Of a stretch of DNA of 56,742 nucleotides, positions 1-56,742 are shown piece after piece. The position numbers and the translations under genes were made by a program. The notes below the pieces were generated by a model that was not told the DNA's origin, made no database searches, and saw only the letters and a list, made by a program, of their open reading frames with translations. Source of the stretch: Candidatus Poseidoniaceae archaeon (GTDB lineage: Archaea; Thermoplasmatota; Poseidoniia; Poseidoniales; Poseidoniaceae). Within the stretch, counting starts at the first letter, position 1; each line of letters starts with the position of its first letter. The DNA lies in NCBI GenBank assembly GCA_938075675.1, contig CALJHE010000010.1, positions 1 through 56,742 of the forward strand. The letters are read 5' to 3'.

Positions 1-2009
1 AAACCACCTGTGTTCAACACATTCGACAGGATTTGATCGCCACAAGCCGATTGCGGCGAAGTCGAGTCTACTTGGTGAGTTACCATCGAGTAGCAACCGG
101 TGTAGTTCTGTCCCTGCATAGGGTAATCTTCGACGTACATCTCAGTGTTCAATGCCAACATTGCGTTGAGTATTGCGGTTCGAGTCTGAACATCAAGTGT
201 GGCTGGGTTGTACATCACTGGGTGAGAAGGTGCAGAACCGTAAGAAGGCAGCAAGATGTATTCTGATTCTGGAAGACACCACTCGGCATTCTCGCTTGCG
301 TCATCCTTACCGCAGTATGAATCTACAGTGGAATCCTTTGCAAAGGCGACATCGCCGACTCCTTCTGTCAAGCACTTCACTGCGCCGGAGTAGGAGTAGT
401 AAGGAGTACCTGATTCTGGAATACTTGCATTTTCGTTGAAGAACGAAGTGATGGTGTCACGTAGTGATTCAATATCATCCTGTGGACCAACGACTGGAGC
501 ATATCCTTGGGAGATAAGGTGGCCCATTGGCAGAAGCATGCCAGCAGATTTGAGCCAACCGGTGTGGCACGAGGTCTTTCCTGCCATCATTGCAAACGGA
601 TCTGTCGAATCATCATCGTCCAAGTAGGCGTTCGCAATGTCTGAACCGTTGAGAACGACTGCATGTGCGTCGTAGTGTGTGCGGCCGTCAGATTTGAGGT
701 CTGCAGCCATAGCCGCAAGGCCGTATTCTTTCCAACCAACCCACGCTGCGCCACCGTCCATGAAAGCGATGTCTGCATTACCAAAGCGAAGTGCTTCAAT
801 GATAGCGCCTTCAGAAGTGACTGGGTATAGCGTTACTGTCACGCCAGTTTGTTCAGCGATGAAATCTGCTAGAACTTGTGGGTTCTCTGCTGGGTTTTCG
901 TAATCGTCTTTCATTTCAAAAGCGATTCGAATGTTGGAAATGGTTGGAATCACTGAATCATTGATTTCGAACTTGGTATCGTAGTATGCCGAAATACCAG
1001 GTACGTCTTCAATCAAGTTTCCATAGGATGCAAGGTGTTCTACAGCAGTGGTAGCCGAAATTGCAGGTGTATTGAGAACATCACTGAGAATTGATTGACC
1101 CTCGGTTGAATCCTTCATAGCCACGAGTGCGTTTTGTACGAGCGTCATTGTATCTGCATCGCTGGTTGCCGGGTTGTACATCACCGGGTGGGAAGGCGCA
1201 TTTCCGTACGAAGGCAACAAGATGTAATCGGATTCTGGCAAGCACCATGCTTCATTGGTTGTTGCATCCTCATTACCGCAGTAAGAAGCGATGGTCGAAT
1301 CCTTTGCAAAGGCAACATCTCCGACGCCTTCGGAAAGGCACTTGACAGCACCGCTGTAGGAGTAGTATGGAGTTCCGGAGTCAGGTATGCTCGCATCTTC
1401 GTTGAAGAAATTCGTGATGGTCGAGCGCAACGATTCCACATCGTTTGCGTCTCCAATGACGTTTGCATACCCGTTGCCAATAAGGAAGCCCATTGGCAGG
1501 AGCATACCGGCTGATTTGAGCCATCCTGTGTGACACGAAGTCTTTCCAGCCATCAAAGAAAACGGATCGGTGGAAGGGTCATCGTCAAGGTGGGCTGCTG
1601 CAATTTCTGAATCCTTCAGAACGACTGCATGAGCGCTGTAGTAAGTTCGTCCATCGGACTTTTGATCTGCTGCAATTGCATCAAGGCCGTATTGTTGCCA
1701 ACCAACCCATGCTGCACCGCCATCCATGAAAGCGATGTCAGCATTTCCAAAGCGAAGAGCTTGGAGAGCAGCACCTTCGGAATCAATAGGATACAATGAA
1801 ACATCCATATTGAGTTCTTCACTCATATAATCTGCTAGTCTTTGAGGATTTTCATCAACGTTAGTATAATCGTCTTTGATGCTGTACGCAATGACGAAGT
1901 CTTCTAAGTTGCTTTCTTCTTTCTCTGAGCCGTCACTTAAACAGCCAGCAAGTGATGCTGTGGAGATTAGGAAGACAAGTATCGATGATTTTAGTGTTCG
2001 CGTTTTCAT
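1..2009 (-). CDS. Bilobal transferrin-like iron-binding lipoprotein (partial, C-terminus off the window)
   Basis: The gene reads without a stop from ATG at 2009 to the left edge (669 codons visible). Residues 1-23 form a lipoprotein signal with lipobox LAGC (Cys23). Two homologous lobes follow, about residues 36-347 and 358-669, with key residues at a constant offset of 322. Each lobe has transferrin signatures: DGG (Asp96/Asp418), TxY (Tyr124/Tyr446), SCHTG (Cys159, Thr161/Cys481, Thr483), YSGAxKC (Tyr218, Cys224/Tyr540, Cys546), GDVAFxKxST and PSH (His274/His596). These match human transferrin Asp63, Tyr95, Thr120, Tyr188 and His249 and the Cys118-Cys194 disulfide; the anion-site Arg124 is Lys165/Lys487. 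The inferred role is capture of ferric iron at the cell surface. The general alternative is a PhnD-type solute-binding protein, which shares the fold. The second lobe has an extra Cys pair (639, 656). Downstream genes lie outside the window. Confidence 0.88.
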   Translation of the reverse strand, partial: MKTRTLKSSILVFLISTASLAGCLSDGSEKEESNLEDFVIAYSIKDDYTNVDENPQRLADYMSEELNMDVSLYPIDSEGAALQALRFGNADIAFMDGGAAWVGWQQYGLDAIAADQKSDGRTYYSAHAVVLKDSEIAAAHLDDDPSTDPFSLMAGKTSCHTGWLKSAGMLLPMGFLIGNGYANVIGDANDVESLRSTITNFFNEDASIPDSGTPYYSYSGAVKCLSEGVGDVAFAKDSTIASYCGNEDATTNEAWCLPESDYILLPSYGNAPSHPVMYNPATSDADTMTLVQNALVAMKDSTEGQSILSDVLNTPAISATTAVEHLASYGNLIEDVPGISAYYDTKFEINDSVIPTISNIRIAFEMKDDYENPAENPQVLADFIAEQTGVTVTLYPVTSEGAIIEALRFGNADIAFMDGGAAWVGWKEYGLAAMAADLKSDGRTHYDAHAVVLNGSDIANAYLDDDDSTDPFAMMAGKTSCHTGWLKSAGMLLPMGHLISQGYAPVVGPQDDIESLRDTITSFFNENASIPESGTPYYSYSGAVKCLTEGVGDVAFAKDSTVDSYCGKDDASENAEWCLPESEYILLPSYGSAPSHPVMYNPATLDVQTRTAILNAMLALNTEMYVEDYPMQGQNYTGCYSMVTHQVDSTSPQSACGDQILSNVLNTGG

Positions 2010-2024
2010 GCTACGACCTACCAG

Positions 2025-2040
2025 TTTAGGCCGCCCTAAA
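2025..2040. promoter_or_regulatory. Palindromic operator 1 of the transferrin-like gene
   Basis: Perfect inverted repeat TTTAGG-N4-CCTAAA (spacer CCGC). It lies 16 bp upstream of the ATG at 2009, where the transcription start would be expected from the TATA-like box at 2050-2057. The half-sites resemble those of DtxR-family metal-dependent repressors; the regulator assignment is inference. Confidence 0.7.
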
Positions 2041-2049
2041 AACCGGATG

Positions 2050-2057
2050 TACATAAA
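2050..2057 (-). promoter_or_regulatory. TATA-like box of the transferrin-like gene
   Basis: TTTATGTA on the minus strand lies between the two palindromes. It predicts a start near 2028-2030 and a leader of about 20 nt. Assigned by position and composition only. Confidence 0.45.
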
Positions 2058-2059
2058 GA

Positions 2060-2075
2060 TTTAGGCCACCCTAAA
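2060..2075. promoter_or_regulatory. Palindromic operator 2 of the transferrin-like gene
   Basis: Second perfect TTTAGG-N4-CCTAAA palindrome (spacer CCAC), 35 bp from the first. It sits just upstream of the TATA-like box, over the expected BRE. Together the sites would block both TFB/TBP loading and the start site. Confidence 0.7.
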
Positions 2076-2118
2076 AATTGGCGGCGGTCTTGGAGGTTGC
2101 CGCTAAAGAGGCTGCTGC

Positions 2119-3018
2119 TCACGAAGAGAGCCATTCCAATGCGTATGATTCTGCATACCGGTCAGAAGTCAAACCGGGGTGGCCAATTGGCCGTACGACA
2201 ACCAAAATCTCGAGTGTTCCTCCCCAAGAACTGGTTGCAATGCATAGAACTTCTCCTACCTTGAGCCCCTCGTCTGAAGCACCGATGGAAAGACTTCGAA
2301 GTTCATACAGTCGAACCAGAACCGATTCGTCAACTCCTGCCGAGGTTGACGAGTAATGGTGTGTATCTTCCGCAAGCATTGGTACAAGCTTCATTTCGTC
2401 AACATCCAATCTGAACCCGGACAATTCTTGATCAAGAATTTCGATGGCTTGGTTGAGACGCCCCTGTTCCATGTTGAACAGTGAAGCAAGTGTAAATGCG
2501 GAAGATTCTGCCCCCAATGGCCCGTACTGGTAAGGTAAACGTAATGTCAAGGATTGAATGATTTCAACCTCGAGGCCGCTGGATTCTGGCAACATCAACC
2601 ATGTGTATTGTTCACCGGATGGATAGAATGGCGCATTTGGGTTTTCTGTTAACAAGGGAGTGCCCCATTCCGATGGCGCCACTGGCTTGGAAACTGGTGA
2701 AAAGCCTCCAAGGAACAGCATGACGATTAGACCAACGCAAACGACAACTCTCGGCTTGCGATACGTTTCCCACGCCAACCGTCCAGCTGGACTGAGAATG
2801 GACAAGAAAAGCATCACTGGGCCTGCGATTAAAAATCCACCCGGTAAAATCCAAAGGAGAACAATGAAAGAAATAAGAGCATGAAAACCGTATGGACCGT
2901 ACATTTCCTTCCATTCAGATTCAACTTCATCAGTGGATTTCCGAAGCACTGCATACACATGTACGGCGACAAAGACGATGAGAAAAATCGTCGATATGAA
3001 ATCACCAATCATCTTCAA
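2119..3018 (-). CDS. Membrane protein of unknown function
   Basis: About 300 residues. The first 105 contain three hydrophobic segments (near residues 5-25, 45-70 and 92-108). They are followed by a soluble, mostly extracytoplasmic-looking domain of about 190 residues that I do not recognise. The longest reading starts at TTG 3018; an ATG two codons later (3012) is an equally good start. The gene is divergent from the ABC exporter that begins at 3111, with a gap of about 90 bases. No catalytic motif is visible. Confidence 0.75.
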   Translation of the reverse strand: MKMIGDFISTIFLIVFVAVHVYAVLRKSTDEVESEWKEMYGPYGFHALISFIVLLWILPGGFLIAGPVMLFLSILSPAGRLAWETYRKPRVVVCVGLIVMLFLGGFSPVSKPVAPSEWGTPLLTENPNAPFYPSGEQYTWLMLPESSGLEVEIIQSLTLRLPYQYGPLGAESSAFTLASLFNMEQGRLNQAIEILDQELSGFRLDVDEMKLVPMLAEDTHHYSSTSAGVDESVLVRLYELRSLSIGASDEGLKVGEVLCIATSSWGGTLEILVVVRPIGHPGLTSDRYAESYALEWLSS

Positions 3019-3110
3019 CCCATCAATGGAAAGTACATTCTCAACATGAGCCTTGGGGTTTGAACAGCATCAAACGGTAGATTGTCAAACCTCGACCTCC
3101 ACGCCATGCC

Positions 3111-4130
3111 ATGGAGGAAGTGGTTCTGCGGCTCGAAGGAGCAACATACAGGCACTCAGTCTACGCACCACGTCCACTGAAACCATGGCGTCGCATCAAA
3201 GGACCTGGTATCTTTGAGACCAATTTAACTCTTCAAAAAGGAACAATACTCGGCCTTGTAGGTCCAAACGGCGCGGGCAAAACGACCCTTCTACGCGTAC
3301 TAGCAGGGATTTTACCGGTACACCGCGGCCGTGTTTATTCGGGTAGCGAAGAAGTCGTGCTCGACCGACAGCAACTGCGCCAAAGTGTCGGACACATGCC
3401 TGAACAAGTTCGTTGGCAAGGAAGGAAGACTGTTCGACAAGCTCTGCTTGAACTTGGTGAGATGCGACATGCAAACGAAAAACGAATCGATGGAATTCTC
3501 AAACTCGTAGGCCTCAGTAGTCGGAAGGATTCTGCCCTAAGTGAATTAAGCCAGGGAATGCGTCAGCGGCTAACCCTTGCAGTCGCTCTGCTTGGCTCAC
3601 CAAAAATCCTCTTGCTGGACGAACCACTCAATGGTCTTGACCCCGTTGGAGCGGCAGCGTTTATTTCACTGCTCAAAACGTTGACTGGAAAAGGCGTTTC
3701 AATCGTCCTATCATCGCATCAAGTTGAAGGCCTTGCCGGAATTATTGACCGATTAGCATTGATGCACAGAGGACATATTCTGGCGGAAGGTACTCTAAGG
3801 GAAGTAGCGAAAGGTTTGCACCTTGACAGTAAGACCGAAATCAAAGGAACCGGTCAAGTTCCTCACTTTAGCAAATACGAAATTCAAGACGCGGATGTTG
3901 AAATCGAAATTCAAGACAACCATTGGTCTGCACGGCTCGAGCAGGCACAACCACACTTACTTGCCAAATTGATTAACGACGGGATTGAAATTACTGAGTG
4001 GGGTATTCGCCAACCCAATGTGGTCGAAATGCTGTGTGCTGCAACTGGACAATCCATTGAAGATGTAGGTCTCGAAGTAGCGTCCAACGCATATGTGCCG
4101 CTACGAACGTTTGGTGGTGAAGAAGAATGA
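3111..4130 (+). CDS. ABC transporter ATP-binding subunit (ABC-2 type exporter)
   Basis: 339 residues. Walker A GPNGAGKTT at 51-59, signature LSQGM at 146-150, Walker B LLLDEP at 167-172 and an SSHQ switch-loop His near 200 form a complete nucleotide-binding domain of the CcmA/multidrug class. An extra C-terminal region of about 100 residues is typical of ABC-2 exporters. The stop overlaps the start of the permease gene by four bases (ATGA), so the two are translationally coupled. ATP hydrolysis at the inner face would drive export through the 4127-4957 permease. The substrate cannot be read from sequence. Confidence 0.93.
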   Translation: MEEVVLRLEGATYRHSVYAPRPLKPWRRIKGPGIFETNLTLQKGTILGLVGPNGAGKTTLLRVLAGILPVHRGRVYSGSEEVVLDRQQLRQSVGHMPEQVRWQGRKTVRQALLELGEMRHANEKRIDGILKLVGLSSRKDSALSELSQGMRQRLTLAVALLGSPKILLLDEPLNGLDPVGAAAFISLLKTLTGKGVSIVLSSHQVEGLAGIIDRLALMHRGHILAEGTLREVAKGLHLDSKTEIKGTGQVPHFSKYEIQDADVEIEIQDNHWSARLEQAQPHLLAKLINDGIEITEWGIRQPNVVEMLCAATGQSIEDVGLEVASNAYVPLRTFGGEEE

Positions 4131-4957
4131 GCGATTTCACCCGTGTCATGAAATTGGCGAAACGTCTCACGTTTGAACGGATGTTCTCTACTCGGATGTA
4201 CATCATGCTCCCTGTTTTGTTGCTGTTTATCCCGGGCATGGCTTGGGGTTTTTCAGACCCAAACATTGTCCTACCCGGAGGCCATCAACCTGAGAGTGCA
4301 ATGGAGGTCCTTTTCTATGCCAGCCTCGGTGTTGTATTCGGAGCAACGATGTGCGCAGTTTTACTTTCCTATGACGCTGTGAGCCGTGAACGAGCAAGCG
4401 GGGTTTTGGAACTCCGACTTTCACAACCCATGCCGAGAGCGCATCAATCGTTGGCAATGATTCTCGGCTCATGGAAAGCGATTCTCATTCCAACATGGAT
4501 TCTTCTCATCATCTCTGTGTTCATCGTGAGATATCGGATGGGGGAATGGATTTCATTTGCTGACTCCCTCGTCTATTTCTCTTCGACTGCACTTATTTTG
4601 TTGTGGTACATTCTCTTCACTTTGTTAGCATCGTCATACACTCGAGAACAAGGAACAGCGATTTCGTTTGGTGTTGGAATGTGGTTTCTTTTCACTTTCC
4701 TTTGGGCATTAATCACAACAATGGTGGCCTTTGCGTCGGGCGTTTCCATTGGTCAAGAGAACGACGCTTCGTGGATCATGCTGGAAGGTGCTTTGGATTT
4801 ACTATCACCAAACGGCGTGTACCATCACTTGCTCGAAACACGATTACCACAAATTGACCGAGGTATTGTTGCGTGGCAAAGTTGGTTCATGGGCTTACTC
4901 TGGACGGTGCTCCCTTCTTGGGTATTCATTCGTAGAATGGAAAAGATACTTCCTTGA
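4127..4957 (+). CDS. ABC-2 type permease subunit
   Basis: 276 residues with about six hydrophobic segments and the ABC-2 feature SYDAVSRER, a cytoplasmic segment after the second helix that contacts the ATPase. It overlaps the ATPase gene by four bases. The surface-protein gene at 4984 starts only 26 bases after its stop, so all three may be one operon, with the surface protein a possible cargo or partner (inference). Confidence 0.9.
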   Translation: MSDFTRVMKLAKRLTFERMFSTRMYIMLPVLLLFIPGMAWGFSDPNIVLPGGHQPESAMEVLFYASLGVVFGATMCAVLLSYDAVSRERASGVLELRLSQPMPRAHQSLAMILGSWKAILIPTWILLIISVFIVRYRMGEWISFADSLVYFSSTALILLWYILFTLLASSYTREQGTAISFGVGMWFLFTFLWALITTMVAFASGVSIGQENDASWIMLEGALDLLSPNGVYHHLLETRLPQIDRGIVAWQSWFMGLLWTVLPSWVFIRRMEKILP

Positions 4958-4983
4958 GGTAAACGCGGATATTGGAGGCTCAC

Positions 4984-7038
4984 ATGAGCGAAAGCCTCTT
5001 TGAGGCATTATGTCAACGTCAATCCATGGCAGCACGCACAACGGTCGGCCCTTCCAACCTCCAAACTCAGATTTTTACTGCATTTTTGATGGTCTTTTTG
5101 ATGTTCTTCATGGGTACATCTTCACTCTACACTCCTCAAGAAACGCTGTCAAACGAGGACAGTGAATCACCTACGAACGGCCGTCAAGGACTTTCCATTG
5201 AAGACGAATGTGAAGGACTGAAATTCGAAGATCTCTTCGATTACGATTTTGCTGATTTCAAGGTCTACATTGGTGACGATTGGGCGACAGCGGAAATGGA
5301 TGCTGGTGCGTTTGTAAACGGTAGTAAATCTGCAGTTGTTCGCGACAACCTCGATGGCTTGTTTGAGGGACTTTCTGGAGGAGGCAACGATTACATCAGC
5401 ACCGATGAAAGAGATGCAGTTCGTGCTATTGGCCCAAAGTGCATTGGAGCAATGGATACCCGTATCGGTATGAAAGAAGGCAGTCCGCACCGAGGCGCCC
5501 CTGATTGGAATAACCTCACATTTGTCGAAGATGGAATCGGGTTAGAAGAAATTGACCTCGTACCTGCAAACCACCCTGAGGAGCGTTCGTGTCAAAATCT
5601 AGGATCAGCAAACGGGTGCAAAGAAGTTCCTGTGAGCGTCACTGACGACCTACAGATCATGATGTTCTTGGCGCAAGACCAATCGAACAATGTCCGCTTT
5701 GACAAACTTCCCAACGATGGGGATTCAAACTTCACATTGGCATTGAACGTCACCAACATGTCGTTCGCTCACCTCGAATTGAATTTCCCACTCAAGCAAG
5801 GATTGCGTATGAGTAATTATTCCATTCAAGACACCGTCACCAACAGCGACGGAACGATGACCGTTACCGAAAACACGGACCTTGCGGCTCCAGAGGCGCT
5901 TTACCTTCCTGACGGCCGACTCCGTGTCAACCAAGTGGTGACCTATGCTGCGAATGAATATCCTATTCAACGCGATTTATTCCTTGATTTTACGACCATG
6001 GCCCCTGAAACCAATGAGGCACCTGAGTGGTCCTCAAACGCTCCAGAGGACGGAACAGTCATTCCAATGTTGGATGGGCAGAACGTCGTCGTGGCAGGTG
6101 AAAAGACCGAGATGTGGGCCACTGATGACAGTGGATGGGGAATGGATTGCACATTCATCGAAAGTGGATGGACTTCATCGCTTGATGGTGAAGGGAACTT
6201 TATCGTCGAAAACCAAAATTCCCAAGCCACTTCTTCAGGCGCAGAATGCTACGTTGTTGACCCATTCGGTGAAACTTCGATCGATTCACGTAACTGGACA
6301 TTTGGTGAAGTGTTTACCTCAACCGCTGTTCTTTCCGCAACCGGAGACAACATCGAGTTCACACTCTCTCCAACCGGTTTAGTAAATGAAATGTCGATTA
6401 ATGCACATGCACACCAGTCGAACGCAATGGGACAAATGAGAACAACCACGCTGGCTTCTGATGATGCAATTCTCACCCTTCCACTCGATGGTCTGTCACC
6501 TGGAATGGTCATGGTCATGGGACAAGCACAGAGCTCGACCATGCTCGACTTGGACTTCATGTTGAACTTCGGACTCAAGAAGGCAAGTCTTGCCCCACTC
6601 ATTACCGTTTCAAAGAACCTCGACGGAATGAACGCTACATGGGAAGCCAACGGACTCACATTCACGCTCAAGGGCGATGTGTTGGACCCAGACGGTGAAG
6701 ATGTTACACTCTCCCTCCTCCTGTGCGGATATTCCACCAATGATTTCCTACGTGATGGAAGTGGATGGGAAATCAACGTTAACATCGTTTCCTGCTCATC
6801 CCAGAACCCACCAGTTACTGCTTACGACATCGTTTTGACTGCTACCGATGAATCCGGTACGATGACGACATACACTGTGTTTGTCCCAGATCCATACGCC
6901 TCAAACGACGACACATCAAACACCGATGACAGCGGAGAAGATTCTGAAGAAGAAGGGCTGCCAGCATTGTCAATGATGGCAACACTGAGCATCACAATGC
7001 TTGGAGCAGCGTTTGCCGGAAGACAACGAAGAGACTGA
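4984..7038 (+). CDS. Large secreted or surface-anchored protein with C-terminal sorting-like tail
   Basis: 684 residues from ATG 4984, chosen over TTG 4972 because GGAGG at 4974-4978 sits five bases upstream. A hydrophobic segment near residues 25-45 acts as signal or anchor. The ectodomain is acidic, rich in Asn/Thr/Ser, with beta-sandwich-like stretches and scattered cysteines. The C-terminus has a Ser/Asp/Glu-rich linker, a short GLPALS motif, one hydrophobic helix and the basic end RQRRD. That tripartite layout resembles archaeosortase-type (PGF-CTERM-like) signals, but the motif is not canonical. No enzymatic domain recognised. Confidence 0.82.
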   Translation: MSESLFEALCQRQSMAARTTVGPSNLQTQIFTAFLMVFLMFFMGTSSLYTPQETLSNEDSESPTNGRQGLSIEDECEGLKFEDLFDYDFADFKVYIGDDWATAEMDAGAFVNGSKSAVVRDNLDGLFEGLSGGGNDYISTDERDAVRAIGPKCIGAMDTRIGMKEGSPHRGAPDWNNLTFVEDGIGLEEIDLVPANHPEERSCQNLGSANGCKEVPVSVTDDLQIMMFLAQDQSNNVRFDKLPNDGDSNFTLALNVTNMSFAHLELNFPLKQGLRMSNYSIQDTVTNSDGTMTVTENTDLAAPEALYLPDGRLRVNQVVTYAANEYPIQRDLFLDFTTMAPETNEAPEWSSNAPEDGTVIPMLDGQNVVVAGEKTEMWATDDSGWGMDCTFIESGWTSSLDGEGNFIVENQNSQATSSGAECYVVDPFGETSIDSRNWTFGEVFTSTAVLSATGDNIEFTLSPTGLVNEMSINAHAHQSNAMGQMRTTTLASDDAILTLPLDGLSPGMVMVMGQAQSSTMLDLDFMLNFGLKKASLAPLITVSKNLDGMNATWEANGLTFTLKGDVLDPDGEDVTLSLLLCGYSTNDFLRDGSGWEINVNIVSCSSQNPPVTAYDIVLTATDESGTMTTYTVFVPDPYASNDDTSNTDDSGEDSEEEGLPALSMMATLSITMLGAAFAGRQRRD

Positions 7039-7094
7039 TGGCTTGAACCGGCATCCTCAAAAGAGGGCGTTCGGCCCAATAAGCAGGTGAAGGT

Positions 7095-8507
7095 ATGTTT
7101 ACGGGTGTAATTGAGTCCAAAAGCCATGAAGGTGGTTTTCTTGTTTCATTCACCGGTTCATCACCGGCCTTGGAATCAATAATAATCAACGCTGAGTCCG
7201 GGATTTACATCGGTAAAGTCGATGGAGTCCTGGGCAATACCAACGCTCCACTCGCTCACGTGGCCCATATCGACCGAAAACTGGACCTCGACGCACTCAT
7301 CGGAGCGGAAGTTGGAATTCGTCCAAAAAAACAACGTGAAGAACGAAGCCGTGGCTCTGATAGAGACGGTCGAAGAGGAAACGACGGAGGATACCAGAGC
7401 AGAGACCGACAAGGTGGACGATTCGATCGAAACGACCGAGGCAACAGAGGCGACAACCGTAGCGGTGGCGACTGGGATTGTCCAAAGTGTCAAAATTCAA
7501 ACTTCGCATTCCGAAACGAATGCAACCGATGCGGTGAACCTCGCGGCGGTGGAGGCCGTGGACGAAGCGATGAGCGTCGGGGCGGTCGAGACGACCGTGG
7601 ATACCAGAGCAGAGACCGACAAGGTGGACGATTCGATCGAAACGACCGAGGCAACAGAGGAGACAACCGTAACGGTGGCGACTGGGATTGTCCGAAGTGT
7701 CAAAATTCAAACTTCGCATTCCGAACCGAATGCAACCGATGCGATGAACCTCGCCGTGGTGGCGGTGGAGGCCGTGGACGAAGCGATGAGCGTCGAGGCG
7801 GTCGAGACGACCGTGGTAACCGAGGCGGCCGAGGTGGAGAAATCTACAATGACAACGATTGGGATTGTCCGAAGTGTCAAAATTCAAACTTCGCATTCCG
7901 AAACGAATGCAACCGATGCGGGGAGCCTCGTGGCGGTGGAAGCCGTGGACGAAGCGACGACCGTCGAGGTGGTCGAGACAACCGTGGCCAAGGAAACAGA
8001 AGCGGAGACCGTGGAGGATATCAGAGCCGCGACCGACAAGGTGGAAGGTTCGACCGAGGCAACAGAGGCGGCAACGAAGACCGACGTGATGGCGACTGGG
8101 ATTGTCCAAAGTGTCAAAATTCAAACTTCGCATTCCGAAACGAATGCAACCGATGCGGCGCATCACGTGGCGGCGGTGGCGGTGGCGGCGGCCGTGGACC
8201 TCGAGGGTACACCCGAGATAGACCGCAACGAAGCGACTCTGGAGGACGACCTCCCCGAAGAGATTCTGGAGAGCGACCACCACGAAGAGAAGGCGATAGA
8301 CCACCAAGAAGGGACGGTCGAGACCGACGAAATGAACGGGGGTATCAAGACCGTGGATCATACAATCAAAATCGTTCTCGAGGAGACGAGCGTCAGCCAG
8401 AACGCAAATCCCGAGAGCCACGCACATTTCGCAAATCCCGAGGAAACGGCCCCGGCCATGCCCACAACCGGCCTCCGAAACCATTGACTCGAGACCGAGA
8501 CGATTGA
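7095..8507 (+). CDS. gar1: Gar1-like H/ACA RNP protein fused to four RanBP2 zinc fingers and RGG tracts
   Basis: 470 residues. Residues 1-80 match the Gar1 RNA-binding barrel (GFLVSF, then IGKVDGVLGNTNAP, equivalent to the GKVxDVFGPV core of archaeal Gar1). Gar1 serves in H/ACA pseudouridylation particles. Archaeal Gar1 is usually only about 80-100 residues. Here four RanBP2-type fingers follow, with Cys at 129/132/143/146, 199/202/213/216, 258/261/272/275 and 337/340/351/354, each preceded by DWD and containing NFAFR. RGG/RDR-rich linkers join them, and residues 360-470 are Arg/Gly/Pro-rich. The finger closely resembles those of FUS and ZRANB2, which bind GGU-containing RNA. GGTG at 7086-7089 supports the ATG. 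A TPR gene follows 13 bases downstream. Confidence 0.88.
   Translation: MFTGVIESKSHEGGFLVSFTGSSPALESIIINAESGIYIGKVDGVLGNTNAPLAHVAHIDRKLDLDALIGAEVGIRPKKQREERSRGSDRDGRRGNDGGYQSRDRQGGRFDRNDRGNRGDNRSGGDWDCPKCQNSNFAFRNECNRCGEPRGGGGRGRSDERRGGRDDRGYQSRDRQGGRFDRNDRGNRGDNRNGGDWDCPKCQNSNFAFRTECNRCDEPRRGGGGGRGRSDERRGGRDDRGNRGGRGGEIYNDNDWDCPKCQNSNFAFRNECNRCGEPRGGGSRGRSDDRRGGRDNRGQGNRSGDRGGYQSRDRQGGRFDRGNRGGNEDRRDGDWDCPKCQNSNFAFRNECNRCGASRGGGGGGGGRGPRGYTRDRPQRSDSGGRPPRRDSGERPPRREGDRPPRRDGRDRRNERGYQDRGSYNQNRSRGDERQPERKSREPRTFRKSRGNGPGHAHNRPPKPLTRDRDD
7470..8156 (+). repeat. Four tandem zinc-finger/RGG coding repeats inside gar1
   Basis: Nearly identical finger segments recur at offsets of 70, 59 and 79 codons, with similar Arg/Gly linkers. 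The nucleotide repeats and biased composition also keep other frames open on both strands across this stretch. Confidence 0.85.
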
Positions 8508-8520
8508 ACGGTGATCAAGC

Positions 8521-9555
8521 ATGAGTGCTGAACATCACTACCTTAACGCCGTTGAAGCATACGACGAAGGTAAGGCCGAAGAGGCATATGAGGAAGCTCG
8601 TAAAGCCGTCAAATTAGACCCTGGCCACATCGATGCATGGCAACTCTGTGCTGAGACTATTCTTCCACCGAAAGGTGAGAAACCAACCTTGATTCAAGCA
8701 GCCAAATCTCTTGCTGCCGTACGTAAAATCATCGAACTGGACCCGAATAGAACTGCAATGTGGATGCTGGGAGGCCGCTTACTGTCGGATGAGCTCGGAC
8801 TTCTCAGCGAAGGGCTGCAATGGTGGCAAGACCTTCGCCACCACTTACCAAAAGAAGTCACGCCACTTGTAGAACAAGCCTCACTGCTGGCTGACATGGG
8901 TCATTACCTTGAAGCCAAGTACAGGCTTGATACCATTATTGAAGAAAACATGGACGGAGGGCCAAGCCAAATAGCGAAAATTCATCAACTGCGAAATCAA
9001 GTGATTGCTGCAGCAAATCTCCAACCAAGTGAACACTTCAAACCGTGGGAGAAGCATCACAACGGCTGGGGTGCCATTGAATCAAAAATGGGTAAAGGTC
9101 CTGTTTCCGAAAGTTTCCTTTTTTTGATTACCACAGTTCCGGTCTTGTTTGCAGTGGTTCTTTTTTCAAGACAACTCGCCGGAGAAGGATGGGGGGCATT
9201 TTGCCTAACGAGTCTCATTGTTTTTGCAACTGTGCTGTTTGGAATGCGCACTTCAAAGAAGATGTTCCACAACATCAATCGACCAGCGTTCAACCTTCTT
9301 CGAGCGATGAACTTTGAAGCGAATACTGGCTATTCAGTTATTCATGAAGAGATCCGAACTTCTACACTGTACATGTACATCATGCAGAGAAAGCCTGTTG
9401 CATGGCAAGAACGAATGATCAAAATTATTGAAGACAACTCACCGCTACCGAAGAACTGGAAACCCCAGTTCCCGGACTTCGATTCCCACCTTGATGAGAT
9501 GGGATTCATTGAAGATGGTGAGGAAGACGCCTTCGAGCAGTTTGAAGAAGAGTGA
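8521..9555 (+). CDS. TPR-containing two-helix membrane protein
   Basis: 344 residues. Residues 1-145 contain TPR-like helical hairpins (AYDEGKAEEAYEEARKAV followed by LDP, and similar units). Two hydrophobic segments at about 199-216 and 225-242 form a membrane hairpin, followed by a cytoplasmic, acidic C-terminus. It starts 13 bases after gar1 and has a GGTGATC ribosome site, so the two are probably co-transcribed. TPRs suggest a scaffold role; no enzyme motif is visible. Confidence 0.82.
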   Translation: MSAEHHYLNAVEAYDEGKAEEAYEEARKAVKLDPGHIDAWQLCAETILPPKGEKPTLIQAAKSLAAVRKIIELDPNRTAMWMLGGRLLSDELGLLSEGLQWWQDLRHHLPKEVTPLVEQASLLADMGHYLEAKYRLDTIIEENMDGGPSQIAKIHQLRNQVIAAANLQPSEHFKPWEKHHNGWGAIESKMGKGPVSESFLFLITTVPVLFAVVLFSRQLAGEGWGAFCLTSLIVFATVLFGMRTSKKMFHNINRPAFNLLRAMNFEANTGYSVIHEEIRTSTLYMYIMQRKPVAWQERMIKIIEDNSPLPKNWKPQFPDFDSHLDEMGFIEDGEEDAFEQFEEE

Positions 9556-9631
9556 AATAACCTGATTGAGATGCGACCAAGTAGCATTCAAATACCGTTT
9601 GAATAATTAGAGACGGCGGTTTCCTAATTTC

Positions 9632-10582
9632 GTGAACACAACAGACGAGCAGGCTGGAGCATGGACTGAGGCATTTGAATCAGGGAAATTCATACGTAAA
9701 TCCAGTGAATTTCGCGACCGCATTGCAAAGGGTGAAATCTTTGATGTTGAAACCGGGAGATATCACCTCTACATCTCCCATGCATGCCCATGGGCGCATC
9801 GTACCCTCATTACCCGAAAACTGCTCGGACTTGAGAACCACATTTCAGTGGATGTCGTGGATTGGAGAATGAAGAGTGATGGCTCATGGTCGTTTAACCC
9901 AGAAGAAGAAGGAGCAACTGCGGACACAATAAACGGTGAAAGCAGTCTTGAAGGAGTGTATAACCGTGCTTTTTCAGGCTGGAGCGAAAGCCGTCGAATT
10001 GGTACTGTCCCCGTCTTATGGGATCGTCAGCACAGTACCATTGTTAACAATGAAAGCCGTGAAATTATCAGAATGTTCGATGCATTTGCGAGTGCAGGAA
10101 TGGGGAATGGAACTTCGCTGTGTCCCATCGAACTACGTGATGAGATTGATGCCATGATTGATTCAAATTATGAGCCGGTGAACAACGGCGTCTATAAATC
10201 TGGATTTGCGAGAACACAAGCAGCATACGATGAAGCAGTAACCGCACTCTTTGCTCGTCTCGATGAATTGGAACTTCACCTTGAGAATCGCGAATGGTTG
10301 GTCGGCGAAGGTAGAGGTCAACTTACAGAGGCCGACATATGTCTCTTCACTACGCTGGTTCGCTTTGACTTGGTCTATGTCGTTCACTTCAAATGCAATC
10401 TTCGAAGAATCATCGATTACCCAAACCTCCAATCTTTCGTCGAGCGAATGATCGATTTACCAGGTGTGAAGGAAACATGCCATTGGCATCACATCAAGGC
10501 ACATTATTTTTGGTCGCATCAAAACATCAACACGTTCCGAATAATCCCGCTTGGGCCACTTGAGGGCGCTCACACGCACTGA
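9632..10582 (+). CDS. Glutathionyl-hydroquinone reductase / Xi-class GST
   Basis: 316 residues from GTG 9632. The active-site motif CPWAHR (Cys52) lies in the N-terminal thioredoxin-like domain. The all-helical C-terminal domain keeps motifs of the YqjG/PcpF family (VPVLWD, NNESREIIRMF, TEADICLFTTLVRFD). Family members reduce glutathionyl-hydroquinones with glutathione in the cytoplasm. The enzyme is unusual for an archaeon, as most archaea lack glutathione; a glutaredoxin-like gene lies at 26167. Likely acquired from bacteria (inference). The next gene is convergent. Confidence 0.9.
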   Translation: MNTTDEQAGAWTEAFESGKFIRKSSEFRDRIAKGEIFDVETGRYHLYISHACPWAHRTLITRKLLGLENHISVDVVDWRMKSDGSWSFNPEEEGATADTINGESSLEGVYNRAFSGWSESRRIGTVPVLWDRQHSTIVNNESREIIRMFDAFASAGMGNGTSLCPIELRDEIDAMIDSNYEPVNNGVYKSGFARTQAAYDEAVTALFARLDELELHLENREWLVGEGRGQLTEADICLFTTLVRFDLVYVVHFKCNLRRIIDYPNLQSFVERMIDLPGVKETCHWHHIKAHYFWSHQNINTFRIIPLGPLEGAHTH

Positions 10583-10723
10583 GGAACCATTCCGATGTTC
10601 TAGACGGTGGCTGCGAGTAATGCATCCATTCACAATTCAAATCTGGTGACAGCGTCCGCAGACGTAGACCGTCAAAGCCGTCCTTAGCTTACGCTCGTAA
10701 CCTACGCTTCAGTGAACCGAAGG
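10583..10723. other. Intergenic spacer between convergent genes
   Basis: 141 bases between the GST stop and the stop of the giant surface gene. It contains short GC-rich imperfect inverted repeats (around 10651-10715) that could fold, but there is no tRNA, clear box C/D or H/ACA layout or ORF that I can support. A shared transcription end is the simplest reading. Confidence 0.4.
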
Positions 10724-13700
10724 TCACTGTTGACTTTGCGCATACTGCATAGCATATTGCTGAGCATATGCTGCTGCGGTTTGGGCATCGTATCCTTGTG
10801 CGGTAAATTGCTGGTAATACTGTTGGTAAACTGCTTGATCCATGGCAGGGGCTGCCGCTGGAGCAGCGGCTGCCGGTGCGGCAGCAGCGGCTTGAGTCGA
10901 GTATTGCTGTGCATAAGCACGGGCAGTTTCCTCAGGATAACCTTGAGCAATCAGTTGCTGAACGTATTGCTCAGTTTGGTCGACAACGCCACCAAAGCCG
11001 CTGTCGGTCATTGCAAAGTTCTTGACATCATCTTCCCCGTTTCGACCAAGGAAGAACATGGTTCCAACGATAACCAGCAACAGAATGGCGCCAATCATAA
11101 TTGGGACTCCTAGGCCACCAAGAGCGCTTTCAGACGAATCTTCTCCGCTGTTCGATTGAGGTTCAGACCAGTTTCCGTCGACGAATGTCCAAGCACCGGA
11201 CCATTCACATTCACCATCGATGAATACAAATTCGCCACCTGCTGCCTCCGCTTCCGCAGGTGCTTCTAGTCCTTGACACGCTGCCAATTGGAATTCCTGC
11301 CACTTGACAATCACGTGGCGTTCATCTGGTGCTTGTCCTTCGTAGATACGAATAAAGACACGCTGGCTAAGAGATTTGTTGGTGTAGAGTTCCTCAAGAG
11401 AGAGTGTGAGGGAGAATGTATCTCCGTCACCCAAACCGCTTTCTGTCTTCGCCCATGTTTCGTCGTTCTTCATGTTGAACTTCTCAATAGCGCTTGCAGA
11501 GAAGCTGTCTTCCATGAATGCAATCTCGACATAAACATCGTTCTGAGATTCTGCACCCGAAAGAACTGTACCAGAGACGGTAATTGTTGGTGTAGTCACC
11601 CGAGAGTTGTTGAGATCAAAGTTGATATCAACGTCCGGTTCATCATCGCCGAAGTCGTTAGGAACGACTACGAAGTACATTCTGTGCTTCTCAGAGAATT
11701 TATCTGCGCCGTCAAAGACGACCAGTTCAATTCGGATTTCTGTGTTTGATGCACCGGTTGTGTCGGTTGTAAGGTTACGGAATGTGTAAGCAAACAAACC
11801 GTCACTGGCGGCTGTTTCAACGAATTCGTGGCCTTCGATATCAAAGTCGTCATCGCCGTATGGAGCGTCGAACAGAACCTTCCATTCGTAGCGTTCAATG
11901 CCGTTTCCTTCGAGCGCATCCTCGTCTGAGGAGTTACCCGCATCGAAATACACGGTAACTTCACCGTTGTTCTCGTTCAATCGGATTTGGTGTACATCCC
12001 ATTCTTTCGATTGAATGGTGTTGGTTCCCAAGAATTCGATTTGTTCAGCGTAATCATCTCGCATGTCGATTTCTGCATCTGCAGTTGGTCGGAACGCGTC
12101 TGCATAAACATCGTTTGTTTCAACGGTGACTGTAATGACACGGGAGTGGCCTTGAGCATCGTGAAGAATGAGGGTAATGTCCCATTGTTCGCCTTGTGTA
12201 CACCCAGTAGCAGATGCGAGGTCGGTCTTACAGAACATCATCAACGGGTTGTTGTCCGTGGTGTGTGAAGTTCCGCTTGCCATGGTAGCACCAGTCCATG
12301 ATGTTGGTCCATCGATGATCCAGTCGGTGTTCAACGACTCAGACGTATCAGTTACAAAGGAGAAGGTTAGTTCTGCGTTGCTCTTGATGTAGTAGTCCTT
12401 GTATCCGCCTGTGCTCGGGTCGTTATCTGGGATGATACCGTTAATTTGCAAGTCAAGCCCGTCTCCTAGGACACCAAAGCCTGTTGGGTAAGGTGTCACT
12501 TGGTAACTGAGCATGTTACCGAGAAGAGGCAGTGTTGTACTGTCTGCACGCTCGGAGTGGGTAGCAACGTCAATCGTCGAAACAATCAATCCACCGGCTT
12601 GGTAACTGCAAACACCCAGGATAGTGTCCTTTTGTTGTGCTTGGGTGCCGTCTTGGCGGATGATTCGTTGGAAAGTTCCGTCTTTCTTGGTTTCACTGTA
12701 ACCGCCACAACGTTCTGGAACATTGTTTGCACTCTGGGAGTTCGTGTCCAAAACCGCCATTGCGACGGTCGAAGATGCATCGAATCCTTGGAACGCAGCC
12801 AAATCCACATTTTCCATGAGTGGGTGGTATGGATCTGCAAAGTTTGTTTCAGCATAGGTGATTGGACTCTCTCCGAGGTTCTTGCTTTGGATGTTCAGTC
12901 CAAACGGAAGACGCCCGTTTAGTCCTTGGTCAAGACCGTATACCTGGCTTCCTTGCGGACCAAGGTGAGCCTGTACAGTTCCACCAGCATACATGAAGCC
13001 CTCAAGGGTGTTCTTGTTCGCTGTTGAACCGAGCTTTTGATAGTAACCTCGGCCACCGTTTTCGATGTCCTTTGCAGCAATATCGGTTTGCCATGGGAGC
13101 ACAATCTTGTCGTAGTGGGTAAACCAACCACTGAGGAAGTAAGTGTCCCAGTCGTTGATGTCAAATTGTGTGTAGGTCATTCCAAGGATGTTCAAGTCTT
13201 CCTTAATCGCTGATGTGCGAGGGGAAGTATCCGAAAGAATAGCCACATCCACCGAGTCAGCAAAGGTTGCGTGGAAATAGCGAACGTTTCCGGACGGGTT
13301 TCCGTTTGCGAGTTCCGCATCAAAACTGATGTTGTATTTGTGTCCATCTTGCCATCCGTTCCACGGAGTGAAAGACACATCGATCAGTTGGTGCGAATCG
13401 AGAGATTGTGCAGGTCCTGCTGTAGTCGTGTGAGCTTGTGAACCGGCGGTCATATCGAAGATGTTCATGTTGAACACATAGTCGCCTGCTAGAACACCGT
13501 TGGTTGCCTGGACGGCCCAGTTGTGGGTAAGTGCGCTGTCGATTGGCATAACACATTCCAGGGTTTGGTCGTTGAGACAGTTCAGGGTGTTTGGCTTGCC
13601 CAGCGTAATGTCCACTGATTCAACGTTGAAGATTACAGTCTCGCGGTTGTTCGAAACAAACAATTCGTTGTCATTGAACCATGGCTTACCTACCGTTGTG

Positions 13701-16700
13701 TTGTCGAAAATAGTCTCGACATCAATTTTGTAGACACCTGCAAAGAACTCGTGGCTGGCGATAAGGTCGGTAGACATCATGTCTGCGTCGATGTTCGTCT
13801 TGGAAATCGTGTAAGCGTTGTCTTCAATGAAGGTGAACTCTTGGAGAGATATATTGTTGAAAGCAACTCCTTTGAACCCATCGTTGACTCCATTTCGGCC
13901 GTCATCATCGGATTGGAATTCAAAGTTGATATCAACCGTAGAACCAGCCAATGACATACATTCGAATGCCCAGTCCGAGGTGTCTGCGGAAGAGGTGTTG
14001 AGCGCATACAGGTGCGTCAAGTCGATGCTTGTAGTTGTAACAAGGTCATTTGTGTTGAAGAAGACGTTGTAGTTCGTGCCGGAGCCATCGGTCGTTGCAT
14101 CGTCTCCAATGTATGAAATCTCAGCGAAATCAATTGGTTCAGATTGGTTCACGATGTTATCGCCGTTTTCGTCAACTTGACACGTGCCATCTTCGTTGTA
14201 ATCGTTCCATTGTCCCATAACGATGCTGCTGTATGTCGCACCGTCGCGCAGGATGTCGAGGGTCATTGCTGCATAGTCATTGACATCGACGATGCTCGTT
14301 CCATCGGAATCAATACCGTAGAATGTGTCTGCATAGTATTCGAAGTTCAGAGAGACGAAATCGCCGCTCATAGAAGTCAAATCAACATCCGGGATGGTCA
14401 GAGTCTCGTTTGCCCATGCGTCACCGTAGCCGTTCGAACCGGTATCACAAGGATGGCCAAACCAATAGCCGTGGTTGTTGAATATTTTCTCTTGACAATT
14501 GTTTTCGTTGTAGACTGCACCTTGTGGGTTTTGGCTCTCTTCGTATCGATATCCGTCTGCACCGCCTTCGAATGTCTCTTCACACAGAGCACTCGGTGTA
14601 CCACAGTAAATGTCTGAAGGGGTTGCCGAGTAAACAGTAGCTTTGACATCATAGTCAACTGCGGTGTTTCCGTAATTGTTGGTAGCGACTTCAATGTCAA
14701 AGATTCCTTCCGCATACAATCCTCCAGGATTGAAGTATTCGAGGTTCTCGACCATTGGGTCGTAGAGGTTGAATGGAGTGATATATCCGACAATTTCGTC
14801 GTTTTGACTCTGTTCATCCCATGAATTTCCGGATAACACTGCAGAGATACGATACGTCGTATCGTTGAGGAGGTCAGCAGAAATCGAAGTGGTGAATTCT
14901 TGACCTGGACCCAGATTATTCAGTGGAACATTCGCTTGTTGAACTTGTGGATTGGGTTGGAATGCAGTTGTTTGTTTCCAAATAGTTAGATTGTCGACTG
15001 CATATCCATCGCGTCCTGACCACTCAGACTCGTTGTCGCTGGAAATTGAGCCTTCAAATCCAGTTCGCAATCGGAACCGGATATCAACGGTCTCACCAGC
15101 CCATGGGCTGAGATCGAATGCTCCGACGCCTTCTTCAGTGAAATTGTTCCAACCGTAGTATGTTCCAAAAGAGTATACACCGTAGTAGTAGATACCTTCA
15201 GGTGCGCCACCGATTGCTTGCTTGTACATGCGGTCCATATCGAATCCGCCCCACATAGATTCTCCAGATGCACATGCTCCGGCGAGTTGTGCGCTTTGTG
15301 GGCAAGAAATTGTTGACCATCCGGTTTCAACGCTGCCGATTTCAATCATGGCAATGTCGTCCCAAACATCACCAGCAAGGTAATTTCCGGATTGGTCCAG
15401 ACTTCCAAGGACTCCGTGGCCCAAGTGTCGGAACAGTTCTAGACTCATGAAAGCACGGTCAGAGCCTGTCAAGTCGACGTCCTCCAAGACCATTGCATCG
15501 TCCCAATTACGGCCATATCCGGACCATGTATCACCACTGGAATTGGTCTCGTAGTATCCAGCCCACATGAAGTCGGTCGGATTGTTGTAGTTTGCCGAAA
15601 CGTTTGGATCATTGTTGTTCGATGTGCCACCAACTGAATTGTTGGTTTCTTCGTGCCACATCGTAGCTTGGTCGACGTATTCTTCGTAGGACCAAGTACA
15701 TCCGCTGCATGAAGCCTTATTCTCCGGAGCATCCCAGTCCATCTCATAGACCGTCGTATTGGACGAATTTGGAGCGTCGACAATTTTGAGTTCGACATCG
15801 AGAGTGGCTTGTTGACCGTTGAGAACATCCATTCCAGTGTTGGTCACTGTGACATTGATGTTGCGTGTTCCTTCGCCAACAATTCCATAGAATTTGTCAA
15901 CAGGTGAGATCTCAATGGATGAAACGGACAAATCCTTACTGTCCATTTCAATCACTGAAACGGTATCGTATTGACCTTCCCAGCCGAAGTTGTCTCTCCA
16001 TCCGCTGAAACGCCAGTTAGCGTGACCGATAACCAAGTCATCAGAGGAACCACTGGAACCTGCAAGTTGGCCGACGTCAACAACGTTTGGCCTGCGACCT
16101 GCAGCGTACGAAAGCGGGTTGAGGTGGCCACCGTTACCGTTTGAAAGGGTCACTTGAACCGTAGTTGGGAAGTTTAGGTAAAATGAGGAAGTTGAACCGC
16201 CAGCAGAATCCGATGTGTTTTGTTGATAAGCGATTGTCGGGTTGATGAAGTCGGGCTCTTGGTCGCCGTTAAGGTCAGCGATTGCGACCGACCACGAGAT
16301 GTAAGGGCCGAAGTAAGCCAGCGAAGGTGAGGACCAAGTTCCAACAGCAGAAGAGGTAACGTAAGTTACATTCTCGAGATTGCTGTCCATCATCACAATG
16401 GAATCAATTACATTGTCGCCATCCATGTCTCCAATATCAAATTCTTCGGAAGTTACGGTGTTCATGTTAATGACGTGAGTGTTTGGTGGAGGGCTTGTTG
16501 CGCTGAATGTGAAGGTGGCAGGATAAGTGTTGGTTAGACAACTGAATTCAATGATTGTCATGTTATCGTCGTTTCCGGGGTTTGTGACTTGGCCAGTTCT
16601 GTAGTCAACACCTTCTGCACGCTGCAGCCACAAGTCATCATCCGTACATGTGCCTGAAAGGCCACCTGTTTCGGTTTCTCCCCAGTCGCCGACTTCCAGA

Positions 16701-17395
16701 TTCTGGTATCGGTCTGATGTGGAGGAACCAAGCGAAGTGACTGTGCCTTGTGTGTTGCTGGTGATTGGACCACGGTATGTGACCACACGTTGTGTGGCTA
16801 AGTCACCGAGCAGATCAAGAACAAAAATATCATCATTACCGTCTTGGTCTGCGTCACCCACTGTCAAATCCCAAGCGTAGAAGTGAGTGAAGCGAGCGCC
16901 AATGCTCCATGATTTTTCGTTGCAGCCACCGTTTTCAATGACGGTTACGTTTCCAGGGTCACCTGCTGGTGCTCCATTGTCATCGGTCTTGAACGGATTG
17001 TTGCGCTGATAGATGACAATGTCTGTTGCAGAGTCGCCGGTGAACTCACCGACTTCAATAAATTGAACATTGGAAAATTCGTCCCACTCGGCGTTACGGC
17101 TGGTGTTCTTAGAGACCCAAACGTCTTGTCGCTCGCTAAAATCACCGTTTCCATCGTTCCATAGGATACTGATGGTGTGGGTTCCGTCGGTCGCCATTGC
17201 CAAATCATTGTGTCCATCGCAGTTGAAGTCGCCAATAGCAACATCCTGAGGGTCACGGTTTGTCGTGTATGAACGAGCCATGGACGCACTCGCTGTTGAA
17301 GCGATGGCAGCGGTGGTCGAAAGTAACATCAGCATGACAAGGAACATGCTTAGGGCGCGGCTCTTGAGGTGGTGGTTCTTGGGAATCATCAACAT
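10724..17395 (-). CDS. Giant cell-surface protein with FG-GAP/VCBS propeller, C-terminal anchor and cytoplasmic tail
   Basis: 2223 residues from ATG 17395, six bases after GGAGAAGG (17402-17409). The signal peptide ends near ASA. About 450 residues of FG-GAP/VCBS-like blades follow (GDFNCDGHND, GDADQDGNDD, GDMDGDNVID, ADLNGDQEPD), probably a calcium-binding beta-propeller. Then come CARDB/Ig-like domains and jelly-roll-like segments with Asp/Asn/Cys-rich loops, an internal alpha/beta segment starting VDVAILSDTSPR, and a PKD-like region near the C-terminus. One helix at about 2094-2116 anchors it. The 107-residue tail is Gln/Ala/Tyr-rich and carries two copies of a QQxxAQGYxxxTAxAYAQQY motif. 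Probable adhesion or polymer-binding role. No peptidase or glycosidase site seen. Confidence 0.85.
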   Translation of the reverse strand: MLMIPKNHHLKSRALSMFLVMLMLLSTTAAIASTASASMARSYTTNRDPQDVAIGDFNCDGHNDLAMATDGTHTISILWNDGNGDFSERQDVWVSKNTSRNAEWDEFSNVQFIEVGEFTGDSATDIVIYQRNNPFKTDDNGAPAGDPGNVTVIENGGCNEKSWSIGARFTHFYAWDLTVGDADQDGNDDIFVLDLLGDLATQRVVTYRGPITSNTQGTVTSLGSSTSDRYQNLEVGDWGETETGGLSGTCTDDDLWLQRAEGVDYRTGQVTNPGNDDNMTIIEFSCLTNTYPATFTFSATSPPPNTHVINMNTVTSEEFDIGDMDGDNVIDSIVMMDSNLENVTYVTSSAVGTWSSPSLAYFGPYISWSVAIADLNGDQEPDFINPTIAYQQNTSDSAGGSTSSFYLNFPTTVQVTLSNGNGGHLNPLSYAAGRRPNVVDVGQLAGSSGSSDDLVIGHANWRFSGWRDNFGWEGQYDTVSVIEMDSKDLSVSSIEISPVDKFYGIVGEGTRNINVTVTNTGMDVLNGQQATLDVELKIVDAPNSSNTTVYEMDWDAPENKASCSGCTWSYEEYVDQATMWHEETNNSVGGTSNNNDPNVSANYNNPTDFMWAGYYETNSSGDTWSGYGRNWDDAMVLEDVDLTGSDRAFMSLELFRHLGHGVLGSLDQSGNYLAGDVWDDIAMIEIGSVETGWSTISCPQSAQLAGACASGESMWGGFDMDRMYKQAIGGAPEGIYYYGVYSFGTYYGWNNFTEEGVGAFDLSPWAGETVDIRFRLRTGFEGSISSDNESEWSGRDGYAVDNLTIWKQTTAFQPNPQVQQANVPLNNLGPGQEFTTSISADLLNDTTYRISAVLSGNSWDEQSQNDEIVGYITPFNLYDPMVENLEYFNPGGLYAEGIFDIEVATNNYGNTAVDYDVKATVYSATPSDIYCGTPSALCEETFEGGADGYRYEESQNPQGAVYNENNCQEKIFNNHGYWFGHPCDTGSNGYGDAWANETLTIPDVDLTSMSGDFVSLNFEYYADTFYGIDSDGTSIVDVNDYAAMTLDILRDGATYSSIVMGQWNDYNEDGTCQVDENGDNIVNQSEPIDFAEISYIGDDATTDGSGTNYNVFFNTNDLVTTTSIDLTHLYALNTSSADTSDWAFECMSLAGSTVDINFEFQSDDDGRNGVNDGFKGVAFNNISLQEFTFIEDNAYTISKTNIDADMMSTDLIASHEFFAGVYKIDVETIFDNTTVGKPWFNDNELFVSNNRETVIFNVESVDITLGKPNTLNCLNDQTLECVMPIDSALTHNWAVQATNGVLAGDYVFNMNIFDMTAGSQAHTTTAGPAQSLDSHQLIDVSFTPWNGWQDGHKYNISFDAELANGNPSGNVRYFHATFADSVDVAILSDTSPRTSAIKEDLNILGMTYTQFDINDWDTYFLSGWFTHYDKIVLPWQTDIAAKDIENGGRGYYQKLGSTANKNTLEGFMYAGGTVQAHLGPQGSQVYGLDQGLNGRLPFGLNIQSKNLGESPITYAETNFADPYHPLMENVDLAAFQGFDASSTVAMAVLDTNSQSANNVPERCGGYSETKKDGTFQRIIRQDGTQAQQKDTILGVCSYQAGGLIVSTIDVATHSERADSTTLPLLGNMLSYQVTPYPTGFGVLGDGLDLQINGIIPDNDPSTGGYKDYYIKSNAELTFSFVTDTSESLNTDWIIDGPTSWTGATMASGTSHTTDNNPLMMFCKTDLASATGCTQGEQWDITLILHDAQGHSRVITVTVETNDVYADAFRPTADAEIDMRDDYAEQIEFLGTNTIQSKEWDVHQIRLNENNGEVTVYFDAGNSSDEDALEGNGIERYEWKVLFDAPYGDDDFDIEGHEFVETAASDGLFAYTFRNLTTDTTGASNTEIRIELVVFDGADKFSEKHRMYFVVVPNDFGDDEPDVDINFDLNNSRVTTPTITVSGTVLSGAESQNDVYVEIAFMEDSFSASAIEKFNMKNDETWAKTESGLGDGDTFSLTLSLEELYTNKSLSQRVFIRIYEGQAPDERHVIVKWQEFQLAACQGLEAPAEAEAAGGEFVFIDGECEWSGAWTFVDGNWSEPQSNSGEDSSESALGGLGVPIMIGAILLLVIVGTMFFLGRNGEDDVKNFAMTDSGFGGVVDQTEQYVQQLIAQGYPEETARAYAQQYSTQAAAAAPAAAAPAAAPAMDQAVYQQYYQQFTAQGYDAQTAAAYAQQYAMQYAQSQQ
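10754..10969 (-). repeat. Two-copy tail motif in the giant surface protein
   Basis: Units at 10901-10969 and 10754-10819 encode related segments of about 22 residues (core AQGYxxxTAxAYAQQY), separated by an Ala/Pro linker. The predicted location is cytoplasmic, after the membrane helix. Confidence 0.6.
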
Positions 17396-17500
17396 CACTA
17401 ACCTTCTCCAACCCTTGTTGCACTTTAATTCCTTTGCTTTCAAGTTCTCAAATGAAAACACCAAAAAGACCTGCAGTGACCCGAATAGTGGTTTAGAAAA

Positions 17501-17519
17501 CCGAAGGAAAAAATTTCGG
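17501..17519 (-). terminator. Possible terminator after the 229-residue gene
   Basis: On the minus strand CCGAA and TTCGG pair around a T-rich loop containing TTTTTT, about 28 bases past the stop at 17547. Weak evidence from sequence shape only. Confidence 0.25.
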
Positions 17520-17546
17520 GAAAACGGCAGAGCATTTCAGGCGCTT

Positions 17547-18236
17547 TCAACTGAATTTACCTGACAACCAACGAGGTGAAGGGCCCCATCCGGTAGCATC
17601 TCCGCCGTGAACTTTGACGAGTTTACCTGCGGTGAAAAGGGACTCCAACCAAACTTCAAGTGTTGTGCCCTCACGATTACCGAGTCTTTTGCTTGCAATT
17701 TCTTCGATATCTTCCGTCTTGAGAGCCGTGATACCATAATCTCGTACAACAAGACTGAGCAGTTCTCGGAGCCACGCTTCTGCCATTGGGTCGACGCTCA
17801 TTGCGCCTTGAACAGGACGAGGAGGTTCCATTTCTTCTAATGCCTCCATCAATTCAATTGGATCGGGACGTACGGGCGCTTCAAGGCCGAGAAGGTCCAG
17901 TTCTTCTTCGAGGTTTAGCTGGCCAATTGGGCGGCGAACCACGGGGATTCTCGAAGGGTCAGGCGTTGGACCCATATCTTTGGGTTTCTGAGGCATCGAG
18001 GACGAATCACCGCCCTCAAAATCTTCATCGTCATAATCGGCAATATCAATGCCAGAGGTGTTTGTAGGGCGCATTTCAGTTGCGATTGGCATGGTCCAAC
18101 CCACGCCTTCAAGACCCAAGTCAGAAACATGTTTCTTCACCCAAGACGCTTCGCCCTCTAAGACAACATGGACATCATGTTCATCCGCACGGAAACGGTA
18201 GCGAACTTGACCCCTTAATTCAGCCATCATTCTCAT
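17547..18236 (-). CDS. Conserved-looking protein of unknown function with C-terminal winged-helix-like region
   Basis: Up to 229 residues. The start is ambiguous between ATG 18236 and ATGs two and three codons in. The N-terminal 60 residues look like a small alpha/beta domain. An acidic and proline-rich linker follows (about 65-130). Residues 150-229 read like a winged helix, with an ITALKTEDIEEIASKRLG helix pair and ending near GWGPSPRWL. No signal peptide or membrane segment. It sits just downstream of aconitase on the same strand. Not matched to a named family. Confidence 0.72.
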   Translation of the reverse strand: MRMMAELRGQVRYRFRADEHDVHVVLEGEASWVKKHVSDLGLEGVGWTMPIATEMRPTNTSGIDIADYDDEDFEGGDSSSMPQKPKDMGPTPDPSRIPVVRRPIGQLNLEEELDLLGLEAPVRPDPIELMEALEEMEPPRPVQGAMSVDPMAEAWLRELLSLVVRDYGITALKTEDIEEIASKRLGNREGTTLEVWLESLFTAGKLVKVHGGDATGWGPSPRWLSGKFS

Positions 18237-18274
18237 TCCAGTGCGTCAAGGGTATTCAAGTTGATGTATCAGGC

Positions 18275-20944
18275 TCACTCTTGTTTTGCTAATTGTCTCA
18301 AAACAGTATGCAGAATACCGCCGTTACGATAATATTCAACCTCAACTGGAGTATCCAATCGAACTTGAGCCTCAAAAGTGGAAACAGTACCGTTCGGATG
18401 GGAAGCAGTAACAGTTAGCATTTGCAAGGGTTCGACATCATTCGACACGGGTATCGAAAACGACTCGGTTCCATCAAAGCCGAGTGACTCGTGTGATTCT
18501 CCATCAACAAAAGTCATTGGCAAAACGCCCATTCCGACAAGATTGGAACGGTGAATTCGTTCAAACGAAGTTGCAATAACCGCTCCGACACCGAGCAAGT
18601 ATGTTCCTTTAGCAGCCCAGTCGCGAGACGAACCAGTACCGTACTGACTACCAGCGAGAACAATCTTTGGCCCGTCGTATGAACGGGCAGCATCGTAGAC
18701 CGATGTGACTTCTCCTGTCGTGAAATCCGTAGCAAAACCACCTTCCGTTCCTGGAGCCATTTGGTTGCGAATTCGTACGTTCGCAAACGTCCCACGCATC
18801 ATGATTTCATGGTTACCTCGGCGGCTACCAAACGAGTTGAAATCTCCTTTAGCAATTCCACGCTCAACCAACCACTTACCGGCTGGCCCATCTTCGGGGA
18901 ACGAACCTGCTGGAGAGATGTGGTCTGTCGTTATGGAATCGCCAAGTTTCAACAAAACCCGGGCATTGTCGATGCTCGAAATTGGCTGAGGTTCTGCAGA
19001 AAGGCCTGAGAAGAAGGTTGGTAAACGAATGTAGGTCGAATCTGGTTGCCATGGGTAAAGTGGACTTGGTTCAGATGGAATACTGTCCCAGCGTGGTTCA
19101 TTCATGGCATCAGCATATCGTTGGCGGAACATTTCTGGTGTAATCACATTCAACGCTTCTTGCAATTGTTCATCGCTTGGCCATACATCATGAAGCATAA
19201 CCGGGGAACCATCTTGTGAGTATCCGAGAGGTTCTGTTGACAAATCGACTTCAAGTGAACCTGCAAGTGCATATGCAACAACCAACGGAGGGCTTGCCAA
19301 ATACGACGCCTTGACCTTACCGTGAACCCGACCTTCGAAGTTTCTATTGCCGGATATAACTGAACCAACGATGAGGTTTGCTTCATCAATAGCCGAATCA
19401 ATGGCTTCTGGCAGTGGCCCAGAGTTACCGATGCATGTCGTGCATCCGTATCCAACTACGTTGAACCCTAGAGCGTTCAAATCATCTTGGAGTCCTGATG
19501 CCTCATAGTATTCGGTTACGACACGGCTACCGGGGGCGAGAGAGGTTTTGACCCATGGTTTGACTTCAAGACCGTGTGCACGAGCGTTTCGAGCAAGCAA
19601 GCCAGCAGCAAGCATGACTCCCGGGTTCGAGGTATTGGTACAAGAAGTGATAGCGGCGATGACGACATCACCATGATTCAAGTCGTAGGTTTGACCGTCG
19701 TTTGTAACAATGGCACCGTTGGAGAGTTGGTCTTTCGAAAGGCCGTGTCCGTGGTGTCCGAGTTCTGCCGTGAGGGATTCAAGGAAATGAGATTTCATTC
19801 CAGAAAGGTCAACACGGTCTTGCGGACGCTTTGGACCTGCCAATGCTGGTTGAACGGTCGAGAGGTCAAGTTCCAGTGTTGCGGTGTACGATTTCTCTGC
19901 ATCACCCGTCGAATACCAAAGTCCCTGAGCTCGTGCATACGCTTCAACACCTGCAATAGCATCGTCTTCGCGGCCGCTTAGGCGCAGATATTCCAGCGTT
20001 CGCTCGTCAACAGGGAAGAATCCACACGTCGCGCCGTATTCAGGAGCCATGTTCGCTATTGTCGCCCGGTCTGCGAGAGTTAATTCGACCATACCTGGGC
20101 CGAAAAATTCTACAAACTTCCCGACTACGCCGTGTTCTCGAAGCATCTCAACGATTCTCAGGGTCATGTCTGTTGCAGTGACGCCAGGGTTGAGAGTGCC
20201 GTTGAGGCGCATGCCTACCACGTCAGGAGCCAGCATGTAGATGGGTTGGCCCAACATTACCGCTTCTGCTTCGATACCACCTACGCCCCAGCCAAGAACA
20301 CCGAGTCCGTTGATCATGGTCGTGTGAGAGTCAGTACCGACTAAGGTATCTGCCAGCCAAACGCCGTTCTCTTGGCGAGCGACGCTCGCTAAATATTCGA
20401 GGTTGACTTGATGTACGATACCCCGAGATGGCGGCACTGCTTGGAAATTGTCGAGGGATTGCTGACCCCACTTCAAGAAGGTATAGCGTTCCATGTTACG
20501 ATGGTACTCAATGTCCAAGTTCAATTGCAGAGCGTCGCTGTGACCCCCGTCAACGTCTACTTGTACCGAATGGTCGATGACCAAATCCACTGGAACTTGG
20601 GGGTTGACTTTTTCCGGGTCACCGCCCATCTCGACCATTGCGTCTCGTAAAGCAGCAAGGTCTACGACGGCTGGAACGCCGGTGAAGTCCTGAAGGATAA
20701 CTCGCGAAGGTCGGAAGGGGATTTCTCCTCGTTCGCCGTTCGGGGTCCAACCCGCAATGTTACGAATGTCTTCATCGCGAACTAAGAATCCGTCGTTACC
20801 TCGAAGAGCTCCTTCGAGAAGGATACGAATTGAGTAGGGCAGTGAAGAGGTATCAATGCCGTTTTCATCGAGGCCGTCGAGCGCAAAATATTCTCCACCG
20901 ACAGAGAGGCTTCGTCGCGCATTGTAGGGGTCAAGAGTCGTCAT
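18275..20944 (-). CDS. acnA: Aconitate hydratase A (AcnA/IRP type)
   Basis: 889 residues, the usual length of the AcnA/IRP1 family. The 4Fe-4S ligand motifs are SCTNTSNPG (about residue 440) and CTTCIGNSG (about 505-508). The swivel domain has [27 protein letters not shown] and [10 protein letters not shown], with substrate-binding Arg and Ser residues. It interconverts citrate and isocitrate in the cytoplasmic TCA cycle. Together with korAB, 1.3 kb away on the other strand, it supports an oxidative TCA route. A TATA-like TTTTAT lies about 65 bases upstream, in the 75-base gap after the cyclophilin gene. Confidence 0.97.
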
Positions 20945-21019
20945 AATTCAACCCAAAAGGCCGATGTCTATGAAGAAAACCCCTCAAGAGGTTCATTGGC
21001 AGCCCCGATAAAATTAAGA

Positions 21020-22099
21020 TTACCAAAACTGATACCACGGCGAACTTTCACCGCTAAACGAGGCACTGTTAAGCGACACCGTGTAAGTCGGGGTACTTCC
21101 TGCACTTCCACCTGTCTCGACTGCGTCGATTTTATCGACGACCTCTTGGCCTTCAATGACCTTTCCAAAGACGGTGTGAACTCCGTCAAGATGCGAAGGC
21201 GAGGAGCCTGGAGATACGATGAAGAATTGAGATCCGCCCGTGTGTGGTGCACTGGTTTTGGCCATCGAAAGTGCGTACGGTTCGTGGATGTAGCCGTTGT
21301 CTGCTTCGTCAGGCAAGGTCCATTCAGAAATACCGCAATCAGATGAGGAAGCGGAGGCTTGTCCGTTGCAGTAACCAGACCAAACTACTGCGTGGCCGCC
21401 TGTTCCATCCGAATTGGTGAAGTCGCCTCCCTGAAGCATGAAACCAGCAATAATTCTGTGATAGATGGTATCGTCATAGTGGCCATCACTAACGAGTTGC
21501 TTGAAGTTTTCAACGTGGTAGGGGGCTGCATCTGGGTACAGTTCAATGGTGACTTCGCCGGTCTCTTGAACACCGTTCTGATTGGTCCATGACATTTCAA
21601 AAATGACTTCATCCCCAGCAGTAGAGGGGTTCGCAAGGAATCCTGCGCCAGCGAGAAGAAGAAGTAGGCCTGCGCCGAATGCAAGGACTCCAGCCAACGT
21701 TGGTGTTCCGTCGTTCAGCAATCGGGGCATTGTGCTCTGACTGATTCCCTTTTCCTGCATTTCATTCAACAAATCGTTGTACGATGAATTGGATTTCTTG
21801 TCTTTAGGATTCATCTTAACCGAATCACGGAGAAGCGAAGCGGCTTTTCGATATTCTGATTTTGAATTCTCTCGTTGAGCGATTTGGCGAGTAGCTTCAC
21901 CCGCAAGGCGAAGTGTTGTCGGATGAGTTCCACTTGCGTCAACTTCCCGAAGTGCCAAAAGAGCACCTTCCGCCTTACCTTGTGTGATGGACTTTTCTGC
22001 TTTGGTCCAAGCCTTCTTTCGGGCTTGTTCAGAATCGAAAGGACTGTTTTTGTCCACGATGTCTGTTTTCGATGAAGCCTTGTTCGCTTTGTCCGCCAT
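21020..22099 (-). CDS. Membrane-anchored cyclophilin-type peptidyl-prolyl isomerase
   Basis: 359 residues. Residues 20-115 are helical and TPR-like. One membrane segment lies at about 134-156. Residues 165-345 form a cyclophilin domain with YHRIIAGFMLQGGDF (catalytic Arg), a GSQFFIV core motif and LDGVHTVFGKV. The layout places the isomerase outside the membrane and the helical part inside, suited to folding the large secreted proteins encoded nearby (inference). It is on the same strand as aconitase and divergent from korA. Confidence 0.92.
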   Translation of the reverse strand: MADKANKASSKTDIVDKNSPFDSEQARKKAWTKAEKSITQGKAEGALLALREVDASGTHPTTLRLAGEATRQIAQRENSKSEYRKAASLLRDSVKMNPKDKKSNSSYNDLLNEMQEKGISQSTMPRLLNDGTPTLAGVLAFGAGLLLLLAGAGFLANPSTAGDEVIFEMSWTNQNGVQETGEVTIELYPDAAPYHVENFKQLVSDGHYDDTIYHRIIAGFMLQGGDFTNSDGTGGHAVVWSGYCNGQASASSSDCGISEWTLPDEADNGYIHEPYALSMAKTSAPHTGGSQFFIVSPGSSPSHLDGVHTVFGKVIEGQEVVDKIDAVETGGSAGSTPTYTVSLNSASFSGESSPWYQFW

Positions 22100-22267
22100 G
22101 ATGTCGCCAGACCGGCGAAGGTTTTGAGGGTCGCGTAAAAAATTGGTTTCGAGGAATGGCCTTTTTGGCGGAGATGCGCATCAACATGTTCAAAGAGTGT
22201 ATGCTGAACCCAAGCATAAGAGAGGCCAGTGAACCATCACAGAACTACTCTCAGGGGAAAACACACA

Positions 22268-24055
22268 ATGGAGACCATTGCAAACGACTTCACCATTAAC
22301 ATCGCCACTGCCAACGGAACAGGTTCGCAATCTGCAAACCTTATTCTCCTCCAATCGCTCTTCGAAATGGGAGTCCCTGTAAGCGGCAAAAACATGTTCC
22401 CCTCAAACATATCTGGACTTCCAACGTGGTATATTGTTCGACTTTCAGACAATGGATACCAAGCCCCAGGCAATCGAACTCACATCCAAGTTCTCCTCAA
22501 CCCAGCTACTTGGGACGAAGATTTGGCGAGCCTTGAACCTGGTTCAGTCGTCATTTGGAACGAGAATGCTAAAATGGAGATGAACAGGGACGATGTCATT
22601 TCTTATCCTGTGCCTATGTCTGCACTCGCTCGTAAAATCAATCCTAAAATTGCAAAATTAGTAACGAACATCATCTATGTTGGCATACTTGCTGAACTTC
22701 TTGGAATCGACCAAGAAGAACTCGAAGCTGCCGTGGCGAAACAATTCAAGGGCAAGGCTACGGCCGTCGAACTGAACATCACTGCTCTCGGACTAGGCCG
22801 TGATTATTTCAAAGAAAACCTCTCCAAGAACGATCCGTATGTCGTTGAAAAGCGAGTCATAGAAAGACCGCAATTCTTCATCGAAGGAAACGAAGCTGCG
22901 GCTCTTGGATGTATCTTTGGCGGTGTTCAAATGCTCGCTTGGTATCCAATCACGCCATCGTCTTCACTCGCAGAGGGCATTATCAACTACATCCCGCAAT
23001 TACGTACCGACGATGATGGAAACGCTACATGCGCAGTTATCCAAGCAGAGGATGAGCTCGCTGCTGCCGGCATGGTACTCGGCGCAGGCTGGGCCGGAGG
23101 CCGTGGAATGACCGCAACATCAGGCCCCGGTATTTCTCTCATGCAGGAATTTATCGGACTGGGTTACTTTGCTGAAATCCCATCAGTGTTTTGGGACGTC
23201 AACCGTGTAGGCCCCTCTACAGGACTTCCTACTCGCACACAACAATCTGACATCACGCTGCTGTACGAAGGCAGTCACGGTGACACACAACACATCGTCC
23301 TCATCCCCGGAACCGTCGAAGAGTGTTTCGAATTCGGTTGGAGAGCATTCGACTATTCAGAACGCTACCAAACGCCTGTATTCGGACTGAGCGACCTTGA
23401 CTTGGGGATGAACCGCTGGGCTTGTGAAGGATTTGAATATCCAGACCAAGCTATGGACCGAGGAAAAGTTGTTCGAGAACGAGATGTTTTTGAAGCATTC
23501 GAAGAGTTCGGTCGCTACCTTGATGTGGACGGCGATGGCATTCCTTACCGCACACTACCGGGCTCCGGCATGGACCCTATACTCTACCGTGGAACTGGAC
23601 ACAACCCAAAGGGTGTTTACTCTGAAAAGCCGGATGATTATTTTGAACTCATGCAACGGCTAAGGCGAAAAATCGACGGAGCACGCGACGATCTACCTGC
23701 ACCTATTCTCCGTGAAGAAGACGAATGTGAAATTGGAATCATCTATTTGGGAAGTATGGAAAACACCATCCAAGAAATCGACGATATTCTCGAAGCCACT
23801 GGAATCAAAGTCAGCCAATGCAGAGTGCGAGCACTCCCATTACACAGCGGTGTTGAAGAGTTCATTCGACGGCATAAGACGACAATTGTACTCGAAATTA
23901 ACCGCGATGGACAAATGTACGGCATCCTGCGGAAGGAGTTACCAAACGAACTCATCACAAAGGTTCGCTCTGTTGCTTACAGCGACGGCGTACCTCCACG
24001 CGCTGGAATCTATGCTAAACTTATTCTTGAAACCCTAAAGGAGGGAGACAATTGA
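22268..24055 (+). CDS. korA: 2-oxoacid:ferredoxin oxidoreductase, fused gamma-alpha subunit
   Basis: 595 residues from ATG 22268, preferred over an in-frame GTG at 22229. Residues 1-190 form the gamma domain (GTGSQSANLILLQ); the rest is the alpha subunit with WYPITPSSSLAEGI and a C-terminal domain ending at the beta gene. With KorB it oxidatively decarboxylates a 2-oxoacid (2-oxoglutarate is the most likely substrate, given aconitase nearby) to the acyl-CoA, reducing ferredoxin. The two-subunit form is typical of aerobic archaea and some bacteria. Its stop overlaps the korB TTG start. Confidence 0.93.
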   Translation: METIANDFTINIATANGTGSQSANLILLQSLFEMGVPVSGKNMFPSNISGLPTWYIVRLSDNGYQAPGNRTHIQVLLNPATWDEDLASLEPGSVVIWNENAKMEMNRDDVISYPVPMSALARKINPKIAKLVTNIIYVGILAELLGIDQEELEAAVAKQFKGKATAVELNITALGLGRDYFKENLSKNDPYVVEKRVIERPQFFIEGNEAAALGCIFGGVQMLAWYPITPSSSLAEGIINYIPQLRTDDDGNATCAVIQAEDELAAAGMVLGAGWAGGRGMTATSGPGISLMQEFIGLGYFAEIPSVFWDVNRVGPSTGLPTRTQQSDITLLYEGSHGDTQHIVLIPGTVEECFEFGWRAFDYSERYQTPVFGLSDLDLGMNRWACEGFEYPDQAMDRGKVVRERDVFEAFEEFGRYLDVDGDGIPYRTLPGSGMDPILYRGTGHNPKGVYSEKPDDYFELMQRLRRKIDGARDDLPAPILREEDECEIGIIYLGSMENTIQEIDDILEATGIKVSQCRVRALPLHSGVEEFIRRHKTTIVLEINRDGQMYGILRKELPNELITKVRSVAYSDGVPPRAGIYAKLILETLKEGDN

Positions 24056-25107
24056 GCGACAAACCAGCACGACCAGCACGCGCAATTAAACTGAATGTTT
24101 TGAATGAACCAAAGGAAAGTTACACCGGCGGAAAATCTTCACTGTGCCCTGGCTGTGGACACGACCAAATCTCCAATGTCATTATTTCGGCAGCATGGGA
24201 AAACGGAATTGAACCGCACCGTGTGGCTAAGATGTCTGGAATTGGGTGCTCTTCCAAAACACCAGCCTACTATCTAGGACAGTCGCATGGATTCAACACC
24301 GTTCACGGCCGTATGCCATCAGTCACAACAGGCGCTTATGCCATCAACAAGGATCTGTTGTACATCGGTGTATCCGGTGACGGAGATTCTGCTTCAATCG
24401 GTATCGGACAACTTATTCACGCCATTCGAAGAAACATGGACATGGTCTACATTGTCGAAAACAACGGCGTTTACGGCTTAACCAAAGGACAATACTCGGC
24501 TACTGCAGACATTGGTTCGAAGAAAAAGAAAGGTGAACCAAACAAAACCCAACCAATTGACTTGTGTGCTCTCGCCATCAACCTAGGATGCACTTTTGTT
24601 GCCCGTTCGTTCTCAGGCTCAAAGAAGCAACTCGGTTCACTCCTCAAGGCTGCAATGTCTCACAAAGGCTTCGCACTGATTGATGTCATCAGCCCCTGTG
24701 TTACGTTCAACAACAACGATGAATCAATGCGCTCGTATGGATATGTTAAGGAAAACGAGATCACGCTGCACATGACCGATTACATCCCTCACTTCAATCC
24801 GGTTGAAGAGATTGAAGTCCCTGAAGGACACTTTAGAGACATCGAACTGCATGACGGCTCAACAATCCGCCTCGAGACGATCTCCGCAGAACACGACCCA
24901 GGAAGTGCAGTGGCTGCGCTTACAGCACTTCACGAAGCTGAATCAAATCAAAAGCACGTTACTGGATTGTTGTATTTTGACAACACCAAACCTTCACTGG
25001 CCGAAGATATGGGCCTCGTAGACATTCCTCTGGTCGATGTTCCGAATGAGGAACTACGACCAAACAGAGAAACTCTCGATAAAATCAACGCTGCACTTCA
25101 CAGTTGA
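24052..25107 (+). CDS. korB: 2-oxoacid:ferredoxin oxidoreductase, beta subunit
   Basis: 351 residues from TTG 24052, overlapping the korA stop (TTGA), with GGAGGGAG at 24040-24047. CPGCGHD and a later conserved Cys (GIGCSS) provide cluster ligands. GDGDSASIG...NN (GDG to NN) is the thiamine-diphosphate motif, and YGLTKGQYS and PCVTFNNN are family-specific. It forms the catalytic complex with KorA. Confidence 0.95.
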   Translation: MSDKPARPARAIKLNVLNEPKESYTGGKSSLCPGCGHDQISNVIISAAWENGIEPHRVAKMSGIGCSSKTPAYYLGQSHGFNTVHGRMPSVTTGAYAINKDLLYIGVSGDGDSASIGIGQLIHAIRRNMDMVYIVENNGVYGLTKGQYSATADIGSKKKKGEPNKTQPIDLCALAINLGCTFVARSFSGSKKQLGSLLKAAMSHKGFALIDVISPCVTFNNNDESMRSYGYVKENEITLHMTDYIPHFNPVEEIEVPEGHFRDIELHDGSTIRLETISAEHDPGSAVAALTALHEAESNQKHVTGLLYFDNTKPSLAEDMGLVDIPLVDVPNEELRPNRETLDKINAALHS

Positions 25108-25130
25108 TTTCTAGTGAAGTGTTAGGTGAG

Positions 25131-26159
25131 ATGATGGCAATTGTACCCATATTGGTAACGGTTGCTGTTATTGGTGGTGTGTGTTACTACATTATCTACT
25201 CTCGAAGAAAGAAGAACAAGTTACTCAGTGCTGCAGCACGGAGAGAGAAACACGCACCGAAAGAATCTCTTCCACCGCGACGTATCAATTCAAGAGGCAA
25301 AGCGGTTGAAGACGCTCAAGACGAACAACCAACTGAGAATTTGAACACAGCACCTTCTGAAGAAGACAACGTCCTCCCTGCATCCGGAGCAAAAAACACA
25401 GTAACCAAGTTGAGTGATTCAAGTCGTCAAATCGACGAACTCTCAAAACAAGAGCGAGAAGAATACGATGAAAGAGATCAAGAACGCGATGAAAATCTGG
25501 TGTCGTTGAGACTTTTGGTAGAGGACCTATTTGGGGACGAAACAACGAATATTAAAACTGCCGAAAACACCGGAAACACCGAGGAAAACGAAGTTCAGGA
25601 TGACGAATTCAAAGACTCAACCATCGAACTTCGAACCACTTGGATTGAAGAGAATGAAGAACCTTTGAACCAACATGCTGCGTTGGTAGAGGCCGAAGAA
25701 ATTGGCAGTGGAATCCAAGTCTTAGATTCGTCATCTACAATCAACGACGATATCGATGAACGGCTTGAGCGTGAAGGTGGAAAGACTGGGGAGGTACAGG
25801 TATCGCTTGCTTGGGACGATTACAATGACTTAGATTTACACATTTTTTGTCCTTCCGGTGAACGAATTTATTTCAACAATAAGACAAGTGAATGTGGCGG
25901 AGAACTCGACGTTGACATGAATGTTCGACCGACAAGTAAGAATGCAGTCGAAAACGTAGTTTGGATTGAAGATGCGCCGATTGGAAAATACAAGGTCGGT
26001 GTGCATTTTTACAAGCACCACCAGAAAGAGAACACGACCGATACATGTTTGTTCAGGGCAAGAGTCACCATTCACGGCGTGGTTCGCGACTATTCCGGTC
26101 AAATTACTCACGGCCAAGCCATGCAGATGGTGACCAGTTTTACCTTGAAAGAGGCGTGA
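25131..26159 (+). CDS. Membrane-anchored protein with YfaP (DUF2135)-like C-terminal domain
   Basis: 342 residues from ATG 25131 (ATG 25134 equally possible, AGGTGAG just upstream). A TTG at 25104 overlapping the korB stop is less likely, because no ribosome site precedes it. One N-terminal helix (about residues 4-24) with a basic RRKKNK flank is followed by a long acidic, charged, probably disordered linker to about residue 220. The C-terminal domain contains LAWDDYNDLDLHIFCPSGE and GGELDVDMN, which resemble the YfaP/DUF2135 sandwich seen in surface and inter-alpha-inhibitor-associated proteins. Function unknown. Confidence 0.8.
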   Translation: MMAIVPILVTVAVIGGVCYYIIYSRRKKNKLLSAAARREKHAPKESLPPRRINSRGKAVEDAQDEQPTENLNTAPSEEDNVLPASGAKNTVTKLSDSSRQIDELSKQEREEYDERDQERDENLVSLRLLVEDLFGDETTNIKTAENTGNTEENEVQDDEFKDSTIELRTTWIEENEEPLNQHAALVEAEEIGSGIQVLDSSSTINDDIDERLEREGGKTGEVQVSLAWDDYNDLDLHIFCPSGERIYFNNKTSECGGELDVDMNVRPTSKNAVENVVWIEDAPIGKYKVGVHFYKHHQKENTTDTCLFRARVTIHGVVRDYSGQITHGQAMQMVTSFTLKEA

Positions 26160-26166
26160 TTCAAAC

Positions 26167-26487
26167 TCAATAGATTCTACCCGTTAAACGGCGCATGATA
26201 CGGGTGAAAAAGGATACACTCGGCCGTTCACTCAAGCCTAAACGCCAATCAAGTTCATTTGCATTGTCAAACTTAAGAAGTTCTTCAAACCCCCCAATCC
26301 ATTCATTGTCAATGAATATTTGTGGAATCGTTTTGCTCCCATTCGTGCGAACACGAAACTCCGAGTCGGTACGCCTCGAAGAACCGAGACGGATTTCCTC
26401 GTATTCGACACCTTTCGAATCGAGTAACCGTTTGGCATTTACGCATGCACCACAGCCTCTGTTCGTGTACAATTCGACCTTGGCCAT
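26167..26487 (-). CDS. Glutaredoxin-like protein with CGAC active site
   Basis: 106 residues, the normal size of the family. CGAC (residues 12-15) replaces the usual CPYC but keeps both cysteines. TIPQIFIDN provides the cis-Pro loop and GGFEEL the glutathione-binding helix start. It probably acts in thiol-disulfide exchange, with glutathione or another low-molecular-weight thiol. Converges on the YfaP-like gene, with seven bases between stops. Confidence 0.92.
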   Translation of the reverse strand: MAKVELYTNRGCGACVNAKRLLDSKGVEYEEIRLGSSRRTDSEFRVRTNGSKTIPQIFIDNEWIGGFEELLKFDNANELDWRLGLSERPSVSFFTRIMRRLTGRIY

Positions 26488-26537
26488 GAAACTCGGTAAT
26501 CACAAAGTGTTTCAAAACCTTTGATTCTTTGATGCGG

Positions 26538-26613
26538 TGGTAGTCCCTCTCGGATTTGAACCGAGGTCGGAGGAACCAGAATCCTCCATGATGGACCGCT
26601 ACACTAAGGGACT
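26538..26613 (-). tRNA. tRNA-Gln (CTG anticodon)
   Basis: The minus strand folds as a cloverleaf. Acceptor AGTCCCT pairs with AGGGACT. The anticodon stem GAGGA/TCCTC encloses loop TTCTGGT with anticodon CTG, and the T-arm is CTCGG/CCGAG around TTCAAAT. A1-U72 is typical of archaeal tRNA-Gln. CCA is encoded at 26538-26540. No intron. Confidence 0.95.
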
Positions 26614-26715
26614 GTTCGTCTGTGCCAAGAGCCATTCCTTCTTCAATTGAGCGGTGCTGAAACTAAAAAAACGAGGGCACATTTGCAGTCCTTTCAAAGA
26701 ACATACTCACCGGTC

Positions 26716-26910
26716 TTAGACGGTGACGAATCGAAAGAGAACCTTCGATACGGCGCTTAGCATGAGGACAATCATGAAAGATCCCAAAGCCCAACGAGCC
26801 CATGGTCGTTCAGTCTTCTCAGGCGGCCACGGGTCAATACCGAGAGCCTCGGCTTCACGTACGAGTGCCGCGAGTTCTTGGAGCTCCTCTTCCATGGACT
26901 GTGCTGCCAT
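26716..26910 (-). CDS. Small tail-anchored-like membrane protein
   Basis: 64 residues. An acidic amphipathic N-terminal helix (MEEELQELAALVREAEALG) is followed by DPWPPEK and one hydrophobic helix near the C-terminus ending RFVTV. A start at the second ATG (26895) is possible. It is divergent from the NUDIX-lactamase gene (gap about 90 bases). Coding is supported by the sensible topology and the helix-Pro-helix design, not by homology I can name. Confidence 0.6.
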   Translation of the reverse strand: MAAQSMEEELQELAALVREAEALGIDPWPPEKTERPWARWALGSFMIVLMLSAVSKVLFRFVTV

Positions 26911-27001
26911 GCGTCAACGCACCCGTTGGACCTACATGAGATTCACGCATTATCATCTCGACGAAACAAAGACTTGAAGCCAATGGAGTAGAGCGAAATG
27001 T

Positions 27002-28519
27002 ATGAGTGAAGTACCTCAAGGCGTATCATTCCAAGATGTCGAGCGTAAAGCGCCCCGTCCAACGGCTACGATGACGATGACCCGTGATGGGCCAAATGGT
27101 GTCGAAGTTCTTCTGGGACTTCGCTCCGAAACCATGGTTGCCTTCCCCGGTTACTGGGCTTTCCCTGGTGGAGGATTATCGCGTGTTGATATTGCCGCTG
27201 TAGAGCAATTAGAAGGTTTTGACATCGACGAATCAAAAGCCGTTGCTTGTATTCTTCGTGAAATGAGTGAAGAATTAGGATTGGCTCCTTCAAAACAAGG
27301 ACTTGTACAATTGCCTCTCGAAGCACGCAAAGAAATCATCGCAGATAAGAGCAGATATCTGCCACTCGCACTCGAAGGTAAATTCCCCTATAACACGTCG
27401 GCAATTCGTGTCTTAAGCCATAGAATCACCCCTCCTTTTGGGCCAATTCAATATGACAATGCGTTCATGCATGTCCACGCAGGTGCGATTGAAAATGTTC
27501 CTGATATCGACCTTGAGCCGCAAACTGAGTTCACCGAAATAATGTGGGCGACACCCGTGGAGATTCTCAGGAGATGGGCGAACTACGAAATCAAGGTCGC
27601 ACCTCCAGTGGTCACCTTAATGATGGAAATTGAAAGAACTCTTGAACGAAAAAACCGCGACATGGAACTTGCCGCTCACGACATAAGTGAACGATTACCT
27701 GGCCGTCAATCGATTCTGTTTGCATATGGGGTCGAAGTCGTGCCTGTGAAGACAGCCACATTACCTCCTGCCGACCATACCAACTGTTACCTTGTTGGAG
27801 ACCCAGAGGGCGAATTCATACTCGTCGACCCTGCCTCCCATTTACGAGAAGGCATGGAAGATATGGCACAAGCAGTTGACAGACACAAAGGTGAACTGGT
27901 TGCAATGATGTTCACCCATTCTCATGGCGATCATGTAGGCGACATAGGATTGCTAAGAGAAGCATTTGATGTCCCCATTTGGGGAAGCGAATATACTGCT
28001 CAAACCGTTAAATGTGACCGGATTCTTGAGGACGGAGAAATACTAGAACTCGGAAACCAATCATGGGAGGTCCTCATTACACCTGGACATCACCCCGGCC
28101 ACATTTGTCTGCTCAGCCAAGCAGGATTGATTGCTGGAGACATGGTTGCTGGAATTGGAACAATACTGATCCCACCCCACACTGGAGACATGAATGAATA
28201 TCTTGAGCAACTCGAGCGGCTCAAAAATTTAGACCCACACCTCCTGTTTCCGAGTCACGGACCCGTAATTGCGCTGCCTGAACAGAAATTCGATCATTAC
28301 ATTCGCCACAGAATGGCTCGGCATCAGGCGGTTTACGATGCCGTGGAATCAGGAATGAAAACCCTTTCCGAGATCGCTCAGCACGCATATGCTGACACAC
28401 CAAACGCTCATCCGGGATTAGCGATGGATCAAACACTTTCGCATTTGCTTTCACACCAACGGGCCGGTTTATTGTCCGAAAAATCCTCGCAGTGGTCCAT
28501 CGTGGAGACCAAAGTTTAG
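27002..28519 (+). CDS. NUDIX hydrolase fused to LACTB2-like metallo-beta-lactamase
   Basis: 505 residues. Residues 20-215 form a NUDIX domain with an insertion between the Gly run (56-58) and REMSEELGL (86-94), similar to the NUDT7/NUDT19 CoA-diphosphatase group. Residues 240-505 form a metallo-beta-lactamase fold with THSHGDH (His306, His308, Asp310, His311), GHHPGH, GDMV and PSHGP, plus a C-terminal winged-helix-like region (TLSEIAQHAY), as in LACTB2, an endoribonuclease. Each half has complete catalytic residues. Possible roles are nucleotide or CoA clean-up plus RNA or thioester cleavage. Co-directional with the VAT1-like gene 25 bases on. Confidence 0.9.
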   Translation: MSEVPQGVSFQDVERKAPRPTATMTMTRDGPNGVEVLLGLRSETMVAFPGYWAFPGGGLSRVDIAAVEQLEGFDIDESKAVACILREMSEELGLAPSKQGLVQLPLEARKEIIADKSRYLPLALEGKFPYNTSAIRVLSHRITPPFGPIQYDNAFMHVHAGAIENVPDIDLEPQTEFTEIMWATPVEILRRWANYEIKVAPPVVTLMMEIERTLERKNRDMELAAHDISERLPGRQSILFAYGVEVVPVKTATLPPADHTNCYLVGDPEGEFILVDPASHLREGMEDMAQAVDRHKGELVAMMFTHSHGDHVGDIGLLREAFDVPIWGSEYTAQTVKCDRILEDGEILELGNQSWEVLITPGHHPGHICLLSQAGLIAGDMVAGIGTILIPPHTGDMNEYLEQLERLKNLDPHLLFPSHGPVIALPEQKFDHYIRHRMARHQAVYDAVESGMKTLSEIAQHAYADTPNAHPGLAMDQTLSHLLSHQRAGLLSEKSSQWSIVETKV

Positions 28520-28544
28520 AACACCTGCATCACGACGCCAACAT

Positions 28545-29564
28545 ATGGCTCGTAGAGTTGAATTTACCAAGGCAGGTTCGCCAAGCACCATTCGAGTAAC
28601 TGAAATGCCAATGCCAGAACCAAAACAAGGTCAAGTGCGAGTGAAAGTAGCCTTCGCAGGAATCAACTTCGCAGACCTTCTGATGCGACTCGGCTTCTAC
28701 CAACCGCGCCCGCCCTATCCATTCACACCAGGATACGAGGTCAGTGGAACAATCGATGCTTTGGGTGAAGGTGAATCACGCTTTACCATTGGCCAGCGTG
28801 TTGTCGCAGCAATGTCCACGGGTGGACAGTCAAGTCATGTCGTGGTTGATACCCAACGCGTCTTACCATTGCCGGAACAGATTTCTCTAGAGGCTGCAGC
28901 CGCAATGCCGGTAACATACCTCACAGCACACCATATGTTGCATCACCTTGGTCATCTCGATGAAAACGAGTCCGTACTCATACACGGAGGTGCTGGCGGA
29001 GTTGGAACTGCAGCGTTGCAGTTATGTCAGTGGGCTGGAGTGAGTAAGGTTTGGGCAACTGCTTCAGGCTCAAAATCAGATATTATCGAATCCTATGGAG
29101 GAAGAGCCATCGACCGACACAACCAAGATTTCGTATCCATAATCAAAAAAGAAACTGACAATCAAGGCGTAGACCATATTCTTGACCCCATTGGAGGCGA
29201 CAACCTTACTCGTTCTCTTTCGGTTCTAAAAGAAGGCGGCCGCCTCTATACATACGGCATGTCTGCGGTAGCACCAACCTCGAAACGTTCAATGATTCGT
29301 TCGTTTTTAGCATGGAGGAAAACCCCCGCATTTGACCCACTCAGACTCATGACCAGAAACAGAGGAGTGTTTGGAGTCCATATGGGGACTTGGAAGAATG
29401 AAGCTGTCATGTTGAAACAATTAGAGCGAATCATGGAGGGAGTCCTCACTGGAGCACTCAAACCCGTTATTGATTCCATCTTTGATGTCGAAGACGTAGC
29501 AAAGGCCCATCAATACCTCCACGATGGAAAAAACATCGGTAAAGTCCTACTACGGTTTGAGTGA
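28545..29564 (+). CDS. Zinc-free MDR oxidoreductase, quinone reductase/VAT1-like
   Basis: 339 residues. GroES-like N-terminal domain with GINFADLLMRLG and PGYEVSG, then a Rossmann fold with HGGAGGVGTAALQL for NADPH. No zinc-ligand cysteines, as in quinone oxidoreductases and VAT-1. Probably reduces quinones or enones with NADPH in the cytoplasm. It follows the NUDIX-lactamase gene closely and precedes rqcH by about 40 bases, so the three may be one transcript. Confidence 0.93.
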   Translation: MARRVEFTKAGSPSTIRVTEMPMPEPKQGQVRVKVAFAGINFADLLMRLGFYQPRPPYPFTPGYEVSGTIDALGEGESRFTIGQRVVAAMSTGGQSSHVVVDTQRVLPLPEQISLEAAAAMPVTYLTAHHMLHHLGHLDENESVLIHGGAGGVGTAALQLCQWAGVSKVWATASGSKSDIIESYGGRAIDRHNQDFVSIIKKETDNQGVDHILDPIGGDNLTRSLSVLKEGGRLYTYGMSAVAPTSKRSMIRSFLAWRKTPAFDPLRLMTRNRGVFGVHMGTWKNEAVMLKQLERIMEGVLTGALKPVIDSIFDVEDVAKAHQYLHDGKNIGKVLLRFE

Positions 29565-29607
29565 GCATTGAAGAAGCGTCGATGGCAGGTTGGTTTGAGG
29601 CGAGCGA

Positions 29608-31782
29608 ATGAAAGCAGCAATGTCAAGTTTCGACCTACGCGCAGTTGCACGTGAAATGAACGCATTTGCAGGAGCGTATGTCAAAAAAGCATACATGCCT
29701 CACTACGAGCAAATTGTGCTGCGAATCAATCCGAAAGAAAGAGATCAATTTGACCTCGTATTGGTACGAGGTGCCCGTATTTACACCTCGAACAGAGACC
29801 GCCCAATGCCCATGACACCGCCGCCGTTTGCGATGGTCTTGCGAAAGCATCTGAAAAATGCACGAATGACCGGTGTACGACAACTCGGATTTGACCGAGT
29901 CCTCTGCTTTGACTTCGATACGAAGTTTGGCAAGTACCACCTGTATGTTGAGGTGTTTCGAGATGGAAATATCATCTTAACCGACGAAGAGGGCGTCATT
30001 ATCCAACCCCTTACACACGCTTCATACGCCGGAAGGACGCTCAAAAAAGGCGTTGTATACATTCCGCCGCCTGCTGCAATGGATCCACATAACATCAGCG
30101 AGGAAGAACTTTCCGAGATGTTCAAATCGTCGGACAGAGACCTTGTATCGACGCTCGGAGGCAAGGTAAATCTTGGAGGAACTCACGCAAATGCTGTCTG
30201 TTCCCTCGCAGGTTTTGAAGCAAACATCGATACACAGAGTGTTGATGTTGGGAGAATACATGACGCCCTTCAGTCGTTATTGACCGAACTTGCCGAAACT
30301 CGTGTAGGCTACTTGTTGCTGAAAGCGGATGAAGAAACGTCTGCCTCTGAATTAGAAGAAAAAGCAAAAGGTTACTCTCCCAACGGCGACAGAGATCGAT
30401 TTTATGAAAAATACGCAACTGAAGCAACGCCCACCCTTCTACCGAATCATGCTGAGGCCCCAAAGGCCATGTTCTCTTCACTGTGCCAAGCAGTCAACGC
30501 TTGGAAAGGAGCGCACGACGCAATGGCGCTGGCTCGACGAGAGGCCGAAAAATTAGATATCGCTGCACCAGGGCGTGGACATTCGACCGATGTTGAGCGG
30601 CTAGAAAGGCGAAAAGCGCAACAAGAAAAGGCACTGGAAGGTTTTTCTGCCAAAATTGAGAAACAACAAATGCTCGGACATACGATTCAAAACAACTGGA
30701 CACACATCGAGAGTTTACTGAGTCAAGTTTCTACAGCGGTTGATGAAAAGGGTTGGAGTCAAGTTAAAAAAGACGCAAAGCAAGTAGATTGGATTGTTTC
30801 ACTCAACGCAGCAGAGCGAACATTCGTGACCGTTTTACCCGATGAAGAAGGGCAACCGAATGGGCCTCAAGCAACGCTTTCTCTCGATCAAACTGTTCAT
30901 CAAAATGCTCAACGGCATTTCGAGGCTGCTCGCAAGCAAAAGGACAAAACCTCTGGAGCGGTTCAAGCGTTGGAAGATACTGTTTTGCATTTACAACGAG
31001 CCGTGAAGAAAGAGGCAAAACAGCAAGCGAGTGGGAAACTCAACAAAGTGAAACGAAGCAAGCGCTTATGGTTTGAGAGCCACAAATGGAGCATGCTAAC
31101 TGGAGGGCATTTATTGGTCGGTGGCCGAGATGCCAAAGGCAATGACTCCATTGTCAAAAAGCATCTTTCAGGAGCAGATATGTATCTTCACGCAGACTTG
31201 CACGGCGCACCAAGTTGTAGCCTACGAGCAACTCAAGGGTTCGCTGTTGACCAACACAAACCTGCGCACATACCTGATGATGTTCCTGCCTTCAGACTCG
31301 TCGACAAACTTGGCGATGAGCGAATAACATCTGAAAAACTGGAAGAAGCTGCCACGCTCGCTCTGTGCTGGAGTCGTGCTTGGGCCGGAGGTGGGGCTCA
31401 CGGAACTGTGTATTCAGTCAAGCCCGCACAAGTATCAAAGACGGCCCAAACGGGAGAATACGTCGGTAAAGGCTCGTTTATTGTTCGTGGGCAACGCCAA
31501 TGGTTCAAAGATTTAGATGTTCAAATTGGCATTGGAATCGTTGCGATTAATGGTGTGCCTCTGCTCATGGGAGGGATGCCTGAGACCATACGATCAATCT
31601 GCCAACGGTTTGCTATTCTTCGACCAGGTCTCACTAAAAAGGAGCAACTCGCCAATCGGATTTACAAAAATACTGGCCTTATGACCGATGATGTGCTGCC
31701 TGTGTTGCCCGGTGCTGCAGAAATTATCGAAGATTACGGAATCTTCAGTCCAGTGAAAACCAACAACTCAGAAGAAGAGTGA
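29608..31782 (+). CDS. rqcH: RqcH/Rqc2/NEMF family ribosome quality control protein (NFACT)
   Basis: 724 residues, the usual length for archaeal members. The NFACT-N domain begins with SSFDLRAVAREMN and keeps the Asp-Arg pair (Asp96-Arg97 in GFDRVL) that helps recruit tRNA-Ala for C-terminal tailing. The middle region has a long coiled coil (about residues 300-500). The NFACT-R domain follows (WFESHKWSMLTGGHLLVGGRD, HADLHGAPS). It acts on the large subunit carrying a stalled nascent chain. It converges on the DEAD-box helicase gene with a single base between stops. Confidence 0.95.
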   Translation: MKAAMSSFDLRAVAREMNAFAGAYVKKAYMPHYEQIVLRINPKERDQFDLVLVRGARIYTSNRDRPMPMTPPPFAMVLRKHLKNARMTGVRQLGFDRVLCFDFDTKFGKYHLYVEVFRDGNIILTDEEGVIIQPLTHASYAGRTLKKGVVYIPPPAAMDPHNISEEELSEMFKSSDRDLVSTLGGKVNLGGTHANAVCSLAGFEANIDTQSVDVGRIHDALQSLLTELAETRVGYLLLKADEETSASELEEKAKGYSPNGDRDRFYEKYATEATPTLLPNHAEAPKAMFSSLCQAVNAWKGAHDAMALARREAEKLDIAAPGRGHSTDVERLERRKAQQEKALEGFSAKIEKQQMLGHTIQNNWTHIESLLSQVSTAVDEKGWSQVKKDAKQVDWIVSLNAAERTFVTVLPDEEGQPNGPQATLSLDQTVHQNAQRHFEAARKQKDKTSGAVQALEDTVLHLQRAVKKEAKQQASGKLNKVKRSKRLWFESHKWSMLTGGHLLVGGRDAKGNDSIVKKHLSGADMYLHADLHGAPSCSLRATQGFAVDQHKPAHIPDDVPAFRLVDKLGDERITSEKLEEAATLALCWSRAWAGGGAHGTVYSVKPAQVSKTAQTGEYVGKGSFIVRGQRQWFKDLDVQIGIGIVAINGVPLLMGGMPETIRSICQRFAILRPGLTKKEQLANRIYKNTGLMTDDVLPVLPGAAEIIEDYGIFSPVKTNNSEEE

Positions 31783-31783
31783 T

Positions 31784-33379
31784 TCAGTTCTTTTTCCCAC
31801 CACGGTATCCACCGTTTTTGTTACCGTAACCGCTGGAGGATTTCTTACCCCCTTGGTAGCCTTTGCTTGAACTTTTACTTGGCTTGTAATTTTGACCACG
31901 TGATTCACCACGGTAATAATCACTCTTGCCGCCGCCAGATTTTCCACCACGGTATCCGCCACCGCCGCCACGACCACCGCCGCCACCGCCACGGTATCCA
32001 CCGCCGCCGCCTCGACCGCCGCCACCGCCACGGTATCCACCGCCGCCGCCACGACCACCGCCGCCACCGCCACGGAATCCACCGCCGCCGCCACGACCAC
32101 CGCCGCCACCGCCACGATATCCGCCGCCACGACCACCGCCGTTGCGTGAACCGTAATGTCCACCACGGCCACCCGAATCGTTACGATTCGAACGTTGTCT
32201 ACGGTCTGCCGCAATGTATTCAACTTCAAATTCTGGAAGTACTGAAAACTCCGGTGGTTCAAAATCAACCCGGATTCCGACATCACGTTGAATACGGCCG
32301 TATTGTTTCTTCTGAGGCTTTTGAACAAGGGAAATGACGATGCCCGTATTTCCGCCTCGAGCTGTTCGTCCGCTTCGGTGCTTGTACGCCTTACCGTTTT
32401 CTGGAGGATCGTAATGAATCACACAATTTACGCCTTCGACGTCAATTCCACGGGCTGCAACATCGGTAGCAATCAAGGCCATGCACTCTCCGTGTTGGAA
32501 ACGTTTCATGGCACCGTCTCGCTGACGTTGTGAAAGACCACCGTGGAGCGTTTCGATTGCCATGCCGTCGAATTGCATCTCATCTCCGACCCGGTCGACC
32601 CCGTTTCTTGTTCGACAGAAAATGATGGTGCGTCCACACTTTCGAATGATTTCCGAAGAAATCGTTGACTTTTTCGAATTTGGCATGAGCCAGAAGTAGT
32701 GCGTCATGCTTTCCATAGTCACTTCTTTAGGACCAACTTCGATGGTCACCGGATCGGTTTGATAATCACGCACAAGGTCAGCGACTTCGTCATCGAGAGT
32801 TGCGCTAAAAAGAATCGTTTGGCGGTCTTTCTTGCATCGATCAAGAATCTTGCACACAGGTTCCATGAATCCCATGTCTGCCATTCGGTCTGCTTCATCA
32901 AGAACAACTATTCCTACATCATCGAGCGAAACTGCACCCCGCTCCATCATGTCAATCAAACGACCTGGGCAAGCCACGAGAACATCGATTCCACGTTCGA
33001 GTGCACGGTATTGTTTCTGGTAAGAACTACCACCGTACATGGCTTGAACATAGAGTTGCAATTCGTAGGCTAGCGGATCAAGGACGTTGAAGATCTGTTC
33101 GGCCAATTCACGAGTTGGTGTGAGAATAAGAGAAGTCGGTCGGCTAGGTTCTGCCTCTTCGGTCATTGCCAAAAGTGGCAAACCGAATGCGAGAGTTTTA
33201 CCGGAGCCCGTAGGTGCTCGACAGCAAACATCGCGGCCCAACATAGCATCTGGAATCGATTCCCGTTGGACTTCAAAGGGCTCGACGATTCCTTGTTGCT
33301 TGAGGGCCTCGACCAAAAGTGGTTCAATTCCAAGATCTTCAAACGATACCATCGGCTTACCCCAACTGTTGGCCGTCAT
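31784..33379 (-). CDS. DEAD-box RNA helicase with long RGG/Gly-rich tail
   Basis: Up to 531 residues; an ATG at 33352 (before SFEDLG) is an equally good start. Q motif around Gln38, Walker A APTGSGKT at 55-62, PTRELAEQ, DEAD at 161-164, SAT at 192-194 and HRSGRTAR at 334-341 make a complete helicase core. Residues 400-531 are almost only Gly, Arg, Ser, Tyr and Lys, with YRGG/RGGGG repeats, as in RNA chaperones and condensate-forming helicases such as Ded1/DDX4 (comparison only). Likely roles are RNA remodelling, ribosome assembly or cold adaptation. Downstream of thiolase on the same strand, 63 bases away. Confidence 0.95.
   Translation of the reverse strand: MTANSWGKPMVSFEDLGIEPLLVEALKQQGIVEPFEVQRESIPDAMLGRDVCCRAPTGSGKTLAFGLPLLAMTEEAEPSRPTSLILTPTRELAEQIFNVLDPLAYELQLYVQAMYGGSSYQKQYRALERGIDVLVACPGRLIDMMERGAVSLDDVGIVVLDEADRMADMGFMEPVCKILDRCKKDRQTILFSATLDDEVADLVRDYQTDPVTIEVGPKEVTMESMTHYFWLMPNSKKSTISSEIIRKCGRTIIFCRTRNGVDRVGDEMQFDGMAIETLHGGLSQRQRDGAMKRFQHGECMALIATDVAARGIDVEGVNCVIHYDPPENGKAYKHRSGRTARGGNTGIVISLVQKPQKKQYGRIQRDVGIRVDFEPPEFSVLPEFEVEYIAADRRQRSNRNDSGGRGGHYGSRNGGGRGGGYRGGGGGGRGGGGGFRGGGGGGRGGGGGYRGGGGGRGGGGGYRGGGGGGRGGGGGYRGGKSGGGKSDYYRGESRGQNYKPSKSSSKGYQGGKKSSSGYGNKNGGYRGGKKN
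31787..32182 (-). repeat. RGG/poly-Gly coding repeat of the DEAD-box helicase
   Basis: GC-rich tandem triplets encode alternating RGG, GYRGGGG and similar units over about 130 codons. The stretch also makes a Pro-rich reading frame on the plus strand, which is an artefact. Confidence 0.85.
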
Positions 33380-33442
33380 CCGGCCCTATTTGATACCACC
33401 AGTCGTAAAAGCCGCTGTTTTGTGGACTCAAGAGTTGTTGGT

Positions 33443-34633
33443 TCAGCGCCGAATAAGCATGGCTACGGCGTTGCCGCCACCCAAACACAGCGTTACAATG
33501 CCCGACTTTGCGTCGCATCGGCGCATAACGCCGAGCATCGTAATGAGGCATCGAGTTCCGCTGGAGCCGAGTGGATGCCCGAGACTAACTGCGCCTCCAT
33601 GGAGATTGAAGCGGTCTTCTGGAATGTTCAGTTCCTGAGCAACAGCACATGAAGCAGAAGCAAATGCTTCGTTGTGCTCATAAATTTCAACATCCAAAAC
33701 ATCCAATTGGTTTCTCTGCAAGAGCATTTGCACTGCTGGAATTGGCGCACTCATGACGCGCTCGGGCTCTACTCCGCTGGTACAATAGTCATCGATGTAA
33801 GCAATAATTTCCCAACCTTGTTGCTTTGCAAAGTCTGCGTTTGCCAAAACAACAGCGCTTGCGCCATCGTTCAGCGTACTGGCATTGCCGGCAGTGACTT
33901 GACCGTCTTTTTGGAACACGGGTCGTAAACCTGAAAGAGATTCTACATCCGTTTGAGGGCGAATGCCTTCGTCGCTCGAGAACACGATTGAAGGACCACG
34001 ACGTTGTGGAATCTCGACGGGGAAAAGTTCCCAATCAAACCATCCTTCGGTTTGTGCTTGAGATGCCAGTCGGTGGCTGCGAGCAGCAAAGGTATCGGAT
34101 TGTACTCGTGTGATTGAGCATTCTTTCGCAACCGTCTCACCGGTGTTCCCCATGTGAACATCATTGTATCCATCCCAAAGGCCGTCGTGAATCATTGAAT
34201 CGACGAGGGTAGAGTTGCCCATTTTTGCTCCTTTGCGATGGTTCATCAAAAGGTGAGGAGCGTTCGACATACTTTCCATTCCTCCCGCAACAATGACGTT
34301 GTACTCTCCAGCACGGATGCTGTTTGCCCCGATCATGGCAGCCTTGAGAGAACTGCCACAAACTTTGTTGATGGTTACGCACGGTGTCGTTACTGGCAAT
34401 CCCGCCCCAAGAGCGACTTGACGTGCGGGATTCTGACCAACACCTGCTTGCAAAACTTGTCCAAAGATGACCTCATCAACGACGCCCTGCGCAGGATTTA
34501 TTCCAACTCTTTTGCAGACCTCTTCAACGGCAAGCACGCCCAAGTCAACGGCCTTCATACCTGAAAGAGCGCCCATGAATTTGCCAATTGGTGTGCGAGC
34601 CACGCCACAGATTGCGACTTTTGGTTTGCTCAT
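33443..34633 (-). CDS. Acetyl-CoA C-acetyltransferase (thiolase)
   Basis: 396 residues from ATG 34633, where the conserved N-terminus (KVAICGVARTPIGKF) begins. A longer reading frame would run into the divergent RNase PH promoter. Nucleophilic Cys in NKVCGSSLKAAM (about residue 90), HGGAVSLGHPLGSSG with the catalytic His, and a second Cys in TLCLGGG are all present. The reaction is condensation or cleavage of acetoacetyl-CoA, for the mevalonate route (archaeal lipids) or fatty-acid degradation. Confidence 0.95.
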   Translation of the reverse strand: MSKPKVAICGVARTPIGKFMGALSGMKAVDLGVLAVEEVCKRVGINPAQGVVDEVIFGQVLQAGVGQNPARQVALGAGLPVTTPCVTINKVCGSSLKAAMIGANSIRAGEYNVIVAGGMESMSNAPHLLMNHRKGAKMGNSTLVDSMIHDGLWDGYNDVHMGNTGETVAKECSITRVQSDTFAARSHRLASQAQTEGWFDWELFPVEIPQRRGPSIVFSSDEGIRPQTDVESLSGLRPVFQKDGQVTAGNASTLNDGASAVVLANADFAKQQGWEIIAYIDDYCTSGVEPERVMSAPIPAVQMLLQRNQLDVLDVEIYEHNEAFASASCAVAQELNIPEDRFNLHGGAVSLGHPLGSSGTRCLITMLGVMRRCDAKSGIVTLCLGGGNAVAMLIRR

Positions 34634-34729
34634 ACCGTTCCGAATACCGTCGTATTCTTCAATGTGCGCGCCTTTGCGCATGGGTTTAATCATGAGAAGA
34701 CTTGATGAAGAGGAGGTGCTGGCCGATGT

Positions 34730-35554
34730 ATGGCGAAATTCAAGACCGAGTTTAGTACCGAGCGAGAAGCAAACGAAATGCGACATGTAGAAGTTGAAAT
34801 TGACTTCACTCCAAATGCGCTGGCCTCAATTCTTTACCGACAGGGTGACACCGTAATTCTGGCGTGCTGTACCAAAGAAGCACGGCTTCCCGGATGGTTT
34901 CCTCGTGATTCGACAAAAGGCTGGGTGCACGCAGAATATTCCCTCCTCCCTGGATCAACAGATTCTCGATTCCGTCGTGAGCGCCGCGGTGCAAAGGGAC
35001 GAACTCAGGAAATTGAACGTTTGATTGCTCGTTCACTGCGTGCAGCTGTTGACCTTGAGGCTCTAGGTCCAGTAGCGCTCAACGTCGATTGCGATGTCCT
35101 GAATGCTGACGGAGGCACCCGATGTGCTTCTATCACTGCGGCTAACATCGCACTGCGACTTGCCGTACGACGGTTGATTGCGCGAGGGCAATGCCTACCT
35201 CTCGATATGCGCCCTACTGAAGACCAACGAAAAGCCGGTTGGACTGCCCCATCACTTTCCGAAGCAGAACGTGTGAACCACGAAAACACAGTCATTCCTC
35301 ATGATTTAGCTGCCATTTCGGTGGGACTTATCGACGGCGAAGTCTACCTCGATTTGGATTACATTCTGGATTCTAACGCCGACGTCGACATGAACGTCGT
35401 CAAAACTGCTGATGGCAAATACGTCGAGATTCAAGGTACCGGCGAAGAGTCAACTTTCTCGGGAGATGAACTCATTGCACTTCTCGCACGAGCAGACGGC
35501 GGAATCGATGCCTTGTTCGAAGCTCAAAAGGCAATTCTCGACGGAATTGAATGA
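34730..35554 (+). CDS. rph: Bacterial-type RNase PH
   Basis: 274 residues, about 30 longer than usual. GRTQEIERLIARSLRAAVDL and the DCDVLNADGGTRCASIT phosphorolytic site match bacterial RNase PH much better than archaeal Rrp41. The enzyme trims RNA 3' ends with phosphate. ATG 34730 lies downstream of AGGAGGTG, although the spacing is long (about 12 bases). Divergent from thiolase. The tRNA-Phe gene follows 73 bases later, a fitting neighbour for a tRNA 3'-processing enzyme. Confidence 0.88.
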   Translation: MAKFKTEFSTEREANEMRHVEVEIDFTPNALASILYRQGDTVILACCTKEARLPGWFPRDSTKGWVHAEYSLLPGSTDSRFRRERRGAKGRTQEIERLIARSLRAAVDLEALGPVALNVDCDVLNADGGTRCASITAANIALRLAVRRLIARGQCLPLDMRPTEDQRKAGWTAPSLSEAERVNHENTVIPHDLAAISVGLIDGEVYLDLDYILDSNADVDMNVVKTADGKYVEIQGTGEESTFSGDELIALLARADGGIDALFEAQKAILDGIE

Positions 35555-35627
35555 AGATTGACGGTTGAGTTACCCAGCATTGTTTGGCGAAAGCCTTGAT
35601 ATGGCAGGTGTTCTCGCCGAACTGCAC

Positions 35628-35700
35628 GGGTCAGTAGCTTAGTTGGGAGAGCGCGGCACTGAAGATGCCGAGGTCGCTGGTTCAAGTCCGGCCTGACCCA
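35628..35700 (+). tRNA. tRNA-Phe (GAA anticodon)
   Basis: Cloverleaf: acceptor GGGTCAG with CTGACCC, D-arm GCTT...GAGC, anticodon stem CGGCA/TGCCG around loop CTGAAGA (anticodon GAA), T-arm GCTGG/CCGGC around TTCAAGT. Discriminator A; the following bases are CCT, so CCA is added after transcription. No intron. A TATA-like CTTGATATG lies about 27 bases upstream. Confidence 0.96.
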
Positions 35701-35810
35701 CCTCAACACCAATTGCGTTAGCCTTGTATTCGGCCGTTTCAACGGTTTTAACACTGAATCTCAAATTTTTCCATCGTTGGGTTCATTTGGTAGGTCTCTT
35801 TGCTTGGCTC

Positions 35811-37922
35811 ATGGGCGAAGGTAGCGTTGATTCTCATGATGAAGCCGAGCATGTCGACCACGAAACTAAAGCCCGAAATAAAATCTCCAAAGAATTGCTT
35901 GAAATCCGCAATCGCAGAAGCGGAGATTCCAAACACAGTTTCCTCTCGAAGAAAGAAAACTTCGTCTTGGCTGGGGGAATCATCTACACCATCCTCTACA
36001 CCCTGCTCATTTTCGGAATGACCTCGGGGGCGCTTGGAAACTCAACGACGATCGACCACTCTGCATCGAAAACATTCCTTGACATTGGCGGAGAATGTGA
36101 CGAGATTACGGATGAGCCATGGATTCTCATCTTCCCAAATGAAGATGCTGGGAAATTCTCAATGTACGGCTATAACCTACCCCCCGGGCATGCACTTGGA
36201 ACCTATACGATTCATCATCTTGAGGATGGAGTACATGCGATAGAATCTTGGACGAACTCATCAAGCATCGAAATTCCACCTGAAGGCAAAGCCAATGGGT
36301 GGTACTACTCTGCTCCATTCGAAGAACTAGAAGAAGGGCATTACGAATTGAATTATTCTATAACGGTATATAATCAATCGAATATCTCGACCGCAAGTGT
36401 TGTTGAAGGCGGGGAAGAAATATTCAAGTCTGTTGAATTTGAACTTGATATCTCAAAACAGACCTTTGCGTTCCTTCCATTTGTCGATTCGGAAAAGAAG
36501 CATCAAGTTCGCTTGACCGATACCGGCGCTCGCTCATGTTGGGGTATTCAAGACCTTGGCAACTGGGGATACATCCTCATCGGTGCTGAATTAGGTGGCG
36601 GCCGTGAAACAGCAATGTTGACCGGTGGTGCTGCAGGCATTCCTGCTTGGTGGATGGCGTTTTCTTCGCTTTCTCTCTCTGCTATTTCACTGCTTATCAT
36701 TTATCCACTCATGTACAAAGTCTATCACCAAGACAGCGACGATATTCTCTCAAGAAATCACATCTCTCAACTGGTCGAAGATTCAGTCATTAAGACCGCG
36801 AAACGGTTGAACATCGACATCGATTGGGAATTATATAAAATCGAACCTCGAGACCTCTCTATTGACATTATGGTCCCGTACAAAAATACGGAATCAACCC
36901 TCTCAGACAGTAAAGATGTACGTGCTGAAGTACTCCGTGAAGTGCTTGACGAGTTTGCAATATTCCGTGTGTTCAAGCCAGTTCAACTCACCGTTCGAAC
37001 CATTGGTGTGAATCAAGCCATAGACTTCGAATCAGGAGTTGGAATCGGGACCTCAGCCGAAGATCAAGACGAAGAAGGAGAACAAAACTACACCGATTTC
37101 TTCTCTGAACTGCACACCCTTTCAAGAGTCGAAGACGAAGTTCGTGAGAGTCTTGAACTGTTCTTTGCACGCCGACCGGATCTCAAGATGGAAGCGGCCG
37201 TTGTGACCAGCGATGATCGAGTCATCTTTGTGTCTGTGATTTACCGGCCAACACAGAGATTTGCTTTCTTCAGATTTAAGAAAACCCGAGATGAAGTGCA
37301 GACTGAATTACATCGTTTCATCTCTAAGCGAAATGCTGACCTGCTGGGTTCACAGGAATTGATTGTCAAAGGACGCAATCAAATCTCTACACTCTCCGAA
37401 CGCGCTGGAGCTGGGCGCGTCGAACGTGACATCAAGAACGACCAGCGCATCGTTGCTGTTGCAAAGCAAGATGGCTTTGGCGGCAAGATGTTGCAAACCA
37501 AACTCCTTGGTAACACACTTTCAACGGTCGAATACATGGCCAACGAAAAGCGCGAGATGATTAACAAATGGGGATTCTGGGGCTTAATCGTCTTCGTCTG
37601 GATTCCGTTCATGGCATCCGGCGTGTTGGTTGGAGCAATGCTCGGATTGTTATCTCGAATGAACTTCACTCGGGTACTTTCGGCAACCATCATCGGAGGT
37701 TCAATCGCCTCAGTCACATGGGCGTACACCGCTGAAGGCATTGTGAAATTTATGCACCAATACAAACTCGAGGCGGTTATTCCTTTGATTATTGTCGTCT
37801 TTGTTGGTGCTGCTTTCCTACACATTCGTTCGACTAAAATGCGACGACAAACTGAATTGTTTGAAGACACACTGCTCGATAATTTCCATGCGAACATCCA
37901 AGCCAAATACGGCGAACAGTAA
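35811..37922 (+). CDS. Large membrane protein with C-terminal small-multidrug-export-like domain
   Basis: 703 residues from ATG 35811; a TTG at 35724 would add 29 hydrophobic residues and is less likely. The first helix (NFVLAGGIIYTILYTLLIFG) precedes an extracytoplasmic domain of about 200 residues, then a helix near IPAWWMAFSSL and a cytoplasmic alpha/beta region of about 270 residues. The C-terminal set of three or so helices (WGFWGLIVFVWIPFMASG, GAMLGLLSRMNF) resembles the Sm_multidrug_ex family (PF06695). Transport activity is not shown by sequence. mogA starts 11 bases after its stop. Confidence 0.83.
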   Translation: MGEGSVDSHDEAEHVDHETKARNKISKELLEIRNRRSGDSKHSFLSKKENFVLAGGIIYTILYTLLIFGMTSGALGNSTTIDHSASKTFLDIGGECDEITDEPWILIFPNEDAGKFSMYGYNLPPGHALGTYTIHHLEDGVHAIESWTNSSSIEIPPEGKANGWYYSAPFEELEEGHYELNYSITVYNQSNISTASVVEGGEEIFKSVEFELDISKQTFAFLPFVDSEKKHQVRLTDTGARSCWGIQDLGNWGYILIGAELGGGRETAMLTGGAAGIPAWWMAFSSLSLSAISLLIIYPLMYKVYHQDSDDILSRNHISQLVEDSVIKTAKRLNIDIDWELYKIEPRDLSIDIMVPYKNTESTLSDSKDVRAEVLREVLDEFAIFRVFKPVQLTVRTIGVNQAIDFESGVGIGTSAEDQDEEGEQNYTDFFSELHTLSRVEDEVRESLELFFARRPDLKMEAAVVTSDDRVIFVSVIYRPTQRFAFFRFKKTRDEVQTELHRFISKRNADLLGSQELIVKGRNQISTLSERAGAGRVERDIKNDQRIVAVAKQDGFGGKMLQTKLLGNTLSTVEYMANEKREMINKWGFWGLIVFVWIPFMASGVLVGAMLGLLSRMNFTRVLSATIIGGSIASVTWAYTAEGIVKFMHQYKLEAVIPLIIVVFVGAAFLHIRSTKMRRQTELFEDTLLDNFHANIQAKYGEQ

Positions 37923-37933
37923 GGGGTGTAAAC

Positions 37934-38518
37934 TTGGATCTCATCCAACAACTCGAAGGCCAACCTGGACATGTTGGAGAGCCCGCAATCATCGGAATCA
38001 TTACCATCAGTGACCGTGCAAGTGCTGGCAAGTACGAGGATGAAGGCGGTCCTGCAGTACTCTCTTTCCTGCGTGAAGGTATTGCCAGTCCTTTGACAGT
38101 CCACTACCGATGCGTCCCTGATGACAGAGCACACATTGAAGCAACGCTCATTGAAATGTGCGACGAGATAGGTTGCCATGTCGTTGTTACGACTGGAGGC
38201 ACTGGACCCGCCCAAAGAGATGTGACCCCTGAGGCAACGGAACGTGTGTGTGAGAAAATACTTCCAGGCTTTGGAGAACAAATGAGAGCCATCTCACTCC
38301 AGTATGTTCCAACTGCCATTCTTTCGAGACAAATCGGAGGCATCAGAGGCAAATGTCTGCTCTTCAATCTCCCGGGCCGTCCGAAATCAATTCGAGAAAC
38401 CATTGACGAGATTTGGAAGGCTGTTCCTTACTGTGTCGACCTTCTGGGAGGGCCTTACATTGATTCGGTTGATAGTGTATGCAATGCCTTCCGCCCGAAA
38501 TCTGCTCGCCGAAGATAA
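37934..38518 (+). CDS. mogA: Molybdopterin adenylyltransferase (MogA/MoaB family)
   Basis: 194 residues from TTG 37934, with AGGGGTG upstream. TTGGTGPAQRDVTPEAT, GFGEQMR and NLPGRPKSI are hallmark motifs. It adenylates molybdopterin before metal insertion in molybdenum cofactor synthesis. No other molybdenum-cofactor gene is in the window. Closely follows the membrane protein and precedes dihydroorotase, all co-directional. Confidence 0.93.
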   Translation: MDLIQQLEGQPGHVGEPAIIGIITISDRASAGKYEDEGGPAVLSFLREGIASPLTVHYRCVPDDRAHIEATLIEMCDEIGCHVVVTTGGTGPAQRDVTPEATERVCEKILPGFGEQMRAISLQYVPTAILSRQIGGIRGKCLLFNLPGRPKSIRETIDEIWKAVPYCVDLLGGPYIDSVDSVCNAFRPKSARRR

Positions 38519-38563
38519 ATGCCCATAGTATAGTTCAAGGAGTGGATTCGCTCAAAGCGACTC

Positions 38564-39985
38564 ATGGACAATACAAATACGCGTGGAAACATGCTCATTG
38601 TTGGAGCAACAGTCGTTTTACCAAACGAAACGAAACACGCTGATGTTCGAACTGTAGATGGCGTGATAACTGATATATCCGAGCCTCAACTTCTTGAGCA
38701 CCACGACGGCGAACTTCTCATTGATGGTTCGAGTCTCCATCTCTTACCTGGGGCGATTGACCCACAAGTTCACTTTCGTGACCCTGGACAACCCGAAAAG
38801 GAAGATTTGGGCAGCGGCTCTGCAGCTGCAGTAAGTGGTGGCGTCACATCGTTTCTTGATATGCCAAACAACAAGCCATCCATCGTCGATTTACCTGGCA
38901 TGCAAATGAAGTTGGATACGGCTGCCGCAAAATGCGTCAACAACTATGGATTCTTCATAGGAGCAACTCCGGATAACATCGAAAAACTTCAGGAAGCAGT
39001 TGGGACGCCCGAAGCACCTATTGCCATTCCCGGAATCTGTGGCATCAAAATCTTCATGGGTTCTTCTACCGGAACACTTCTGGTCAATGAACGTGAAGCC
39101 TTGGAAACAATTTTTTCTCAAACTGCAGGACTCATCGCCGTCCATGCTGAAGACGAGAAGAGATTGAATGAACGCTTCCCGGACTACGAATCGCGCACCG
39201 ATATCGCAGCACATGCCGAATGGAGGGATGATGTAACTGCACTGCTGGCAACCCAACTTGCCGTCGAACTCGCTCAAGCCAACGACCACAGACTGCATAT
39301 TTTGCATCTCACCTCAGGCATTGAAGCAGATTGGTTGAACGGAATCACTTCATTGCCATCGCAGCAAAAAGAAGGTGCTGTGATTACCACTGAGACTTTG
39401 CCCCAGCACCTCACATTCACCGACGTAGACGTAAAGGAACAGGGCACACGGTTGCAGATGAACCCTCCAATACGCTATCAAACGGACAAGGACACGCTCT
39501 GGAAGCGTCTCTTGGATGGAACTGTGCAATGTATGGCTACCGACCATGCACCTCACACCACAGAAGCAAAACAATTGGGATTCCCACAAGCACCGAGTGG
39601 AATGCCTGGAGTGGAAACTTCACTTGCAGTCATGCTAACACACGCAAAATCGGGAATCTGCACCATCGAACAAGTGGTTGAATGGATGTCATCCAATGTA
39701 GCCGATTGCTACAACATGATCGGCAAGGGACGAATCGAAGTTGGCGCTGATGCTGATTTTGTGCTGGTCGACATGGAAAATGAACACGAAGTATTGGACG
39801 AAAACAGTTGGACTCGTGTTGGCTGGAACCCGTTCCGAGGACGGATGTTAACTGGCTGGGCAAAAATGACCATTGTTGCCGGAATCCCAGTGTTTGAACG
39901 AACCGAGCAAACAGGCCAAAAAGGCCAACTCCTTGTTGAACCTGGCTCAGTTGGGGCCCCAATTTTGATGGCTCCGTGGAATTAA
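38564..39985 (+). CDS. pyrC: Dihydroorotase-like cyclic amidohydrolase
   Basis: 473 residues; ATG 38591 is an alternative start. The metal site begins DPQVHFRDPG, so the usual first His of HxH is Gln, as in a bacterial subgroup of dihydroorotases I recall. KIFMGSSTG supplies a candidate carboxylated Lys, VHAEDE and LHILHLTSG the later His ligands, and ATDHAPHT the Asp. Probable role: ring closure of carbamoyl-aspartate in pyrimidine synthesis. Other cyclic amide hydrolysis (allantoinase- or hydantoinase-like) is the alternative. Confidence 0.85.
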   Translation: MDNTNTRGNMLIVGATVVLPNETKHADVRTVDGVITDISEPQLLEHHDGELLIDGSSLHLLPGAIDPQVHFRDPGQPEKEDLGSGSAAAVSGGVTSFLDMPNNKPSIVDLPGMQMKLDTAAAKCVNNYGFFIGATPDNIEKLQEAVGTPEAPIAIPGICGIKIFMGSSTGTLLVNEREALETIFSQTAGLIAVHAEDEKRLNERFPDYESRTDIAAHAEWRDDVTALLATQLAVELAQANDHRLHILHLTSGIEADWLNGITSLPSQQKEGAVITTETLPQHLTFTDVDVKEQGTRLQMNPPIRYQTDKDTLWKRLLDGTVQCMATDHAPHTTEAKQLGFPQAPSGMPGVETSLAVMLTHAKSGICTIEQVVEWMSSNVADCYNMIGKGRIEVGADADFVLVDMENEHEVLDENSWTRVGWNPFRGRMLTGWAKMTIVAGIPVFERTEQTGQKGQLLVEPGSVGAPILMAPWN

Positions 39986-40064
39986 TGCCGTTTTTCGTCG
40001 TAATTTCAAGGATTTTGAGGTAATATTATACGCTCAACCGCTTACTTCACCGCAGGGAAACAAC

Positions 40065-40352
40065 ATGAGTTGGCTCGAAGAAAATATTGGAGAAGGATAT
40101 CAGCAAGTCGTCATTGGATTTAGTGTGTTCATAATCGGCGCACTGCTCGGATGGATGGAAGCAGCAGACAGCGTAATGTCGGCATCGGACGTTTACATGC
40201 CGGCAGTAATTATGCTGTCAGGAGCAATGGTTACAATGCTTGGACTGTCCTTCGGAACTGAAAACGAAGAAGATCGAACGGATGATTTAATGAACGCAAT
40301 CAACGAGCTTACTGCTCGAATGAACTCCATGCTCGGCGTCGAAGAAGAGTGA
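40065..40352 (+). CDS. Small two-helix membrane protein of unknown function
   Basis: 95 residues. Two hydrophobic segments (about 16-32 and 45-65) form a hairpin. The C-terminal 30 residues are charged and helical (DDLMNAINELTARMNSM), a likely coiled coil. A T/A-rich promoter-like stretch (TAATATTATAC, 40021-40031) lies about 35 bases upstream. Convergent with the M32 gene, with only two bases between stops. Confidence 0.78.
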   Translation: MSWLEENIGEGYQQVVIGFSVFIIGALLGWMEAADSVMSASDVYMPAVIMLSGAMVTMLGLSFGTENEEDRTDDLMNAINELTARMNSMLGVEEE

Positions 40353-40354
40353 AA

Positions 40355-41866
40355 TCACAGTCCATATAGCGAACCGTATTTTGCTTCAACGTATCGAAGA
40401 AAAGGTTCGGGGGATGGCGGAGATCCGGTTGCATACTCGATGAGTTCTGCCGGAGACATCTTGCTTCCTTGTTCATGAATTCTTGGCCGCAACCATTGCA
40501 ATAAGCTTGACCAGTCACCGGAAGACACGAGGGTGTCAATATCGCCAAGATCACTCTGCATTGATTCGAGTAATTGAGCGGCATAGAGATTCCCCAGCGT
40601 GTAAGTAGGGAAGTAACCAAATGCACCCATGGACCAATGAATGTCCTGCAAACAACCCATGGTATCGTTCGGGACCTGAACGCCGAACCACTCTTCAAAC
40701 ATGGCATTCCAAGTTGCAGGTAAATCCGAAACGGGAAGGTTTTCGTTGAATATTTTCTTTTCGATTTCATACCTCAGCATCACGTGTAAATTGTAAGTAA
40801 CTTCATCCGCCTCGACTCGTATGAAACCTTTGGAAACTGTATTTGCTATTCTGTTCAGTTCTTCTGGCTTCCAGTCAGGAGCATCGGGGAATTGTTCCCT
40901 AAACCAAGGAAGTGCAGTCTCCCAAAACGCAGTAGTTCGACCAATTTGGTTTTCCCAAAATCGACTTTGAGATTCATGAACTCCAAGTGAAACAGCATCG
41001 CCACGTGGTGTGAGAGAATGGATTCGAGCTAAACCTTGTTCGTAAAGAGCGTGACCTGTTTCATGCATGACTGCATACAAACAGGAAAAGGGGTCTTTTT
41101 CGTCAAATCTCGTCGTAAAGCGCGTATCTCCCGGCCACAATCCTGCGGAGAAAGGATGCGTTGAAGCGTCCATACGGCCTGCTGAGAAATCAAAGCCCAT
41201 CGCTTCCGAGACTTTGAGGCAAAACTCAGTCTGTGCTTCGATAGAAAAGCGCATTCCTTCAGGCAGTGTTGGGTCCGGGCGTGTGATTTGCGCTTCGGTG
41301 ATGTTCTGTAGAAGCGGTACGAGGCGAGCACGGAGGCCGGCAAAGAGAGGATCATAATCTGTGACCTTCATGCCAACCTCGTATTCATCAAGCAAAACAT
41401 CGTAAGGGTTTTTTTCTCCCCCATAATATGCAATTTTTCTCTTAGTCATGTCAATGAGCGATTCGAGCTGGGGTAAGAAGGATAAGAAATCGGATTCAGC
41501 ACGTGCTTTTTGCCACGAAAGTAGAGCCTCAGACTTTGCTTTCGCAAATGCTGCTACAAATTCTGCTGGAAGTTGAATGGCCTTATCGTAGGCTCGGCGC
41601 ATCTCACGTACATTCGCTTGCTGGTCATCATCGAGTTCAGATGACTGTTCAAGTTGAGTCAAAAGGCGGCCCATTTCATCGTCGACAAGCCGAGTATGGC
41701 GTTCTGCAGCAAGCCATGACAATATATCGGAGCGAGCTTCTGAGCCTTTCGCAGGCATGATGGTCTCTTGATCCCAACCGAGATGGCCTTGAAGAGCCCC
41801 CAAACGATGTATGTCTTTTACACGTTCAATGAACGCCGAATATGCCTGCATGCTTGTCCCATTCAT
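40355..41866 (-). CDS. Carboxypeptidase Taq family metallopeptidase (M32)
   Basis: 503 residues from ATG 41866, matching the usual length; longer readings would overlap the divergent neighbour's promoter. HETGHALYEQG is the HExxH zinc site, HESQSRFWEN and GDTRFTTRFDE are M32 signatures, and LGWDQETIMP starts the N-terminal helical domain. It removes C-terminal residues in the cytoplasm. Divergent from the M29-like gene, suggesting shared control of two peptidases. Confidence 0.95.
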   Translation of the reverse strand: MNGTSMQAYSAFIERVKDIHRLGALQGHLGWDQETIMPAKGSEARSDILSWLAAERHTRLVDDEMGRLLTQLEQSSELDDDQQANVREMRRAYDKAIQLPAEFVAAFAKAKSEALLSWQKARAESDFLSFLPQLESLIDMTKRKIAYYGGEKNPYDVLLDEYEVGMKVTDYDPLFAGLRARLVPLLQNITEAQITRPDPTLPEGMRFSIEAQTEFCLKVSEAMGFDFSAGRMDASTHPFSAGLWPGDTRFTTRFDEKDPFSCLYAVMHETGHALYEQGLARIHSLTPRGDAVSLGVHESQSRFWENQIGRTTAFWETALPWFREQFPDAPDWKPEELNRIANTVSKGFIRVEADEVTYNLHVMLRYEIEKKIFNENLPVSDLPATWNAMFEEWFGVQVPNDTMGCLQDIHWSMGAFGYFPTYTLGNLYAAQLLESMQSDLGDIDTLVSSGDWSSLLQWLRPRIHEQGSKMSPAELIEYATGSPPSPEPFLRYVEAKYGSLYGL

Positions 41867-41970
41867 CCATCCGTCATGAACGCTCGTATGGGAATGCTCG
41901 TGGTGATGAGTGGAGATTGTAATGCAAATATTGCCACACATTGAAGTCGTTGAAGCATCTCGGTGAGAAT

Positions 41971-43143
41971 ATGGTGCGGCCTTTCTCTCGTAAGGGAATA
42001 AAAACTGCACCGGCCCCTGTCGACGATGATGAATTGGAGGAGGTCATCAATGAGGTTGAAGAGGCCGTTGGTGAGGGCTCTGAGACTCAAGATTCGCAAG
42101 ATACAGAAGTCCTTGAAGAGCAAATTCCATTCGACGAACTTTCTATAGAAGAAGTTTCTGAAGGCCTGAAAATCAGTGCCCAAACGGTAATCAAAACATG
42201 TATGGATATTCGTCGAGGCGAGAATGTACTTATTGTCTGTGACCCAACGACCGGGGACATTGGCCAAGCACTCCATGAAGCAGCAAACGAACGCTCTGAC
42301 CGCGTCTTGCTTATTGTCATGCCAAAAGCACGCCACCATGGCGAAGAACCGCCGTCACCTGTTGCAAACTTAATGCGTCAACAACAGGTTGTCATTGCTC
42401 CAACGCGATATTCACTCACTCACACACGTGCTATACGCCAATCTGTCCGTGATGGAGCAAGGGTCGCTACAATGCCAGGCATGACAAACGAAATGTTTAG
42501 TCGAGGTGGAATGTCTGCTGATTTCAACGAAATCAAACAGAAGATAAGCGACCTCACCCCTTATTTCCGCCGAAGAAGAATTGTCAATGTCAAGTCTGAA
42601 CAAGGAACTGATGTAACTTTTGAAGTCAACTGGCGTGAGTGGAAACTCGATGATAACGGCATCTGTAATCGACCGAAGATGCTCACAAACTTACCCGCTG
42701 GAAAGGCTTTCATCATGCCTCGAGAAGGTACTATGAACGGCAAAGTCGTCATTGATGGTTCATGGGAATCTAATCTTGTCGACGAACCAATTACCTTGGT
42801 GATTGAAGAAGGAATGGTCATGGATGTCAAAGGTGGAACTACTGCCGCTACTATTCGACAAGAGTTCGGTGAAGCAGCCAAGCGTTTGCGAACGAAAGAT
42901 CGTGAAAATGTATGGACTGTAGCCGAATTTGGTTTCGGTATGAACCCACAAGCACGCCTCTCTGGAAATGTATTGGAGGATGAAAAACGCCTCGGAACAT
43001 GCTATTTTTCCGTAGGAGACAACACCGCTTTGGGTGGAACTTCTGCAGTTGGAATTCACATTCCCGGGGTTCTGAAGAACGCAAGCGTTTGGCTGGACGA
43101 TACTCAACTCATTACCAACGGCGAATTTACGCTGTGGGACTGA
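41971..43143 (+). CDS. M29-type aminopeptidase-like protein with divergent metal site
   Basis: 390 residues from ATG 41971 (GGTGAGA just upstream). An acidic extension of about 60 residues precedes an AmpS/M29 fold: GENVLIVCDPTTGDIGQAL, MPGMTNEMF, AFIMPREGTMNGKVV, AEFGFGMNP and the LGGTSAVGIHIPG end. The two Glu ligands appear present, but the usual His before ALG reads CYFSVGDN and the HxD pair reads HIP. Catalysis may be altered or lost, or the metal set may differ. Abuts the EF-hand gene with no base between stops. Confidence 0.78.
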   Translation: MVRPFSRKGIKTAPAPVDDDELEEVINEVEEAVGEGSETQDSQDTEVLEEQIPFDELSIEEVSEGLKISAQTVIKTCMDIRRGENVLIVCDPTTGDIGQALHEAANERSDRVLLIVMPKARHHGEEPPSPVANLMRQQQVVIAPTRYSLTHTRAIRQSVRDGARVATMPGMTNEMFSRGGMSADFNEIKQKISDLTPYFRRRRIVNVKSEQGTDVTFEVNWREWKLDDNGICNRPKMLTNLPAGKAFIMPREGTMNGKVVIDGSWESNLVDEPITLVIEEGMVMDVKGGTTAATIRQEFGEAAKRLRTKDRENVWTVAEFGFGMNPQARLSGNVLEDEKRLGTCYFSVGDNTALGGTSAVGIHIPGVLKNASVWLDDTQLITNGEFTLWD

Positions 43144-44718
43144 TCAGCGAACGCCGCTCTGTGTACCACAAATTGGGCAGAATCTCCAGTATGGGTCAAG
43201 CCCAATACCGCAACCTCGGCAATGAATTCCTGAACGGATTGTTGGTTGAATCGGTTGTTGAGGTTGATTCCAGCCTTGTTGAGGTTGTTGATTCCAAGCC
43301 TGTTGCTGCTGCTGTTGAGGAGGCTGTTGATTCCAGGCCTGCTGTTGCTGTTGAGGAGGCTGTTGATTCCAGGCCTGCTGTTGTTGTGCCGGTTGTTGAT
43401 TCCAGCCTTGTTGTTGCTGAGTTGGTTGCTGAACGGGTTGTTGTACAGGCTGTGATTGTTGTGCAAGTGGTTTACGAACAGGTGCGACCGGACGAGGAAG
43501 CGACTGAGTTTTCTCAGCAGCAGGGGATGAAATGAATTCAGAGAGAGAAACTGTTCCGTCTCCATCCGTATCGGCTTGCTCATGCAGTTCTTTGGCTTCT
43601 TCGAGGGATGTACCAGTAGCCACAGCGAGTTCTTCAACGGAAAGTTCTCTGCTTCCGTCAGTATCTGCGGCCAAGAAGTGCTCAGCAGCACTGACAAATT
43701 CTTCTTCCGCAGGCTCAGGAACTTCTTCCGCAGGCTCGGGTGCCGGCTCTAATACAGGCTCTTGAACCGCCTCTTGAACCGTCTCTTGAACCGCCTCTTC
43801 GACAGGTTCTGATGCCGAATCAGGAACTGTTACTTCTGGTTCTTCCTTTCCTAGGCCAAGGTCGAAAGCACCGGAGAATGCATCTTCTTCAGCACGAGCC
43901 ACCATTCGTTCGTTGTTGGTATCGAGTACTGGTTCGGCAACAGCAACAGGCTCCACCGATGGCAATTCAACAGCACTGGAAACCTCTGCCGGGAGAGGAA
44001 GGCCTGGTAAATCGACTTCTTTCTCAACTTGAGGCGCTGGAGGAAGAGGTACTTCTTCCACAGGTTTAGGTAACGATGGTGTTGGTTTTGGAAGCGAAAC
44101 CGAAGCAGATGCAATAGGCGCTGCTGCTGCTTTACCGCTGGCAAGAGAAGGGACTGGCAGAGCGTGGCCAGCAACATCCAGTGAAGCATCAAGCTCGTCA
44201 GCAACTGCGAGAAGCGTTGCCGTGTGAGATGCCGGGTCAGCAAACAATTGCTTGAGTGTGTTGAGATAACGTGTAACCTCACCTTCTGAACCGGTTGTTG
44301 AAGCGATGGCAAGCAATTTCAGAATACGCATTGGGTCGGCTAATGTCGCTAATTTACCCTGTTCTTCTTCGCTCAGGGAAGGAGATTGTCCACTGGATTC
44401 TCCCGATGAATCCGGCAGACCAAGGTACTGTGAAAGTGGGTCTGGCAGACTCATAAGTCCGAGATGGCCTGCAACCAGATAGTAAATCTCGCCACCTTCA
44501 CATTGAATGCGCTCACTTGCTGCCTCAAAATCGAAATCACCTGGGAGAAGTACGACATCGGATAAAATTGAGAAAAATTGCTCCATAGCCTTCTCTTGTT
44601 CCATGGCCATCAAAGTGTGAACCATGTCGGAGGACTCTATGACGCCGAAATATGCTGCTGCATCGTCGACTTCGATGCCTGTTGGCAAAGATGCTCCTTC
44701 AAGTTCCTTGTCGGCCAT
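43144..44718 (-). CDS. Cytoplasmic EF-hand protein with Q/N-rich prion-like tract and C-terminal zinc ribbon
   Basis: 524 residues from ATG 44718 (AGGGGGATC upstream). The N-terminal 180 residues form a helical domain I do not recognise. About 180-340 is Pro/Glu/Val-rich. Two EF-hand loops follow (DTDGSRELSVEE at 352-363 and DTDGDGTVSLSE at 383-394) with the full set of calcium-ligand positions. Residues 420-490 are a Gln/Asn/Trp/Pro repeat (QQQQAWNQQPP units). The C-terminus has CxxC at 500/503 and CPIC at 514-517, a zinc ribbon. No signal or membrane helix. It lies 89 bases downstream of the integrin-like giant gene on the same strand. Confidence 0.83.
   Translation of the reverse strand: MADKELEGASLPTGIEVDDAAAYFGVIESSDMVHTLMAMEQEKAMEQFFSILSDVVLLPGDFDFEAASERIQCEGGEIYYLVAGHLGLMSLPDPLSQYLGLPDSSGESSGQSPSLSEEEQGKLATLADPMRILKLLAIASTTGSEGEVTRYLNTLKQLFADPASHTATLLAVADELDASLDVAGHALPVPSLASGKAAAAPIASASVSLPKPTPSLPKPVEEVPLPPAPQVEKEVDLPGLPLPAEVSSAVELPSVEPVAVAEPVLDTNNERMVARAEEDAFSGAFDLGLGKEEPEVTVPDSASEPVEEAVQETVQEAVQEPVLEPAPEPAEEVPEPAEEEFVSAAEHFLAADTDGSRELSVEELAVATGTSLEEAKELHEQADTDGDGTVSLSEFISSPAAEKTQSLPRPVAPVRKPLAQQSQPVQQPVQQPTQQQQGWNQQPAQQQQAWNQQPPQQQQQAWNQQPPQQQQQQAWNQQPQQGWNQPQQPIQPTIRSGIHCRGCGIGLDPYWRFCPICGTQSGVR
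43249..43461 (-). repeat. Q/N-rich tandem coding repeat
   Basis: Four to five units of about 14 codons encode AWNQQPxQQQQ-type segments. Low-complexity DNA of this kind is prone to length change. Confidence 0.8.
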
Positions 44719-44807
44719 ATTCGATCCCCCTTTAACTCGTCCAATTGAATCCTGTTCTTGAGTATGATGTTTCAAACTCATGCCAAAGCAGTCGCAGCGA
44801 CTCCATA

Positions 44808-47800
44808 TCAACGACTCCTACCAATATTGAATATTGCTCTCGACTGAGGTGCTGACCATCCAGTTTCTTGCAACTGCATGAGAATATTACGTTCATTTTC
44901 ACCTTCTGCAAGCGCCGAATGTACCCAATCGGCTGCGGATTCCCTGTCTTCAACTTGCCATTCTTCAAAAATCGACAAATCGATGTTTAACTTGGCTTTC
45001 CGTACTTTGGCTGAGGGTTCAGCATCAGGTTTAGGTTCATCAACGAATGTTGTAACTTTCTTTGCACCTGTTTTCACTGAGCGTTCGCCACGCGGTGGAC
45101 CGCTCGGAGGTTTGCTTGCTGAACTCTTTGGAGGACCTCCCGGTCCACGGCCCGGTGGCCCGCTTGAGGGCCCTCCTGATGAAGGCGGCTTTGCTGCACT
45201 CTTCGAAGGGCCACCCGGCCCACGGCCTGCAGGGCGACCCGTAGGGCCTCCGCGTGCTGGCGCTGCACGCTGTTGAGGTTTCTGAGCACTTCGACTGTTC
45301 CGGAAAGGAAGAGGTTCATCCTCATCATCATCGTCCCAATCATCTTCGTCATCATCGAAATCGTAGTCACCACCGCGCCGGCGCAGGATAAGTATGCCAA
45401 CGAGAAGCACGACCAAAAGACCGATACCGGCAGCGATGAGTGTGGTTGAACCCAACAAGGAAGAGGTCTCGTCCCCGGAGCTCGAATCCTCCTTTGGACA
45501 GCCATCGGATAAACCATCTGGCCCAGCAGGTTCGTTCGGACAATTATCAAGCAAATCCGAGATTCCGTCGTTGTCTGAATCAAGTTGACTCAATACACAG
45601 CCGTTCTCGTCGATGCTGTCTTTCTGTGAATAAGGCGTGTCTGGACACAAGTCTGGAGAGGTGCCGTTCGGATTATCGCCGAGTCCGTCGTAATCTGAAT
45701 CCTCCCATTGCGTTGGATTCCCTGCAAGGCCTGCAGGTTCAAACTCATCCCGATAGCCATCGCCATCGTCAAAGCAACCGAGGAAGTCAACGAACGATGT
45801 TCCAAACTCAAGTGGACACTCATCAGCATCATCGCCGGCAGGGTTGTCCCCGTAACCATCTCCGTCTTGGTCGAACCATTGCGTTCCATCGGAAGGGAAA
45901 GCATCACCAGATTGGTTTTCTCGTAGTCCTGAAGTTTCGTTCAGTGTGTAGATGTAAGTTCCAAAATATCCGTCGCCGTCTGGGTCAGCAGATTCGTCAA
46001 TGCAACCGTCGGTTAGTACCGGGGTTCCCGCAGGTGTGTCTGGGCACTGGTCATCAGCGTCTTTGACACCGTCTGAATCGGAATCCCGTTCAGAGGCTGA
46101 ACAACCGTTCTCATCGACACTTTCGCGTTCGCTTTCAATGGTATTCGGGCACAAGTCAGCAGGACCTGAGACATTATCCATATCGTCATCTGACAACAAT
46201 TGCGCCTCGCTGCAACCATCAGCATCGACTGTTTCGCCGAACGGTGTTAAAGGGCAGAGATCGAGATGATTGAATACCGAATCGTCATCATCATCCAATT
46301 GATTGTCTGCACACCCAACTGAATTGACGGCAAGGCCAGCATCTGTGTCGGGGCAAATATCCTCCAAATTAGGAATGAAATCGCCATCATCATCAGTACC
46401 GTCGATGAAACGGCATCCAATACCCGTACCGTCAACAAACGGACTTGTTCCTTCGAGTATACCCGGGATTGTCGGACACTCATCGGCTTGGTAACCGTTT
46501 GGATTATCACCAAAACCATCATTATCGAAATCAAGCCATTGGCTCGCCTCAGTAGGGAATTCGTCTTGCGAATCCATCCAACCGTCTCCATCAGAGTCCG
46601 GGCATCCTGGATAAGGGCTGGTTGAGTTGCCAAACACTCCAGGGCAACCGTCGAGCATCAACCCGTTACCGTCGTTCTCGGTAGAATTGTCAGTTACGTT
46701 GTATGAATCGGTCCAACGGTCTGGATGTCCGTCAGAATCATTGTCTTCAGCAGCAGCGATGTTATCCGGGAAACGGTCTGGGTTTGTGGCTCCTTCAGAA
46801 CCGTTATCGCCGTAGCCATCGCCATCGCTGTCAGCCCATTGGGTCGGATCAAATGGCCATGCATCTGCGCCAAGTGAGGCATTCCATTCAAACCCACCAA
46901 CGGTCGATGGGTCAGAAGAACCATCAGAATCTGAGTCGAGGCAACCTTTTCTGTCGCGGAATGAAACTCCGTAATCCCATTTACAGTCGTCTCCTTGAGT
47001 TGGGTCTGAGGAGTTATCTCCCCAACCGTCGCCGTCTGTATCCTTGTACTGAGATGGATTGAATGGGAATAAATCACCAGCAGGTTGGCCAGAATCGTAT
47101 TCTGTGATACAACAATCCGGCCCCGAGTTATCGCCGTATCCGTCACCGTCTGAATCCGAAGCAAGTTTCCAGTTAAAGATGAAAACATCGCCATCGAAAT
47201 ACATGAAATTATTGTTTGACCAACCGTCCTGGTCGTAATCATCACAACCCATTCGGTCAATCCAGGATTCACCAGAATCATCGTTACAAGCATCGTCAAC
47301 GTCCGCATACCCATCGTTGTCAAAGTCAAGGCAGCCGTAAGTGAAGTACATCGAAGGCGCATCGCTTGACGGACATGAATCAGTCAATGGACCGTACGCA
47401 TTATCTCCAAAACCATCGCCGTCGTTGTCCGACCATTGATCGCCCAAGTGCGGCAACTCATCGACCAAATCGAAAACAAGGTCTCTGTCGGTGTCAACAT
47501 AGAGCCTGAGAACTTTGTACACTTGTGCTGTATCATCTTTGAACGCCATGTGTAACGTTTCGTTGGAATCTCTAAACAAGCCAACGCTGCCCACCGTGGA
47601 GATGTCTCCAAAGGAGATCGAATTCCAGTGGTACGACGATTCCTCAGCGTTCAAAGTGTTCCACGTAAGAAGATTCGATTGCCCAGCGCTGGTCATGAGA
47701 ATGTATGTGTTGTTCTCTACAGCCAAGTCCCAAGTGCTGCCAGAGTTTGATTGAGGTTGTGAGCCGAAGGACGACCAATTACCGGTGGAATTACGCACAT

Positions 47801-50800
47801 AGAGAACATCTGAATTTGAATCGCCACGAACAGCCATTGCAGGAGAATCTCCACCGACAAGGTCGATGTTGAATGTGCCAATAGAGCCAGAAGGTTGAGC
47901 AAGATTGGAGACAGTGACCCAAGAAGAGTCATTTTCCCATGAAGAACCGTTTAATTGCCGTTCATGGACTCTAAGTACGCCTGTTGAAGTTACGCTCGAG
48001 ACAATGAGTACATCGTCGTCGGTGACATCCATTGAGATGTTACTGGATAAGTCGGTTAATCCTGTAATAGCACTTCCGCTCACATTCGAACCGTTGAAAA
48101 TCCAAACTGACAGGTTATGATTGCTACCATCGTCATGAATCAAAGCGACTGCGAGATTTCCATTCGATAGAATGAGGGGTGCAAAATCGCCAGATACAGC
48201 TGCACCTGCATCTCCCAACACGGTGTTGACCCAAGTCCCACCGGTCTGATGCAAGAAGATGAGTTGTTCATTGACTGCATCACGATAGACAGCGGCTGCT
48301 GTGTCGTTCGCATCGATGACCACTTGAATCGGATCTGCAAGGTCAACTCCGGTTGGTACGGGAGAGTGTGTCCACCCCGAGTCGTCTTCTTGAGACACAT
48401 AAATTACGAAACCACCAACATCATCGGCCGCTCGCATGAGGTGTTGATGACCGCTTGAATCGAGTGCTGAACCAAGGAAAGCACCATTCGTTTGGGTTGT
48501 GAGAATACCTTGCTCAACAGCAGTGTAACTCGAAGTTGTGTGGAGTTTCAGAGCATTGCTTCCTTCTGTAGCAAGAATGATTGGGCGTCCTGAACTTGTG
48601 CCAGCAAATGCAAAGTTGGTCTGACCCGAAGGATCGGATGGCAGCGTTTTATCAGCCCAAACCCCTGTTGCTGTTCCGTCATCAACATGTTCCAAGTAGT
48701 GGAGAGATTGTGATGGTTCAAACGAAAGAAGCATGCTTGCTTCGCCACGGCTGGAAGTTGAAAGGTCGAGGAATCCGATTTCTTCATCAAAGGTGAACGT
48801 CGTCGACTCCCAATCTCGCTCTGAATACAGTTCGTGGACAACTTCGAACGATGCTCCAACTGTCTTTCGAACGCTCAAGCTAATTTCACTCAGACCATCG
48901 CCATCAACATCACCCATCGAAGACATCGACAAGCCCTTGTAGGATTGAGCCGTACCTGTTGCGAGAAGTTCGTAATTCGCTGTCAACCCAATAGACGAGC
49001 CAAGGTGAAGTTCAACTTTACCGCTTCGAGTTGCGCCTTGTTGCATCAACAAAATATCGTCATAGCCGTCTTCGTTGACATCACCTGCTTCGATGAACAT
49101 TCGTCCAATCATAGCATTGGCATCATCACCTGAACGAGACCAATTTGGTGTCGAAGAAGAGAGACCGGAGGAAGAACCATGATACAACCAAACCTTTCCT
49201 GCTTGATACGCGTTGGTACCGTTGAAAAGTTCTGAAAACATCATGTCGTCATAACCGTCTCCATTCACATCTCCAATGTAATCGACAGTGAATCCAAACA
49301 TTTTGCCTTGGAGGTTGGATCTAATGGTCTGGTCAGGTGCAGCGCTTACTCCAAACTCGGAGCCGAGGTAAAGTTCTACTTGCGGGAAACCTGAGAATGA
49401 TTCGAAATTAGCCGCATTGGAGACTAGCAGATCATCGTAACCATCGCCGTTAAGGTCTCCAGAACCTGAGAGTGATTGACCAAGAAGGGTATTTTGTTGG
49501 GTTTGTGAGATGTTGCGGAGATGCTCCATACCACTCAAATTACCTTCAAAGATTGAAATCTTACCTTTGTGAATAACTTCTGATGGGGTTGTGGCAACTA
49601 CCGTCGAATAATTACCCGAAACAACCGCTAAATCAGCATATGAGTCTCCGTTCATGGCAGGTATCTCCTCAATCTTCCACCCAAAACCGTCACCTTCGTT
49701 GCCCGTATGATTCCACCATGATTGGCTCTCGAGCCCAGTAGAGTTACCAAGATAGATTTCGACCATGCCGTTATCACCAGAGTTGTTTGGTTGCGATGTG
49801 TTCCAACCCGAGGAGCCGATGGCAACATCAGCAAACCCATCGCCGTTGAAGTCAGCAACAGAAATGTCTGAGCCAAGTCGTTGACCTGCCTGTGTTCCGA
49901 GAATTGAGTGAACCGTGTTCAAGAGGCCGTTTGATGAGCCAAGCCGAACTGAAACCCGTCCGATTTCAGAATCCGTAGAAGAAAAATCTGGTTCAGCATA
50001 AATGAAATCATCAAAGCCGTCTGCGTTTACATCTGCAAACATGGATGCCCCTTCTTCAGACGCCAGTGACGCAGTAACAGCAGTGTTTGGCACCGGGTCG
50101 ATGCGACCTTCGTTTTGTCCTGAAAGACTTCGAAGGAGTTGCAAACTTGTAATGCCTCCTGACTGAGAAGTGGTTGCAATTTGTTCGACTGCATTGGTGT
50201 CGAGCCCCATGCCAATGTGCTCTACTAAATTGGAGTCACGGAGTAAGACTCGGCGGTCGTAAGTGATGCCATCGTATCGAATCAAACGGACTTCATCACC
50301 TACCGTGTAGAGGAGGTGTGCAACGCCATTCGCATCCATTTCCAATTCCATCGATTGACCGACTGGGCCTGCATCAAGCAACTGGTTGTACCAGATGTTG
50401 CCGCTGTAATTCATCTCCCAAAGCGAGCCGTTTACATCCCTGAAAACTGCGTACTCAAGTTGTTTTTCAGGTAAAACTACCATTTCAAAATCGGTTGGGT
50501 GAACGTCATAAAGAACGGTAATTTTCTGCCAAGTTTGTTCCGAATAAACCGAACTTGGGTACGCAATGTGTGCTGACTTAATGTTTGCGCCATCGGCATA
50601 GAGCACATACTGGCGCCCGTTTTCATTCACTGCCAAAGCACAGTCGACGAGAGTTGATACACTCGAAGCTGCGACGGTATCCACCAGATATGTCGTCCAT
50701 ACAGAGGTTGTTGACTCATGAGAAGTATGTCCTCCGTTGTGTGAACCAACAAAAACATCTCCTTCCACGGTGGTCCAGCAAGCATCAAACCCTTCATCGT

Positions 50801-51119
50801 GGCTCATTTTCAAATCTGGGGTACCCATGGTGTGGTTTGGGAAAGACGAAAAGGTTTCTGACATCCAGTAATCCAATGCGGAATCCTCTCGAACTGTTGC
50901 GCTTGGCAATCCATCGAAAGCCAACTCGGTTCCAGCAAAATCGTGCCCGTATGCATCACTGAGGGGAACGTGAGGGCTACTGGATTGAACCAAATCCTCC
51001 TCTAAATCGGTATCAGCCTGCGTGAATGGTTGAACCATTGGCGAGAGGAGGTGGATCAAAAACAGCAAAGAAAGCAGCAATGAAACCGTGGGGAAAGATC
51101 TGCTCGCTGACGCCGCCAT
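44808..51119 (-). CDS. Giant integrin-like surface protein: FG-GAP propeller, TSP3 stalk, membrane helix, cytoplasmic tail
   Basis: 2103 residues from ATG 51119 (a longer frame to 51239 lacks a good signal peptide). After a signal sequence (SLLLSLLFLIHLLSP), about residues 350-760 hold FG-GAP repeats of integrin-alpha type (ADFNGDGFADVAIG, GDLNGDGYDDLLVS, GDVNGDGYDDMMFS). A beta-rich region follows. From about 1200 to 1870 there are thrombospondin type 3 calcium-binding repeats (DxDxDGxxD, DxCP). One helix (IAAGIGLLVVLLVGILIL) leads to a cytoplasmic tail of about 200 residues: an Asp-rich run, a Pro/Gly/Arg-rich region and a short helical end (LMQLQETGW). Role in adhesion or large-substrate capture is inferred. 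Confidence 0.86.
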   Translation of the reverse strand: MAASASRSFPTVSLLLSLLFLIHLLSPMVQPFTQADTDLEEDLVQSSSPHVPLSDAYGHDFAGTELAFDGLPSATVREDSALDYWMSETFSSFPNHTMGTPDLKMSHDEGFDACWTTVEGDVFVGSHNGGHTSHESTTSVWTTYLVDTVAASSVSTLVDCALAVNENGRQYVLYADGANIKSAHIAYPSSVYSEQTWQKITVLYDVHPTDFEMVVLPEKQLEYAVFRDVNGSLWEMNYSGNIWYNQLLDAGPVGQSMELEMDANGVAHLLYTVGDEVRLIRYDGITYDRRVLLRDSNLVEHIGMGLDTNAVEQIATTSQSGGITSLQLLRSLSGQNEGRIDPVPNTAVTASLASEEGASMFADVNADGFDDFIYAEPDFSSTDSEIGRVSVRLGSSNGLLNTVHSILGTQAGQRLGSDISVADFNGDGFADVAIGSSGWNTSQPNNSGDNGMVEIYLGNSTGLESQSWWNHTGNEGDGFGWKIEEIPAMNGDSYADLAVVSGNYSTVVATTPSEVIHKGKISIFEGNLSGMEHLRNISQTQQNTLLGQSLSGSGDLNGDGYDDLLVSNAANFESFSGFPQVELYLGSEFGVSAAPDQTIRSNLQGKMFGFTVDYIGDVNGDGYDDMMFSELFNGTNAYQAGKVWLYHGSSSGLSSSTPNWSRSGDDANAMIGRMFIEAGDVNEDGYDDILLMQQGATRSGKVELHLGSSIGLTANYELLATGTAQSYKGLSMSSMGDVDGDGLSEISLSVRKTVGASFEVVHELYSERDWESTTFTFDEEIGFLDLSTSSRGEASMLLSFEPSQSLHYLEHVDDGTATGVWADKTLPSDPSGQTNFAFAGTSSGRPIILATEGSNALKLHTTSSYTAVEQGILTTQTNGAFLGSALDSSGHQHLMRAADDVGGFVIYVSQEDDSGWTHSPVPTGVDLADPIQVVIDANDTAAAVYRDAVNEQLIFLHQTGGTWVNTVLGDAGAAVSGDFAPLILSNGNLAVALIHDDGSNHNLSVWIFNGSNVSGSAITGLTDLSSNISMDVTDDDVLIVSSVTSTGVLRVHERQLNGSSWENDSSWVTVSNLAQPSGSIGTFNIDLVGGDSPAMAVRGDSNSDVLYVRNSTGNWSSFGSQPQSNSGSTWDLAVENNTYILMTSAGQSNLLTWNTLNAEESSYHWNSISFGDISTVGSVGLFRDSNETLHMAFKDDTAQVYKVLRLYVDTDRDLVFDLVDELPHLGDQWSDNDGDGFGDNAYGPLTDSCPSSDAPSMYFTYGCLDFDNDGYADVDDACNDDSGESWIDRMGCDDYDQDGWSNNNFMYFDGDVFIFNWKLASDSDGDGYGDNSGPDCCITEYDSGQPAGDLFPFNPSQYKDTDGDGWGDNSSDPTQGDDCKWDYGVSFRDRKGCLDSDSDGSSDPSTVGGFEWNASLGADAWPFDPTQWADSDGDGYGDNGSEGATNPDRFPDNIAAAEDNDSDGHPDRWTDSYNVTDNSTENDGNGLMLDGCPGVFGNSTSPYPGCPDSDGDGWMDSQDEFPTEASQWLDFDNDGFGDNPNGYQADECPTIPGILEGTSPFVDGTGIGCRFIDGTDDDGDFIPNLEDICPDTDAGLAVNSVGCADNQLDDDDDSVFNHLDLCPLTPFGETVDADGCSEAQLLSDDDMDNVSGPADLCPNTIESERESVDENGCSASERDSDSDGVKDADDQCPDTPAGTPVLTDGCIDESADPDGDGYFGTYIYTLNETSGLRENQSGDAFPSDGTQWFDQDGDGYGDNPAGDDADECPLEFGTSFVDFLGCFDDGDGYRDEFEPAGLAGNPTQWEDSDYDGLGDNPNGTSPDLCPDTPYSQKDSIDENGCVLSQLDSDNDGISDLLDNCPNEPAGPDGLSDGCPKEDSSSGDETSSLLGSTTLIAAGIGLLVVLLVGILILRRRGGDYDFDDDEDDWDDDDEDEPLPFRNSRSAQKPQQRAAPARGGPTGRPAGRGPGGPSKSAAKPPSSGGPSSGPPGRGPGGPPKSSASKPPSGPPRGERSVKTGAKKVTTFVDEPKPDAEPSAKVRKAKLNIDLSIFEEWQVEDRESAADWVHSALAEGENERNILMQLQETGWSAPQSRAIFNIGRSR
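45490..47500 (-). repeat. Thrombospondin type 3 repeat array of the integrin-like protein
   Basis: About 20 or more Asp-rich calcium-binding units (DSDGDGYGDN, DxCPDT) in series, with Cys-containing caps (GC, CP) at the ends of groups. They would form a rigid calcium-dependent stalk. Confidence 0.8.
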
Positions 51120-51170
51120 ACCTTCATGACGCCCGCCTTCCTTGAAAACGCTTCTTGACAATTGTGTTGA

Positions 51171-51189
51171 TGACCCCCGTAGGGGGTCA
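51171..51189. promoter_or_regulatory. Palindrome with GTA centre upstream of the integrin-like gene
   Basis: Eight-base arms TGACCCCC and GGGGGTCA around GTA. It lies 52-70 bases upstream of the ATG at 51119 and also 72 bases upstream of the thiamine pyrophosphokinase ATG. A TATA-like AAGATAA lies just beyond it on the minus strand. Candidate operator or leader hairpin. Confidence 0.5.
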
Positions 51190-51260
51190 GTTATCTTACC
51201 GGTCAATACCTCATCAAAAAACAGCGGTTGTTTTGTCAATGCGGAGCGATTGGGAGGAAT

Positions 51261-51893
51261 ATGGACCGTCAGGGATTTCTCATCATTGCCAACGGTGAAT
51301 GGCCACCTGAAAGCATTTGGTTGCCACTAACAGCCCAATCGAAATGTGTCATTGCATGCGATGGTGCTGCTGTACAATGCTTTGAAAACGATGTGAAAAT
51401 GGATGTTGTGATCGGAGATATGGACAGTTTATCTGAACACGATGAAATGCGACTCCGGGATGATGACAATGTTGCTTTGGTCCGTCAGACCGGCCAAGAA
51501 GAAAATGACCTGGTAAAAGCCATGAAATGGTCGATCAAACAAGGAGCAGAAAGCATCGAGGTCTTTGGTATCGAAGGAGGTGATTTCGACCACCAATTTG
51601 CAGCCATATTGTCGTTGTGTGAAGTTCCTTTCAACACTCGAATACATACCTCCCAATCCATCATTCAACGCGTGGGAGAATCGCCGCTTACACTGGACTC
51701 TATAGAAAAAAATGCTTCCTTTTCCCTGTTTGCGGTTGGGCCGGTAGAGGGCGTCAATCTTACCGGTGCGGAATGGCCCCTTGCCAACCAAACGCTGTCA
51801 CCTGGAACCAGAGGCATTCACAATAAATCAACTGGAGAAAAATTACACGTTGAGTGTTTGTCCGGAGATTTACTCCTCTTTTTGGACCGGTGA
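51261..51893 (+). CDS. Thiamine pyrophosphokinase
   Basis: 210 residues from ATG 51261, directly after GGGAGGAAT (51252-51259). IANGEWP, ACDGAA, GDMDSL, EENDLVKAM and GGDFDHQFAAI match the catalytic motifs of the COG1564/Thi80 family, which uses ATP to pyrophosphorylate thiamine in the cytoplasm. It sits alone on the plus strand between two surface-protein clusters, and its end overlaps the convergent DUF4105 gene by 24 bases. Confidence 0.9.
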   Translation: MDRQGFLIIANGEWPPESIWLPLTAQSKCVIACDGAAVQCFENDVKMDVVIGDMDSLSEHDEMRLRDDDNVALVRQTGQEENDLVKAMKWSIKQGAESIEVFGIEGGDFDHQFAAILSLCEVPFNTRIHTSQSIIQRVGESPLTLDSIEKNASFSLFAVGPVEGVNLTGAEWPLANQTLSPGTRGIHNKSTGEKLHVECLSGDLLLFLDR

Positions 51894-52736
51894 AGAAGGA
51901 AGATGGCGGCGCAGCATTTCTGAATAAGTGCCCTTTCCATCCCATTGCTGGGCAACGATGTCAATCCTTGCCTTTTCGAGAGTAGTCTCCAAGCCACCCC
52001 AATCCTCGATTAAGCCGAGTTTCAGTGCTGCTCTGGGCGTGTAACCTGGGAGGAAATTCCGCCAAAGGAACGGCACTCTCCCCGGAGTAACCCGGTTCAC
52101 CATACGGACAATCGAAGTATTACAAGTGGTGAGGAGAGAATGATACCATTCAGGTTCTTGGGACAACTGGTTTGCTTTCTGAGCCATCCGAATCAGCATG
52201 TGTTTATCTTTTTCAGGAGGGGTGATTGCGCGAAACATGTAGTCTTTATTTCCACGCGCGTTCGTCCGCAATCCAGTCATGTCACTCTCAAGAGCAACTA
52301 AGAGATACAATTCATAATTCCTCCACAAGCCATCCCAAGGATGGTATCGATGCTTTACTCTTCGACGAGCCTCAAAAGAAAACGAAAGACACGTACCGTC
52401 GTTAAATTCGAACGTCAAATAGGTGTGTGCGAGTCCATGCAGGGAATGAAAATGATCTACAATGAACCATATATCCTTGATTTCCTCTGTATCGACGGTG
52501 ACTTCATCAATCCAAGATTCATCTCTGTCCTTGGTGGTCCGCCAGAAAAAATTACGAACATTACGGAAGGTGATTTTGGAATCAACAATATCTGTTGTCG
52601 TTATGAATTCACAATCGGAGTTCCAGTTTGCGGTAAGTTGGGGTTGGCGTGGTCGAACGCGAATGAACCAAATCAGGAGCGGCAAAAAAACAACAACCAG
52701 CAGTGCGACTAGAGCGATTTCCATCCATGTACTCAT
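51870..52736 (-). CDS. DUF4105 (Lnb-like) membrane-anchored protein
   Basis: 288 residues from ATG 52736 (GTG 52748 is possible; GGTG lies just upstream of the ATG). One N-terminal helix is followed by a domain resembling DUF4105: VDHFHSLHGLAHTYLTFEF with conserved His, SFSFEARR, and YHSLLTTCNTS with conserved Cys, ending near WGG. DUF4105 includes the bacterial lipoprotein intramolecular transacylase group, but substrates of archaeal members are unknown to me. The domain faces outside. Last gene of the minus-strand surface cluster. Confidence 0.8.
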   Translation of the reverse strand: MSTWMEIALVALLVVVFLPLLIWFIRVRPRQPQLTANWNSDCEFITTTDIVDSKITFRNVRNFFWRTTKDRDESWIDEVTVDTEEIKDIWFIVDHFHSLHGLAHTYLTFEFNDGTCLSFSFEARRRVKHRYHPWDGLWRNYELYLLVALESDMTGLRTNARGNKDYMFRAITPPEKDKHMLIRMAQKANQLSQEPEWYHSLLTTCNTSIVRMVNRVTPGRVPFLWRNFLPGYTPRAALKLGLIEDWGGLETTLEKARIDIVAQQWDGKGTYSEMLRRHLPSSPVQKEE

Positions 52737-52741
52737 GAGGT

Positions 52742-54064
52742 TCACCACTTATGCCAAATCCGCAACTGCGCATCCCACCAGTCGGTCGTTCCGTCTGGAT
52801 GTTGACGCCAAAGCACGCCTTCATCATCTGTGATGGTTGGAAGACCTTCGGTATCAGGAGAACCGTCTGCAAGAATCATTGGGGTTGGACCAAGATCACG
52901 CAGTTGGCCTACTGTATCTTCGTCCTTGACCCGTACAAGCAGAATGAAGACAACGATACATACAACAAGACCGAGAATACCAATTGAGACCCAACCAACT
53001 GATTCGGTCTGGGTATCCTCGCCGAATGAACGGCTTGGAAGCGATGCCGCTTCTTCTTCGGTGAGGTCGAGCCCCGGAAGTCGAACGAGATTAACACCAT
53101 GTACTGTTCGAATCTGCTCATTGTTGATGACTTCGAGTGTGATGAGGTGTACACCTGCTGGAAGAACCTTGCAATCGTAACTCATGCTGTTGTTCCCAGC
53201 GAGGGTCGAACCTTGAACGGTCCAAATTTTTTCAAAGGTAGAGAAATCGACTTCGACCATGTTCGGAACCATGGTGATTTGGCAAGGCTCGTCGGTCATG
53301 TTTTGATTGCCGACAACATCGAGAGAGAACGATGGAGCAGGGCGGTTGTAAATGGTGAGGTTTAACCAATACTCTGCGGTTTGACCCAAGTCATTTCTGT
53401 ATGCTTCCTTGAGTTGGTATTCACCCGCTGGCCAGTGGGAACAATCCAAAGTCGTTTGATTGTCAAGCACGGTAAACGGAGCGCCTGAGAAAGTTCGTAC
53501 TCCAGATGCCCCATAACGAGGCCCAGTCTCATCGGCGAAAACGCGATGAATGGAGCACTCGTCACCCGTTTCAATCCTGTCAGGAGCATTGAGGTCCAAC
53601 ATCAATTGAGGTATTTGAAGTGCTGGCTTGAGAACATAAGTCGGCAGCTGGATACTGGTGATTTTATCTCCTGCCTGATTGATGAATTCGAGTCGGAGTG
53701 CGTGTTCACCGGATGACCAAGCATCGTAGACAAGACTGGCATTCGATTGACCGCTCAAGGCGAGGTACTGATCTTCTCGAACTTCTTTATCCTTGTGCGT
53801 GCCAAATAATCGCAATTCGATTTCAGTAAATTCAGAAGTGGTATTGAGAATCACAACAACGCGAATTGCATCGGGTTCACCGTCTTGGTTCATGTCCATG
53901 GTATCGTTCCTCAATGCGACTAAAGTCAATCCTTCTTCAGCCAAGGCGTCATCTGCTGAAGTGTTCTCTGCTCCAACCTCATCAACAATTCCAAGCGGGG
54001 TGACCAGACACCCAAGAAGGAGAAGAACAAGGAAGAACGGAAGCGTTCTGTGCGAATTACTCAA
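52742..54064 (-). CDS. Type I membrane surface protein with WW-like cytoplasmic end
   Basis: 440 residues from TTG 54064, chosen because AAGGAGGTG (54071-54079) lies six bases upstream. The start overlaps the stop of the TSP3 gene by eight bases, so the two are coupled. The signal peptide ends near VGA. The ectodomain has about four beta-sandwich-like domains with paired cysteines and N-glycosylation sequons. A helix (GWVSIGILGLVVCIVVFILLV) leads to a tail of about 70 residues ending in WRQHPDGTTDWWDAQLRIW. That Trp-rich end resembles DUF2510-type short motifs. Function unknown; probably works with the two neighbours. Confidence 0.84.
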   Translation of the reverse strand: MSNSHRTLPFFLVLLLLGCLVTPLGIVDEVGAENTSADDALAEEGLTLVALRNDTMDMNQDGEPDAIRVVVILNTTSEFTEIELRLFGTHKDKEVREDQYLALSGQSNASLVYDAWSSGEHALRLEFINQAGDKITSIQLPTYVLKPALQIPQLMLDLNAPDRIETGDECSIHRVFADETGPRYGASGVRTFSGAPFTVLDNQTTLDCSHWPAGEYQLKEAYRNDLGQTAEYWLNLTIYNRPAPSFSLDVVGNQNMTDEPCQITMVPNMVEVDFSTFEKIWTVQGSTLAGNNSMSYDCKVLPAGVHLITLEVINNEQIRTVHGVNLVRLPGLDLTEEEAASLPSRSFGEDTQTESVGWVSIGILGLVVCIVVFILLVRVKDEDTVGQLRDLGPTPMILADGSPDTEGLPTITDDEGVLWRQHPDGTTDWWDAQLRIWHKW

Positions 54065-56633
54065 CCGTTTCACCTCCTTGAAGCGGTAAAGGTTTGAGTT
54101 CTGAAGCATCCATTCCCTCCGGCATTGGGAGTGGCGGTAAATCCTCCAAAGGAGTCATTGGTACTGGAGCAGCATCCATGGTGAGAGAGTCGAGGTTGGC
54201 AGATTCTTTTGATTCAAATAAATCATCTTCGAGTGTATCATCATCGCGGCCCATTCGAACAATCAGTGCCAATGAGGCACCAAGAATGAAACCGAACCCG
54301 ATGACCAGATAGGTGAGCCAAGAGGCTGCTGGATCTTCACCAAGGATGGCCACCGCCGCGGAGAACTCGCCGTATGAATCAGACCAGCCATCGCCGTTGG
54401 AATCAACACAACCTTGCGTATCACGCATCGAATAACCGGAGGTATCAGGACAATCATCACGCAATGCTCCCAATGGAACGTCACCAAAACCGTCGCTGTC
54501 AGAATCGCGCCACTGCAATGATTCGGTAGGAAAAGAGTCGGCAGTGCCGAATGGATGGGCTTTCCAGCTCTCGGTTGGGTCGGACCAACCGTCGCCATCT
54601 GTATCTCTGCAACCCAATCGATCGAGAAGAGAAGTACCACGAACTTCAGGACAAGCATCTCCTTGATTTCCGTTTACATCATCACCGAAGCCGTCCCCGT
54701 CTGTGTCTCTCCATTGGGTTGGCTCATGAATGAATGCATCACCGAGGTCTGACCATCCGTCGCCATCGGTATCAGGGCAACCCCAGCGGTCACCGCCAGA
54801 GGATGGGCCAACCGATGTGCCTGCTTGGCTTGGGCAAACATCTGCAGTCGTTCCGAGTGGATTATCGCCTCGGCCATCACCGTCCGCATCGTGCCACTGC
54901 GTATGGTCCATTGGCCAAGCATCACCGTTGCCACCTGGGCTAGCCAGCCACGTATTGGTTGGGTCAGACCAACCGTCCTCGTCGCTGTCAGGACAACCCC
55001 ATCGATCAAACGTCGAAGTGCCGAGAGTGGTTCTGCAACTATCGCCGCGGTAAGCGACGCGAAGAGTTTGTCCGTCGAAATATTCGAGATTATCACCGTA
55101 ACCGTCGTGATCTGTATCGAACCATTGGCTTTGATCCAATGGGAAGGCGTCAGCAAATCCATCTGGATGGGCAATCCAATCGTCAGTAGGGTCTGAAAAG
55201 CCGTCTTGGTCTACATCCCTGCATCCGAGTCTGTCGGCATAGGAAATCCATCCGGACTCGACTTCTTCAGCCGAAGAAAAGACGCAAACATCGCCCTCAA
55301 ATCCTTCAAGATTATCCCCATAGCCATCGCCATCCGTATCCCTGTATTGTGACGGAACGAATGGGAAGTCGTCCACTTGGGTTGCTCCATAGGTTTGGTT
55401 ATCGCCCCAGCCGTCTTCATCAGAATCAGACCATTGCGTAGGATTGTCCGGGAAATCATCAATCAATACAGCACCTTCAGATTGGTTGTCACCCCATCCA
55501 TCAAAGTCGCGGTCTTGCCACTGTGAAGGTTCATCGGGGAAAGCATCAGAACCGTCCGCTTTGGTCCAGTTCAAATCCCCATCTGAATATCCATCGCCGT
55601 CTGAATCGGTGCACCCGAATCTATCACCGGTCGAATAACCGGTGATGAATGGACATGCGTCAGGTGTCGAAGCTGCTTCGAGCCAAGAACCAATTCCCCA
55701 AGCCATTCGAGATTGATTCCATGTTCCGTTCTCCCAATTGTCTCCAAATCCATCGGCATCGGTATCGTTCCACTGCGTGGCATCGAGAGGGAAAGCATCG
55801 CCGAATCCAAGCGGATGTGCATACCATGCAGTCACGCCATCTAGGGCTCCTGGATCTTCATCGGAGTAGCCATCGCCATCGCTGTCTAAACATCCGAATC
55901 GGTCTTGTTGAGAATAACCTCTGCGGAAAGGACAGTGGTCTCCTTGGAATCCGTCGAGGTTGTCGCCAAATCCATCGTTATCACTGTCGAGCCATTGAGT
56001 TGAATCGGTCACAAAGGCATCGGCTCCGTTTTGCGGGCCCCACGATGAATCAGGGTCAGACCAGCCGTCACCATCGACATCAGTACATCCTTTACGGTCG
56101 TTTGTCGAAGTACCCACAAGGTCATCGCAATCATCTTCATTGTCGATAAAACCGTCTTCGTCTGTATCTCGATTGGATTTGTCGATTGAAGGGGTAAGCG
56201 TGTAATCAAAGCCATCGTTGCACCATGAATCTTCGGATTTGATTTTCACGAAGACGTACCCTGCCGTGTTTATTGAAGTGGAAAGAACCTTTGATGCTGC
56301 GTTGTCATCTGCAGCGGTGTCGGTGATGGTCGCACCTTGAGAATTCAAAATCGAGAACCGCCCTGTCCATCCATCACCTGGACACCACCATGCCGGGCCG
56401 TTCATAGTTCCCGAAAATGCAATTTGGACAATGTCCCCTTTTCGAGCCTCAATCTTCCAAAAATCGGCTTGGTCGTTTCCTGCGTCGCAGTCTGGATTGC
56501 AGACATAACCGTTCGACGTAACGCCATCAGTCAATGGATTGGCACTCTGAATGTTATCGTCAGCAGAAACTGGAGGGAGCATCGAAAGCATCATCGCGGC
56601 CAGCGAGATGGCCATCATCCGCTTCGCGAGCAT
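54057..56633 (-). CDS. TSP3-repeat surface protein with N-terminal PPC-like domain
   Basis: 858 residues from ATG 56633 (MLAKRMMAISL, a normal signal with basic start); the frame stays open to a TTG at 56675. After the signal (SADDN), a domain of about 120 residues resembles bacterial pre-peptidase C-terminal (PPC) domains (ADFWKIEARKGDIVQIAFSG, FVKI). About 570 residues of thrombospondin type 3 repeats follow (DSDGDGYSD, DTDGDGFGDN), then one helix (WLTYLVIGFGFILGASLALI) and an acidic Pro/Met-rich tail of about 75 residues. First gene of a coupled cluster with 54064 and 52736. Confidence 0.87.
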   Translation of the reverse strand: MLAKRMMAISLAAMMLSMLPPVSADDNIQSANPLTDGVTSNGYVCNPDCDAGNDQADFWKIEARKGDIVQIAFSGTMNGPAWWCPGDGWTGRFSILNSQGATITDTAADDNAASKVLSTSINTAGYVFVKIKSEDSWCNDGFDYTLTPSIDKSNRDTDEDGFIDNEDDCDDLVGTSTNDRKGCTDVDGDGWSDPDSSWGPQNGADAFVTDSTQWLDSDNDGFGDNLDGFQGDHCPFRRGYSQQDRFGCLDSDGDGYSDEDPGALDGVTAWYAHPLGFGDAFPLDATQWNDTDADGFGDNWENGTWNQSRMAWGIGSWLEAASTPDACPFITGYSTGDRFGCTDSDGDGYSDGDLNWTKADGSDAFPDEPSQWQDRDFDGWGDNQSEGAVLIDDFPDNPTQWSDSDEDGWGDNQTYGATQVDDFPFVPSQYRDTDGDGYGDNLEGFEGDVCVFSSAEEVESGWISYADRLGCRDVDQDGFSDPTDDWIAHPDGFADAFPLDQSQWFDTDHDGYGDNLEYFDGQTLRVAYRGDSCRTTLGTSTFDRWGCPDSDEDGWSDPTNTWLASPGGNGDAWPMDHTQWHDADGDGRGDNPLGTTADVCPSQAGTSVGPSSGGDRWGCPDTDGDGWSDLGDAFIHEPTQWRDTDGDGFGDDVNGNQGDACPEVRGTSLLDRLGCRDTDGDGWSDPTESWKAHPFGTADSFPTESLQWRDSDSDGFGDVPLGALRDDCPDTSGYSMRDTQGCVDSNGDGWSDSYGEFSAAVAILGEDPAASWLTYLVIGFGFILGASLALIVRMGRDDDTLEDDLFESKESANLDSLTMDAAPVPMTPLEDLPPLPMPEGMDASELKPLPLQGGETVE
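54370..56180 (-). repeat. Thrombospondin type 3 repeat array
   Basis: More than 20 Asp-rich units with recurring RxGCxDxDxDGxSD caps and WxDxDxDGxGDN cores. The same unit style as in the integrin-like protein, suggesting a common source. Confidence 0.82.
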
Positions 56634-56677
56634 GATTGCCCAAGTGGCGGTGTGCCTATGAACACCGCGCTCCAATC

Positions 56678-56694
56678 AACACCCGTAGGGTGTT
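56678..56694. promoter_or_regulatory. Palindrome with GTA centre upstream of the TSP3 gene
   Basis: Seven-base arms AACACCC and GGGTGTT around GTA, 45-61 bases upstream of the ATG at 56633. Same core (CCC-GTA-GGG) and similar position as the one upstream of the integrin-like gene. Confidence 0.5.
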
Positions 56695-56742
56695 AGGTAC
56701 GAGATGCCAAAATCAATTCATTCACCGCAAACATAGGCATCA

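Follow-up and report, generated by a model that had tools for sequence, protein, structure and literature searches.

Transferrins are known mainly from animals and from some algae, and the trees of McQuaid et al. 2018 may, reportedly, include prokaryotic sequences as well. Among the closest described systems, phytotransferrin binds Fe(III) in a carbonate-dependent manner and is held to share with transferrin a common origin among phosphonate-binding proteins, at least according to the accessible part of a review (PMC7676907); the opposing view, stated in a source likewise available in part, is that phytotransferrin represents convergent evolution (PMC7972479). The phytotransferrin ISIP2A contains PF07692, as given in the accessible portion of PMC7966952. 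Earlier work, as far as the available text of a review goes, used distant relatives to infer that transferrin originated among bacterial-type binding proteins. Here, we describe an archaeal gene whose product, in our judgment, is very probably a transferrin-family ferric-binding lipoprotein that acts as the solute-binding component of an ABC importer of the PhnCDE type, a reading for which there are as yet no binding data.

The window, i.e., the whole 56,742-nt stretch of DNA analyzed here, is an entire contig, and its organism is inferred to be a member of Marine Group II. The gene lies at the very edge, in a frame that stays open on the minus strand from a Met codon at position 2009 to base 3, and is organized as follows:

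3..2009, minus strand: gene for the transferrin-like lipoprotein with its two lobes; 669 codons are present, the 3' end being truncated at the contig edge
1941..2009, minus strand: signal peptide and lipobox SLAGC, Cys23 being the lipidated residue predicted from the sequence
945..1898, minus strand: lobe 1, residues 38-355
3..932, minus strand: lobe 2, residues 360-669, without its C-terminal end

The first-pass annotation had read this frame as a lipoprotein with two homologous lobes, and rightly so: across the 669 residues, 201 of 275 residue pairs aligned between the lobes are identical (73%). Seven motifs (FMDGG, GRT[YH]Y, SCHTGWLKSA, YYSYSGAVKC, AFAKDST, WCLPES and APSHPVMY) occur twice each, and in all seven pairs the copies are exactly 322 residues apart, the very spacing that had been claimed. 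A near-identical ortholog (genome G005, locus L024) has 704 residues from the same start Met, so that about 35 C-terminal residues must be missing in the window copy. The third lobe that had been thought possible beyond the edge can be ruled out, since the ortholog stops at 704 residues. Contamination, or a contig of eukaryotic origin, is excluded as well, because the same kind of gene and operon is found in a one-contig genome of 2.06 Mb (G073).

The residues of interest are listed below with their transferrin equivalents in brackets, Asp63, Tyr95, Thr120, Arg124, Tyr188, His249, Cys118 and Cys194 being given in what we take to be the textbook numbering and roles.

1722..1724, minus strand: Asp96 of lobe 1 (Asp63), by alignment
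1638..1640, minus strand: Tyr124 of lobe 1 (Tyr95), by alignment
1515..1535, minus strand: anion-site segment of lobe 1, with Cys159 (Cys118), Thr161 (Thr120) and Lys165 (at Arg124)
1338..1358, minus strand: Tyr218 (Tyr188) to Cys224 (Cys194) of lobe 1
1188..1190, minus strand: His274 of lobe 1 (His249), by alignment
756..758, minus strand: Asp418 of lobe 2 (Asp63), by alignment
672..674, minus strand: Tyr446 of lobe 2 (Tyr95), by alignment
549..569, minus strand: anion-site segment of lobe 2, with Cys481, Thr483 and Lys487
372..392, minus strand: Tyr540 (Tyr188) to Cys546 (Cys194) of lobe 2
222..224, minus strand: His596 of lobe 2 (His249), by alignment

In other words, the Asp, Tyr, Tyr and His of the iron-ligand set are present at equivalent positions in both lobes and match the lactoferrin and ovotransferrin positions in HMMER alignments; this is a statement about sequence, and convergence of the four in a cleft is not shown. 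Both lobes carry the anion-site Thr (in SCHTG) and both Cys of the Cys118/Cys194 pair, the disulfide itself being only predicted, and the anion-site Arg is replaced by Lys in each. All of these equivalents, including Lys for Arg124, had been proposed beforehand, and the alignments recover every one of them in both lobes. The transferrin fold tolerates the loss of this Arg, since solved lactoferrin N-lobes with R121S, R121E or R121D turn up as matches in the fold comparison described below. Across 69 lobes of the family, D, Y, Y, H and T are all kept in 47 (53 if E counts as D) and both Cys in 69 of 69, while Lys stands at the Arg124 position in 52 and Arg in none. That said, this sample was not blind, its loci having been picked by a PF00405 match. 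Seven two-lobed relatives have lost ligands: His of the first lobe has become D or N, six of the seven carry F, L or S at the Tyr188 position, and lobe 2 lacks most or all ligands.

Does the family assignment support the same reading? Against the whole protein, PF00405 (Transferrin) scores 148.7 bits (3e-43; cut-off 20.3) and PF12974 (Phosphonate-bd), almost equal to it, 145.8 bits (1.8e-42; cut-off 27). The lobe-by-lobe comparison of the two profiles, suggested at the outset as a check, is divided: PF00405 leads in lobe 2 (76.6 versus 70.2 bits), as it does in the whole protein, and PF12974 leads in lobe 1 (79.9 versus 78.2). One could therefore argue from the near-equality of the profiles that this is an ordinary PhnD-type protein, binding an oxyanion such as phosphonate, phosphite or phosphate, that merely resembles transferrin. 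We regard this as very improbable. Namely, the protein stays under the cut-offs of both TIGR03431 (PhnD equivalog; 69.6 bits, cut-off 261.1) and TIGR01098 (phosphate/phosphite/phosphonate binding subfamily; 97 bits, cut-off 112.05), and our family profile A1, when searched against the PDB, returned only transferrin-family members among the best 60 of 120 sequences (best E 1.6e-45). The same profile gives 103.3 bits for the ovotransferrin N-lobe (1nnt), 50.8 for a Roseibium PhnD-like protein and merely 21.1 for E. coli PhnD, in which no PF00405 match was found and whose residues at the four ligand positions are G, Y and D (by alignment) and H (by eye). A single-sequence phmmer search reached the lactoferrin chain 1b1x_A at 1.1e-29, a value that, like that of PF00405, chance would not give by a wide margin. 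What is more, PhnJ was found in none of the 40 genomes searched, the E. coli control being positive, and the neighboring genes, discussed below, are of the iron type. The transferrin assignment would have been refuted by a superior PhnD match in combination with scattered ligands, and no such outcome is clearly seen, at least at the level of aligned positions, spatial convergence not having been shown.

The structural comparison bears on both readings. The model of lobe 1 (pLDDT 93.0) found transferrins in 44 of the 50 Foldseek matches listed against the PDB, the other six being PtxB or AioX; by E-value the top two are melanotransferrin and lactoferrin, and PtxB, in favor of a PhnD-type protein, is third. 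By target-normalised TM-score, all five PtxB rows (four at 0.73-0.77, the fifth at 0.75) exceed every transferrin row among the matches listed (at most 0.65). On the predicted model, lobe 1 does have the fold of a transferrin lobe. The full two-lobed model is weak (pLDDT 71.2, pTM 0.48) and was left out of the fold comparison.

A permease partner, which had been noted as unseen, does exist in the relatives and lies downstream of the gene, a region that for the window copy falls beyond the contig edge. In particular, the order transferrin gene, ATPase, PhnE-type permease holds for 68 of 81 genes in relatives. The permease was scored with TIGR01097 in two loci only, and in both, the near-identical ortholog locus L024 (224.7 bits) and locus L064 (231.2 bits), it exceeds the cut-off of 216.7, a result that a PhnD-type protein would also predict. 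If the lipoprotein is indeed of the transferrin type, one Fe(III) would be enclosed per lobe by Asp, two Tyr and His, with carbonate as the putative second anion held at the SCHTG turn by Thr and by the Lys that replaces Arg, and the iron would presumably be passed on to the permease and ATPase whose genes directly follow in the orthologs. The metal, the anion and the delivery are all inferred.

The region upstream of the gene suggests how it may be regulated. A TTAGG(N4)CCTAA operator is found there at two sites:

2025..2040, no strand assigned: palindrome TTTAGGGCGGCCTAAA (read on the minus strand), a DtxR-like operator by its sequence, nearer the gene
2060..2075, no strand assigned: palindrome TTTAGGGTGGCCTAAA (read on the minus strand), the second DtxR-like operator by its sequence

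The exact 16-mers occur only twice in the window genome and twice in the one-contig relative, always at the transferrin-like gene. Of 123 distinct transferrin-like genes, 100 have a DtxR-like box close to the start, versus 62 of 1211 other ORFs, with none in the reversed control; the exact box is absent in the remaining 23, which include the two UBP7 genes. When two mismatches are allowed, the box is no commoner in the window genome than its reversed control (11 versus 23). The window genome has a single DtxR-family gene, at G000:C4, L215:6722-7405, and a repressor of this family would probably close the operon through the two palindromes when iron is plentiful, both the repression and the operator binding being inferences.

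In relatives, transferrin-like genes have as neighbors a divergent DtxR-family gene, ferritin, FecCD permease, heme oxygenase, flavodoxin and a Fea1 (phytotransferrin-domain) lipoprotein. Import of another metal through the same site, most likely manganese, must be considered here. Namely, the DtxR-family protein beside a marine group III gene has MntR as its nearest NCBIfam match (97.3 bits, cut-off 350), and alphaproteobacterial plasmid relatives that adjoin mntR have equivalents of Tyr95, Tyr188 and His249 (judged by eye, partly aligned). For these reasons manganese is not excluded by context. Still, we find it very improbable, given the transferrin-type site with its hard ligands and anion turn, and given the genes nearby, namely those for ferritin and FecCD, for heme oxygenase and flavodoxin, and for Fea1. 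Iron, although inferred, remains our preferred substrate.

How did such a gene come to be in an archaeon? Strong animal transferrin matches that span much of a lobe could suggest horizontal acquisition from an animal or another eukaryote. However, relatives are spread over three families within the window's class and three further families of its phylum, and are present in two of three genomes of the bacterial-labelled UBP7 lineage, usually with an ABC partner; 52 of the 81 genes lack the two-lobed form. In the tree, prokaryotic lobes and animal transferrin fall together, apart from PhnD (100/100), and the animal lobes, N and C alike, make up a single group (100/99) that excludes the archaeal lobes. 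The ABC operon, the occurrence across archaea and in one bacterial-labelled lineage, and the one-contig genome make transfer from animals very unlikely. Of the origins first envisaged, an archaeal counterpart of transferrin, or a relative of its ancestor, is thus supported (by PF00405, the PDB profile, fold and tree), and transfer is not. Bacterial coverage was confined to 14 control genomes, the UBP7 lineage and plasmid records (tblastn of one relative), without a bacteria-wide PF00405 survey; none of the 22 viral stretches matching the search pattern encodes a relative.

Whether the prokaryotic lobes are sister or ancestor to animal transferrin is not decided by the tree, where a branch at 69/76 separates the prokaryotic rows from the rest. 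An arrangement in which five outlying prokaryotic rows go with animal transferrin cannot be rejected (p 0.34), and one that joins animal C lobes to the archaeal lobes is rejected (p 0.022); it should be noted that the groups were named after inspecting the tree and that long branches are involved. The two-lobedness of the archaeal protein and that of animal transferrin probably have separate origins. A more speculative scenario, which we mention as possible but would not expect to hold, is that ferric-carbonate capture arose first in prokaryotes, in the binding protein of a PhnCDE-type importer, and later passed to eukaryotes, with the archaeal lobe doubling being independent. In DtxR-box loci of these archaea, PF00405 and Fea1 (PF07692) lipoproteins occur as alternatives or as pairs, and for this reason such loci may preserve the setting in which both families originated.

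No paper on an archaeal transferrin was among the literature matches listed, subscription papers and preprints being outside coverage. Our results suggest that transferrin-style iron capture extends beyond animals and algae. Prokaryotic members with a complete ligand set, both single- and two-lobed, with importer operons and DtxR-type boxes, open the origin of transferrin to tests, both by sequence and by binding assays. Iron is scarce in ocean surface waters, and if binding is carbonate-dependent as in diatoms, archaeal iron uptake could also respond to ocean acidification, which is an inference on our part. Marine Group II are the most abundant planktonic archaea of these waters, according to the available part of PMC6461757.

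It is instructive to compare the protein with the known systems. The MntR-flanked PhnD-like system of Roseibium and Leisingera plasmids has a binding protein, ATPase and PhnE, with the Tyr and His equivalents given above, but differs in having no Asp63 equivalent, SCHTG turn or PF00405 match. PhnD-type proteins (PF12974, TIGR03431) share the fold superfamily and a downstream PhnE-type permease and PhnC-like ATPase, whereas the archaeal protein is under the PhnD model cut-offs, has transferrin ligands and comes from genomes in which PhnJ was not found. Phytotransferrin ISIP2A/Fea1 (PF07692) and the window protein belong to separate Pfam families, and archaeal Fea1 lipoproteins are encoded just upstream of the transferrin gene or replace it. 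Finally, the animal family (PF00405; serum transferrin, lactoferrin, ovotransferrin and melanotransferrin, the last also lipid-anchored) resembles the archaeal protein in fold, Asp-Tyr-Tyr-His set, anion Thr, Cys118/Cys194 pair and two lobes, while the archaeal protein stands apart as a lipoprotein with an ABC permease and ATPase partner, with Lys for Arg124 and with lobes that are 73% identical to each other.

The protein encoded at the left edge of the window is a transferrin-family lipoprotein, for which Fe(III) binding and a role in an importer are most likely, though inferred without binding data. The gene and the palindromes that precede its start codon are the following:

2009 (Met codon) to base 3, minus strand: transferrin-like lipoprotein frame, 669 residues, open, cut by the end of the contig, which the window covers in full
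2025-2040: palindrome TTTAGGGCGGCCTAAA, before the start codon
2060-2075: palindrome TTTAGGGTGGCCTAAA, before the start codon

Behind a signal peptide that closes with the lipobox SLAGC come two lobes, in which seven motifs recur at a spacing of exactly 322 residues and 201 of the 275 aligned pairs are identical. When the protein is aligned with animal transferrins, it shows equivalents of the four iron ligands (Asp, Tyr, Tyr, His), of the Thr at the anion site and of the Cys pair, numbered and assigned roles here as in transferrin. The first-pass annotation was right in what it observed, namely a two-lobed lipoprotein frame of at least 669 codons, with these equivalents spaced 322 residues apart. 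Because the near-identical ortholog (locus L024, genome G005) has 704 residues counted from the same Met, about 35 residues are missing here; a third lobe is ruled out by the same length.

The same positions were compared in 69 lobes, taken from the window plus 40 regions that were picked by their match to PF00405; these are mutually related, some nearly alike. Both Cys are present in all 69 and Thr120 is T in 67, while Asp63 is D in 55 and E in 8, Tyr95 is Y in 60, Tyr188 is Y in 56 and His249 is H in 55; at Arg124, Lys stands in 52 lobes and Arg in none. The full D, Y, Y, H, T set is kept by 47 lobes, or by 53 if E is accepted for D, the remaining 16 being two fragments without the D63 column and both lobes of seven two-lobed proteins.

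The window protein matches both Transferrin (PF00405, 3e-43, 148.7 bits) and Phosphonate-bd (PF12974, 1.8e-42, 145.8 bits). Taken lobe by lobe, PF00405 is higher for lobe 2 (76.6 vs 70.2 bits) and PF12974 slightly higher for lobe 1 (79.9 vs 78.2). Four distant single-lobed relatives (L064, L065, L118, L132) are above the cut-offs of both families and score higher with PF12974 (102.6-120.9 bits) than with PF00405 (68.3-85.2). The window protein is under the cut-offs of TIGR03431 PhnD and TIGR01098, and E. coli PhnD, which matches PF12974 at 1.1e-79, gave no match when searched with PF00405. Against the PDB, the window protein alone matched lactoferrin 1b1x_A at 1.1e-29, and a profile (A1) built from 13 diverse lobes matched 120 sequences with E-values up to 10. 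Apart from one inhibitor of carbonic anhydrase, itself a transferrin relative, the best 60 of these consist of transferrins, lactoferrins, ovotransferrins and melanotransferrin, with duck ovotransferrin at the top (1.6e-45). The same profile scored a single ovotransferrin N-lobe at 103.3 bits, a Roseibium PhnD-like protein at 50.8 and E. coli PhnD at 21.1.

An AlphaFold2 model of lobe 1 (alignment A2, 55 rows) had a pLDDT of 93.0 and a pTM of 0.86; a two-lobed model (pLDDT 71.2) was set aside. By E-value, human melanotransferrin and human lactoferrin came first in a Foldseek search of the PDB and PtxB third, and the best 50 rows comprised 44 transferrins, 5 PtxB and 1 AioX. Since the TM-scores were moderate when normalised by query length (0.47-0.66) and, when normalised by target length, higher for PtxB (0.73-0.77) than for the transferrin rows listed (up to 0.65), the model places the fold of lobe 1 between the two families, with the ligand geometry unseen. 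It is sequence, together with the ligands, that places the lobe with transferrin.

Relatives were found in named genomes in 292 cases, of which the best 80 loci were analysed. These hold 81 transferrin-like genes (29 two-lobed), and single-lobed and two-lobed forms occur in the same operon slot. An ABC ATPase and permease lie downstream of 68 of the 81, although the cluster used to count the ATPase is broad, that of the permease being specific; the permease partner that could not be seen beyond base 1 at first reading is present in relatives. As for the 13 exceptions, seven genes (L126, L138, L141, L146, L164, L167, L171) are at or near the end of their stretch, two (L098, L116) are followed by only one of the pair, that of L134 is the first of two tandem transferrin genes, the pair following the second member, and three (L102, L118, L132) are followed by neither. 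Upstream of the window gene, the gene order is that of L024, whose permease is above the TIGR01097 PhnE cut-off (224.7 vs 216.7 bits) and whose ATPase is PhnC-like, under cut-off; L064, from another Thermoplasmatota lineage, resembles it (permease 231.2 bits with TIGR01097). A search for PhnJ of C-P lyase was negative in all 40 relatives and positive in the E. coli control. The window protein most likely captures the substrate for a PhnCDE-type importer, the operon of which is probably under DtxR-type control.

On the strand opposite the window gene, and upstream of it, lies an ABC-2 type pair of ATPase and membrane protein (3111-4957), which adjoins the transferrin gene in many relatives too, and at 7095-8507 a glycine- and arginine-rich frame encodes four RanBP-type zinc ribbons (PF00641, 1.4e-33). 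At L032:11440-13759 and L030:7911-10195, a single-lobed transferrin with a box upstream is followed by a lipoprotein, with no directly adjoining ABC genes; the former is a second paralog, and the lipoprotein after it matches GSDH.

Exact TTTAGG(N4)CCTAAA occurs twice in the window's genome (G000, 90% complete) and twice in its one-contig relative G073; all four sites precede the window gene or its G073 counterpart, and the reversed control gave 0. With two mismatches, TTAGGGYGGCCTAA showed no excess in G000 (11 matches vs 23 for the reversed control). The box TTAGG(N4)CCTAA, counted when it fell between 180 bases upstream and 60 bases downstream of a frame's first start codon, was found at 120 of 148 transferrin-like genes. 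Once duplicates of the same protein and stretches that were short or rich in N were removed, it was found at 100 of 123, vs 62 of the 1211 remaining ORFs in those loci, some having the same stretch upstream; the reversed control gave 0 and 0. The UBP7 genes (L102, L118) have no box, even with one mismatch, and L132 and L071 carry TTAGGTTAGCCTAA. The DtxR consensus, according to a review, is TTAGGTTAGCCTAACCTAA (PMC7762939). DtxR-family matches (PF02742) number one each in G000, G073, G005 and genome G051 and two in genome G308. At L069 (marine group III), a divergent DtxR-family gene lies 125 bases from the transferrin gene, its nearest named models being MntR, under cut-off, and in Natronococcus occultus such a gene lies upstream of a frameshifted transferrin-like gene, which is itself followed by an ATPase and PhnE. 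That DtxR-family proteins bind the boxes is an inference. The frameshifted gene, on a plasmid (L181:7833-8857) between the DtxR-family gene and the PhnE-type ABC genes, lacks both Cys of the pair, as judged by eye.

Matches to PF00405 are present in 46 of the 59 near relatives and, across the phylum, in 73 of 292 genomes, of which three fall outside the window's class; the UBP7 lineage has them in 2 of 3 genomes, the control set in none of 14. They occur also in 1 of 194 genomes in the phylum of the Woesearchaeota-labelled L132 genome, possibly through a binning error; the taxon labels of L102, L118, L132, L152 and L173 were given by the submitters, and some may be wrong. Of the plasmid records, the one that matches L064 best is from Natronococcus (40.6% identity), the others among the best 30 of 43 records being annotated as phosphonate-type binding proteins, at 24-27%. 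Two alphaproteobacterial plasmid operons (L182:3498-8293, L183:1523-6311) carry mntR, a di-haem peroxidase, a PhnD-like protein with Tyr, Tyr and His at the transferrin ligand positions, an ATPase and PhnE, and are possibly metal importers named as phosphonate importers.

In a tree of 37 rows, a branch supported at 100/100 separates the archaeal, UBP7 and four animal lobes from seven PhnD-type and two MntR-flanked proteins. The interpretation first offered, that of an archaeal counterpart of transferrin or a relative of its ancestor, is well supported, while it is unproven that the protein binds iron, what part carbonate plays, which regulator acts and in which direction evolution went. The animal lobes form one group (100/99), N with N and C with C. 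Since the branch of the prokaryotic rows alone has a support of 69/76, and the data do not reject a topology in which the animal lobes go with five outlying prokaryotic rows (p 0.34), sister and ancestor both remain open. Grouping the animal C lobes with the archaeal lobes was rejected (p 0.022), in keeping with a separate doubling of the lobe in archaea and animals. That said, the groups were defined with the tree already in view, a long-branch warning applies, and the animal lobes come from just two animals, one of their rows being less than half filled. The general link concerning transferrin origin is already in print, in a review (PMC7676907), though phytotransferrin is described as convergently evolved in another paper (PMC7972479); among the literature matches listed, from open-licence literature only, there is no account of an archaeal transferrin or such an operon.

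Several neighbours are iron-related. A ferritin-domain protein gene directly precedes the single-lobed transferrin of L032, and FecCD is over cut-off in 8 of 40 relatives. The locus L118:2-4965, which bears the label bacterium UBP7, runs in line from a FecCD permease through an ATPase, Peripla_BP_2, a PNPOx-fold protein and heme oxygenase to a single-lobed transferrin. L204 has, in line, Peripla_BP_2, FecCD, ATPase, flavodoxin, a CREG/DUF2470 protein, ATPase and permease, followed on the opposite strand by a GSDH-family gene and a transferrin gene with boxes. L206 (G003) has boxes and a Fea1-matching lipoprotein, then a cluster like that of L204, with no transferrin gene within the 17 kb fetched, that of G003 lying elsewhere (L030); L209 (G002) resembles L206, and the G002 transferrin gene may lie just beyond the contig edge. 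Fea1 (PF07692) was matched by four of five scanned proteins of this neighbour family, the fifth being a fragment, and a box accompanies six of the seven genes of that family in the first sets. The archaeal Fea1 lipoproteins are:

L206:12212-14068: Fea1 (PF07692) lipoprotein
L209:9222-10490: Fea1 (PF07692) lipoprotein
L032:8874-10109: Fea1 (PF07692) lipoprotein, immediately upstream of a two-lobed gene with lost ligands
L060:13121-14770: Fea1 (PF07692) lipoprotein

They stand in or near DtxR-box loci, adjoining a transferrin gene or replacing it. The domain that they match is that of algal phytotransferrin, present, according to a published account, in the diatom protein ISIP2A (PMC7966952).

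Seven two-lobed proteins (L031, L032, L033, L034, L040, L058, L062) have lost ligands. In their first lobe His is replaced by D or N and, in six of the seven, Tyr188 also by F, L or S, and in their second lobe most or all ligands are gone. The Cys pair is kept in these paralogs, the iron ligands being lost mainly in lobe 2. All seven genomes also encode a single-lobed protein with the whole ligand set, at the same locus in six cases and, for L058, at L057 of the same genome. Some animal transferrin lobes have likewise lost their iron sites, and it is this loss that the disappearance of several ligands within one lobe of the archaeal paralogs resembles.
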